Source of the DNA: an uncultured Bacilli bacterium | Lineage (GTDB): Bacteria > Bacillota_I > Bacilli_A > RF39 > UBA660 | Assembly: GCA_944358125.1 (NCBI GenBank) | Contig: CALVQM010000003.1 | Span: forward strand, 1-37,671 | DNA: 37,671 nucleotides | Direction: 5' to 3' | Part shown: one piece after another, positions 1 to 37,671 of the stretch | Layout: the number at the start of each line of letters is the position of its first letter | How positions within the stretch are numbered: the first letter of the stretch is position 1 | Made by a program: the position numbers and the translations under genes | The notes under the pieces: model-generated | The model's input: the letters and a program-made list of their open reading frames with translations, nothing else | Database searches by the model: none | Told to the model about the DNA's origin: nothing

Positions 1-80
1 AGAGAAAACCCTTTTTTTTTTTTTTTTTTAAAACGCATGGATACATGATCTACATCAATCATTATTTCTTTTTTCTTCAT
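1..80 (-). CDS. Polysaccharide ABC exporter ATP-binding subunit (5' fragment)
   Basis: Only the first 26 codons lie in the window; the gene runs off the left edge. It starts with MKKKEIMIDVDHVSMRF and then six lysines. The 'I-V-HVSMRF' opening is typical of the Wzt/TagH-type ATPases that energise export of undecaprenyl-linked polymers. It begins 9 bases after the stop of the permease gene, with a strong GGAGGG ribosome binding site overlapping that stop region, so the two are co-transcribed and form one ABC-2 exporter. The six lysines are encoded by one uninterrupted run of 18 A, an obvious place for slippage. The Walker motifs are outside the window, so the call rests on the start of the protein and on context. 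Confidence 0.72.
   Translation of the reverse strand, partial: MKKKEIMIDVDHVSMRFKKKKKKGFS
12..29 (-). repeat. 18-base homopolymer (poly-A on the coding strand) inside the exporter ATPase gene
   Basis: Eighteen consecutive T on the plus strand read as six AAA lysine codons at residues 18-23 of the ABC ATPase. It is the longest uninterrupted homopolymer I noticed in the window. A tract of this length is prone to replication or transcriptional slippage, and also to sequencing or assembly error. Confidence 0.9.
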
Positions 81-89
81 GTTGCCCTC

Positions 90-884
90 CTATACATAAT
101 AGATAAATTTGTCTTGATTTTTCTTAAAGACAAATATACCAATAAAGAATATTACTAATGCTGATACGGCACATCCTGCAAACTGACCAATAGTAGGACA
201 GTTACCGTAAAGAATTATAGTTCTCGCAAAATTAATAAATTGATACATCGGATTAAACTTCATAATGAATTGCAAAGTTGGATTAATAATTTCGATATCG
301 TACATAATTGGAGTTAAATATGTCCAAATCGTTGTAATAATACCATAGATGTAAAACATGTCTCTTAAAAATACAGAAATGGTAGACAAAATAAAGCCCA
401 TTCCTACGGTAAATAGAAATAGACAAATAAAAGCAAATGGTAATAAGAAATGCCACCAGTTAAGTCCTGTTCCCGTTGCTATAATAACAATATATAAAGG
501 TATTAAAGTTAATAGGAAGTTAATACCTACAAATAAACATTTGGATAATGGAAATATATATTTTGGAATATAAACTTTGTTAATAAGTGAGAAGTTACTA
601 ACAACACTGCTCATAGCTAGGTTTGAAGCTTCATTAAAATAATTGAAGAGTGTTAAACCAATCATTAAATATGCTAAATAACTTACACCTGGAGTACTCA
701 TTCTAAAGACATTCGAAAAAACAATCGCCATAACAGCCATCATTAAAATTGGATATAATAAACTCCAAAGTATACCTAATACACTTCTTTTATATTTTAC
801 TTTAAAATCTCTTGATACTAATTGTTGTAACAAAAAGCCATATTTGATCCATGTATATTTAATATTATTTAAAAATTTTGACAT
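90..884 (-). CDS. ABC-2 type polysaccharide/teichoic acid export permease
   Basis: 264 residues with about six hydrophobic segments. The opening 'LVSRDFKVKYKRSVLGILWSLL' region (residues 22-43) is the signature of ABC-2 permeases of the TagG/KpsM/Wzm family, which move undecaprenyl-linked polymers across the membrane. Length is usual for the family. The start ATG has an AGGAGG ribosome binding site. A promoter with TATAAT lies just upstream. The next gene downstream on the same strand is the exporter ATPase. With the O-antigen-ligase-like protein and TagO further upstream it belongs to a surface polymer locus. Whether the polymer is wall teichoic acid or another polysaccharide cannot be told from this subunit. 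Confidence 0.9.
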   Translation of the reverse strand: MSKFLNNIKYTWIKYGFLLQQLVSRDFKVKYKRSVLGILWSLLYPILMMAVMAIVFSNVFRMSTPGVSYLAYLMIGLTLFNYFNEASNLAMSSVVSNFSLINKVYIPKYIFPLSKCLFVGINFLLTLIPLYIVIIATGTGLNWWHFLLPFAFICLFLFTVGMGFILSTISVFLRDMFYIYGIITTIWTYLTPIMYDIEIINPTLQFIMKFNPMYQFINFARTIILYGNCPTIGQFAGCAVSALVIFFIGIFVFKKNQDKFIYYV

Positions 885-906
885 ACTTCTTTGGCCTCCT
901 ATCTTT

Positions 907-936
907 ATTATAGCATATATTAGACGATATCTGCAA
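907..936 (-). promoter_or_regulatory. Sigma-A promoter for the exporter operon
   Basis: On the minus strand TTGCAG (931-936), an 18-base spacer and TATAAT (907-912) sit just upstream of the permease start. The spacer falls inside a 12-bp inverted repeat, so the promoter may be regulated. Confidence 0.55.
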
Positions 937-947
937 TATCGTCTAAT
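919..947. repeat. Perfect 12-bp inverted repeat overlapping the exporter promoter
   Basis: ATTAGACGATAT (919-930) and ATATCGTCTAAT (936-947) are exact inverted repeats with a 5-base loop. It lies between the end of the DUF4143 ATPase gene and the permease. No T-run follows on the minus strand, so it is a poor terminator in the direction of the genes; it covers the -35 box and spacer, so an operator is possible. On the plus strand it is followed by a T-rich stretch. Confidence 0.6.
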
Positions 948-961
948 TATCTTTTTTTAAA

Positions 962-2170
962 TTATTTTTTATCTAGTAATAACCAATCAATTATATTCAT
1001 TACTTTAATTCCATTAAAATCTTGATTTATGGTTTTATCCATAGTTAAAATTATTTTTTCATAATTATCTTTGATATTTTCTAAACTTCTTATTTCTCTA
1101 TCTCTAACTTTTTCGTCACTTATACTGAGTGATACTTGTAAATATATTATTTCGTTAGGATTTTCAGCAACAAAGTCAACTTCATATTCATAATTTTTTC
1201 CAATGCTTACTTTATATCCGCGTCTTAAAAGTTCTAGATAAACTACATTTTCTAATAAATGGCCTTCATTTATATTTCTAAAGCCTAAAATAATATTTCT
1301 TATACCTGTATCAGATATGTAATATTTCCCTAAAGTTTTTAATACTGATTTATCTTTGATATCAGTTCTATCTGCTTTATATATTATATATGATTTTTCT
1401 AGCATATTTAGATAATTGTCTATTGTTTGATGATTACAATTTGGGGTAATTTTATTGCTATTAAGATAATTACTTATCTTAGTTGATGATATTGGGCTGC
1501 CTATATTATTAGCTAAATATTTGATAATATTTTCTAGTAAAGTGGTATTTTTGAGATTATTTCGATCTATAATATCTTTTTTTACAATTGAATTATATAT
1601 ATCATTTAAATAAGATAATACTAATTCATCATTATTTTTGATTAATGTTATGGCTGGTAATCCGCCATATTTTAAGTATTCATTAAATTTGTCTTCTATG
1701 TTAATAGTATCATAATTATTAAATATTAAAAATTCTTTAAATGATAAAGGATACATTTTGATTTCAATATATCTTCCTGATAAGAGAGTGGAGAATTCGC
1801 TAGATAGCAAATAAGCATTAGAACCCGTTATATAAATATCTATATCAAAATCAACTTTAAAAGAATTTATGGCTTTTTCCCATGATTCTACATTTTGAAC
1901 TTCGTCTAACAATAAATATATTTTATCTTTTCTTATTTTGTCTTTAACAAATTGATATAAATCTTTATAATTTTTTATGTCATCATACATAGCTGACTCA
2001 AAATTTATATAAATTATATTGTCTTCTTTAACTTGATTATTAAGCAAGTAATCTTTGTACATTAGCATTAAAGTAGATTTTCCACTTCTTCTAAGACCAG
2101 TTATAACTTTTATAAACTCTGTATCTTTTAGCATTATCATTTTATTAAGATATTTTTCTCTTATTATCAT
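962..2170 (-). CDS. DUF4143-type ATP-binding protein (AAA_14 family)
   Basis: 402 residues from the ATG at 2170. The N-terminal part has a Walker A loop in 'TGLRRSGKST' and a Walker B in 'IYLLLDEVQNVE'. The C-terminal part has the DUF4143 pattern: a winged-helix-like segment, 'YYISDTGIRN', then 'ENVVYLELLRRGYKV' and a restriction-nuclease-like fold ('YEVDFVAENP' followed by 'IYLQVSLS', where many nucleases have ExK but here Q-V). Function of this very common family is unknown; defence, toxin-like or regulatory roles have been suggested. An upstream in-frame ATG at 2197 is less likely because the -10 box lies downstream of it. The gene has its own promoter and sits between two polysaccharide genes, which suggests an independent insertion. 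Confidence 0.85.
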   Translation of the reverse strand: MIIREKYLNKMIMLKDTEFIKVITGLRRSGKSTLMLMYKDYLLNNQVKEDNIIYINFESAMYDDIKNYKDLYQFVKDKIRKDKIYLLLDEVQNVESWEKAINSFKVDFDIDIYITGSNAYLLSSEFSTLLSGRYIEIKMYPLSFKEFLIFNNYDTINIEDKFNEYLKYGGLPAITLIKNNDELVLSYLNDIYNSIVKKDIIDRNNLKNTTLLENIIKYLANNIGSPISSTKISNYLNSNKITPNCNHQTIDNYLNMLEKSYIIYKADRTDIKDKSVLKTLGKYYISDTGIRNIILGFRNINEGHLLENVVYLELLRRGYKVSIGKNYEYEVDFVAENPNEIIYLQVSLSISDEKVRDREIRSLENIKDNYEKIILTMDKTINQDFNGIKVMNIIDWLLLDKK

Positions 2171-2187
2171 AATATTCACCCATCTAC

Positions 2188-2216
2188 ATAATATCATATG
2201 TTAAAAAGTTTTGCAA
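2188..2216 (-). promoter_or_regulatory. Sigma-A promoter for the DUF4143 ATPase gene
   Basis: TTGCAA (2211-2216), a 17-base spacer and TATTAT (2188-2193) on the minus strand. The start codon at 2170 is only about 11 bases from the expected transcript start. The -35 box lies inside one of two 12-bp direct repeats. Confidence 0.65.
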
Positions 2217-2259
2217 GTGTATTTGCTAAACTTTATTTTTTTTAACTTTTTGCAAGTGT
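2209..2259. repeat. Two 12-bp direct repeats TTTTGCAAGTGT flanking the -35 region
   Basis: TTTTGCAAGTGT occurs exactly at 2209-2220 and 2248-2259, 39 bases apart. One copy contains the -35 box of the DUF4143 ATPase promoter and the other lies further upstream, which is the layout of a repressor or activator site pair. Confidence 0.65.
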
Positions 2260-2275
2260 GTTTTAAAAATTATTT

Positions 2276-3679
2276 TTACTTTATAAAAGTTATGCTTGAT
2301 AAAAATAGCAAAGGAATAAAGATAGCTATTTGGCTAAATATGTTTCCGGTTAAATAGGCGATAAGCAAGAAAAGAGTAATGGATGCAGTAATTAAAACTT
2401 GAAAATAATTGAAATTTTTAATCATTTTAATAATACTTAACACCCATAAACCTGCATACATACCTAAAAATAAGATACAGCCAAGAATACCAAAGGCATA
2501 ATATTGTAAAACGTAATCTCGTTCAATATTAAAAATATTTTGAATGCGGTCATTTGTTATACCAAGCCAAATATCTTTTTTATTATCATTTATTTCTACT
2601 ACTCTTTTAACCATACTAATTTCTAAATAACGATAATCTGCTCTTTTATTAATTGGCTCATTTAAAATATCTAGCCAAAACTCTGGGTCATATTCATATG
2701 GATAACTATGTAAAATGAAATTTTCATTAATCAGTTTTTCTTCATAGTGATTTTTAATATATTCTATATCACTAATATAAGTATCTGCAGTAGATGCAAC
2801 TAGACCTTTAATACTTTTAGGCATTAAATAATCATATACTTCATATCTACTAAAAGTTGGTGAAAACGGAAGAAGAGAAGCATAAACTATTATGATTATG
2901 CCACAAAGTCCGAGTTTTTTCCATTGCAATTTTTCTTTCTTAAGAAAACTTAAAAACATGTAAGCTAGGATTGAGGCAATAAGAACCATTATACTACCTA
3001 AATTTGATACTCTTGTTCCAAGCATTAGGGCAGCAAGCATAATAATAGCTACATACAAAATATTTAGTTTATCTTTAAAGAAAAAATAGCTAGCTAAAGG
3101 AATTAGTACTACTAGAAGACATGCGATTTGATTAGCATACATAAAGAAGCCTTTACTAGCTAATTCATTATAAATATAGTTATTGCTAAACCAGCTAAAG
3201 ATACTTCCTTTTATTACTTCATTATTATAACTACTTAGGGATATGCCAAGGATATTTGTAATAATAATACTGCCACCTATGATAATAATCCAAGATTTTA
3301 TTACTTTCCGGTAATCTTCTTTTTCTAAATTAGAATAATACATTAAATAAATAAAGAATACGGGAATACTCATTTTTACTAAGTAAAGGATTTCATCTAA
3401 ATAGTTATAGTTAAAATTTTCCGGAACTAGTGAATGAAAATCTAGAGCATTCAAATGATGAAATATACCATATATAAGCAAAAAGATTGTATAGATGATA
3501 AGATATTTAATACTTTTTCGGGACTCTTTGTTAATAAAAAATGTCCATAGCAAAAAAATTGCTATGAAAACAATTTGAATTAAAGTAGCATAGTTGTTAT
3601 AAAATATTTCTAGACTAAATACAGGATAGATACACAATAATATCAATAGTAGTCTTTTATAATTTTTAATTTGTAACAT
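2276..3679 (-). CDS. O-antigen ligase/polymerase-like membrane protein
   Basis: 467 residues with about ten or more hydrophobic segments and one large extracytoplasmic loop (roughly residues 275-370), the general plan of Wzy polymerases and WaaL ligases. Such enzymes join or polymerise undecaprenyl-linked glycans on the outer face of the membrane. No short motif settles which of the two it is. It starts 1 base after the tagO stop codon, so it is translationally coupled to the gene that starts lipid-linked glycan synthesis, which supports a role in the same polymer. The assignment rests on topology and context; exact substrate is unknown. Confidence 0.7.
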   Translation of the reverse strand: MLQIKNYKRLLLILLCIYPVFSLEIFYNNYATLIQIVFIAIFLLWTFFINKESRKSIKYLIIYTIFLLIYGIFHHLNALDFHSLVPENFNYNYLDEILYLVKMSIPVFFIYLMYYSNLEKEDYRKVIKSWIIIIGGSIIITNILGISLSSYNNEVIKGSIFSWFSNNYIYNELASKGFFMYANQIACLLVVLIPLASYFFFKDKLNILYVAIIMLAALMLGTRVSNLGSIMVLIASILAYMFLSFLKKEKLQWKKLGLCGIIIIVYASLLPFSPTFSRYEVYDYLMPKSIKGLVASTADTYISDIEYIKNHYEEKLINENFILHSYPYEYDPEFWLDILNEPINKRADYRYLEISMVKRVVEINDNKKDIWLGITNDRIQNIFNIERDYVLQYYAFGILGCILFLGMYAGLWVLSIIKMIKNFNYFQVLITASITLFLLIAYLTGNIFSQIAIFIPLLFLSSITFIK

Positions 3680-3680
3680 A

Positions 3681-4745
3681 TTAATCCTTCAACTTCTTCT
3701 TTTTGTGTTTAGAATGATCATATAATATATCGGTTTTTAAAACAACAAATAAGAGCAAAATCATTAAGGCAACATAAATCGCTATAGCTATTTTATTATC
3801 GCCTAAAACATAAAATATGGATACAGCCGCAAATAAAATGTTAATAAAATAAATGATTAATATGCTTTTGGTTGGTGAATAACGCATTTTTAATAATTGA
3901 TGATGAAAATGCTCTTTATCAGCTTTACCAATATTTTGATGTTTTAATAATCTTCTTAAAATAGCAAAGGCTGTATCGAATATTGGTATAGCAAGTATAC
4001 ATAATGGAACAATTAAGGATGTAATAGTAGTTATTTTAAATCCTAATAAAGCTATAATAGATATCATATATCCTAAAAATAAACTTCCGGTATCACCCAT
4101 AAATATTCTAGCTGGTGGAAAATTATAGAGTAAGAAACCTAGAGTTGATCCTAACATAATTAAAGATAAAATAATGTCTAGACCACCTATTTGATTAAGT
4201 AAAAAGGCAATAATGGCAATAGTTAAGAAATAAATGGAAGATACTCCGGCGGCTAGGCCATCCAAGCCATCAATAAAATTGATGGAGTTTGTTATAGCTA
4301 CAATAAATAAGGTGGATATAAAATAACTTACATATTCATTAATGTAGAATTTCATACCAAACAAACTAATTTCTGTAAAATAAACTTCACCATAAATTAC
4401 TACTAATAAAGCAGCAGCAATTTGAGCAATTAATTTGTATCTAGCTTTTATCGGTTTAATATCATCAAATATACCTGTTAATATTAAAATAAAACCACCT
4501 ATTAATATTGATATCATTTGCGTATTTATTTCGCCAAATATGGCATATCCAATTAAGAAAGCACCATATATAGCTAAGCCACCTAATCTAGGCATAGGTT
4601 TTTTATGTACTTTTCTTTCATTTGGATAATCTAATGCACCGATGTGAAGAGCAATTTTTTTGGCTAATGGTGTTAATAGAGCACTAATTAGAAAAGTTAT
4701 TGCTACTATTAAAAACACATTAAAACCATTTACTTCTAAGTTCAT
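3681..4745 (-). CDS. tagO: Undecaprenyl-phosphate N-acetylglucosaminyl-1-phosphate transferase (TagO/WecA family)
   Basis: 354 residues, polytopic. It has all the hallmarks of the MraY/WecA/TagO family: 'NERKVHKKPMPRLGG' near residue 40, the acidic 'FDDIKP' near 90, 'NFIDGLDGLAAG' near 155, 'FMGDTGSLFLGY' near 215 and the histidine motif 'HFHHQLL' near 280. It transfers a sugar-1-phosphate from a UDP-sugar to undecaprenyl phosphate at the inner face of the membrane, the first step for wall teichoic acid or other surface polymers. The start has an AAGGTGG ribosome binding site and a promoter upstream. It leads a two-gene unit with the polymerase/ligase-like protein. WecA-like use for another polysaccharide is possible. 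Confidence 0.93.
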   Translation of the reverse strand: MNLEVNGFNVFLIVAITFLISALLTPLAKKIALHIGALDYPNERKVHKKPMPRLGGLAIYGAFLIGYAIFGEINTQMISILIGGFILILTGIFDDIKPIKARYKLIAQIAAALLVVIYGEVYFTEISLFGMKFYINEYVSYFISTLFIVAITNSINFIDGLDGLAAGVSSIYFLTIAIIAFLLNQIGGLDIILSLIMLGSTLGFLLYNFPPARIFMGDTGSLFLGYMISIIALLGFKITTITSLIVPLCILAIPIFDTAFAILRRLLKHQNIGKADKEHFHHQLLKMRYSPTKSILIIYFINILFAAVSIFYVLGDNKIAIAIYVALMILLLFVVLKTDILYDHSKHKKKKLKD

Positions 4746-4763
4746 ATTACCACCTTATAATTC

Positions 4764-4792
4764 ATTATATCAATAAAAGTTGAATTAGTAAA
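4764..4792 (-). promoter_or_regulatory. Sigma-A promoter for tagO
   Basis: TTTACT (4787-4792), a 17-base spacer and TATAAT (4764-4769) on the minus strand, 18 bases before the tagO start codon. Confidence 0.6.
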
Positions 4793-4808
4793 AGCATTTT
4801 TTAGCATT

Positions 4809-4840
4809 TTAAAAAAGAATGTCCAATTTTTGAACATTCT
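4809..4840 (-). terminator. Intrinsic terminator after the cysS operon
   Basis: AGAATGT (4816-4822) pairs with ACATTCT (4834-4840). On the minus strand the hairpin is followed by a run of T. The stem reaches into the stop codon of the metallopeptidase-like gene. Confidence 0.7.
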
Positions 4841-5465
4841 ATCTAAAATAATTAATAAAACTATAGGGCATGGTAGCTATCTTTGTTAAAGAAATTAGAA
4901 GACAATATTTTTTATAATTTTCTATTGGTTTAATTAGACGCTCTTTTTCTATTTGCTCATATAGCTTATCTAATTCTTCTTTACTTTTAAATAAGCTTGC
5001 TAGTAAAATAAATTCTATAATAAAAGCTACTATAAATATAAGTGTACCTAAACGAATTGTAAATATATGATGAGTAATACTTCCTAGAATGATTAATACA
5101 TAACTTATTAGTACTAAAAAAGCATTTATTTTACGAGCTAAAGAAATATTCTTCCGGTTTGGATCAGCTTCTAAAGCAGTGTTTATGGCTATAATCCCTG
5201 CATAAGCATTTTCACCGTCAAAGACATCAGGTGATAATTTAATTACATTACGTTCTTTGTTATAATGATCTAAATATTTACCATTTTTCTTAATAATATG
5301 TGGTTCTTCTTCACAATAAACACTTGTTAGTTTTCTTGCTATTTCAAAGCCTGATAAATTAGCTTTATTTTTTAGTTCTTTGGTCGTTTCGGCAACAGTT
5401 CTAATAAGAATATTTATTAATACTAATAATATTAAAACAATAATAAACAAGATATCTATAATCAT
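4839..5465 (-). CDS. Zn_peptidase_2/YugP-like membrane protein lacking the HExxH zinc site
   Basis: 208 residues with an N-terminal membrane segment (about 3-23) and hydrophobic segments around 115-165. It aligns by eye with the YugP-type 'putative neutral zinc metallopeptidase' family: 'LSGFEIARKL' near residue 37, 'LDHYNKERNVIKLSPDVF' near 65, then an alanine-rich helix. In the family that helix carries HEVGHAIQ; here the same place reads 'AINTALEAD', so both zinc-binding histidines and the catalytic glutamate are gone. The protein is otherwise intact, so it is probably a catalytically dead relative with a structural or regulatory role. Its ATG overlaps the cysS stop codon (TAATG), so it is translationally coupled to cysS. 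What it does is unknown. Confidence 0.7.
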   Translation of the reverse strand: MIIDILFIIVLILLVLINILIRTVAETTKELKNKANLSGFEIARKLTSVYCEEEPHIIKKNGKYLDHYNKERNVIKLSPDVFDGENAYAGIIAINTALEADPNRKNISLARKINAFLVLISYVLIILGSITHHIFTIRLGTLIFIVAFIIEFILLASLFKSKEELDKLYEQIEKERLIKPIENYKKYCLLISLTKIATMPYSFINYFR

Positions 5466-6856
5466 TATTTTACCTCATAGATGGTTCCTTCACGAGTATC
5501 TTTTAAAATAATTCCATCTTTTTCTAATTTACCTCTTATTTCATCTGCTAAAGCAAAATCTTTATTCTTTTTAGCTTCACTTCTTTTTTCAATCATTTCT
5601 AAAATATAAACTTCATCTATATTTTTCTTTTCTTCTTTAAGTAAATCTAGAGATAAGACTTTATCCATTTCTTTAATTATTTCTAGTTTTGTAAGATCGC
5701 TAGTATCCTCTTTTAGAATATCATACAATAAAGTTATGGCATTAGCTGTATTTAAATCGTCTTCTAGACATTCTTTAAATCTGGTAACATATGTTTCTTT
5801 TAGCTTTTCATCTAATATACCTTCTTGTTTTAAAGCTTTTATTCTTGCTTTTAATTTGTTATAAGCGTTCTGTGCACCACTTAAAGAGTCAAGAGAAAAT
5901 GTTAATTGTTTGCGGTAATGACTAAGTAAAACCATAAAACGATAGCTTAATGGATTAAAGCCATTTTCTTCTAAATAAGACACGGTTAAAACATGGCCTT
6001 TCGATTTACTCATTTTACCTGTGGCATCATTTAAGTGTTCCCCGTGTACCCAATATTTACACCATTCATGGCCAAGATAAGCTTCACTTTGCGCTATTTC
6101 ATTGGTATGATGAGGGAATATATTATCTACTCCTCCACAATGAATATCTAAATATTCGCCAAGATATTTTATCGAAATACCACTACATTCAATATGCCAA
6201 CCAGGATAACCTTTACCAAAAGGACTATCCCATTTTAATTCCTGGGAATCAAATTTTGATTTGGTAAACCATAAAGCAAAGTCAGTTTTATTTTTTTTGT
6301 TAGTATCTTCTTCTACAGTATCTCTAACACCACTAATTAGTTCTTCACCAACATGATTAGTTAGTTTGTAATAATCATCTAATTTAGATGTATCAAAATA
6401 TACGTTTCCTCCTGCCTGATAAGCATATCCTGTATCTAATAGTTTTGTAATAATTTTAATGTATTCATCTATGTTTTTGGTGGCTGGACTAACAATATCA
6501 GGTTTTTTAATATTTAATTTTTCCGCGTCTTTAAAGAATGCTTCAGTATAAAATTTAGCAATATCTAATACAGTTTTATTTTCTTTTTTAGCACTCTTAA
6601 CCATTTTATCATCACCAGTATCAGCATCACTTGTTAGATGGCCTACGTCTGTTATATTCATAACACGTGTTACATCAAATCCAATAAACCGTAATGTTTT
6701 TTCTAGTATATCTTCCATGATATATGTTCTTAAGTTACCAATGTGAGCATAACTGTAAACCGTAGGACCACAAGTGTACATTTTTACAACTCCCTTTTCC
6801 CAGGGAATAAAATTCTCTATTTTTCTAGTTAAAGTATTATATAATTTCATATGCAA
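5465..6856 (-). CDS. cysS: Cysteinyl-tRNA synthetase
   Basis: 463 residues, full length for this class I synthetase, which charges tRNA-Cys in the cytoplasm. Visible motifs: Cys29 in 'YTCGPTVY' and the HIGH-type 'HIGN' at 38-41; the zinc ligands in 'HIECSG' and 'HHTNEIAQ'; and 'KMSKS' near residue 280. The C-terminal anticodon-binding part ends in 'EGTIYEVK'. An AAGGA site lies before the ATG at 6856; a second ATG two codons later is also possible. No T-box leader is visible in the roughly 190 bases upstream: there is no AGGGTGG-type antiterminator and no specifier stem. A promoter is not clear. Confidence 0.97.
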   Translation of the reverse strand: MHMKLYNTLTRKIENFIPWEKGVVKMYTCGPTVYSYAHIGNLRTYIMEDILEKTLRFIGFDVTRVMNITDVGHLTSDADTGDDKMVKSAKKENKTVLDIAKFYTEAFFKDAEKLNIKKPDIVSPATKNIDEYIKIITKLLDTGYAYQAGGNVYFDTSKLDDYYKLTNHVGEELISGVRDTVEEDTNKKNKTDFALWFTKSKFDSQELKWDSPFGKGYPGWHIECSGISIKYLGEYLDIHCGGVDNIFPHHTNEIAQSEAYLGHEWCKYWVHGEHLNDATGKMSKSKGHVLTVSYLEENGFNPLSYRFMVLLSHYRKQLTFSLDSLSGAQNAYNKLKARIKALKQEGILDEKLKETYVTRFKECLEDDLNTANAITLLYDILKEDTSDLTKLEIIKEMDKVLSLDLLKEEKKNIDEVYILEMIEKRSEAKKNKDFALADEIRGKLEKDGIILKDTREGTIYEVK

Positions 6857-6999
6857 AGTTTCCTTTCTTGCTATTATTATATTATAAAGTCAGATGAATT
6901 TAAAGAATTATATTAAAGAAAATGATTAATAAATTTGTGATGTCAATTATTAACATTGAACTTTTAAAAAAATAGAGAAATTTGGGGATATTCTTATAA

Positions 7000-7035
7000 G
7001 ATAAAAAGGATTATTAATAAGCATATTAATAATCC
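7000..7035 (-). terminator. Intrinsic terminator upstream of cysS
   Basis: GGATTATTAAT (7008-7018) and ATTAATAATCC (7025-7035) form a perfect 11-bp stem. On the minus strand it is followed by TTTTT. It ends the transcript of the 171-aa protein gene and insulates cysS from it. Confidence 0.8.
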
Positions 7036-7046
7036 AAAATTACAAT

Positions 7047-7562
7047 TTAATGACGAGCTTTATTTTCTGTTTCTTCTAACATATAGCCATATGAGGTATT
7101 TATAGCATCAATTAATTTAGTTGCTTGTTCTAAATTAAGATCTCCTTTTTGACATTTAGTTTTAATATTATTCAAGTGTTGTTCCATTTCCATTTCAAGT
7201 TCTTCTCTAGTTTTAGGTCTTGCTACTAAATGTGATTCACTTGCGTTACTTGCTAAAACGCCTTCCGTTATAACTTTATCTGATGGTCTGGTACCATAGC
7301 GATAGCTTAAATATTGATCAGCAGCCTTTTTAGCTTTTTCTTTTTCAATTTGATTTAAATAATCTTGATGTAGCATTTCTTCTATTTGTTTTAAATTATC
7401 TAGTCTTTCATAGCCTTTATCTACAGCTATTTGAATTGATGTACTACTCAAGGTAATTTCTCCTTGAACCCAGCGTTTCATTAGATCTTCTATTTTTTTC
7501 TCTAATTCCCATCTTTCAGAAAATGCTTTCATATAGCTTTCGTATATTTCTTGACTTTTCAT
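7047..7562 (-). CDS. Hypothetical charged, helical protein
   Basis: 171 residues, not recognised. It has no signal peptide or membrane segment. Residues 1-90 and 115-165 are rich in Glu, Lys, Gln and Leu and look mostly alpha-helical, possibly coiled coil; a middle segment, 'YLSYRYGTRPSDKVITEG' (84-101), looks less structured. A GAGGGAG ribosome binding site precedes the ATG. It is a single-gene unit, closed by a strong terminator, with a palindrome resembling an operator about 65 bases upstream of the start. The segregated charge and helix content suggest a scaffolding or nucleic-acid-associated protein, but nothing in the sequence proves that. Confidence 0.75.
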   Translation of the reverse strand: MKSQEIYESYMKAFSERWELEKKIEDLMKRWVQGEITLSSTSIQIAVDKGYERLDNLKQIEEMLHQDYLNQIEKEKAKKAADQYLSYRYGTRPSDKVITEGVLASNASESHLVARPKTREELEMEMEQHLNNIKTKCQKGDLNLEQATKLIDAINTSYGYMLEETENKARH

Positions 7563-7626
7563 AATAGTATTCTCCCTCTATTATTATTTTAACATTTTTT
7601 TCTTTATTAATATTTATTTTCCTTCT

Positions 7627-7642
7627 TGACATTTAATTGTCA
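7627..7642. promoter_or_regulatory. 16-bp palindrome, possible operator
   Basis: TGACATTTAATTGTCA matches its reverse complement at 14 of 16 positions. On the minus strand it lies just after a TATATTAT sequence that could be the -10 box for the 171-aa protein gene, a typical operator position. It is not a CIRCE element (TTAGCACTC-N9-GAGTGCTAA). Confidence 0.4.
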
Positions 7643-7772
7643 TAATATAAAATTGGCTTGGATTTTAATTTTATTATCACATTTTTCCATAGTTTTCCAT
7701 GTCTATTTTTCACAAAAATCTATAGTTTTTAAACTTTTGTTTTCACCTTTTTCTTATTAGCTAGAATATTTA

Positions 7773-9320
7773 TCATAATTCGTTATTCAGATTGTAGTTA
7801 ATCGATTCTTGTTGTTCATTAATAATCAAGCTTGTAGTTGTAAGTAGCATTCCCGCGATTGATACAGCATTTTTTAAGCTTGTGATAACTACAGTAGTGG
7901 GATCTATTACTTTGGTTTTTGATATTGTTTCAAATTTGTTTTCGAAAACATTATAAATTATATCAAAATCACTGGCTTTTATTTTATTATAAATATTACT
8001 TGGATTAATGCCGACATTTTCTAAAATTTGCATAAACGGTTTGTCTAATGCTTCTTTTAAAATGATTGAACCATTATTTTTTGTTTCTAAATTTTCTTTT
8101 ATTTTTAATAAAATTAAGCCACTTCCGGGAATAATGCCATTTGCTGCACAATTTAGAGCACAAAAGGCATCATCAAATCGCATCTTTTTTTCTCTAGCTT
8201 CCGTTGTAGTAGTAGCTCCCACATAAATAATACCTATTCCGTTGGTTAATTTAGATAGTCTATTACTCTGAAATTCTAATTCAAAGTCATCATCTATGGT
8301 GCTAATTTTTTCTTTTAAGTTATTAATGTATCTTTTTATAACTTTACTTTGCAAATTATTATTAATTGTTGCAAGTTCTTTCGTGATTTTTATTTCTTCG
8401 CACTTTCCTAAATTATTTAAGCTTAATTCATCAGATGATTTTGCTATTTTGGCATTGCTAATTATTTCTAAATCTTTTAAAACTTCCATTTGATGAAGGC
8501 CATATTCCGGTAATTTAAGTAAGGTAACGTTTGTTATTTTACTTAAATTTAAAGATAAAACCTCATTTATTACTTCTTCTGTATAATCAGTAGCTAGTAT
8601 TACAAGAGGTATTCTTTTTTCAATAGTATAATTTATGATTTCACTAATCTCTCCTATTTCGTTTACTTCTTTTAGCATAATTAAGATTAAACTATTTTTA
8701 TATATTATTTCATTTGTGTTATTAAAAAAGTAAGGAGAAGCTAGTAGGGGTTCAAAACTATAACCATTTATAATTTTAGTATAAGTTTCACTGGTTTTAC
8801 TTTCTTCTATCTTGATAGCACTACCCACTTTTAAATACATTCTGGTTATCAGTTTTCCAATGTTTTTGTTGCTAGCAGCGATACTGGCAATATTATAATA
8901 GTTTTCTTCCGTTGGAATTTTACTTTCTTTTTTTATTTCTTCTATTATATTTTCTAAAGCTTCATCTAATTCATTTTTTAATAGGTGAGGATTTAGACCA
9001 TCTTTAATTTTAGCTAATCCACTTTTAAATAGGCTTTCTAATAAAACTAAAGTTGTAGTGGTACCATCTCCTACAGTCTCATCCGTTTTAATAGACGCTT
9101 CTTTGGCAAGAGTAAGAATGGTATTGATCCGTTCATCTTCACTTTCTATGTTTCTAGCTATAGTTACACCATCATTGGTTATAAATGGACTAAACATGGA
9201 ATGATCAATAATCGCATTAGAACCTCTTGGGCCTAAAGTGTTTTTTACAGTACCACATAATAATTCAATTGCTTTTAACTTACATACATTTAATTCTTCA
9301 CCTGTTATTACTTTTTTCAT
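7773..9320 (-). CDS. Highly divergent GroEL/HSP60-like chaperonin
   Basis: 515 residues from the ATG at 9320 (a GTG three codons earlier is possible). The order of GroEL motifs is complete: 'TLGPRGSN', 'NDGVTIAR' (ATP-site Asp), 'GDGTTTT', 'SPYF' in the apical domain, 'REKKMRFDDAF' (catalytic Asp), 'NGIIPGSG' and 'DPTTVV...NAVSIAGMLLTT'. ATP-binding residues are kept but most of the rest has drifted; the canonical 'APGFGDRRK' helix reads 'LPEYGLHQ', and the C-terminal GGM tail is missing. No groES and no CIRCE site are nearby. The gene is the third of an operon with a radical-SAM DNA repair pair, overlapping the preceding gene by 23 bases. It may be the only GroEL of a fast-evolving genome or a specialised paralogue. 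Confidence 0.85.
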   Translation of the reverse strand: MKKVITGEELNVCKLKAIELLCGTVKNTLGPRGSNAIIDHSMFSPFITNDGVTIARNIESEDERINTILTLAKEASIKTDETVGDGTTTTLVLLESLFKSGLAKIKDGLNPHLLKNELDEALENIIEEIKKESKIPTEENYYNIASIAASNKNIGKLITRMYLKVGSAIKIEESKTSETYTKIINGYSFEPLLASPYFFNNTNEIIYKNSLILIMLKEVNEIGEISEIINYTIEKRIPLVILATDYTEEVINEVLSLNLSKITNVTLLKLPEYGLHQMEVLKDLEIISNAKIAKSSDELSLNNLGKCEEIKITKELATINNNLQSKVIKRYINNLKEKISTIDDDFELEFQSNRLSKLTNGIGIIYVGATTTTEAREKKMRFDDAFCALNCAANGIIPGSGLILLKIKENLETKNNGSIILKEALDKPFMQILENVGINPSNIYNKIKASDFDIIYNVFENKFETISKTKVIDPTTVVITSLKNAVSIAGMLLTTTSLIINEQQESINYNLNNEL

Positions 9321-10062
9321 ATTTCTCACTCATTTCCGTCATATATTTCCAATATTTCTTGGGCATAAAATTCATTTGGCAACGTTTGTTTCTTCTTTCT
9401 TTGATACCAATTGTATTAAAGAATGTTGTCCATAATTTTTTTATATTCTCTTCCTGCTCATTATTTTTTATTTCTAATATATTCATATTATTCCCAGATA
9501 TTAAATAGTATTTTTTCTTATCATAGATACTATACATATTTCTTCCTACATCCTTAATTATCCAATATTCATTTTTAAGACGTTTCTTAAAATGAATGGA
9601 TAATAATTCTAATACATTGTTGGTAGGACTAATTTCGGCATATAAGATATGATTTTCTAATTCTTGAAATCTTAAGAAACCTTTTAATTTATGATTTTCA
9701 TTACTGACATATTTGGATATTTTTAAGGAAGCATCTACACACTTTAAATTACGCATCGTAAATATTTTGTCTTGATATTTTAGAGCATTTAATAAGAAAT
9801 AATAAATAATTAGTTCTTTGTTTTGGTTATTTGATAAATAAATATAATAAATTGTTTTAATAATATTTTTGGATATCTGTATTTTATTAATATTAAAATT
9901 ATTATCCAGCTCTAATTCAATGGTTTCATCTAATAAAGATGGCTGATATTCATTTTTAGCACATATATTTAAAGGTTTCGTTTTGAATGCTAATAATTTG
10001 GTTATTAAATCTATTAAAGTAGAAAAATTACCGTCATATAAATAAATCTTATTACTTATCAT
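9298..10062 (-). CDS. DNA metabolism protein linked to radical SAM (DUF4130/TIGR03915-like)
   Basis: 254 residues. It matches the pattern of the TIGR03915/DUF4130 family: 'YDGNFSTLIDLI' at the N-terminus, 'FLRFQELENHILYAEISP' in the middle, 'WIIKDVGRNMYSIYDKK', and at the end 'LWTTFFNTIGIKERRN' and 'QMNFMPKKYWKYMTEM'. Members usually sit beside a radical-SAM protein of the TIGR03916 family and sometimes a uracil-DNA-glycosylase-like domain, hence a presumed role in DNA repair or modification; the biochemistry is not established. Its ATG overlaps the stop of the radical-SAM gene (ATGA), and its own 3' end overlaps the chaperonin-like gene. No glycosylase domain is visible in the 254 residues. 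Confidence 0.8.
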   Translation of the reverse strand: MISNKIYLYDGNFSTLIDLITKLLAFKTKPLNICAKNEYQPSLLDETIELELDNNFNINKIQISKNIIKTIYYIYLSNNQNKELIIYYFLLNALKYQDKIFTMRNLKCVDASLKISKYVSNENHKLKGFLRFQELENHILYAEISPTNNVLELLSIHFKKRLKNEYWIIKDVGRNMYSIYDKKKYYLISGNNMNILEIKNNEQEENIKKLWTTFFNTIGIKERRNKRCQMNFMPKKYWKYMTEMSEKYEKSNNR

Positions 10063-11270
10063 GAAAATAAGCTTAATTGTTCTTTATTATTTTCTACTTT
10101 GGGATTATCTTCTAAAATTAAATTAGCTTCAATAAAACTCTTTTTAAATAAATCACTATTAATAAAATACTTTCCATTACATGTAATAAAATATTTGGCT
10201 CTTTTTATGACTACTCCCATCTTTTTTAGATCATTAAAGGTTATTTTAAAGTTTTTCCGACATGCGATAATTCTTTTAGCTGATTTAATGCCAATACCAG
10301 GAACTTTTAACAAATCATAGTAAGATACTGTATTTATTTCTTTTGGGAATTCATTTAAATGACGTAAGGCCCAATTAGCTTTAGGATCCATTAAAATATT
10401 AAAATTGGGATTATCTTCATCTAGTAAATCTTTAACTCTAAAGCCATAAAAACGAAGAAGCCAGTCGGCTTGATAAAGTCTATTTTCTCTTACTAAAGGA
10501 GGAGTTTTAAGCATGGGTAATACTTTATCTTTATTTACAGGAATATAAGCCGAATAAAAAACTCTTTTTAAATCATAATTTTTATATAATGCTTCACTTT
10601 TAGTCATTATATCTAAATCCGTTTCTTTAGTAGCACCAATAATCATTTGAGTGCTTTGGCCGGCTGGAACGTAGGATCTATTGTGATTTTCCTTGACATA
10701 GGACATTATTTTAGTAACTTTATTTTCTTCTTTATTGGGAGCTAAAAGTTTTAGACCACTCTCTGTTGGTAATTCAATATTAGCACTTAATCTATCAACC
10801 AAATTTCCTAATTCTTTTAGTAAGTACTCGTTTGCACCAGGTATAGCTTTACAGTGAATGTACCCATGAAAATGATATTTATATCTTAACATTTTGATTG
10901 TTTTAATAAGTAGTTCCATCGTATAATCCGGACTTTTAATTATGCCGGAACTTAAAAACAATCCTTCTATATAGTTTCTACGGTAAAAATTCATTGTTAA
11001 CTCACATATTTCTTCTGGTGTAAATATTGCTCTTTTAACATTGTTGCTTCTTTTATTAATACAATATTTGCAATCAAAAATACAACAGTTGGTCATAAGA
11101 ATTTTTAAAAGAGAAATACATCTACCATCACTAGCAAAAGAGTGACATATTCCCGAGAAAGCGGCATTACCTATACCTCCTTCATTTTTTCTTGTGCTGC
11201 CACTTGATGAGCATGAGACATCATACTTGGCACTATCGGCTAAAATTGTTAATTTTTCTTTTAATGTCAT
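10059..11270 (-). CDS. Putative DNA modification/repair radical SAM protein
   Basis: 403 residues. The radical-SAM cluster motif is CxxxCxxC in 'CCIFDCKYCINKR' near residues 60-68. A helix-hairpin-helix DNA-binding motif, 'LLKVPGIGIKSAKRII', lies near 315-330. Both features together define the TIGR03916-type proteins, which pair with the DUF4130 family found in the next gene. The substrate is unknown; the helix-hairpin-helix points to DNA. An early Cys/Ser-rich segment, 'DVSCSSSGSTRKNEGGIG', is also characteristic. It is the first gene of a three-gene operon, from the strong promoter at 11.3 kb, and overlaps the next gene by 4 bases. Confidence 0.88.
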   Translation of the reverse strand: MTLKEKLTILADSAKYDVSCSSSGSTRKNEGGIGNAAFSGICHSFASDGRCISLLKILMTNCCIFDCKYCINKRSNNVKRAIFTPEEICELTMNFYRRNYIEGLFLSSGIIKSPDYTMELLIKTIKMLRYKYHFHGYIHCKAIPGANEYLLKELGNLVDRLSANIELPTESGLKLLAPNKEENKVTKIMSYVKENHNRSYVPAGQSTQMIIGATKETDLDIMTKSEALYKNYDLKRVFYSAYIPVNKDKVLPMLKTPPLVRENRLYQADWLLRFYGFRVKDLLDEDNPNFNILMDPKANWALRHLNEFPKEINTVSYYDLLKVPGIGIKSAKRIIACRKNFKITFNDLKKMGVVIKRAKYFITCNGKYFINSDLFKKSFIEANLILEDNPKVENNKEQLSLFS

Positions 11271-11288
11271 AAATAATCACCTAGCAAT

Positions 11289-11317
11289 ATTATAATACAA
11301 ATGTATGTGTTAGTCAA
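11289..11317 (-). promoter_or_regulatory. Strong sigma-A promoter for the radical-SAM/chaperonin operon
   Basis: TTGACT (11312-11317), a 17-base spacer and TATAAT (11289-11294) on the minus strand, 19 bases before the start codon, which has an AGGTG ribosome binding site. Confidence 0.8.
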
Positions 11318-11343
11318 ACAAATATTCGCTTCCAATATTTAAC

Positions 11344-11373
11344 AAAAAAAGAATTATCATTAAAGATAATCCC
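11344..11373 (-). terminator. Intrinsic terminator overlapping a stop codon
   Basis: On the minus strand GGATTATC-TTTAAT-GATAATTC (one G-U pair) is followed by seven T. The loop includes part of the stop codon of the integrase-N-domain-like gene. Confidence 0.75.
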
Positions 11374-11782
11374 ATATGCCTTTACCATTATCATAATCAT
11401 CTAAATTTTCCAAAAATTCTTCCATATTTTCCTTTATCGTAAAAGCTACAAGTTCATATTTTTCTTTATCGATGTATCCTAATTCGTTCATGCACTTGTA
11501 AAACTTCTTAATACTGGAAGCTGTTTCTTTAATACTACTTCTTGATGACCACATACATTTTCTAATAAACCAGTCTCCTAAAAAAGGATACACAGATGAG
11601 GTTCCTTCTTCCATGGTTTCACTTTCATAGTATGGCAAATAATTATTTAAATACAATTCCATGTTATTTTTATGTTTGTTAATTGTTTTGGTTGACAGAT
11701 TTTGTTTTTTTAACCAAGCTTTAAACTCTTGGATAAATTTTTCATTTCTTTTTTCATTTTTTTCAATTTCTAATTCATTCAT
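11360..11782 (-). CDS. Integrase-type SAM-like (core-binding) domain protein without catalytic domain
   Basis: 140 residues. 'FIQEFKAWLKKQNLSTKTINKHKNNMELYLNNYL' (16-49) resembles the N-terminal core-binding helices of tyrosine recombinases, followed by helical sequence up to 'SSIKKFYKCMNELGYI'. The catalytic domain with its R-H-x-x-R and Tyr is absent, and the sequence after the stop does not continue it. The gene is a complete single unit, with its own dyad-covered promoter region, an AAGGAG ribosome binding site and a terminator, so it is not obviously a broken integrase. It may be a stand-alone DNA-binding protein; the role is unknown. Confidence 0.65.
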   Translation of the reverse strand: MNELEIEKNEKRNEKFIQEFKAWLKKQNLSTKTINKHKNNMELYLNNYLPYYESETMEEGTSSVYPFLGDWFIRKCMWSSRSSIKETASSIKKFYKCMNELGYIDKEKYELVAFTIKENMEEFLENLDDYDNGKGIWDYL

Positions 11783-11797
11783 AATACTATCTCCTTT

Positions 11798-11820
11798 TTT
11801 GGTAATCTTATTATACCAAA
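11798..11820. promoter_or_regulatory. Inverted repeat over the -10 box of the integrase-domain gene
   Basis: TTTGGTA (11798-11804) and TACCAAA (11814-11820) are exact inverted repeats with a 9-base spacer. On the minus strand the dyad contains a TATAAT box and ends just before the AAGGAG ribosome binding site. An operator, possibly autoregulatory, is the simplest reading. Confidence 0.45.
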
Positions 11821-11840
11821 CTAATTATTTTTTTAAAGTA

Positions 11841-11876
11841 TTTTAAAAGACAATCTTTTATTTTTGATCGTCTTTT
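11841..11876 (-). terminator. Intrinsic terminator after pflA
   Basis: AAAAGACAATC (11845-11855) and GATCGTCTTTT (11866-11876) form an 11-bp stem with one G-U pair on the minus strand, spanning the end of pflA. The following T-run is short, so efficiency is uncertain. Confidence 0.5.
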
Positions 11877-12589
11877 AAGTTGTTATATATGTTCATAAAT
11901 CTTTCATATAATTTTTGACAGTTTTCGACATTCATTTCCGGAACATTTTTTAAGGGATTTTCTAATTTTAAATTTTCATATTTAGAAAAGCCTAAATGAT
12001 GGAAAGGCAAGAACTCTATTTTTTCAATATTTTTTATTTTTAACAAATAAACAGCTAATTCTTGTAAATAAGCATCATTATCCATCATGCCGGGTACTAT
12101 AACTTGTCTAATCCAGACTGGCTTGCCACTTCTATTTAAACATTCAATAAATTTTTCACTTTCCGAAATATCCCTACCCGTTAGTTTTTTATACCCTTCG
12201 TCATTAGGATATTTTATATCAAATAGGACTAAATCGATTAATGATAATATTTCTTCATATTTACCTATTCCCACACCGGCCGTATCTAAGGCAATATGAA
12301 TACCCTCTTCTTTTAGTTTCTTGCAAATATCTAGTAAAAAATCAATTTGTAATAAGGGTTCACCACCAGAGAATGTTACCCCACCATTGTTTCTTTTAAA
12401 ATAAGGTTTATTACGAAGTATCTTGGCTACTAATTCATCAACTGTGTAATTTTTATTACCCATATGCCACGTTTCGGGATTATGGCAATATAAACATCTT
12501 AGCATGCAGCCATTTAGAAAAATAACAGTTCTAATACCAGGGCCATCAACAAGGCCAAAGGTTTCAATGGAATTAACACTTGCTTGCAT
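11858..12589 (-). CDS. pflA: Pyruvate formate-lyase activating enzyme
   Basis: 243 residues, normal length. The radical-SAM motif CxxxCxxC is at Cys28, Cys32 and Cys35 in 'GCMLRCLYCHNPETW', and the SAM-binding 'VTFSGGEPLLQ' follows. It uses SAM and a 4Fe-4S cluster to create the glycyl radical on PflB. Its ATG overlaps the pflB stop by one base (TAATG), so the two are translationally coupled. Together they allow anaerobic cleavage of pyruvate to formate and acetyl-CoA. Confidence 0.95.
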   Translation of the reverse strand: MQASVNSIETFGLVDGPGIRTVIFLNGCMLRCLYCHNPETWHMGNKNYTVDELVAKILRNKPYFKRNNGGVTFSGGEPLLQIDFLLDICKKLKEEGIHIALDTAGVGIGKYEEILSLIDLVLFDIKYPNDEGYKKLTGRDISESEKFIECLNRSGKPVWIRQVIVPGMMDNDAYLQELAVYLLKIKNIEKIEFLPFHHLGFSKYENLKLENPLKNVPEMNVENCQKLYERFMNIYNNLKDDQK

Positions 12590-14817
12590 TATATTTTCTC
12601 GTGGAAAGTTCTAGCAATAACTTCTTCTTGTTGACTCCTCGTAAGTCTGTTAAATCTTACGGCATAGCCTGATACTCTTATTGTTAATAGTGGATATTTA
12701 TCAGGATTTTCCATGGCATCAATTAATGTTTCTCTATTTAGTACATTAACATTTAAATGATGAGCGCCTTGGATGAAATAACCCTCTAATAAGCTAACTA
12801 AATTATCAATTTGTTCATCTTTGGTATGACCTAGAGCACTTGGAACGATAGAGAAAGTATTAGAAATACCATCACGACAACATTTTGCGTATTCTAATTT
12901 AGCAACAGAATTTAAGCTTGCTATAGCGCCACTTTCATCTCTACCATGCATTGGGTTTGCTCCTGGAGCAAAGGCAACACCTTTTTTTCTACCGTCGGGA
13001 GTTGAACCAGTTTTTGAACCATATACAACATTTGATGTTATAGTAAGGACAGATAAAGTTGGGTGAGCATTACGGTAACATTTATGTTTAGCAAGTTCTT
13101 CATAGAACTTTTCTGTCACTTCTTTTGCTATATTATCGACACGATCATCGTCATTACCATATTTAGGGAAATCTCCTTCTATTTCAAAATCAACAGCTAT
13201 ACCTTCTTCATTACGAATAGGTTTAACACGCGCATATTTAATTGCTGATAGTGAATCTGCTGCAACAGATAGTCCTGCTATACCATAAGCCATAAGTCTA
13301 TTTACATGGGTATCATGAAGAGCCATTTGTCCTGCTTCATAAGCATATTTATCATGCATATAATGAATAATATTCATAGCATTAGAATATACTTCGGCTA
13401 CTTTCTCAAGCATTTTGAAATAATTTTTCTTTACACTTTCATAATCTAGCACTTCATCCGTATTTTTTTCAAAACCTTCGATTACATGAGTACCTTTTAC
13501 TTCATCAATACCACCATTCATGGAATAAAGTAGAGCTTTGGCTAAATTACAACGAGCACCAAAGAATTGCATATCTTTACCCTCACGCATAGCCGATACA
13601 CAGCAAGCTATAGCATAATCATCACCATAAATTGGTCGCATAACATCATCATTTTCATATTGGATAGCATCTGTATCAATACTCATTTTGGCACAATACT
13701 TTTTAAAGTTTTCTGGTAAATGTTCACTCCATAAAATGGTCATGTTAGGCTCGGGTGCTGGATCAAGATTTGTTAGAGTATGAAGTAATCTGTAGCTAGT
13801 TTTAGTAACCATACTTTTACCATTTTCGGTAATTCCTCCAATAGATGCGGTAACCCAAGTTGGATCTCCTGAAAATAATTCATCATATTCAGGTGTTCTT
13901 AAATGTCTTACTAGTCTTAATTTAATAACAAAGTTATCAATAATCTCTTGGATTTCACTTTCGGTAATAGTTCCTTCTTTTAAATCTCTTTCAAAGTAAA
14001 TATCAAAGAAAGCATCCACACGGCCTAAACTCATTGCGGCGCCATTGTTTTCCTTTACAGCAGCTAAATAAGCAAGATAAGTCCACTCTACAGCTTCTTT
14101 ACTATTTTTGGCTGGTCTTGAAATATCAAAACCATAACGACTAGCCATTTTTTTGATTTCATCTAAAGCTTTAATTTGCATAGATACATCTTCTCTTAAC
14201 TGAATAAGTTCGTTATCCATTGGGCCTAAAAGACTTGCTAAATCACGCTTCTTTTCTTCAATTAAATAATCAATACCATATAAAGCTACACGTCTATAAT
14301 CACCAATAATACGACCACGGCCGTAAGCATCTGGAAGGCCTGTTAATAATCCGGCATGACGTGCCCGTCTAATTTCATCAGTATAGGCATCAAATACACC
14401 ATCATTATGTGTTTTTCTAAATTCATTGAAATATTTATCTACTTCAGGATTTAGTTTATAACCATAAGCTTCAAGCTCTTCTCTAACCATACGCATACCA
14501 CCATATGGGTTTACAATTCTTTTTAATGGTTTATCAGTTTGAAGACCTACGATACAATCATCTTCACTACATATATATCCTGGTTCAAAAGCATTAATTC
14601 CTGACATGTGATCTACATCAATATCTAATACTTTCTTCTTTAATTCCTCTTTTAGAAGTTCAGTGCAAGTATTCCATATTTTATCTGTTTTCTTGGTTGT
14701 TCCTTCTAAAAAAGACTCATCTCCATCGTAAGCATGATAATTATTTTTAATAAAATCGCTTACATTTATTTCTTTAGTCCAAAGACCATCTTTAAAATTA
14801 CGCCATTCTTCTTTCAT
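12589..14817 (-). CDS. pflB: Formate C-acetyltransferase (pyruvate formate-lyase)
   Basis: 742 residues, full length. The adjacent active-site cysteines are in '[15 protein letters not shown]' and the radical glycine is Gly717 in 'RVSGYAVRF'. It converts pyruvate and CoA to formate and acetyl-CoA in the cytosol and is oxygen-sensitive, which marks the organism as anaerobic or facultative. An AGGAGG ribosome binding site precedes the ATG. A weak promoter with TATAAT lies between this gene and the divergently transcribed cation transporter. Codon use and base composition are noticeably less AT-rich than in the restriction island, as expected for a highly expressed housekeeping gene. Confidence 0.98.
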
Positions 14818-14839
14818 TTATAATCCTCCTAGCTAGAAT

Positions 14840-14868
14840 ATTATATCATTTTTTTCTGGTTATGTTTA
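14840..14868 (-). promoter_or_regulatory. Probable pflBA promoter
   Basis: TATAAT (14840-14845) with a weak -35 TAAACA (14863-14868) at 17-base spacing on the minus strand, in front of the AGGAGG site of pflB. Confidence 0.45.
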
Positions 14869-14946
14869 GTAGTATTTTTTAATTATTGAGTTTTATTACA
14901 TGTTTATTAATTTGAAAATATAGCATACTAAGTGGTAGTGATTATT

Positions 14947-15777
14947 ATGAAATTAGAACTAAAAACAATGTATTTTAGCACCTTCATTAATATTGTTATT
15001 TCTATTCTTAAAATTGGTGGTGGTATCATGCTGCACACTTTTACCCTTACAATCGATGGTATTTATACATTTAGTGATTTGGTAACGGATGTTATCTCTT
15101 TATTTGGAATTAAAATCGGAAGAAGACGCGCTAATAAGAATCACCCTTTGGGATATGGCAGAGTCTTTTATATTATAGAATTATTCATGGGTATTCTGGC
15201 TTTTTTAGTTGGTATTTTCGTTATATATTTAAGTTTTAAAATAGATTATCAAAAGCCTTTATTATCCATTATTCTTTTAATTCTTTTTACAGTCTTCTTA
15301 AAATTTATTAGTGTACATAAATTAGCTAGTATGGGGCACTCTTTAAATAGTGAATTATTGCTTGTTTCTAGTGTGGAATCAAAGATGGAAGCTTATTCAT
15401 CAATGGCTTTAATACCCATTATTCTTTTAAGCCAAATTATTCCTAAAATTGATATGATTGGCGGTATTTTTATTGCTATGCTTTTAATTATCCAAGCATT
15501 AAAAATGATAAAACTAAATATTAATTGTTTGATTGGTATTACTGATGAAGATAAAAAAATTAAAGAGGCTATTAAACAGATTGTGGATAAATATAGAGTT
15601 ATTCACATTACCGATTCATCTATTATAAAGATTGGGCCGTATTATCAAGTTACTTTAACTTTTAAAGCGAAAAAAGATATGAAAGTTCATAGTTTAATAC
15701 GAATACAAAACAAAATAAAAAAAGAACTTAAAGCGAAAACTTTGGGCCTTAAGTTCATTTCATTTTATTTTGAATAA
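14947..15777 (+). CDS. Cation diffusion facilitator family transporter
   Basis: 276 residues from the ATG at 14947; a GTG five codons upstream is possible. About six membrane segments are followed by a cytoplasmic domain (from about residue 195) ending in a beta-rich tail. Family features are 'IDGIYTFSDLVTDVISL' in TM2, 'RRANKNHPLGYGRVFYI' after it and 'ESKMEAYSSMALI' in TM5. The TM5 site has Glu-x3-Glu where zinc transporters have His-x3-Asp, so the metal cannot be assigned. It divides from pflB and converges with the SNF2 gene: its stop codon (15775-15777) touches the SNF2 stop (15778-15780) with no base between, and no terminator separates them. Confidence 0.88.
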   Translation: MKLELKTMYFSTFINIVISILKIGGGIMLHTFTLTIDGIYTFSDLVTDVISLFGIKIGRRRANKNHPLGYGRVFYIIELFMGILAFLVGIFVIYLSFKIDYQKPLLSIILLILFTVFLKFISVHKLASMGHSLNSELLLVSSVESKMEAYSSMALIPIILLSQIIPKIDMIGGIFIAMLLIIQALKMIKLNINCLIGITDEDKKIKEAIKQIVDKYRVIHITDSSIIKIGPYYQVTLTFKAKKDMKVHSLIRIQNKIKKELKAKTLGLKFISFYFE

Positions 15778-18700
15778 TTAATCATTACTGTAAGTAAGTA
15801 AATTTTTAATATCTTCTTCGTTTAGAGTTGCTAAACTTGCTTCCGCATTTCCTTCAATTAAATTTTCGCTTAATATTTTCTTTTTTGTTTGAAGTTCTAA
15901 TATTCGTTCTTCAATTGTTCCTTTGGTAATTAATTTATTAACAATTACCTTTCTTTTCTGGCCAATTCGATGAGCTCGATCGGTTGCTTGATTTTCTACT
16001 TGAGGATTCCACCATATATCTAGGTGAATTACAATATCAGCACTGGTTAAGTTTAATCCTGTTCCTCCTGATTTTAATGTTAGAAGGAAACAACTAGTAT
16101 TATCACTGTTAAATTTATCAATTAATGGAAGCCTATCTTTACTTTTAGTAGAGCCATCTATGCTGTAAAAACTTATTTTTGCTTTTTCTAAATCTTGTTT
16201 TAATAAATCTAAGATTCTTTTAAAACTAGAAAATATTAATATTTTATGATGTTCTTTTACATAGTCTTTAATCATTTCCAATATTTTTTCTGTTTTAATA
16301 CTTTCTCCTTCATAATTTTCATATAAGACATGGGGATTAATACATATTTGTCTTAGTTTGGTTAATAATTGGAGTATTTTGAAACGTGATGAAGCAAAAC
16401 CAGAGGTAGCGATTAATTCTTCAATTTCTTTTTCTGTTTCTTTTAAGACACTTACATATAACTGTTTCTGCTTTTCTGGTAAATCTAAATATATGTTATT
16501 TTCGATTTTATCAGGCAGATCTTTTACTACATCTTGTTTTTTCCTTCGTAAAATAAATGGCTTTATTTGATAATTTAGATTTGCCAGACGATTTAAGTCT
16601 TCTTCGGTTACATCACTAATATGGTATTTTTCTCGAAATTTCTCGACACTATTTAAATAGCCAGGCATTAGAAAGTCAAATATACTCCAAAGTTCAGTAA
16701 CTGAATTTTCTAATGGTGTTCCTGTTAAAGCAATTTTGGTATGGGCGTGTAGACTTTTTAGTGCTATAGTCATACGGGCTTGATAATTTTTCATGTATTG
16801 AGCTTCATCCACAATACATATTTCAAAATGCATATTGCTATATTCTTCCATATCATTCCTTAATAATCCATAGGAAGTTATAAATACATGGGCGTCGTTG
16901 TCATGTAATGCTTCTATTCTTTTCTTTTTAGAATCACTAATTACTCTTACTTTTATTCCTTGGCCAAATTTTGTAAATTCTTTTTCCCAGTTGTAAACTA
17001 ATGATGTGGGACAAACAATTAAAATTTTGGCATCTTTTTTATCTTTTAATACTTCTTTTATAAAACATATGGCTTGAATACTTTTCCCAAGTCCCATTTC
17101 GTCTGCTAAAATACCCCCTAAATCACATTTGTATAGAGTATATAGCCATTTTACACCCGTTTTTTGATAATCTCTTAGAGTTTCTTGGTCTTCTTTAGAA
17201 AAAGTTATGTCTATATCTTTATATTTGTTAAAATTAGTAATAAAATCATCAAATAAATTGTTTGTTTTGATATCATGATATTTATTTTCTTTTAGTGAAT
17301 CAATGTATAAGGCACGATATTTTGGAATTTCAATTTTGTCGTTTAAAGTGGATGGATCTAATTCTAAATCATCTATTAGAGATCCAAATTCTTGTAATTC
17401 TTTATTTTCTTCTAAATTAATTAAATTACCATTTTTTAGGCGATGATAAGTTTTTTTACTTTTTAAGGAAGCTAGTATACCTTTTAATTCCTCATCATTA
17501 ATATTGTCTAATTCAAAATTAAAAGACATGATACCATCATAGCCAATGCTAAAATCTTTGGTAATACGCGTTTTTTTAATTAAGTTTATTTTATCTAGTT
17601 TTTTACTTGTATATACTTCGTATTTATTTCCTAAATTAGTTAAATTATTTTCCAAGAAATAACCAATAGTATCAATATCATTCATTTCAAATTTGTTTTT
17701 ATTTATTATAAAACCAGCATTTATAATATCTTGCATAACTTCTTCTTCTAAGTCATAGTCTCTTGAGACACTAGTATCATTGCTTAACAGGTTAATTTCT
17801 ATTCCACTATAATTTAGCTTAATTTCACTAGTTAGTTTGTCTTTTAAAATATCTAAATAGATCTTAACACTTGGTTTGGTTATTTTGGTAATTTCAGTTA
17901 TATCATCTGCTATTTGTAGTTTATCGTTTATTACCTTTAAAATACCTTGATTAAATTTTTCTATGTTTTTGTTTTTAAATAATAAAGAGTTTATTTGTCT
18001 GTGATACAATTCTTTTAATAATTTTTGATAATTTTCAGGAATAATATATAAATTATTTCTATAAAGAATATATTTGCAGTTGCTTGTTAAAATATTGTAG
18101 TTTTCAAGATCTTCAATGGTTAAAGAAAAATCTTTTTTCCTATGATTTAGTATAAATTTAGTTGGCAAATCTTCGATAATTTCTGCTATTTTTTCACGAT
18201 TTATTTGTAATTTAGCAATATCAATATTGTGTATTAAATAATCTAAATCTCTTTCACTTAAATCAAAAGGATCTACACTATAATAATAATTGCTAGTTTT
18301 CTCATAATTTGCTAAATAATTAATAACTTTTGTATCTTCTTCATCAAAATAATAATTATCTTTATTATAAGTAAATTTAGTTCCTAATACGTCATCTCCA
18401 CCATTAAAATAAGCATCTAAAAATTTTTCGAATTTTGATTTATTATTTAAAACATATAATTTATTAGTACCAACACTTAATCGATATTGTATTTTATTAT
18501 CATAGAAAGTAATGTTTAGTTGCAATGATGCTTTTTCTTTAACGGACTTTTTGGGATTAGGATTATAAAATATATTTAGAATTTCACTTGTTTCTTCATA
18601 TAAATCCTTTTTTTCACACCTAATTATCGGATAATAATATTCATATAAACAAGCTATAACATGTTCACAAGATTTGTACTTTCTAAACTTTTCACAAGTA

Positions 18701-18906
18701 CATGTTCCTTCATATATTTCATCACCATTGTTTTTTATTATAACTTCATATTCATCCCATTCATTTTTGTCTTCTACTTGGAACTCATGAACATATTGCT
18801 TAGGTTCTTCATAAGATGTTAGATACTCTATTAAATAGCTAGGATATGTTCTTCCTTTTATTAATGCCTCTGCTCCAAAACTACGAACAAAATCAAAATA
18901 CTTCAT
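15778..18906 (-). CDS. SWIM zinc-finger SNF2-family helicase
   Basis: 1042 residues from the ATG at 18906, which has GGAGG four bases upstream. A SWIM zinc finger, 'CTCEKFRKYKSCEH' (C-x-C...C-x-H), lies near residues 65-80. A long middle region (100-550) has no recognised motif. The SNF2 ATPase follows: Walker A 'LADEMGLGKS' near 600, 'VDEAQYMKN' near 698, 'LTGTPLENSVTELW', and in the helicase C lobe 'LKSGGTGLNLT' and 'DRAHRIGQ'. Such proteins are double-stranded-DNA translocases thought to remodel protein-DNA complexes; the cellular role in bacteria is unclear. It lies directly downstream of secG, separated by a weak terminator. Confidence 0.93.
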   Translation of the reverse strand: MKYFDFVRSFGAEALIKGRTYPSYLIEYLTSYEEPKQYVHEFQVEDKNEWDEYEVIIKNNGDEIYEGTCTCEKFRKYKSCEHVIACLYEYYYPIIRCEKKDLYEETSEILNIFYNPNPKKSVKEKASLQLNITFYDNKIQYRLSVGTNKLYVLNNKSKFEKFLDAYFNGGDDVLGTKFTYNKDNYYFDEEDTKVINYLANYEKTSNYYYSVDPFDLSERDLDYLIHNIDIAKLQINREKIAEIIEDLPTKFILNHRKKDFSLTIEDLENYNILTSNCKYILYRNNLYIIPENYQKLLKELYHRQINSLLFKNKNIEKFNQGILKVINDKLQIADDITEITKITKPSVKIYLDILKDKLTSEIKLNYSGIEINLLSNDTSVSRDYDLEEEVMQDIINAGFIINKNKFEMNDIDTIGYFLENNLTNLGNKYEVYTSKKLDKINLIKKTRITKDFSIGYDGIMSFNFELDNINDEELKGILASLKSKKTYHRLKNGNLINLEENKELQEFGSLIDDLELDPSTLNDKIEIPKYRALYIDSLKENKYHDIKTNNLFDDFITNFNKYKDIDITFSKEDQETLRDYQKTGVKWLYTLYKCDLGGILADEMGLGKSIQAICFIKEVLKDKKDAKILIVCPTSLVYNWEKEFTKFGQGIKVRVISDSKKKRIEALHDNDAHVFITSYGLLRNDMEEYSNMHFEICIVDEAQYMKNYQARMTIALKSLHAHTKIALTGTPLENSVTELWSIFDFLMPGYLNSVEKFREKYHISDVTEEDLNRLANLNYQIKPFILRRKKQDVVKDLPDKIENNIYLDLPEKQKQLYVSVLKETEKEIEELIATSGFASSRFKILQLLTKLRQICINPHVLYENYEGESIKTEKILEMIKDYVKEHHKILIFSSFKRILDLLKQDLEKAKISFYSIDGSTKSKDRLPLIDKFNSDNTSCFLLTLKSGGTGLNLTSADIVIHLDIWWNPQVENQATDRAHRIGQKRKVIVNKLITKGTIEERILELQTKKKILSENLIEGNAEASLATLNEEDIKNLLTYSND

Positions 18907-18920
18907 AAAACCTCCAAAAA

Positions 18921-18942
18921 GCAAAAAAGCAACATACGTTGC
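18921..18942 (-). terminator. Weak intrinsic terminator after secG
   Basis: GCAAC-ATAC-GTTGC (18929-18942) is followed on the minus strand by six T. The stem is only 5 bp, so read-through into the SNF2 gene is likely. Confidence 0.55.
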
Positions 18943-19161
18943 CTATTTTAAAAATAGTATTAACGAAATAATGAAAAAAAGAATTCCTAATATTAAGGTT
19001 AATCGGCTTATAAATAATTCAAATCCTCTTTCTTTCATATTTTGAAATAAGACATCATTGCCACCAGTAATAATTTGACCAGCACTGCTAGCTTTATTTC
19101 CTTGTAGTAAAACTACAACAATTAATAATACTGATATAATTAATAAAAAGGTTTCTAACAT
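18943..19161 (-). CDS. secG: Preprotein translocase subunit SecG
   Basis: 72 residues from the ATG at 19161, which has an AGGAAGTG ribosome binding site; a longer reading from 19215 would start upstream of the -10 box. Two membrane segments (about 2-18 and 51-70) flank a polar loop, 'QIITGGNDVLFQNMKERGF', the normal SecG plan, with the usual 'VLLQ' and a conserved R-x-T in 'SRLTLILG'. SecG assists SecYE in exporting unfolded proteins. It is a single gene, with its own promoter. Confidence 0.88.
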   Translation of the reverse strand: MLETFLLIISVLLIVVVLLQGNKASSAGQIITGGNDVLFQNMKERGFELFISRLTLILGILFFIISLILFLK

Positions 19162-19191
19162 AAAATTCACTTCCTTTGGTAAAACAAATAT

Positions 19192-19220
19192 AGTATAACA
19201 TATATTTGGCATCAAAACAA
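19192..19220 (-). promoter_or_regulatory. Sigma-A promoter for secG
   Basis: TTGTTT (19215-19220), a 17-base spacer and TATACT (19192-19197) on the minus strand, directly after the end of the LigD-like gene. Confidence 0.5.
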
Positions 19221-19225
19221 CAATT

Positions 19226-20599
19226 TTAGTTATTAAATTTTTGCCATGGGTCTTTTCTTTTTAATCTTTTGATTGCTTCTTCCATCGTTATTTCATCTGG
19301 CTTAATTTTATCAAGTTCATTCCATGATATGGGCATAGAGACCGTTAACTTTTTTCTAATTCTTAAAGAGTATGGGGCAACACTTGTCGCTCCTTTTGTA
19401 TTTCTCACCCAATCAATAAATATTTTACCTTTTCTTTTCGATTTTTTCATATTGCTGGTATATTTATCAGGCCATCTTGCTTCCATTAATTCTGCTATGT
19501 TTTTGGCTATAAGTCTAGCATTTTTCCAGGTTACTTTGGCATTTAGAGGAACAACCACATGATAGCCTTTACCACCACTCGTTTTTAGGAAAGATGATAG
19601 TTCATATTCATCTAAAATACTTTTTAAATCTTTTACCCCTTCTCTTAACCTTTTTAGACTTAATAATTCGTCAGGATCTAGATCAAAGACTAACATATCA
19701 GCATGAGATAAATCACTTGCTAGACAACCCCATACATGAAATTCATAACTATTCATTTGTACTTCACTAATGAGACCATTAATGTCTTTAATATAATAGT
19801 AATCATTTTGATGTTCTTTCTTACTTTTAATTCTTTTTAAACCTAAAAATTTATGTAAGTTTTCAAAATGCTTTTTAAAAAAACTAGAACCTTTTGAACC
19901 ACTTGGATAACGAATGGTACTTATAAGCCTATTTTCAATTAAAGGTAACATGCGTTTTGATACAGCTTTATAATAGTTTACAATGTCCATTTTGGTTACT
20001 TTTGGTTTTTTATAAATTATTTTATCAGGATTTGTTATTTCTATATGTTTTATATTATCTTTAATTTCATCCATGGTTCTATTTGTTTTAATACTAGTAT
20101 TAAATTCATTTATATTATCATATAAATGATATTCATCTTTATCCTTTATCAGTAACCAACTTGTATCATTATTTTTTAACTTAACTAAAGTCCATATTCC
20201 TTTTAGTCTTGAACCTTTTAAAATAAATTTTATAGGGCCTTCTTTAAAATTTGGCTTATATCCTTTTATTGGTTCCCAATAACCTTTATCCCATAGCATG
20301 ACTGTTCCACCACCATATTCACCCTTAGGAATTGTTCCTTCAAAATTACGATAATCTATGGGGTGATCCTCTACTTTAATAGCTAATCTTTTATCTTTAG
20401 GATTATAGGAAGGGCCTTTTGGTACTGCCCAACTAATTAATACTCCATTCCATTCTAAACGTAAATCATAGTGATCTTTTCTGGCAATATGATGTTGAAT
20501 ACAAAATCTTAATTTTTTTGTTTTTTTGCTTCTTTTACCCATTGGTTCTTTTGTTTTATTAAAATTTCTTTTTGCATTATATTTACTTAAACTTGACAT
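19226..20599 (-). CDS. LigD-like 3'-phosphoesterase + polymerase/primase, no ligase domain
   Basis: 457 residues from the ATG at 20599 (AGAGG ribosome binding site). The first part (about 1-165) is the LigD 3'-phosphoesterase domain: 'RFCIQHHIARKDHYDLRLEW' (31-50) with His and Asp-x-Arg, then 'EDHPIDYRNFEGTIPKGEYG'. The second part (about 195-450) is the LigD archaeo-eukaryotic primase-type polymerase: 'LVFDLDPDE' with two catalytic Asp, 'TSGGKGYHVVVPL' and 'IFIDWVRN...TSVAPYSLR' with the third Asp. The ATP-dependent ligase domain is absent and no Ku gene is in view. It follows the restriction operon, separated by a hairpin that covers its ribosome binding site. A role in end processing and gap filling is likely; a partner ligase and Ku would have to be elsewhere. 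Confidence 0.9.
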   Translation of the reverse strand: MSSLSKYNAKRNFNKTKEPMGKRSKKTKKLRFCIQHHIARKDHYDLRLEWNGVLISWAVPKGPSYNPKDKRLAIKVEDHPIDYRNFEGTIPKGEYGGGTVMLWDKGYWEPIKGYKPNFKEGPIKFILKGSRLKGIWTLVKLKNNDTSWLLIKDKDEYHLYDNINEFNTSIKTNRTMDEIKDNIKHIEITNPDKIIYKKPKVTKMDIVNYYKAVSKRMLPLIENRLISTIRYPSGSKGSSFFKKHFENLHKFLGLKRIKSKKEHQNDYYYIKDINGLISEVQMNSYEFHVWGCLASDLSHADMLVFDLDPDELLSLKRLREGVKDLKSILDEYELSSFLKTSGGKGYHVVVPLNAKVTWKNARLIAKNIAELMEARWPDKYTSNMKKSKRKGKIFIDWVRNTKGATSVAPYSLRIRKKLTVSMPISWNELDKIKPDEITMEEAIKRLKRKDPWQKFNN

Positions 20600-20606
20600 A
20601 ATAAAA

Positions 20607-20638
20607 ACCTCTAATATTAGTTTGGTGATATTAGAGGT
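20607..20638 (-). terminator. Perfect 11-bp hairpin: terminator that also contains the ligD-like ribosome binding site
   Basis: ACCTCTAATAT (20607-20617) and ATATTAGAGGT (20628-20638) pair exactly with a 10-base loop. On the minus strand it is followed by TTTTT, so it can end the restriction operon. The last arm read by the polymerase holds AGAGG, the ribosome binding site of the LigD-like gene, which would be hidden whenever the hairpin forms. Confidence 0.75.
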
Positions 20639-20648
20639 GATTATGTAT

Positions 20649-21713
20649 TTAACTATTTTCATCAGACATAAAATCATCCGCAATTGAGTTTAATTCTTTT
20701 TTAATATTTTCAAAACTTTGTTTTAAGTCGAGTATCTTTATAGACATTATATGATTCATTATTGATGTGGTGTAATTTTTCGCAAGTTCTTCATCTGTTT
20801 GGGCATATAATAGCATTCCTCTCACATCGTTATCTTTTTTCCAGGATTCATTCGCTACATACACATATAATTGATTCCAATTATCTCTATTAATTGTCTT
20901 CTTATCAAATCTACCTTTTTTTAAAATGCTTGCGTAAAATTTTGTATCTATTATTAAAATTCTTTTCTTATAGTATAAATTAATGTCAGTAATCATTTTA
21001 GGTAAAAACTCTATTAACGGATAATTTGAATCAATATTCCAATTAATTATTTTTATACTTGGATTTAATTGTGGATAATGTTTTTTATAATATTCTCTTA
21101 CGAATCTTTCATATATAGTTGATATTTTTTCTTCATCTATAAATTCTCTATACTTGATGCTTCCATCTTTCTGCGTAATTATTAAGGATTCCAAAATTAA
21201 ATAGCATATATTTATTATAACTCTGTAATCTTTATTTGTCTTATTTAAATATATATTATTCCAATATATTTTATTTATTTCCAATATGTCTATATTGTTT
21301 AAGTGAAGATATATTTTTTTTATTTCTTTTTTGTTTTTATTCTTCATTTTCTCAGATTTAATTAAATAAAATAATGTTGTTTTAATGATTTTATTTAAAA
21401 TAACATTTTCGCTATATTCATCATACTCACATACTATTTTCTTATTAATAAAGGTTCGTTTTTTAATTGATTCTGTGATTTTTATTTTACCACGCGTTAT
21501 GGCAGTTAATTCATCTGTTAATTTATAATCTTTATAGAATCCCTTTTTTATTAATCTATTAATTAAAAAGATTAACATACTTGAAAGCAAATCATATATA
21601 TTTGAGAAATCTTCTATATTTCCAAAAAAATCTTTTTTTTCGATTAATTTATCAAGTTTAAATGCGTATGCCAACATATAATATATGTTACTAATTCTAT
21701 AGTCTTTATTCAT
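20649..21713 (-). CDS. McrC-like restriction subunit (PD-(D/E)xK nuclease)
   Basis: 354 residues. The N-terminal 'ISNIYYMLAYAFKLDKL' and 'LTAITRGKIKITESIKK' are typical of McrC proteins. The nuclease core is near residues 240-265: 'EFLPKMITDINLYYKKR' then 'ILIIDTKFYASI', giving the Asp...Asp-x-Lys pattern of PD-(D/E)xK enzymes. McrC binds the McrB hexamer and supplies DNA cleavage. Here the gene follows the McrB-like gene with an 8-base overlap (ATGAATAA). Because two cytosine methyltransferases are in the same operon, the complex more likely cuts unmodified DNA, as in the BsuMI and LlaJI systems, than methylated DNA. It ends the operon at the hairpin before the LigD-like gene. Confidence 0.85.
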   Translation of the reverse strand: MNKDYRISNIYYMLAYAFKLDKLIEKKDFFGNIEDFSNIYDLLSSMLIFLINRLIKKGFYKDYKLTDELTAITRGKIKITESIKKRTFINKKIVCEYDEYSENVILNKIIKTTLFYLIKSEKMKNKNKKEIKKIYLHLNNIDILEINKIYWNNIYLNKTNKDYRVIINICYLILESLIITQKDGSIKYREFIDEEKISTIYERFVREYYKKHYPQLNPSIKIINWNIDSNYPLIEFLPKMITDINLYYKKRILIIDTKFYASILKKGRFDKKTINRDNWNQLYVYVANESWKKDNDVRGMLLYAQTDEELAKNYTTSIMNHIMSIKILDLKQSFENIKKELNSIADDFMSDENS

Positions 21714-23385
21714 CTTTTAATGAATTAATAAGTTTCTCTTTCCAATCATTATATTTGCTTTCATCATCAAACCAATACTCTTTTAGCAATGGCAATATAT
21801 CAAATTCAACTATATCTTCTAATTCTTTTTTATATTCAAAATTTAAATTACAAAAATAACTGTGTCCAATTTCAAATCCACTACCTAATGACTCATCTTC
21901 ACATATAAATTCATTTAATTTTTTTATTACTTCTAATAATTTTTCAAGATTTTTGTTATCGAATTGTGTTATATAATTTTTAAATTTTTCATTATTAAAA
22001 GCTGGTTTGACTTTAAAGAAAGAGAATCTTCTTCTTAAAGCATAGTCTATTAATGTCAAGCTTCTATCGGCAGTATTTAACATTCCGATGATGTACAGAT
22101 TATTTGGAACAAAAAATTCTTCTCTAGAATAGGGCAATATAACTTTTTCCACCTCACGTTTATCAACTTCAATTAGCATCATCAATTCTCCCAATATTTT
22201 GCTTATATTCCCACGATTAATTTCGTCAATAATAACGTAATAACTATTTTCTTTATCATTTTGAGCTTTTAAGCAAAAATCTTTGAATATTCCATTTACT
22301 AATTCAAATTCATTATTTACCGGTCGAATTCCCTCAATAAAATCTTCATAAGAATAACTTTGATGAAATTGTATCGTTATCATTTTTTGATTATCCATAG
22401 ATCCAATCCTTGAATATGCTAATCTTTTTGCCATAAAAGTTTTGCCAACACCTGGAGATCCTTCTAAAATAATATTTTTCTTCTTATTTAAAAGATTGTT
22501 TAATCTTTCATAGTCTTCTTCATTAATGAAAATGTCATTTAAAAAATCCTCTCTTTTATAATCTTCTACATTTTTATTTAAGTTATCTTCAATAGGATTT
22601 TCATAAAAATTATTTTCGTCTAATAAATTTATATATCGATACAACATTTCTCCTAAAAAATATGGATGTTCTTTAGTAACTTCTGGTATCATTTCTCTTA
22701 TATATTTATTTATATCATAGGAAATTTTTTCTGGTGAATCACTATTTTTTATAGGGATTTTAAAATAGCTTGATATAATTATAAGTTTTTCTTTGGAACA
22801 AATATTTAAAAATTTTTCCGGATAATAAATTGAGGCTAGCTTGGTTAATACCATTGACATTCCTTTTAGTTTTGGATATTTGTCTTTAGCATTTTCCATT
22901 TTCTCTACATTTTGCAATGAACTCAGAAATGCAAATAATTCATTTCTAAAATCTGTCCAATAAATCTCGGGGTTATCTATTTCTTGATTATTTACTCCAT
23001 AGTATTTTTTTGTTTCTCTTTTTTTATATATTCCAAATTTAGCGGCTGATCCACCTCCAATTGTAATTCCAAGATTTTTATATTTACCATATTCTAATTT
23101 ATAGCTTAAGGACTCTTTATATCTATCTGTTCCTAAGGCATAATCGCCTAATTTGAGCTCATTTAATTTGCTAAGAGGATATTCATCCAAATATTCCTCC
23201 CTTCTTATGGCCCAATCATATTTATTTTTTATTTTTTCAATATTTTCTAAATAAAATTTTTTAAAATCATTAATATAATGGGTTCTATTTTCATCAAAAA
23301 TCGTTTCCTCAGTAATGTCTAATTTCGTTTTTATTTTATTTATGCTTTCTTTAATATTGTTTTTTAATATTTCTTCGCTATTCAT
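21706..23385 (-). CDS. McrB-like AAA+ GTPase of a restriction system
   Basis: 559 residues. The C-terminal AAA+ motor has Walker A 'GSPGVGKT' near 310, Walker B 'YYVIIDEINRGNISKI' near 383, the McrB-specific 'MLNTADRSL' near 433 and 'DYALRRRFSF' as arginine finger. The first 280 residues are not the EcoKMcrB methyl-binding domain that I know; they contain 'TIGGGSAAKFGIYKKRE' and 'ELFAFLSSLQNVEKM' and would be the DNA-recognition part. It is expected to form a GTP-driven ring that recruits the McrC-like nuclease. It overlaps both neighbours by 8 bases. BsuMI YdiS and LlaJI R1 are known relatives that act with methyltransferase pairs. Confidence 0.9.
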   Translation of the reverse strand: MNSEEILKNNIKESINKIKTKLDITEETIFDENRTHYINDFKKFYLENIEKIKNKYDWAIRREEYLDEYPLSKLNELKLGDYALGTDRYKESLSYKLEYGKYKNLGITIGGGSAAKFGIYKKRETKKYYGVNNQEIDNPEIYWTDFRNELFAFLSSLQNVEKMENAKDKYPKLKGMSMVLTKLASIYYPEKFLNICSKEKLIIISSYFKIPIKNSDSPEKISYDINKYIREMIPEVTKEHPYFLGEMLYRYINLLDENNFYENPIEDNLNKNVEDYKREDFLNDIFINEEDYERLNNLLNKKKNIILEGSPGVGKTFMAKRLAYSRIGSMDNQKMITIQFHQSYSYEDFIEGIRPVNNEFELVNGIFKDFCLKAQNDKENSYYVIIDEINRGNISKILGELMMLIEVDKREVEKVILPYSREEFFVPNNLYIIGMLNTADRSLTLIDYALRRRFSFFKVKPAFNNEKFKNYITQFDNKNLEKLLEVIKKLNEFICEDESLGSGFEIGHSYFCNLNFEYKKELEDIVEFDILPLLKEYWFDDESKYNDWKEKLINSLKDE

Positions 23386-24136
23386 TTTTTGTATCCTCCA
23401 TATTTTCTTTCAAAAGTTCATTGATTATTTCTATTTTATCATTATTTAGTTTAAAATTATTTTGATCAATTTTTTTTACTAAATTACCTTGCTCTTCTGA
23501 TAATAAAGCTATAAAATAGTTAAAAGAATTATTAGATTTATAGCTAACTTTCTCGTTATTGACGTTTATTATTTTTATAATAAATGAGTTTGGATTTTTT
23601 TTATATTTTTGAATATAATCTATTTCATCTAATTTATTTTGTTCACAATATTTTAAAATAAAAAACTGTTCTCTATTAATACTATTATATTTTTTTAAAA
23701 ATTTCAATATTTGACAATAGGAACAATAAAAATTATAGGCTTTTTTTTCCATGTCATTTAATCCCATTAAAATTATATCACTTTTAATTTCCTTCATATT
23801 AAAAACAATTTCATTTGATTTTTCCGATATTTTTTTTAAGGCTTTTATACACTCTATATATGCTTCCCCCAAAGACGTAAAAAATTGAGAAAAATCTACT
23901 CCTTCTTTGTAGTCATTAATAAATCCTAAATTATATAAAAATGGCATCAAAGATCTTATATAACTTCCTGTAAATATTTTATTATTAATCAAATATTCTT
24001 GAAATTTTTTATAAGGTAACTGTTTATTATTGTTTTCTAATATAATTTTTTCTATAAGCAATATTTTTTTATTTGTTTCTTCTGTTAAGCTTATTCCCGG
24101 ATTTGATATCTGATTTATAGTAATACATTTTTTCAT
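23378..24136 (-). CDS. Unrecognised protein of the restriction operon
   Basis: 252 residues; I do not recognise the family. No membrane segment, no clear catalytic motif. Residues 20-85 ('TNKKILLIEKIILENNNKQL...SYIRSLMPFLYNLGFI') look like winged-helix sequence, with a possible recognition helix at 'GSYIRSLMPFLYNLGF'. Residues 135-180 contain 'YNFYCSYCQILKFLKKYN', with two cysteines three apart, and are rich in Lys, Asn and Glu. It is 4 bases downstream of the first methyltransferase and overlaps the McrB-like gene by 8 bases, so it is an integral part of the system. By position it could correspond to the third restriction component of BsuMI (YdiR), or act as a specificity or assembly subunit; that is inference. 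Confidence 0.7.
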   Translation of the reverse strand: MKKCITINQISNPGISLTEETNKKILLIEKIILENNNKQLPYKKFQEYLINNKIFTGSYIRSLMPFLYNLGFINDYKEGVDFSQFFTSLGEAYIECIKALKKISEKSNEIVFNMKEIKSDIILMGLNDMEKKAYNFYCSYCQILKFLKKYNSINREQFFILKYCEQNKLDEIDYIQKYKKNPNSFIIKIINVNNEKVSYKSNNSFNYFIALLSEEQGNLVKKIDQNNFKLNNDKIEIINELLKENMEDTKNE

Positions 24137-24140
24137 TTTA

Positions 24141-25160
24141 TCATCCTATCTGTCGCTTTATTTCCTTAGCAATTTCATACGCTAATAGTGGTGGGACTGC
24201 ATTTCCAACTTGTTTATATTGACTAGTTTTAGATCCTAAAAATATAAAATCATCTGTAAAAGATTGTATTCTTGCCGATTCCCTAACTGTTGGAATTCTA
24301 TTTTCTCTATAGTGAAAGTAGTTTCTATGGCCAGTATCAATTGTATTTGATGGCTCATTTGAATTCATTCTTTGAAATGCTTTATTATATTTTCTTATTT
24401 TCCAATATTTTGCCGGAAGATTTGAAATTTTACCACCATCCGGAATCATATTAATTATTTTTATAGTTTGTTCTGTGTGTTTAGTAAATTCATTATTGTA
24501 TAATTTTATGTTATTTTCGCGCATTTTTTTTTGATATTCAGTATTTGCATCATGGGTGTATTCATTTTCTTTATCAGATAGGTCTGATATGGCTTCGTAT
24601 ACCCTTATTTTTTTTTCTTCTGTTTTTTTTGGAAAGCAAAATTTTTTCCCTTTTATTCCTACAAAAAAAACTCTATATCTGTTTTGTGGAACGCCAAAAT
24701 CAGCTGCGTTTAATAATTTATATTGTACATTATATCCTAATTTCGAAAATTTAGCAATAATGTCTTCTTTAAATTTTCCGTTATTTAATGTTAATAACCC
24801 TTTTACATTTTCTAAAACGAAAAACTCAGGGTTTAACATTTCTACGATTCTATAATATTGCAAATATAAATAATTTCTTTCGTCCCCTATGATACGTTTC
24901 CCAACGCTACTATAGCCTTGACATGGTGGACCCCCAATTATTCCTGCTATTTTTGTGTTTTTTAATTTAGAATTAATTAAATTAGAATCTAGATTTAAAA
25001 TATTGTCACAAATGGCAATAGCTTTTTTATGATTATAATTATAGGTTTTTATAGCATCCTCCCAGAAATCAATTGCCAATACCGGCTCAAACCCTGCCAT
25101 TTCAAATCCTTTACTTAATCCACCACATCCACAAAATAAGTCAATTATTTTATTATTCAT
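24141..25160 (-). CDS. DNA (cytosine-5) methyltransferase, second of a pair
   Basis: 339 residues with the full set of C5-methyltransferase motifs: 'DLFCGCGGLSKGFEMAGF' (motif I, 7-24), 'GGPPCQGYSS' with catalytic Cys80 (motif IV), 'LENVKGLL' (VI), 'GVPQNRYRVFFVGI' (VIII) and 'QYKQVGNAVPPLLAYEIA' (X). It methylates carbon 5 of a cytosine in a specific site. Its sequence is clearly related to the other methyltransferase of the operon, including the target-recognition segment before 'TIDTGHRNYF', so they probably arose by duplication and may modify opposite strands of one asymmetric site. Its ATG overlaps the end of the other methyltransferase gene by 8 bases (ATGAATAA). Confidence 0.95.
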   Translation of the reverse strand: MNNKIIDLFCGCGGLSKGFEMAGFEPVLAIDFWEDAIKTYNYNHKKAIAICDNILNLDSNLINSKLKNTKIAGIIGGPPCQGYSSVGKRIIGDERNYLYLQYYRIVEMLNPEFFVLENVKGLLTLNNGKFKEDIIAKFSKLGYNVQYKLLNAADFGVPQNRYRVFFVGIKGKKFCFPKKTEEKKIRVYEAISDLSDKENEYTHDANTEYQKKMRENNIKLYNNEFTKHTEQTIKIINMIPDGGKISNLPAKYWKIRKYNKAFQRMNSNEPSNTIDTGHRNYFHYRENRIPTVRESARIQSFTDDFIFLGSKTSQYKQVGNAVPPLLAYEIAKEIKRQIG

Positions 25161-26193
25161 GTTTTAATACCTCCTTTAGTTCTTCAGCAATTGCTTTTGC
25201 TAATAACGGAGGAACCGCATTGCCAACTTGTCTATATTGAGCAGTTCTGGAACCAAAAAAAACAAAATCATCTGGAAAAGATTGAATGCGAGCCGCTTCT
25301 CTAACTGTTGGAATTCTATTAAATATCGGATGAAAATAATTACTATGTGAATTACCCGTATCTATGGTTACCGAGATATCATCCTCATTTAGCCTTTTAT
25401 ATGCTGATGAATGTCTATTATTTCTTTGATTTTCAAATAATTTTTTAGGTATAGCGCTCCAATTTTCACCTTGCTTCACATACGATATTCTTTCCTGAAC
25501 TATAGATGATGGATATTTTACCAAATGATTATAAATTTCTCGATTATTTATCTTAGGGATAAATTTTAAATCATTTTTTGCTCTTTGTTCAAATTGATAT
25601 AAATCTCCAATCGCATCTTTTACAGTTACTTTTTTCTTTACTTTCTTTAATTTTTCGAAATCAAAGGTTGTCTCTTTTGTTATAACAAAAAAATTTCTTA
25701 AGCGTTTTTGTGGAACTCCAAAATCGGCTGCATTTAAAACTTTAAACGTCACATTATATCCTCTATCAGAAAAAATTTCTTGAATATTTTTCTTAGCATA
25801 GCCCTTATTTTCTGTAACAATTTCTTTTACATTTTCTATTACAATAGCTTTAGGATGTATTAAATCAACAAATTTTACAAATTCAAAGAATAATTTATTT
25901 CTAGGATCATCAGCTATTTTATTCCTGTTTGCCGAAGAAAAACCTTGGCAAGGTGGTCCACCGATGATTACGTCTATCTTCTCTACATTTTTAAGCTTTT
26001 TTTTGATTTCTTCTTTACTTATATTTAAGATGTCATAGCAACTTGCTTTCGCATTTTTAAAATTATTTTCGTATGTTTTTATAGCATCTATATTATTATC
26101 AATACCATAAACAATATTATATCCTGCCATTTCAAATCCTTTGCTTAAACCTCCACATCCACAGAATAAATCTAAAACATTATATTTTTTCAT
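25153..26193 (-). CDS. DNA (cytosine-5) methyltransferase, first of a pair
   Basis: 346 residues; motifs I ('DLFCGCGGLSKGFEMAGY'), IV ('GGPPCQGFSS' with catalytic Cys82), VI ('IENVKEIV'), VIII ('GVPQKRLRNFFVIT'), IX ('RIPTVREAARIQSFPDDF') and X ('QVGNAVPPLLAKAIA') are all present and in order. It is the first enzyme gene after the regulator, which would let modification start before restriction when the operon enters a new cell. Its ATG overlaps the regulator stop by 4 bases. It shares extended identical blocks with the second enzyme at both ends, while the middle differs more. Confidence 0.96.
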   Translation of the reverse strand: MKKYNVLDLFCGCGGLSKGFEMAGYNIVYGIDNNIDAIKTYENNFKNAKASCYDILNISKEEIKKKLKNVEKIDVIIGGPPCQGFSSANRNKIADDPRNKLFFEFVKFVDLIHPKAIVIENVKEIVTENKGYAKKNIQEIFSDRGYNVTFKVLNAADFGVPQKRLRNFFVITKETTFDFEKLKKVKKKVTVKDAIGDLYQFEQRAKNDLKFIPKINNREIYNHLVKYPSSIVQERISYVKQGENWSAIPKKLFENQRNNRHSSAYKRLNEDDISVTIDTGNSHSNYFHPIFNRIPTVREAARIQSFPDDFVFFGSRTAQYRQVGNAVPPLLAKAIAEELKEVLKHE

Positions 26194-26561
26194 TTTACAT
26201 CCTCCTTGTTTTCTTTACTATCTAAAGCTTTCTCCCACCCTGTTAATTCATTTCTTTTTATTTTTTCTCTAATGCATCTTTTTAAATTTTCGTTTGTTTT
26301 TATATATTCAACCATATCGTAAGGGACAAGGTTAACTCTGTTTTCTACGGCCAAGTCCATTAATTTATATACTTCACTTTCATTTAATTTAAGATTCTTT
26401 CCTATGCTTTTTAATATTTTAAAAGTCGGTACTCTTTTGTTTTTTTCTATATCATTCATATAGGCTGGCGATATATTGCAACTTATTGCTAGACTTCTTG
26501 ATGACATGTTTTTTTCTATTCTTTTATTTGTTATAAAATCACCTAAATTTAATTTTTTCAT
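26190..26561 (-). CDS. XRE-family regulator of the restriction-modification operon
   Basis: 123 residues. An HTH_3/XRE domain fills residues 5-62: 'LGDFITNKRIEKNMSSRSLAISCNISPAYMNDIEKNKRVPT' has the usual helix-turn-helix with 'SRSLA' and 'SPAYMNDIEK'. The C-terminal 60 residues are charged. Restriction-modification systems often carry such a controller (C protein) that delays restriction, but these are usually shorter (about 80 residues). As first gene of the operon it probably autoregulates the promoter at 26.6 kb. Start ATG with an AAAGGTG ribosome binding site; 4-base overlap with the next gene. Confidence 0.88.
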   Translation of the reverse strand: MKKLNLGDFITNKRIEKNMSSRSLAISCNISPAYMNDIEKNKRVPTFKILKSIGKNLKLNESEVYKLMDLAVENRVNLVPYDMVEYIKTNENLKRCIREKIKRNELTGWEKALDSKENKEDVK

Positions 26562-26599
26562 ATTTTCACCTTTGTTTACTATTAAGCTTATATGTTAAT

Positions 26600-26628
26600 A
26601 TAATACACTATAACTTTAATTTTTTCAA
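26600..26628 (-). promoter_or_regulatory. Sigma-A promoter of the restriction-modification operon
   Basis: TTGAAA (26623-26628), a 17-base spacer and TATTAT (26600-26605) on the minus strand, 38 bases before the regulator start codon. No clear palindromic C-box was found next to it. Confidence 0.7.
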
Positions 26629-26680
26629 CTATTTTTTAACATTTATTACTCAGTTTTTAATAATAATTTCATAATTTTTG

Positions 26681-26750
26681 GGATATAAAAAACCAGGATT
26701 TTTTGTTAAAATCCTAGTTTTTATAAAATAAAACCATAAGGTTTATATCC
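26681..26750. terminator. Bidirectional terminator downstream of tRNA-His, nested in a second inverted repeat
   Basis: AGGATTTT (26695-26702) pairs with AAAATCCT (26708-26715), extended by A/T pairs to about 15 bp (26688-26722), with A and T runs on both sides. Around it GGATATAAA (26681-26689) is exactly complementary to TTTATATCC (26742-26750). It ends the tRNA transcript and shields the restriction operon. Confidence 0.75.
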
Positions 26751-26757
26751 TAAAATA

Positions 26758-26834
26758 TGGGGCGAGATAAGGGAGTCGAACCCTTGCATAACAGAGCCAC
26801 AATCTGCCGTGTTAACCACTTCACCAATCCCGCC
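26758..26834 (-). tRNA. tRNA-His (GTG anticodon)
   Basis: On the minus strand the cloverleaf is complete: acceptor GCGGGAT with ATCTCGC (one G-U), the extra G at position -1 (26834) opposite C73 that identifies histidine tRNAs, D arm, anticodon GTG (26798-26800) in the loop TTGTGGC, T arm with GGTTCGACTC, and an encoded CCA (26758-26760). A promoter lies directly upstream. The gene's 3' end points toward the restriction island. Confidence 0.96.
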
Positions 26835-26848
26835 ATTTGAACATTATT

Positions 26849-26877
26849 AGAATATCAAACTTTTATAAAAAAATCAA
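26849..26877 (-). promoter_or_regulatory. Sigma-A promoter for tRNA-His
   Basis: TTGATT (26872-26877), a 17-base spacer and TATTCT (26849-26854) on the minus strand, 15 bases before the tRNA. Confidence 0.65.
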
Positions 26878-26928
26878 CTATTTTATGTATTTATTCCAAT
26901 ATTTTACTCATAATATTACAGATGTAAT

Positions 26929-28359
26929 ATGAAAAACACTAGTATTTGGATAAATAATCGAGAAAAAAGTAGTCAAACAATAAAACAAGATATGGAAGTA
27001 GATGTTTTAATTATTGGGGGAGGTATAACAGGATTATCTACTTTACTTGAACTTCAAAATAGTAATTTGAAGACTATTTTGGTTGAGAGAAATACGTGTG
27101 GTTATGGTGTAACTTTTAGAAGTACGGCTAAAATTACTTACTTGCAAGAACAAATATTCATGAATATTCGAAAAACTAGTTATGAGAATGCATTGTTATA
27201 TCTAGCTAGTCAAATTGATGCGGTAAATTGGCTTAAAAATATAGTTCATAGTTACCATATTGATTGCGATTTGAAAAAAGTATCTTCTTATCTATTTACT
27301 AATGAAGAAGAAAATGTAGCAAAATTAGAAGCTGAATATAATTTTTTATCCCAAAATCATGTAAAGGTCAAGAAAACTAAATTAGAGGGAATCAATAATA
27401 TTCTTGCTTTACAAGTTGATGATTCCTATACTTTTCATCCTTTAAAATATATTAATCATCTTAAAGCAATGTTTAGTGATTCTATTTATGAAAATTCTAA
27501 AGTTACTAAAATAGATAAAAAAGATGGCTATTATTATTCTTCTGTAAATAACTTGCAAATTAAAAGTAAATATGTAGTACTCGCTTCTCATTATCCTTAT
27601 TTTTTAATTCCCTTTTTAATGCCATTTAAAAGTCATGTTGAAACTTCTTATATTGGCGCTAAAAGGGTTAAACAATGTTTGGATATTAGTGCGATAAATA
27701 TTGATAAACCTTGTATATCGATGCGTTATTATGATGACGGTAACAATTGTTATTTAATTTATTTATATCAATCTTTTGCAACTTGCAATATTAAAAGTAT
27801 TAAAGATAATTTTGATGAGTTAAAGAAACTGCAAAAGTTTGACTATATGTGGAGTAATAAAGATATTATTACCAATGATTATATTCCCTATATAGGATGT
27901 ATTTATAAAAACGATGATACTTTTTTAATAGCTACTGGTTATAATACTTGGGGTATGACGAATGGGACTTTAGCTGGTAAAATACTAGCTGATATCATTC
28001 TAAAAAAAGACAATCTTTATATTTCTTTGTTTGATCCTCACCGTCACATTAATTTAAATAAAATTGTAAGATTGCCAATTGATCTTGGATGCAATCTAAA
28101 AGCTATAATTAAAAGTAGTAAAGGAAATGTTAATAACTCTAAAGTTATCTACACAAAAAAAGATGGAAGAAATGTTGCTATATATAAAGATGAAAAAGAA
28201 GTGGAACATATTGTTTTAAATAAATGCCCGCATATGAAGTGTGGATTAGTTTTTAACGAGGTTGAAAAGACTTGGGATTGCCTATGTCATGGTTCTCGTT
28301 TTACACTTGATGGTAAATGTATAGAGGGTCCTAGTTATTTTGATATTAGTTTTAAATAA
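26929..28359 (+). CDS. FAD-dependent oxidoreductase with C-terminal Rieske 2Fe-2S domain
   Basis: 476 residues. A DAO-type FAD fold starts with 'VDVLIIGGGITGLST' (GxGxxG-type, about 24-38), followed by 'RNTCGYGVTFRSTAKIT', and ends with 'FLIATGYNTWGMTNGTLAG'. The C-terminal Rieske domain has ligands Cys433 and His435 ('CPHMKC') and Cys451 and His454 ('CLCHGSRF'). This is the arrangement of B. subtilis YhfW-like proteins; the substrate is unknown. No strong ribosome binding site precedes the ATG and the promoter is unclear. A strong terminator follows. Confidence 0.9.
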   Translation: MKNTSIWINNREKSSQTIKQDMEVDVLIIGGGITGLSTLLELQNSNLKTILVERNTCGYGVTFRSTAKITYLQEQIFMNIRKTSYENALLYLASQIDAVNWLKNIVHSYHIDCDLKKVSSYLFTNEEENVAKLEAEYNFLSQNHVKVKKTKLEGINNILALQVDDSYTFHPLKYINHLKAMFSDSIYENSKVTKIDKKDGYYYSSVNNLQIKSKYVVLASHYPYFLIPFLMPFKSHVETSYIGAKRVKQCLDISAINIDKPCISMRYYDDGNNCYLIYLYQSFATCNIKSIKDNFDELKKLQKFDYMWSNKDIITNDYIPYIGCIYKNDDTFLIATGYNTWGMTNGTLAGKILADIILKKDNLYISLFDPHRHINLNKIVRLPIDLGCNLKAIIKSSKGNVNNSKVIYTKKDGRNVAIYKDEKEVEHIVLNKCPHMKCGLVFNEVEKTWDCLCHGSRFTLDGKCIEGPSYFDISFK

Positions 28360-28383
28360 AATTGTGTTATAATTATTTTAAGT

Positions 28384-28418
28384 GCTAGTAAAGACTTGTG
28401 TTTTTGCTAGCTTTTTTT
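28384..28418 (+). terminator. Intrinsic terminator between the Rieske and DUF2075 genes
   Basis: GCTAGTAAAGAC-TTGT-GTTTTTGCTAGC makes a 12-bp stem (with G-U pairs) followed by seven T. A TATAAT sequence lies about 15 bases before it, so it could also act as an attenuator in the leader of the next gene. Confidence 0.85.
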
Positions 28419-28435
28419 ATAGGAAGTGAAGTTAA

Positions 28436-30292
28436 GTGATAATATTTTCGTGTCTTAAAAAAGAATTTGATTTATATGTAAAAGAAGGTATCATTAGTAA
28501 TAAGGTTTATGATGCTTATAAAGAAAAAATGGGTAAAAAAACAAAACTAAATCAAATTAAATCATGGGCTAATAGTTTACCTATGATGAGTTTTATATTG
28601 CAAGATTTACCTGATAATACTGGTATTAGTATTGAATTTAATATTCCTTTAACAAGTAAAAGAATTGATTTGGTAGTTAGTGGATATAATTTGAATCGCG
28701 AACCAGTTCTTCTTTTATTTGAACTTAAGCAGTGGGAAGTTATAAATGATGTTGCAAGTGAAGATGCAGTTATTAAAACAATAATTTCTAATAAAGAAAA
28801 GATTTCTTTACATCCTTCTTATCAAGTTCTGTGTTATGCTGAATTACTTTTAAATTACAATAAGTATATTGAAGAGAGTCATGTTCATGTTATTCCCCTT
28901 GTTTACTTACATAATTATTCTTTTAATAATGATGACCCCTTATTACTTAATAAATTTAAAAAATATTATACGAATGCTCCTATATATGGAAGTAACGATA
29001 AATATATGCTTCGAGCTATTGTAAATCACTATATTAAATTTGGAGATGATTTAAAATTAATAGAATATATTGATAATAGTGAAGTAAAGCCTAACAAAAA
29101 GTTATTGGATGCTATTGATAAAATGATCCAAGATAAAAAGGAATATACTTTACTTGATGAACAAAAAGTTATTGCGGAAGCTATAAAATGGGAAGCTAAA
29201 CAAGCATTCACTAATAATCAAAAAAGCGTTGTTATTGTGAGTGGTGGTCCCGGAACAGGTAAATCAGTACTTGCTATTAATTTGCTTGGGGAATTACTAA
29301 AATTAGGACTAATGGGTGCTTATGTTTCTAAAAATATGGCTCCTAGAAAGGTTTATAAAAATAGTTTGGTTTATAATAATGAAGTTAGTATTCATGAATT
29401 ATTTAAAAGTTTAGGTTATTTTTTTCGTGATCAAGAAAATAAATATGATTTTTTACTTGTAGATGAAGCGCATAGATTACAAGAAAAATCAGGTGTTCAT
29501 TATAATATTGGAGAAAATCAAATTAAAGAGATTATCCATGCTTCTAAACTTACTGTTTTTTTTGTTGATGAAGCTCAAATGGTTACTTTAAAGGATATTG
29601 GCACAATTAGTAATATAAAATATTTTGCTAAATTGGCGCATGCTAAAATATTAGAATATGAACTTACTAGTCAATTTCGGTGTAATGGAAGTGATTCTTA
29701 TTTAGATTTTGTTGAACATTTTTTATATAATAAAAAAGGAAGCTGTAAATTTCATTTTGATTTCCAGGTTCTTGATTCACCTAATGAATTAAGAGATTTG
29801 ATAAAGCTTAAAAATACTCATAATAACGCAAGGTTAGTTGCAGGTTTTTGTTGGAGGAGAGATGCACAGCAAGCGGATAATCAAGAGTTTATGGATATTA
29901 AAATTGGAGATTTTGAAGCTAGTTGGAATTTAAAACATGGGGAGCCATTTGCTACCAGAAAAAGTGCCATTAATGAGGTTGGTTGTATTCACAATGTTCA
30001 AGGATTAGAATTTGATTATATTGGCGTAATTATTGGGCCTGATTTGAAATACGAAAATAGAAAAGTAGTTGCTGATTATAAGAAGCGCGCTAATACAGAG
30101 AAATCATTATATGGACTTTATGTTTTAATGAAGCAAGATAAGGAATATTATGAACGTCTTGCTGATAAAATTATTCGTAATACTTACCGCGTCCTTTTAA
30201 CTAGAGGAATTAAGGGTTGCTATGTTTATGCCTGTGATCATAAATTAAATGAACATTTAAAGAAAATAGTAGAAAATAATTTTATTTCTTAA
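28436..30292 (+). CDS. DUF2075-type helicase/ATPase with N-terminal nuclease-like domain
   Basis: 618 residues from a GTG start with an AGGAAGTG ribosome binding site. Residues 65-100 have a PD-(D/E)xK-like pattern: Asp78 in 'RIDLVV' and Glu96-x-Lys98 in 'LFELKQW'. The ATPase part has Walker A 'SGGPGTGKS' (269-277), 'LLVDEAHRLQ', 'VFFVDEAQMV', 'LTSQFRCNG', 'VQGLEFDYIGVIIG' and 'VLLTRGIKGCYVY', which is the DUF2075/superfamily-1-like set. Similar proteins are scattered among bacterial defence and DNA-repair genes, but the function is not established. It stands alone between two terminators. Confidence 0.85.
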   Translation: MIIFSCLKKEFDLYVKEGIISNKVYDAYKEKMGKKTKLNQIKSWANSLPMMSFILQDLPDNTGISIEFNIPLTSKRIDLVVSGYNLNREPVLLLFELKQWEVINDVASEDAVIKTIISNKEKISLHPSYQVLCYAELLLNYNKYIEESHVHVIPLVYLHNYSFNNDDPLLLNKFKKYYTNAPIYGSNDKYMLRAIVNHYIKFGDDLKLIEYIDNSEVKPNKKLLDAIDKMIQDKKEYTLLDEQKVIAEAIKWEAKQAFTNNQKSVVIVSGGPGTGKSVLAINLLGELLKLGLMGAYVSKNMAPRKVYKNSLVYNNEVSIHELFKSLGYFFRDQENKYDFLLVDEAHRLQEKSGVHYNIGENQIKEIIHASKLTVFFVDEAQMVTLKDIGTISNIKYFAKLAHAKILEYELTSQFRCNGSDSYLDFVEHFLYNKKGSCKFHFDFQVLDSPNELRDLIKLKNTHNNARLVAGFCWRRDAQQADNQEFMDIKIGDFEASWNLKHGEPFATRKSAINEVGCIHNVQGLEFDYIGVIIGPDLKYENRKVVADYKKRANTEKSLYGLYVLMKQDKEYYERLADKIIRNTYRVLLTRGIKGCYVYACDHKLNEHLKKIVENNFIS

Positions 30293-30299
30293 TTTAAAA

Positions 30300-30320
30300 A
30301 AATGCAAAATTATTGCATTT
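30300..30320. terminator. Bidirectional terminator between convergent genes
   Basis: AAATGCAA (30300-30307) and TTGCATTT (30313-30320) pair with a 5-base loop, with A-run and T-run on the outside. It serves the DUF2075 gene on the plus strand and the dehydrogenase-like gene on the minus strand, whose stop codon is in the stem. Confidence 0.75.
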
Positions 30321-31374
30321 CATAAGTTCTTTTATAGGTTGCTTCTTTTAAATCACAAGTTGGTATAAATCCAGGAGGTGCTAGAATAACATCAGGAATT
30401 CTATTTACAATATCAGCACAAGTAAGTTTTACCGTATCTGGTTTATTAATAGTTAAGGTAGTATTTGGTTCACCATAAATAGTCCATTCGTTTTTATCAT
30501 ATTCATTTTCACTATAAATTTTACCAATACATTCAGCTTCAATTATTATTCCTTCTTTTGTTTCTAGAGTCGTTATAGCACTCATACCAGTCGCATAGCC
30601 TTTTTGGATATTCATATTTAGAGTGTTACTAAATAAGTCTTCAGTGCTTGTTGTAGGAACACACTTTTGCGTTATTCTAATTGGGGTTAATTGCATTTTA
30701 TCTGCTATCCAACTAGCGGCATTCCACATGTAGGAAGCATTAAATTTTCTTTCCATTATTAGTTTGTGTCTTTCTTCATCACTTATATTATCCGAAGAAG
30801 CAATAGTAGCAGTAAATTCTTCTATTGATAATCCTGCACCATGAGCTTTAGCTAGAGCTAGACCATAATCTTCGACATTATAAGAGCTACTTCCTTTTAT
30901 TTTTGTAATATTATGCGTAGAAGCGGCTAAATTAGTTATTAAATTACCCCAAAAGATATCTTGATATCCACAACCTGTAATAGTTACACCATAGGATTTG
31001 GCTAGAATATTTAATTCTTTATAAAGAGTAGGATTGGAGCTTTCGGCATAAAAACATTCTTCAGCACTCGTAATAACATTTACGCCATTCATGATACACG
31101 TTCTTATTACACCTTCTATATCATTTAAATAACTTAATGTTGTAATAACAGCAATATCTGGTTTGGTATCTTTTAGTAAGGTATCTAGTTTTTGGGCATC
31201 ATTAATAATAATTTCTTTAGAATCAGTCCCTATAATTTTGCCGATATCATTTCCTATAATATCTTTGTTTATATCAACTGCCCCAACTACAATTCCTCCT
31301 AAATCATAAATATATTTCATAATATATTTACTCATTTTTCCACAACCAATTTGAAATACTCTAATTTGTTTCAT
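30310..31374 (-). CDS. 2,4-diaminopentanoate dehydrogenase-like NAD(P)-dependent oxidoreductase
   Basis: 354 residues. A Rossmann fold opens with '[17 protein letters not shown]' and '[21 protein letters not shown]', as in the dihydrodipicolinate reductase superfamily and in Ord, the 2,4-diaminopentanoate dehydrogenase of ornithine fermentation. '[15 protein letters not shown]' and '[15 protein letters not shown]' follow the same family order. No other ornithine-degradation genes (orr, oraS/oraE) are in view, so the true substrate is open. Its start overlaps the end of the Clp-like gene by 14 bases, so the two are expressed together, an unusual pairing. Confidence 0.78.
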
Positions 31375-32275
31375 TTAAATCAACCCCTTCTTCTCTTATC
31401 ATATCTTTAAATTCTACTTTAAAACTTTCAATAGCTTTTAATCTTGCATCATCATAAATATTTTTGGCATTACATATAGCTTTATAAAAATGTTTTAAAG
31501 TTACGTTTTTTTTATTATCATATAAAGCAAAAGTAAAAGCATTAGATACAATGGTTAAACAAATATCTGGATAACGGGAAGCAATTTCATAAACTCTTTT
31601 GTACTCATCAGTCATTTCTACAATAAAACGCATTATTTTTTCTTTTACAAAATCGGTATATTCACATTTTACACCGGTAGTTGCTTCTATTTTAGGAAGA
31701 GTTCCCATTAAAATTTGGACTGTTGTATCTTTATCGGTTTCTAGGACTTCAATTTTTTGGAAACGTCTTAAAAAAGCTCGATCTCTTAAAATGTAGTGTT
31801 CATATTCTTCAGTAGTAGTAGCACCAATCATTTTGATTGTTCCACGATCCAGGCCAGCTTTTAACATATTAGCAAAGTCCATTCCGCCATCTTTATTTAC
31901 TAATAAATGAGTTTCATCAATAAAAATGATAGTATCTTTTTTCTTTGCTAATTCTCTTACTAATAAGTCAATACGATTTTCTTGACCTATTTCGCTTGAA
32001 GTACTGCCAATTAAACTAGAAATATTAATTTTAATTATTTGATAATTTAATAAAACATCGGGAACGTAACCTTTAATGATACGGTAAGCTAAACCCTCGA
32101 CAATGGCTGTTTTACCTATTCCTGGTTTACCTACTAAAAGAGCACTTTTTTCCGGAGTTAAAAGAGCTAAAATCACTTGCTTGATTTCACTGTCTCTTCC
32201 TATGGCGGGGTCAGTAATATACTCTTTTTCTGTTAAATTCTCACCGTAACGCTCTAACATACTAATTTCTTCCAT
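31361..32275 (-). CDS. Single-domain Clp D1-type AAA+ ATPase
   Basis: 304 residues equal to just the first AAA+ domain of ClpA/ClpB/ClpC. Present are '[14 protein letters not shown]' (22-35), Walker A 'GKPGIGKT' (49-56), Walker B '[11 protein letters not shown]' near 118, sensor 1 '[13 protein letters not shown]' and the arginine-finger segment '[13 protein letters not shown]'. There is no N domain, no M domain, no second AAA+ ring and no ClpP-docking loop. The ATPase residues are intact. Start ATG has AGGTGA upstream and a TATAAT box follows the dfx terminator. It is coupled to the dehydrogenase-like gene. It is probably a substrate-specific remodeller; its client is unknown. Confidence 0.85.
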
Positions 32276-32316
32276 ATTATGATCACCTATTCTATTTTTA
32301 TTATATCATTTTTTCT

Positions 32317-32348
32317 GAAAAATAAAAAGCAAATCATAAGCGATTTAC
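32317..32348 (-). terminator. Intrinsic terminator after the superoxide reductase gene
   Basis: GCAAATC (32329-32335) pairs with GATTTAC (32342-32348), one G-U, and on the minus strand is followed by TTTTTATTTTT. Confidence 0.7.
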
Positions 32349-32353
32349 TTTAA

Positions 32354-32728
32354 TTATTTTATCCATAAGCCATGCAAATTGCAATAAGCATAGGCAGATA
32401 TTACGGATTCGTCTTTTAATAAAGCAAAATTAGCAATAGGTTCTTCACCAGGACGCAATTTTACTCTTTTTATACCATTTGAAGTTTCAAGATAAATCCA
32501 TTCAATATAATGAGCTTCTTCCATGGGATGAAGAACACTACCTACAGTGACTTTAACTATACTATCTTCTATTTCTACAACTGGTATATGTTTTTCAGTT
32601 GCAGCTTCTACACTATTAGGAGTAAGTTCGTTCATATCTGTTCCACAACAAATTGGTGTTACGCCACTATCGTTAATCATTTCAATTAAATTACCACAGC
32701 GACGGCATAATAAGAATTTACGTTTCAT
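32354..32728 (-). CDS. dfx: Desulfoferrodoxin (superoxide reductase, two-iron type)
   Basis: 124 residues, full length. The N-terminal desulforedoxin-like centre has Cys8, Cys11, Cys27 and Cys28. The catalytic iron centre has His47 (in 'EKHIP', with the conserved Glu45 and Lys46), His67 ('HPM'), His73 ('HYIEW'), Cys116 and His119 ('CNLHGLW'). It reduces superoxide to hydrogen peroxide without making oxygen, a standard defence of anaerobes. A GGAGGG ribosome binding site precedes the ATG; it is a single-gene unit divergent from the small membrane protein gene. Confidence 0.96.
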   Translation of the reverse strand: MKRKFLLCRRCGNLIEMINDSGVTPICCGTDMNELTPNSVEAATEKHIPVVEIEDSIVKVTVGSVLHPMEEAHYIEWIYLETSNGIKRVKLRPGEEPIANFALLKDESVISAYAYCNLHGLWIK

Positions 32729-32880
32729 ATACTACCCTCCAATATAAGATTATCAAAGATAGGAAAAAAAAGCTAGAATAAAATTATACTCTTTACATTT
32801 TATAGTAAATTAAATTTTAACTATGATGTTTATATTTTGATAAATTTGTGGTAAACTAATAAAGATAGGAAGATTGATCT

Positions 32881-33189
32881 ATGAAAGCGAAAGTTTTAAT
32901 AGCATTATTAGTAGTTGTTAGTATTTTACTTATATATAGTATGATTTGTTATAATTTGCTTAATACAAGAATTCAAATAGATACAAAATATATTATTGAT
33001 AATTATTTACAGGTGAATTACCCAGAGATTGATACTTATGAATATGTGAAGGCTGTTAGTACTAAAAAAGATACATTTCAAGTTTTGATAAAAGCAGATA
33101 AAGATTATTACACTTTTTATTTTAGTAATATAAATAAAGCTTATCAATTACTTGATGTAGAAAAGAGAACAGCAAATTATAATATTTAA
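32881..33189 (+). CDS. Small membrane-anchored protein of unknown function
   Basis: 102 residues with one N-terminal membrane segment (4-25) and an outside or periplasmic-like domain of about 75 residues rich in Tyr, Lys and Asp ('YPEIDTYEYVKAVS', 'DTFQVLIKADKDYYTFYF'), which looks like a small alpha/beta fold similar in style to PepSY-like or DUF3139-like domains; I cannot name it. AGGAAG lies before the ATG. It is a single-gene unit closed by a terminator shared with the convergent TetR gene. Confidence 0.75.
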   Translation: MKAKVLIALLVVVSILLIYSMICYNLLNTRIQIDTKYIIDNYLQVNYPEIDTYEYVKAVSTKKDTFQVLIKADKDYYTFYFSNINKAYQLLDVEKRTANYNI

Positions 33190-33220
33190 AAAAAATTACT
33201 TGGTATTAGTAATTTTTTCA
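33188..33220. terminator. Bidirectional terminator between convergent genes
   Basis: AAAAAATTACT (33190-33200) and AGTAATTTTTT (33208-33218) form a perfect 11-bp stem that includes the TetR gene's stop codon and ends just after the small membrane protein gene. Confidence 0.75.
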
Positions 33221-33780
33221 TTCACTTTTAAATGTTTTGATAATTCTTTATAAATTTTTACTATTCTAATTAAAATTTCTTTATTATCAATTTCTAAATC
33301 ATTGCAAGCGATAAGAGTTGCAAGGCCATTAGCATATAACCAGACATTCATAAATAGCGTTTTAGCTTCATCAAAAGTAAGACTATGTTTATTTACGAGA
33401 TTAATAATGGTTGACTGATTCCATTTCTCATTTAAAACATCATCTATGCTTGTCCATTTTAAATTATTGGATAAAAACATACATTTAAAATAATTTTTGT
33501 GCATCTCGGCAAATTCGACATAGGCAACACATACCGTAATTAAAGCATTTTTGTTATCAACACGTTTCATGATAAATTCATCATATTCTTTTTTAATAAT
33601 TTCATTGATATCATTTTTTAATTCATCTAAACTTTTATAAATACGATAAATTGGTTTGGTAGATATACCGGCATTAGAAGCCAAGTCTCTAGCATTAATA
33701 CTTTCTATACCATCACTCTCTACCATTTTAATTGCAATTTTTAATAATGTTTTTTTGTCAATTATACTCTTTCCAGCCAT
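33196..33780 (-). CDS. TetR-family transcriptional regulator
   Basis: 194 residues from the ATG at 33780, chosen because GGGTGGTG lies just upstream (a GTG three codons earlier is the alternative). The N-terminal HTH is 'KTLLKIAIKMVESDGIESINARDLASNAGISTKPIYRIYKS' in pattern (residues 8-48), with 'STKPIYRIYKS' as recognition helix. The C-terminal half is the divergent ligand-binding and dimer domain. A consensus promoter overlaps a palindrome upstream, so it probably represses itself. No obvious efflux or target gene is adjacent, so the regulon is unknown. Confidence 0.9.
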   Translation of the reverse strand: MAGKSIIDKKTLLKIAIKMVESDGIESINARDLASNAGISTKPIYRIYKSLDELKNDINEIIKKEYDEFIMKRVDNKNALITVCVAYVEFAEMHKNYFKCMFLSNNLKWTSIDDVLNEKWNQSTIINLVNKHSLTFDEAKTLFMNVWLYANGLATLIACNDLEIDNKEILIRIVKIYKELSKHLKVNEKITNTK

Positions 33781-33803
33781 TTTCACCACCCTTTACTTTA
33801 CAT

Positions 33804-33821
33804 TGGTAACTTATGTTATCA
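33804..33821. promoter_or_regulatory. Probable TetR operator
   Basis: TGGTAACTTATGTTATCA is an inverted repeat (TGGTAAC / GTTATCA, one mismatch, 4-base centre). It lies between the -10 box and the start codon of the TetR gene, the usual place for autorepression. Confidence 0.6.
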
Positions 33822-33849
33822 TTATAATAAAATTAACAGTTTTTGTCAA
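33821..33849 (-). promoter_or_regulatory. Consensus sigma-A promoter of the TetR gene
   Basis: TTGACA (33844-33849), exactly 17 bases, TATAAT (33821-33826) on the minus strand: a perfect match to the consensus. Confidence 0.85.
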
Positions 33850-33877
33850 ATTAAAACAAATACAATTTTGTACTTGC

Positions 33878-35179
33878 TTAATCTTTTTTGACTTTAATAA
33901 TGAATTGATAGATATCATTTAAATCTGTTTCTTCTAATGAAATATTAAATCCTCTTTCTTCTAAAGCATCTTTTAATTCACGAACGGTATTAATCGCTGT
34001 TTTTAAATCAATGCCTAGTTTTTCTTCTTGTTTTTCTTCATAATCAGGATCAAGTGTATCGATTAAATTTACAGGATCAAATATTTCTTTGTTATTATCG
34101 GTTGGATTTTCACTCACTTGAGAACCAAAATTATTATTTAAAATGGGACTTGAAGGGTTTGGCTCTCTTTCTTCTGCTATTTTTTCCATAGGTTCAAAGT
34201 TAGATACTACATCTGGCTTTGCTTCTATAGATTCTGAAATGGCTTCTTCTTTGGTTTCAGGGGTAGTTTTAGGTAAATCAATATTTATAGCTGGTGTTTT
34301 TAAAACTGGTTCTTCCATATTCATATTTACTTTTTCATTTTCTAGGAAATTAAAGAAGTTTCCTTTAGAGTCATTCGTTGCTTGATCTACCGGAATGACA
34401 TCAGGATTAAACATTTTTTCTCTTTCAATTTCGCGTAACTTACGAGCTATATCACTTTCTTCATTCACACTTGGTATTTCAGTTGCATGTTTTCTTATGG
34501 CTTCAATATCAATATTTTTTACTAATGGCACATCTGTTTCGTCTTCTTCTTGACTTGTTTCTTCATTTAGTTTTTTTAGTTCATTATCAAGTTCTCTTAC
34601 TGTCATACGTTCATTAATAATTCGTTTTAACCATTTTCTTTGTTCTTCATGAGTTGGTAAAACAAGTAAGCTTCTGGCATGACGTTCACTAATTTTATTT
34701 TCGATTAGGGCTTGCTGAACTTCTTCATCTAAATTTAATAAACGTAATTTATTAGCTATAGCACTTTGAGATAAGCCCATTTTTTTGGCTAGTTCAGCTT
34801 GAGTTAAATATCCTTTATCTAATAAATTTTTATAGCTTCTCGCTTCTTCTATGGCTGATAAATCTCTTCTTTGAACATTTTCTACTATAGCTACTTCGGC
34901 ACTCTTATTATCATCAACATCAGCAATAACAGCGGGTACTTTAGTTAGCCCTGCCATAGTAGCTGCTTTATATCTTCTTTCACCAGCGATTATTTCGTAT
35001 TTATCATTTACTCTTCTTAATACTAATGGTTGAATAATACCATGTTGCTTAATGGAACTAGCAAGTTCTTCTAAACCACGATCATCAAATTGAAGTCGTG
35101 GCTGAAAACGATTAGGTATTATTTCATCAATTGGTACTTGTAAAATATTTTGTTCTAAATTCACTTTCATCAGCCCCAT
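33878..35179 (-). CDS. parB: ParB/Spo0J/Noc-family chromosome partition protein with long acidic linker
   Basis: 433 residues, against about 280-300 for typical Spo0J. The CTP-binding domain has 'IIAGERRYKAA' (63-73) and 'ENVQRRDLS' (100-108); the helix-turn-helix is near 126-147 ('TQAELAKKMGLSQSAIANKL'). Residues about 205-385 form an insert rich in Glu, Asp, Pro and Asn with no hydrophobic core, before a C-terminal helix pair ('TVRELKDALEERGF...DIYQFIIKVKK') that may be the dimer domain. No parA or parS site is visible in the window. The first ATG (35179) has no ribosome binding site and a very short leader; an ATG three codons later follows GGGG closely, so the start is uncertain. A Noc-like role is also possible. 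Confidence 0.88.
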   Translation of the reverse strand: MGLMKVNLEQNILQVPIDEIIPNRFQPRLQFDDRGLEELASSIKQHGIIQPLVLRRVNDKYEIIAGERRYKAATMAGLTKVPAVIADVDDNKSAEVAIVENVQRRDLSAIEEARSYKNLLDKGYLTQAELAKKMGLSQSAIANKLRLLNLDEEVQQALIENKISERHARSLLVLPTHEEQRKWLKRIINERMTVRELDNELKKLNEETSQEEDETDVPLVKNIDIEAIRKHATEIPSVNEESDIARKLREIEREKMFNPDVIPVDQATNDSKGNFFNFLENEKVNMNMEEPVLKTPAINIDLPKTTPETKEEAISESIEAKPDVVSNFEPMEKIAEEREPNPSSPILNNNFGSQVSENPTDNNKEIFDPVNLIDTLDPDYEEKQEEKLGIDLKTAINTVRELKDALEERGFNISLEETDLNDIYQFIIKVKKD

Positions 35180-35192
35180 TTGCTTATATTTA

Positions 35193-35221
35193 ATTTTAAC
35201 ATTTTTTTAGAACATTTTCAA
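35193..35221 (-). promoter_or_regulatory. Sigma-A promoter for parB
   Basis: TTGAAA (35216-35221), 17 bases, TAAAAT (35193-35198) on the minus strand. The transcript would start only a few bases before the first ATG, so translation may be nearly leaderless. Confidence 0.6.
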
Positions 35222-35225
35222 CTAG

Positions 35226-35252
35226 CAAAAAGAAAAAGGGAGCTTAAGCTCC
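35226..35252 (-). terminator. Intrinsic terminator built around a stop codon
   Basis: GGAGCTTAAGCTCC (35239-35252) is a perfect palindrome whose centre holds the TAA stop of the surface protein gene. On the minus strand it is followed by TTTTTCTTTTT. Confidence 0.8.
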
Positions 35253-36704
35253 AACTACTTTGAATGGATCAGAAGTACTGCCACTACCTGTCATAGCAAT
35301 GGCTGATTTCAGACTAATTACGGGGCTTACTCCATTCGGGAAAGCCACGCTATTGCTGCCAAGGACGCCAGATGAAGACACATAGAACACTAGAGCAGTG
35401 CCACCGCCAATGCAATACGGAGACATAGTCCAATAATTTTGCCCTGTATATAAATAACTATTCCCACTTCCTGCTAATACATATTCATCAAATGTTATTA
35501 AGCCTATTGGATTTGGTAGTTTTTCATTATCTTGGGATAGTATATCTTCACTATTGCATTGTAAACTTGCTTGACCATTCCTTCTATCAGATGGTGCATA
35601 ATCAAAACTGCTATCCGTATAGCTATCTCCGCTTGCCATATTTCTATCACTACAGAATCCTGTTCCTGTATCGATATATTTTGCTTCATAACTTGCTAAA
35701 TTACTGTTATACCAATTATTTAAGTTTGTCATTATTGTACTATTTTGGCCATAGCCATGTTGACTACTTCCATCGTACACCAACCCTACATAAGTTTTAT
35801 TATTGGATGAACTATTGAATGCACTAGTTCCTATTTGCGTTCCCGCTCCTGTTGTATTAGCTCTCGTTCCTTGATAGATCATTCTAATTGAACCGTCTCC
35901 ATTAATCCTTATAATTCGCCAATAGAACCCTGCAAAAGACACCCAGTTATTTGGATTAGCTCCAGTATAGTAATAAGTAACACCCAGTCCATTATTTGTC
36001 CAATCTGTTATTTGCCCTTGAGTAGGACTTGCTGATAATATTATATCACTCACTTTATACCCAATTGTAACCTCTTTACTTTGACTTTCAGAAACATTTC
36101 CGGCTGCATCTTCTACTCTTACTGTTATAGTATGAACACTATTCTTTTCTAATTCTTCAAATGTATAACTATTTTCTTCTGTTCTTATTTCTTCTTCATT
36201 ATCTAACTTATAATAGTAATAATATACCCCTATATTATCAGTAGCATTTAATTCAATAGTTACACTAGTATCATTATCGCTACTGCTATTAATAGTATTT
36301 ATTACTGGTTTCTCACTATCTGGTATTAAATCAAAATAGACACTACATTTTGTCCCTTTATAATTCATATTCATAAAGGATAAATTACCATCTTCATATA
36401 CTATTTCTCCTCCAGCATCTTTATCATTTACTTCACATGTAGATTGTTCTGTATTTAATGTATATCCCACATGGGGTGCTTTATCAGCACTTATAGTTTC
36501 TGTTCCTTTATTTAAATAAAAAGCTAATATATTAAAGTCAGATGGTGAAAAATTAATAGTTCCCTGTATTAAAGGAATACTTTCTGTAGTTCTATATTTT
36601 GCTCTTGTAAAATTAAGTATAATTGCACTAATCACTCCTACCACTATTAAAGCAATTATAATATTTCTCTTTAAATGACTTCTTTTTAATACCTCATATT
36701 TCAT
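35244..36704 (-). CDS. Membrane-anchored surface protein with Ig-like region and variable-looking C-terminal domain
   Basis: 486 residues. A positively charged N-terminus and one membrane segment (about 13-31) act as anchor or signal. Residues 130-215 read like an Ig/fibronectin-type repeat ('PVINTINSSSDNDTSVTIELNATDNIGVYYYYYK', abbreviated here by position, then 'TITVRVEDAAGNVSE'). From about 225 a Trp/Tyr/Asn/Ser/Gly-rich domain has 'FAGFYWRIIRINGDGSIRMI', 'NYWTMSPYCIGG' and ends in 'GVSPVISLKSAIA', a domain style seen in surface proteins of uncultured Bacilli. The last 40 or so codons are about 50% GC in a gene that is otherwise near 33%. The start has AAAGGAG and a strong promoter. Ligand unknown; adhesion is the likely general role. 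Confidence 0.72.
   Translation of the reverse strand: MKYEVLKRSHLKRNIIIALIVVGVISAIILNFTRAKYRTTESIPLIQGTINFSPSDFNILAFYLNKGTETISADKAPHVGYTLNTEQSTCEVNDKDAGGEIVYEDGNLSFMNMNYKGTKCSVYFDLIPDSEKPVINTINSSSDNDTSVTIELNATDNIGVYYYYYKLDNEEEIRTEENSYTFEELEKNSVHTITVRVEDAAGNVSESQSKEVTIGYKVSDIILSASPTQGQITDWTNNGLGVTYYYTGANPNNWVSFAGFYWRIIRINGDGSIRMIYQGTRANTTGAGTQIGTSAFNSSSNNKTYVGLVYDGSSQHGYGQNSTIMTNLNNWYNSNLASYEAKYIDTGTGFCSDRNMASGDSYTDSSFDYAPSDRRNGQASLQCNSEDILSQDNEKLPNPIGLITFDEYVLAGSGNSYLYTGQNYWTMSPYCIGGGTALVFYVSSSGVLGSNSVAFPNGVSPVISLKSAIAMTGSGSTSDPFKVVGA
35281..35400 (-). other. GC-rich 3' segment of the surface protein gene
   Basis: I counted 59 G+C in these 120 bases, against about 20 in the 60 bases just upstream in the gene (35461-35520). 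It encodes the segment from about 'GGGTALVF' to 'SAIAMTGSG'. The step is abrupt and in frame. Confidence 0.75.
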
Positions 36705-36779
36705 TCTTAAATCTCCTTTATGAAGTTCTGCTTCATTTATTTACCCATTAAAAAGTCTTACTATATTAATGAGTCTCCT

Positions 36780-36802
36780 AGCTTATAGTTAAATTATAAG
36801 CT
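36780..36802. promoter_or_regulatory. Inverted repeat over the surface-protein promoter
   Basis: AGCTTATA (36780-36787) and TATAAGCT (36795-36802) are exact inverted repeats with a 7-base spacer; the second arm contains most of the -10 box of the surface protein gene. Probable operator. Confidence 0.55.
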
Positions 36803-36821
36803 TGGCTATGTCAAAAGTCAA
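36793..36821 (-). promoter_or_regulatory. Strong sigma-A promoter for the surface protein gene
   Basis: TTGACT (36816-36821), 17 bases, TATAAT (36793-36798) on the minus strand. The leader of about 80 bases contains a small hairpin (ATGAAG/CTTCAT) just before the AAAGGAG site. Confidence 0.75.
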
Positions 36822-36860
36822 GAAAATTCTCATTATTAGGATACTTATTTTCAAATAGTA

Positions 36861-36879
36861 AATTGTATATGAGACAATT
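36861..36879. promoter_or_regulatory. Inverted repeat just upstream of the two-headed HTH regulator
   Basis: AATTGT (36861-36866) and ACAATT (36874-36879) with a 7-base spacer, 16 bases before the proposed start codon. Possible binding site of the regulator itself. Confidence 0.4.
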
Positions 36880-36894
36880 TTTACGGTGATGGAA

Positions 36895-37353
36895 ATGATA
36901 TATGGCAATAAATTGAAAGTTTTAAGAGAAAGAACTGGATTTACTCAAGAAAAATTAGGTGAATATATTGGCGTAACAAAACAAGCTTTTAATCATTTTG
37001 AAAACGAATATACTATCATTCCTATTAAGCATTTGAATGATATATGTAATTATTTTGATGTATCATTGGATTATATTTTTAATTTGACTGAAATTAAAAA
37101 GTACGATAATTATAGCAAAGTTATTCATACAGATCTCATGGTAAAAAGGTTAAAAGAATTTCGTAAAGAAAACAAGCTTTCACAAGAAAAATTAGCAACC
37201 ATTTTAAATGTTGCTAAAGGAACTATAGGTAATTATGAAAGCAACAGAGGAATTATTGCTACTCCTTTTTTATATACCATTTGTAAAAAATATAACATTT
37301 CTGCTGACTATCTTTTAGGCAAAATTGATAGCCCTAAATATCTAAATAAGTAG
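36895..37353 (+). CDS. XRE-type regulator with two tandem HTH domains
   Basis: 152 residues from the ATG at 36895, where GGTG lies 6 bases upstream; ATG 36889 is too close to it. Two HTH_3 domains are visible: residues 4-58 ('LKVLRERTGFTQEKLGEYIG', 'KQAFNHFENEYTI') and 82-140 ('LKEFRKENKLSQEKLATILN', 'AKGTIGNYESNRGI'), each ending in the usual 'DY-F/LLG' segment. Two heads in one chain let a monomer or dimer read two half-sites. It is divergent from the surface protein gene, and both promoters carry inverted repeats, so it may control that gene and itself. A terminator follows. Confidence 0.88.
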   Translation: MIYGNKLKVLRERTGFTQEKLGEYIGVTKQAFNHFENEYTIIPIKHLNDICNYFDVSLDYIFNLTEIKKYDNYSKVIHTDLMVKRLKEFRKENKLSQEKLATILNVAKGTIGNYESNRGIIATPFLYTICKKYNISADYLLGKIDSPKYLNK

Positions 37354-37381
37354 ATATTTTTTTGTTTTCGACACAGATGCC

Positions 37382-37412
37382 AAAAAGCGTCGGAATTTGT
37401 CGAACGCTTTTT
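37382..37412 (+). terminator. Intrinsic terminator after the HTH regulator
   Basis: AAAAAGCGT (37382-37390) pairs with ACGCTTTTT (37404-37412), supported by an inner CG pair, ending in TTTTT. Confidence 0.75.
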
Positions 37413-37484
37413 CTTGATTTTTTAAGTACTATACTTCATAATAGTAACTTGAGCATTGGGGCTAATGCTTTTACTTATATAATT

Positions 37485-37577
37485 GGCTATTTCTTACCTC
37501 CTTTACTCCTTGGGGTTTTGGTGAGTCGGAAAGGAGCTCTCTATGGAGTTTCGGCTAGTAGTAATATTACCGTATAA
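37485..37577 (+). pseudogene. Orphan fragment resembling the C-terminal domain of the surface protein
   Basis: An open frame ending in TAA at 37575-37577 reads '...GYFLPPLLLGVLVSRKGALY' and then 'GVSASSNITV'. The pattern VSxxGxL...S...V matches the tail of the 486-aa surface protein, 'ALVFYVSSSGVL', in the same register, with about 7 identities in 23 positions. The 60 bases 37501-37560 have 29 G+C, the same raised level as that tail. It has no start region of its own: the frame runs back through the terminator of the HTH gene. It is either a decayed paralogue or a silent cassette. The match is short, so the call is tentative. The stretch from 37354 to here holds otherwise only the terminator and a 6-bp hairpin (AGCATT/AATGCT near 37452). 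Confidence 0.35.
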
Positions 37578-37601
37578 AAAAACATTAGTCATAGTGATAT
37601 G

Positions 37602-37636
37602 AACCCCGTTTCTTGGACAAAAGAAACGAGGTTTTT
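37602..37636 (+). terminator. Intrinsic terminator after the orphan fragment
   Basis: CCCGTTTCTT and AAGAAACGAGG pair over 8 contiguous base pairs plus two more across one mismatch, followed by TTTTT. It implies that something is, or was, transcribed across 37420-37600. Confidence 0.75.
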
Positions 37637-37642
37637 ATTTAT

Positions 37643-37671
37643 ATGAAACAACTAAATTATAAAGATAAAAT
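37643..37671 (+). CDS. Possible start of a further gene (cut by the window end)
   Basis: ATG at 37643 opens 9 codons, MKQLNYKDK, that run off the window. GAGG lies 11 bases upstream, at the end of the terminator stem. Too short to identify. Confidence 0.3.

Follow-up and report, generated by a model that had tools for sequence, protein, structure and literature searches.

An uncultured Bacilli operon combining two C5-cytosine methyltransferases, an McrBC-type engine and a proposed separate specificity subunit

A six-gene operon of an uncultured Bacilli bacterium probably encodes a Type II-like, GTP-driven restriction-modification system in which a distinct subunit, S, selects the unmethylated sites that an McrBC engine cleaves. 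The operon lies in the window, the whole 37,671-nucleotide stretch that was analyzed (contig CALVQM010000003.1). Sequence establishes the operon, the protein families, the intact catalytic motifs, the homology and fixed position of S, and the inheritance of S together with the methyltransferases even where the motors differ.

Operon organization and the methyltransferases

The genes for an XRE protein, two methyltransferases (M1 and M2), a 252-amino acid protein, McrB and McrC form one compact operon on the minus strand between 20649 and 26561. The junctions are overlaps of 4 or 8 nt except for a 4-nt gap between M2 and the 252-amino acid gene, and both the ORF coordinates and the junctions agree with the preliminary description of six genes that overlap or lie no more than 4 bases apart. 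Strong Shine-Dalgarno sequences were read from the sequence at three starts in the operon. The features are as follows.

26758..26833, minus strand: tRNA-His gene, just upstream of the operon
26600..26628, minus strand: putative operon promoter, TTGAAA-17-TATTAT, called by consensus match alone, the count of matches being little above that in shuffles
26190..26561, minus strand: XRE/Cro-type regulator, 123 amino acids (PF01381, HTH_3, E 2e-5; PADLOC HTH_VI 5.5e-11 and Control_protein 4e-6)
25153..26193, minus strand: M1, C5-cytosine methyltransferase, 346 amino acids, motifs intact (PF00145, E 4.5e-76)
24141..25160, minus strand: M2, C5-cytosine methyltransferase, 339 amino acids, motifs intact (PF00145, E 1.3e-80)
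23378..24136, minus strand: 252-amino acid protein, putatively a free-standing specificity (target-recognition) subunit, S, with same-position homologs in loci L051, L052 and L058
23395..23399, minus strand: McrB Shine-Dalgarno sequence GGAGG, within the 3' end of the 252-amino acid gene and 9 nt before the McrB ATG, with the ATGAATAG overlap after it; read directly
21706..23385, minus strand: McrB-like protein, 559 amino acids (AAA_5; NF008457, E 2.3e-81; E. coli McrB structures in the PDB, E 1e-80)
20649..21713, minus strand: McrC-like PD-(D/E)xK nuclease subunit, 354 amino acids (PF10117, E 6.8e-26; NF007277, E 1.1e-87)

The interval singled out in the preliminary description ends at 26628 and takes in the promoter region. 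The vicinity of tRNA-His is the likely insertion neighborhood of the operon; the DAO gene-tRNA-His pair is also present in a sister species (G022), where another gene adjoins it and there is no restriction-modification operon at that site. The division between the 252-amino acid gene and McrB is an ordinary coupled start, not an obvious frameshift. We reject an artefact, whether of sequencing or of frameshifting, as its cause: McrB has its own GGAGG, the 8-nt overlap is like those at other junctions, and the viral homologs are also separate genes.

The XRE protein, 59% identical to the XRE protein of locus L027, is a probable controller protein, as named in the preliminary description. That account would have been undermined by inactive methyltransferases, and neither M1 nor M2 has a damaged motif: PCQ, ENV, QxRxR and RExxRxQSF are present in both. 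The window M1 clusters with the M1 proteins of loci bearing 252-amino acid homologs (support 98/97) and apart from those of L047, L022 and L023. A two-residue insertion in the M1 recognition region is common to the window M1 and the S-carrying loci.

The McrBC engine and its helical module

The McrB-like protein consists of an N-terminal helix/linker of ~35 residues, a helical module (residues 36–275) and an AAA+ GTPase domain (residues 273–554). The GTPase motifs are intact, with Walker A GSPGVGKT at 309, Walker B IIDEIN at 385 and the NxxD motif NTADRS at 437. NF008457 scores 273.8 bits over the GTPase domain, below an equivalog cutoff of 637 that was set for full-length McrB. The McrC-like protein has an intact D..DxK catalytic motif (DINL..IIDTK), and NF007277, the E. 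coli McrC model, scores 294 bits against an equivalog cutoff of 338. The profile search matched the window nuclease to PF10117 and NF007277 only, with no match to PF09563 (RE_LlaJI), a profile that does match in L023, L051 and L070. Judged by sequence, the lineage of the window GTPase and nuclease is that of E. coli McrBC and not of LlaJI.

The helical module is conserved and also occurs in stand-alone McrBCs and in the E. coli anti-phage protein PD-T4-1. The PADLOC PD-T4-1 profile matches McrB residues 38–213 (E 2.5e-16); PD-T4-1 shares only its N-terminal part with the module, and the remainder of that protein is absent. An AlphaFold2 model of the module has a pLDDT of 91 and is nearly all-helical. 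No ADAM/DUF3578, EVE, YTH or SRA domain was detected in the window McrB by Pfam, by PDB sequences or by Foldseek of this model, and no B3 domain was detected in its N terminus by sequence or fold search. A likeness of the module to HhH-GPD proteins (MutY, best E 0.35, TM about 0.3) was set aside as too weak. The preliminary description held that the McrB N terminus was unlike anything nameable and that a known 5-methylcytosine-binding fold there would count against its reading. No such fold was matched by sequence or structure, but the N terminus is not without relatives. Because the module is shared with stand-alone McrBCs and PD-T4-1, the 252-amino acid protein is the likelier site reader.

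The 252-amino acid protein and exchange of recognition parts

For the 252-amino acid protein, called unrecognised in the preliminary description, there was no match in Pfam or PADLOC, NCBIfam gave sub-threshold matches only (E 0.05 or worse), and the PDB gave one chance-level match (E 0.22). A direct homology search with the protein found nothing in genome contigs, viral contigs or plasmids. Its comparison with 296 genomes gave marginal, non-syntenic matches only, and a family search in 391 Clostridia and 392 Bacillota genomes likewise gave only marginal matches. The homologs were found solely through the neighboring gene M1. They lie on three viral contigs (L051, L052 and L058), in each case between M2 and the GTPase, and with the window they make up the few known members of the S family. 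An McrB-like GTPase and an McrC-like nuclease directly follow S in all four S-family loci. No PD-(D/E)xK, HNH, GIY-YIG or PLD residues are conserved in the family. Among charged residues, one arginine, one lysine and two glutamates are invariant, and the window S has no histidine. The one family lead is a weak DUF5343 match (E 0.002) in L058. A single-sequence AlphaFold2 model of S was poor (pLDDT 43) and was kept out of the fold search.

The same McrB module was found in 20 genome loci, and six of these (L027, L029, L030, L034, L039 and L041) have one or two methyltransferase genes directly before McrB. These six have the same GTPase/McrC lineage and carry an extra N-terminal domain of ~200–340 amino acids ahead of the module. 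A viral contig, L047, follows the same plan with a 160-amino acid domain, and in L028 the module is joined to a different motor. For the N-terminal domain of L030, the profile of a Type II restriction enzyme gave a match (E 3.6e-7). In contrast to L027, L029, L030 and L047, the window McrB lacks the extra domain and has the S gene in its place. Comparison of S with the fused recognition domains of L027, L029, L030, L047 and L023 detected no homology (z about 0). The likeness claimed is therefore one of place and role, not that of a single domain split off from a fused McrB. In three relatives (L034, L039 and L041) the McrB genes share a frameshift within the Walker A codons, at CCR_CGG, where +1 frameshifting may occur; a scan of viral contigs for this pattern gave one unrelated GC-rich match.

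Pairs of loci were compared part by part. L039 and L041 are 89, 90 and 94% identical in module, AAA domain and McrC, whereas their methyltransferases and recognition domains are unrelated or 38% identical. Between L028 and L034 the methyltransferase (74%) and recognition domain (44%) are alike, the AAA domains are 31% identical and the nucleases are unrelated. L047 and L023 share methyltransferases (64–66%) and a recognition domain (37%), with the AAA domain at 31% and McrC at 21%. The window and L027 are 64, 73 and 65% identical in module, AAA domain and McrC, and their recognition parts are unrelated. L051 and L058 are alike in M1 (72%), M2 (80%), S (55%) and the first 35 GTPase residues (50%); the remaining GTPase is 27% identical and the nucleases are unrelated. 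Across these comparisons the recognition part keeps to the methyltransferases, and motor and nuclease are replaced beneath it. The putative short docking stretch is clear among L051, L052 and L058; in the window it is only suggestive (p 0.002–0.12), and the profile did not find it there.

Proposed mechanism, alternatives and known systems

We infer that S reads DNA, that methylation blocks S, and that the engine translocates and cuts unmethylated DNA. M1 and M2 would methylate cytosines on the two strands of one site, probably asymmetric, and thereby protect the host. S would bind the unmethylated site and load the GTPase ring of McrB, for which the ~35 residues at the McrB N terminus may serve as the contact. 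GTP hydrolysis would move the complex along the DNA and McrC would cut; host DNA would be spared by the block on S. The XRE protein would set the timing of expression. We suggest, more tentatively, that M1-M2-S is a portable targeting cassette whose S is a trans-acting, HsdS-like subunit able to dock with any McrB-like GTPase to which it is joined, by way of a short tag at the GTPase N terminus. Such a role for McrBC engines is not described in the literature covered. The slot of S may be taken in other systems by a second, unrelated LAGLIDADG-like family (L024, L038).

The helical module could itself be the DNA reader, leaving the 252-amino acid protein as an accessory in assembly or regulation or as an inhibitor restraining McrBC on self DNA. 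Several stand-alone McrBs, such as L045 and S. suis L042–L044, have no N-terminal domain besides the module and must recognize something without S, so the module could have a share in recognition; its closest, non-significant fold matches are the DNA-binding HhH-GPD glycosylases. We consider this unlikely: the conservation of the module (89%) between L039 and L041 despite their differing methyltransferases is unexpected for a part that must match them, its presence in additional McrBs alongside DUF4357 and other N-terminal domains marks it as a common part, and S, not the module, follows the methyltransferases across different motors.

That M1, M2 and the 252-amino acid protein form an ordinary Type II system, with the last as restriction enzyme and McrBC as a separate, co-transcribed Type IV system, is highly improbable given the GTPase and nuclease after S at every S-family locus and the lack of conserved nuclease residues, or of any histidine in the window member. 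In its favor, sequence orphans of roughly this length, accompanied by a C protein and two methyltransferases, are common among Type II endonucleases, and G010 (L022) has relatives of M1 and M2 paired with an NgoFVII-type enzyme that is free-standing. We give equally little credence to a methylation-dependent McrBC guard beside the methyltransferases, acting on foreign 5-methylcytosine or on cells with a changed methylation pattern. In its favor is the lineage of the GTPase and nuclease, canonical E. coli McrBC, which is Type IV. However, the window McrB has none of the methylcytosine-reading domains sought by sequence or fold, two active 5-methylcytosine writers sharing its operon would turn the system against its own host unless some further exemption applied, and methyltransferase association is frequent among McrB GTPases (PMC11090510).

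The S-guided cutting model has a biochemical precedent in LlaJI, which counts in its favor. The LlaJI engine restricts unmethylated DNA with specificity set by R1 (PMC1459862); the system has two methyltransferases and uses a B3 domain to bind its asymmetric site in the unmethylated state (PMC1459862; PMC12707154; PMC7680126). Like LlaJI of Lactococcus pNP40 and Helicobacter LlaJI.R1/R2, the window has two C5 methyltransferases followed by an McrB-like GTPase and an McrC-like nuclease. LlaJI.R1 itself bears a B3 domain at its N terminus and R2 belongs to PF09563, whereas the window has an E. coli McrBC-lineage engine, an extra helical module and a reader proposed as a separate gene. The BsuMI (B. 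subtilis) and LlaI cassettes have three restriction ORFs and a GTPase subunit without the long N-terminal half (337–343 amino acids in LlaIB/BsuMIB; PMC1459862). L052 and L058 fit this plan fully, with S, a 346–349-amino acid GTPase and a 462–463-amino acid McrC; the window has the separate first gene, but its 559-amino acid GTPase has the added module. The nearest sequence relatives of the window GTPase domain and McrC are those of the E. coli K-12 Type IV McrBC, from which the window differs in lacking the ADAM/DUF3578 methylcytosine-binding domain and in having two methyltransferases in its own overlapping operon. The GTP-driven, type II-like class akin to LlaJI and BsuMI proposed in the preliminary description fits all of the comparative evidence, with two corrections: the lineage of the engine, and the McrB N terminus, which is not unique. 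The best explanation is that the system resembles LlaJI and BsuMI in its working and is set apart by the lineage of its engine, its module and the separation of its reader.

The census by Bell et al. 2024 (PMC11090510) reports that McrB GTPases are often associated with DNA methyltransferases, calls this surprising for Type IV, leaves description of these proteins to later work and, in the portion covered, describes no separate specificity subunit. The natural domain swaps offer a simple answer to the association left unexplained there, testable one gene at a time: the motor and nuclease are general-purpose parts, and the part for recognition stays with the methyltransferases. Should S truly confer specificity in trans, McrBC engines would be, like Type I enzymes, machines whose target can be changed through a separate subunit. 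If the cassette reading is true, evolution, and perhaps experimenters, could re-target McrBC motors by exchanging one small protein.

Operon organization and genomic setting

The preliminary description placed a regulator, two C5-cytosine methyltransferases (MTases), a 252-residue protein, and McrB-like and McrC-like proteins in one operon, and all six genes were confirmed at the coordinates claimed. The junctions are as tight as described: XRE and M1 overlap by 4 nt, the M1/M2, 252-residue protein/McrB, and McrB/McrC pairs overlap by 8 nt, and a 4-nt gap separates M2 from the 252-residue gene. Clear Shine-Dalgarno sites are found at the starts of M1, M2, and McrB; for McrB, GGAGG lies 9 bases upstream of the ATG, within the end of the 252-residue gene. 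Pfam, NCBIfam, and PADLOC assign two PF00145 MTases, an XRE protein, a McrB GTPase, and McrC. Both M1 and M2 retain every C5-MTase motif tested; Walker A, Walker B, NxxD (NTAD), and the RRRF arginines are present in McrB, as is D..DTK in McrC. The 252-residue protein (S), previously called unrecognized, had no noteworthy match when compared with Pfam, NCBIfam, PADLOC, and the PDB. The features of this region are:

19226-20683, LigD-like protein with 3'-phosphoesterase and primase-polymerase domains, without a ligase domain, in a 1.2 Mb genome
20649-26561, minus strand, operon of XRE, M1, M2, S, McrB, and McrC
23378-24136, minus strand, S gene
26758-26833, tRNA-His, just upstream of the operon
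26929-28359, FAD-dependent oxidoreductase fused to a Rieske domain
28436-30292, Schlafen-group-3 helicase protein (PF09848) near the operon, its N-terminal ~250 residues uncharacterized

Because the oxidoreductase gene and tRNA-His lie together without an R-M operon in the sister species (G022), and M1, the McrB N terminus, and S were not found in that genome, the operon represents an island that is recent or variable. The window oxidoreductase is 53% identical to the sister-species copy, likewise beside tRNA-His. McrBC-like genes lie next to LigD in both species: the window McrC directly adjoins LigD, as does a LlaJI-type pair in G022 (L070, 6071-8744; R1 with MrcB_N, 526 aa; R2 PF09563, 370 aa). 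No methyltransferase was found beside that pair in the stretch read.

Restriction engine and recognition domains

Sequence comparison assigns the window engine (GTPase plus nuclease) to the canonical McrBC lineage, because the AAA domain (residues 273-554) is close to Escherichia coli McrB (NF008457, E 2e-81; PDB 6hz4/7vsr/6ut6, E 1e-80), McrC is close to E. coli McrC (NF007277, E 1e-87), and the resemblance of both to LlaJI.R1 profiles is distant (PADLOC REase_II, profile length 585 aa, 57 bits). The LlaJI nuclease is PF09563, unlike the canonical McrC of the window.

In MTase-associated comparison loci (L027, L029, L030, L034, L039, L041, and L047), McrB carries an extra variable domain of 160-340 aa ahead of a helical module. 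Closest to the window engine is L027 (module 64%, AAA 73%, McrC 65%, and XRE 59% identity), whose McrB has 251 extra residues ahead of the module. The window McrB starts about 35 residues ahead of the module, and the 252-residue gene sits exactly where the fused domain of the relatives would be encoded. A Type II restriction-enzyme profile hits the L030 domain (E 3.6e-7). The N-terminal domains of L047 and L023 are homologous (37%, z 24) despite unrelated motors; L023 is a LlaJI-type R1/R2 pair (PADLOC E 1e-96; PF09563).

Natural swaps separate these parts. L039 and L041 are 89/90/94% identical in module/AAA/McrC, whereas the two recognition domains bear no relation to each other, and the MTases are either unrelated or 38% identical. 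L028 and L034 share MTases (74%) and recognition domains (44%), whereas their AAA domains are only 31% identical and their nucleases unrelated; L047 and L023 show this same pattern. These comparisons indicate a rule: the recognition domain goes with the MTases, whereas the engine can be exchanged. A Type II-like system needs this coupling, since the site that is read has to be the one that is written.

A separate observation concerns L034 (8808-8831), L039 (8820-8843), and L041 (5004-5027), all from one Clostridia family. A single additional C interrupts the Walker A codons of their module-McrB genes (GGT GCT CCR C GGA GTN GGA AAA ACA), breaking the frame at the identical place. Purifying selection acts on either side of the break (L039/L041 dN/dS about 0.13 upstream and 0.08 downstream). 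At the break, the codon in frame 0 is CGG, which occurs nowhere else in the examined coding sequence of L034 or of L041 and is one of three in L039. The break is a candidate programmed +1 frameshift controlling the restriction motor.

The S family and the McrB module

S homologues were found in L051 (261 aa; blastp E 3e-18) and L052 (267 aa; E 6e-17), both retrieved by an M1 search of viral contigs, and in L058 (260 aa; tblastn E 1e-11), retrieved by an S-alignment search. All three have the gene order HTH-M1-M2-S-GTPase-nuclease. Their engines are a LlaJI-type GTPase with a PF09563 nuclease (L051) or a short, 346-349-aa GTPase and a McrC of 462-463 aa (L052 and L058; PF10117 for L052), unlike the module-McrB and canonical McrC of the window. 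L051 and L058 are 72% identical in M1, 80% in M2, and 55% in S, whereas their AAA parts are 27% identical and their nucleases unrelated. The first 35 GTPase residues of this pair are 50% identical (z 9.9), as would be expected for a docking segment travelling with S; for the corresponding stretch of the window McrB, the resemblance is no more than suggestive. The window M1 clusters with M1 of the S-carrying loci (support 98/97), apart from L047/L022/L023, in which the partner is either a LlaJI.R1-like fused domain or an NgoFVII-type enzyme that has a B3-like domain. In the M1 recognition region, the S-carrying loci have two inserted residues in common (GN[SQ]HSNY[FY]HP versus GHMNYFHP). No nuclease motif is conserved in the S family, whose invariant charged residues are R, E, K, and E; its sole domain lead is a weak DUF5343 match in L058 (E 0.002).

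Other arrangements were seen beside C5 MTases. In L038 (3441-4229) and L024 (5949-6602), a different small protein family occupies the same slot as S, flanked by a C5 MTase and a McrB-like GTPase. These proteins are 28% identical (E 1e-19) and possibly a homing-endonuclease-derived reader; the L038 protein weakly matches LAGLIDADG_3 (E 0.014). C5-MTase pairs lie beside an NgoFVII-type PLD restriction enzyme, without McrBC, in L022 (3163-6372; close M1/M2 relatives; PF09565 with a B3-like C terminus) and L055 (5762-9181; more distant).

The McrB N terminus was thought to resemble nothing nameable, a view that did not hold. In PADLOC, residues 38-213 hit PD-T4-1 over its N-terminal part (E 2.5e-16), and the module also occurs in McrB proteins of Enterococcus faecium and Peribacillus plasmids. 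A module alignment search retrieved 20 genome and 4 viral loci, some of them stand-alone McrBCs without MTases. L011 and L040 have the order DUF4357-module-AAA. In L010 and L032, the module has DUF4357 (Pfam) on one side and, on the other, a region that seems to resemble an EVE domain, Pfam reporting no EVE there. The AlphaFold2 model of residues 36-275 (21-sequence input alignment) is of high confidence (pLDDT 91, pTM 0.87), is almost all helical, and had no significant structural match in the PDB or BFVD. A known 5mC-binding fold would have contradicted the preliminary reading; no ADAM, EVE, YTH, or SRA domain was found in the window McrB N terminus. This module is thus a component shared among McrB proteins. 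The best, non-significant PDB matches of the model are mainly HhH-GPD DNA glycosylases (MutY, E 0.35, TM about 0.3; OGG; endonuclease III), and GIGGGTAxKFGIY in the module (22561-23280) is a little like a helix-hairpin-helix motif. The modeled resemblance hints at a possible role in base flipping or DNA binding.

Proposed mechanism

The most economical account of the whole operon is a Type II-like R-M system. Gene content, homology, and co-inheritance are observed. M1 and M2 would modify both strands of one site, S would recognize the unmodified site and recruit or load the McrB GTPase, and McrC would cut after GTP-driven motion; we infer that S binds DNA, that the system is sensitive to methylation, and that translocation and cleavage take place. 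The biochemical precedent comes from LlaJI, a system that restricts unmethylated DNA and in which R1 binds the site and two MTases provide protection (PMC1459862; PMC12707154). Helicobacter pylori LlaJI.R1 binds via an N-terminal B3 domain (PMC7680126). BsuMI and LlaI are precedents for a three-gene restriction cassette with a short GTPase (PMC1459862). A canonical McrBC engine combined with a PD-T4-1-type module and a detached MTase-linked specificity protein was not found described in the literature searched. MTase-associated McrB GTPases are known in outline from one report, which defers their description to later work (PMC11090510). This acknowledged oddity becomes a testable rule.
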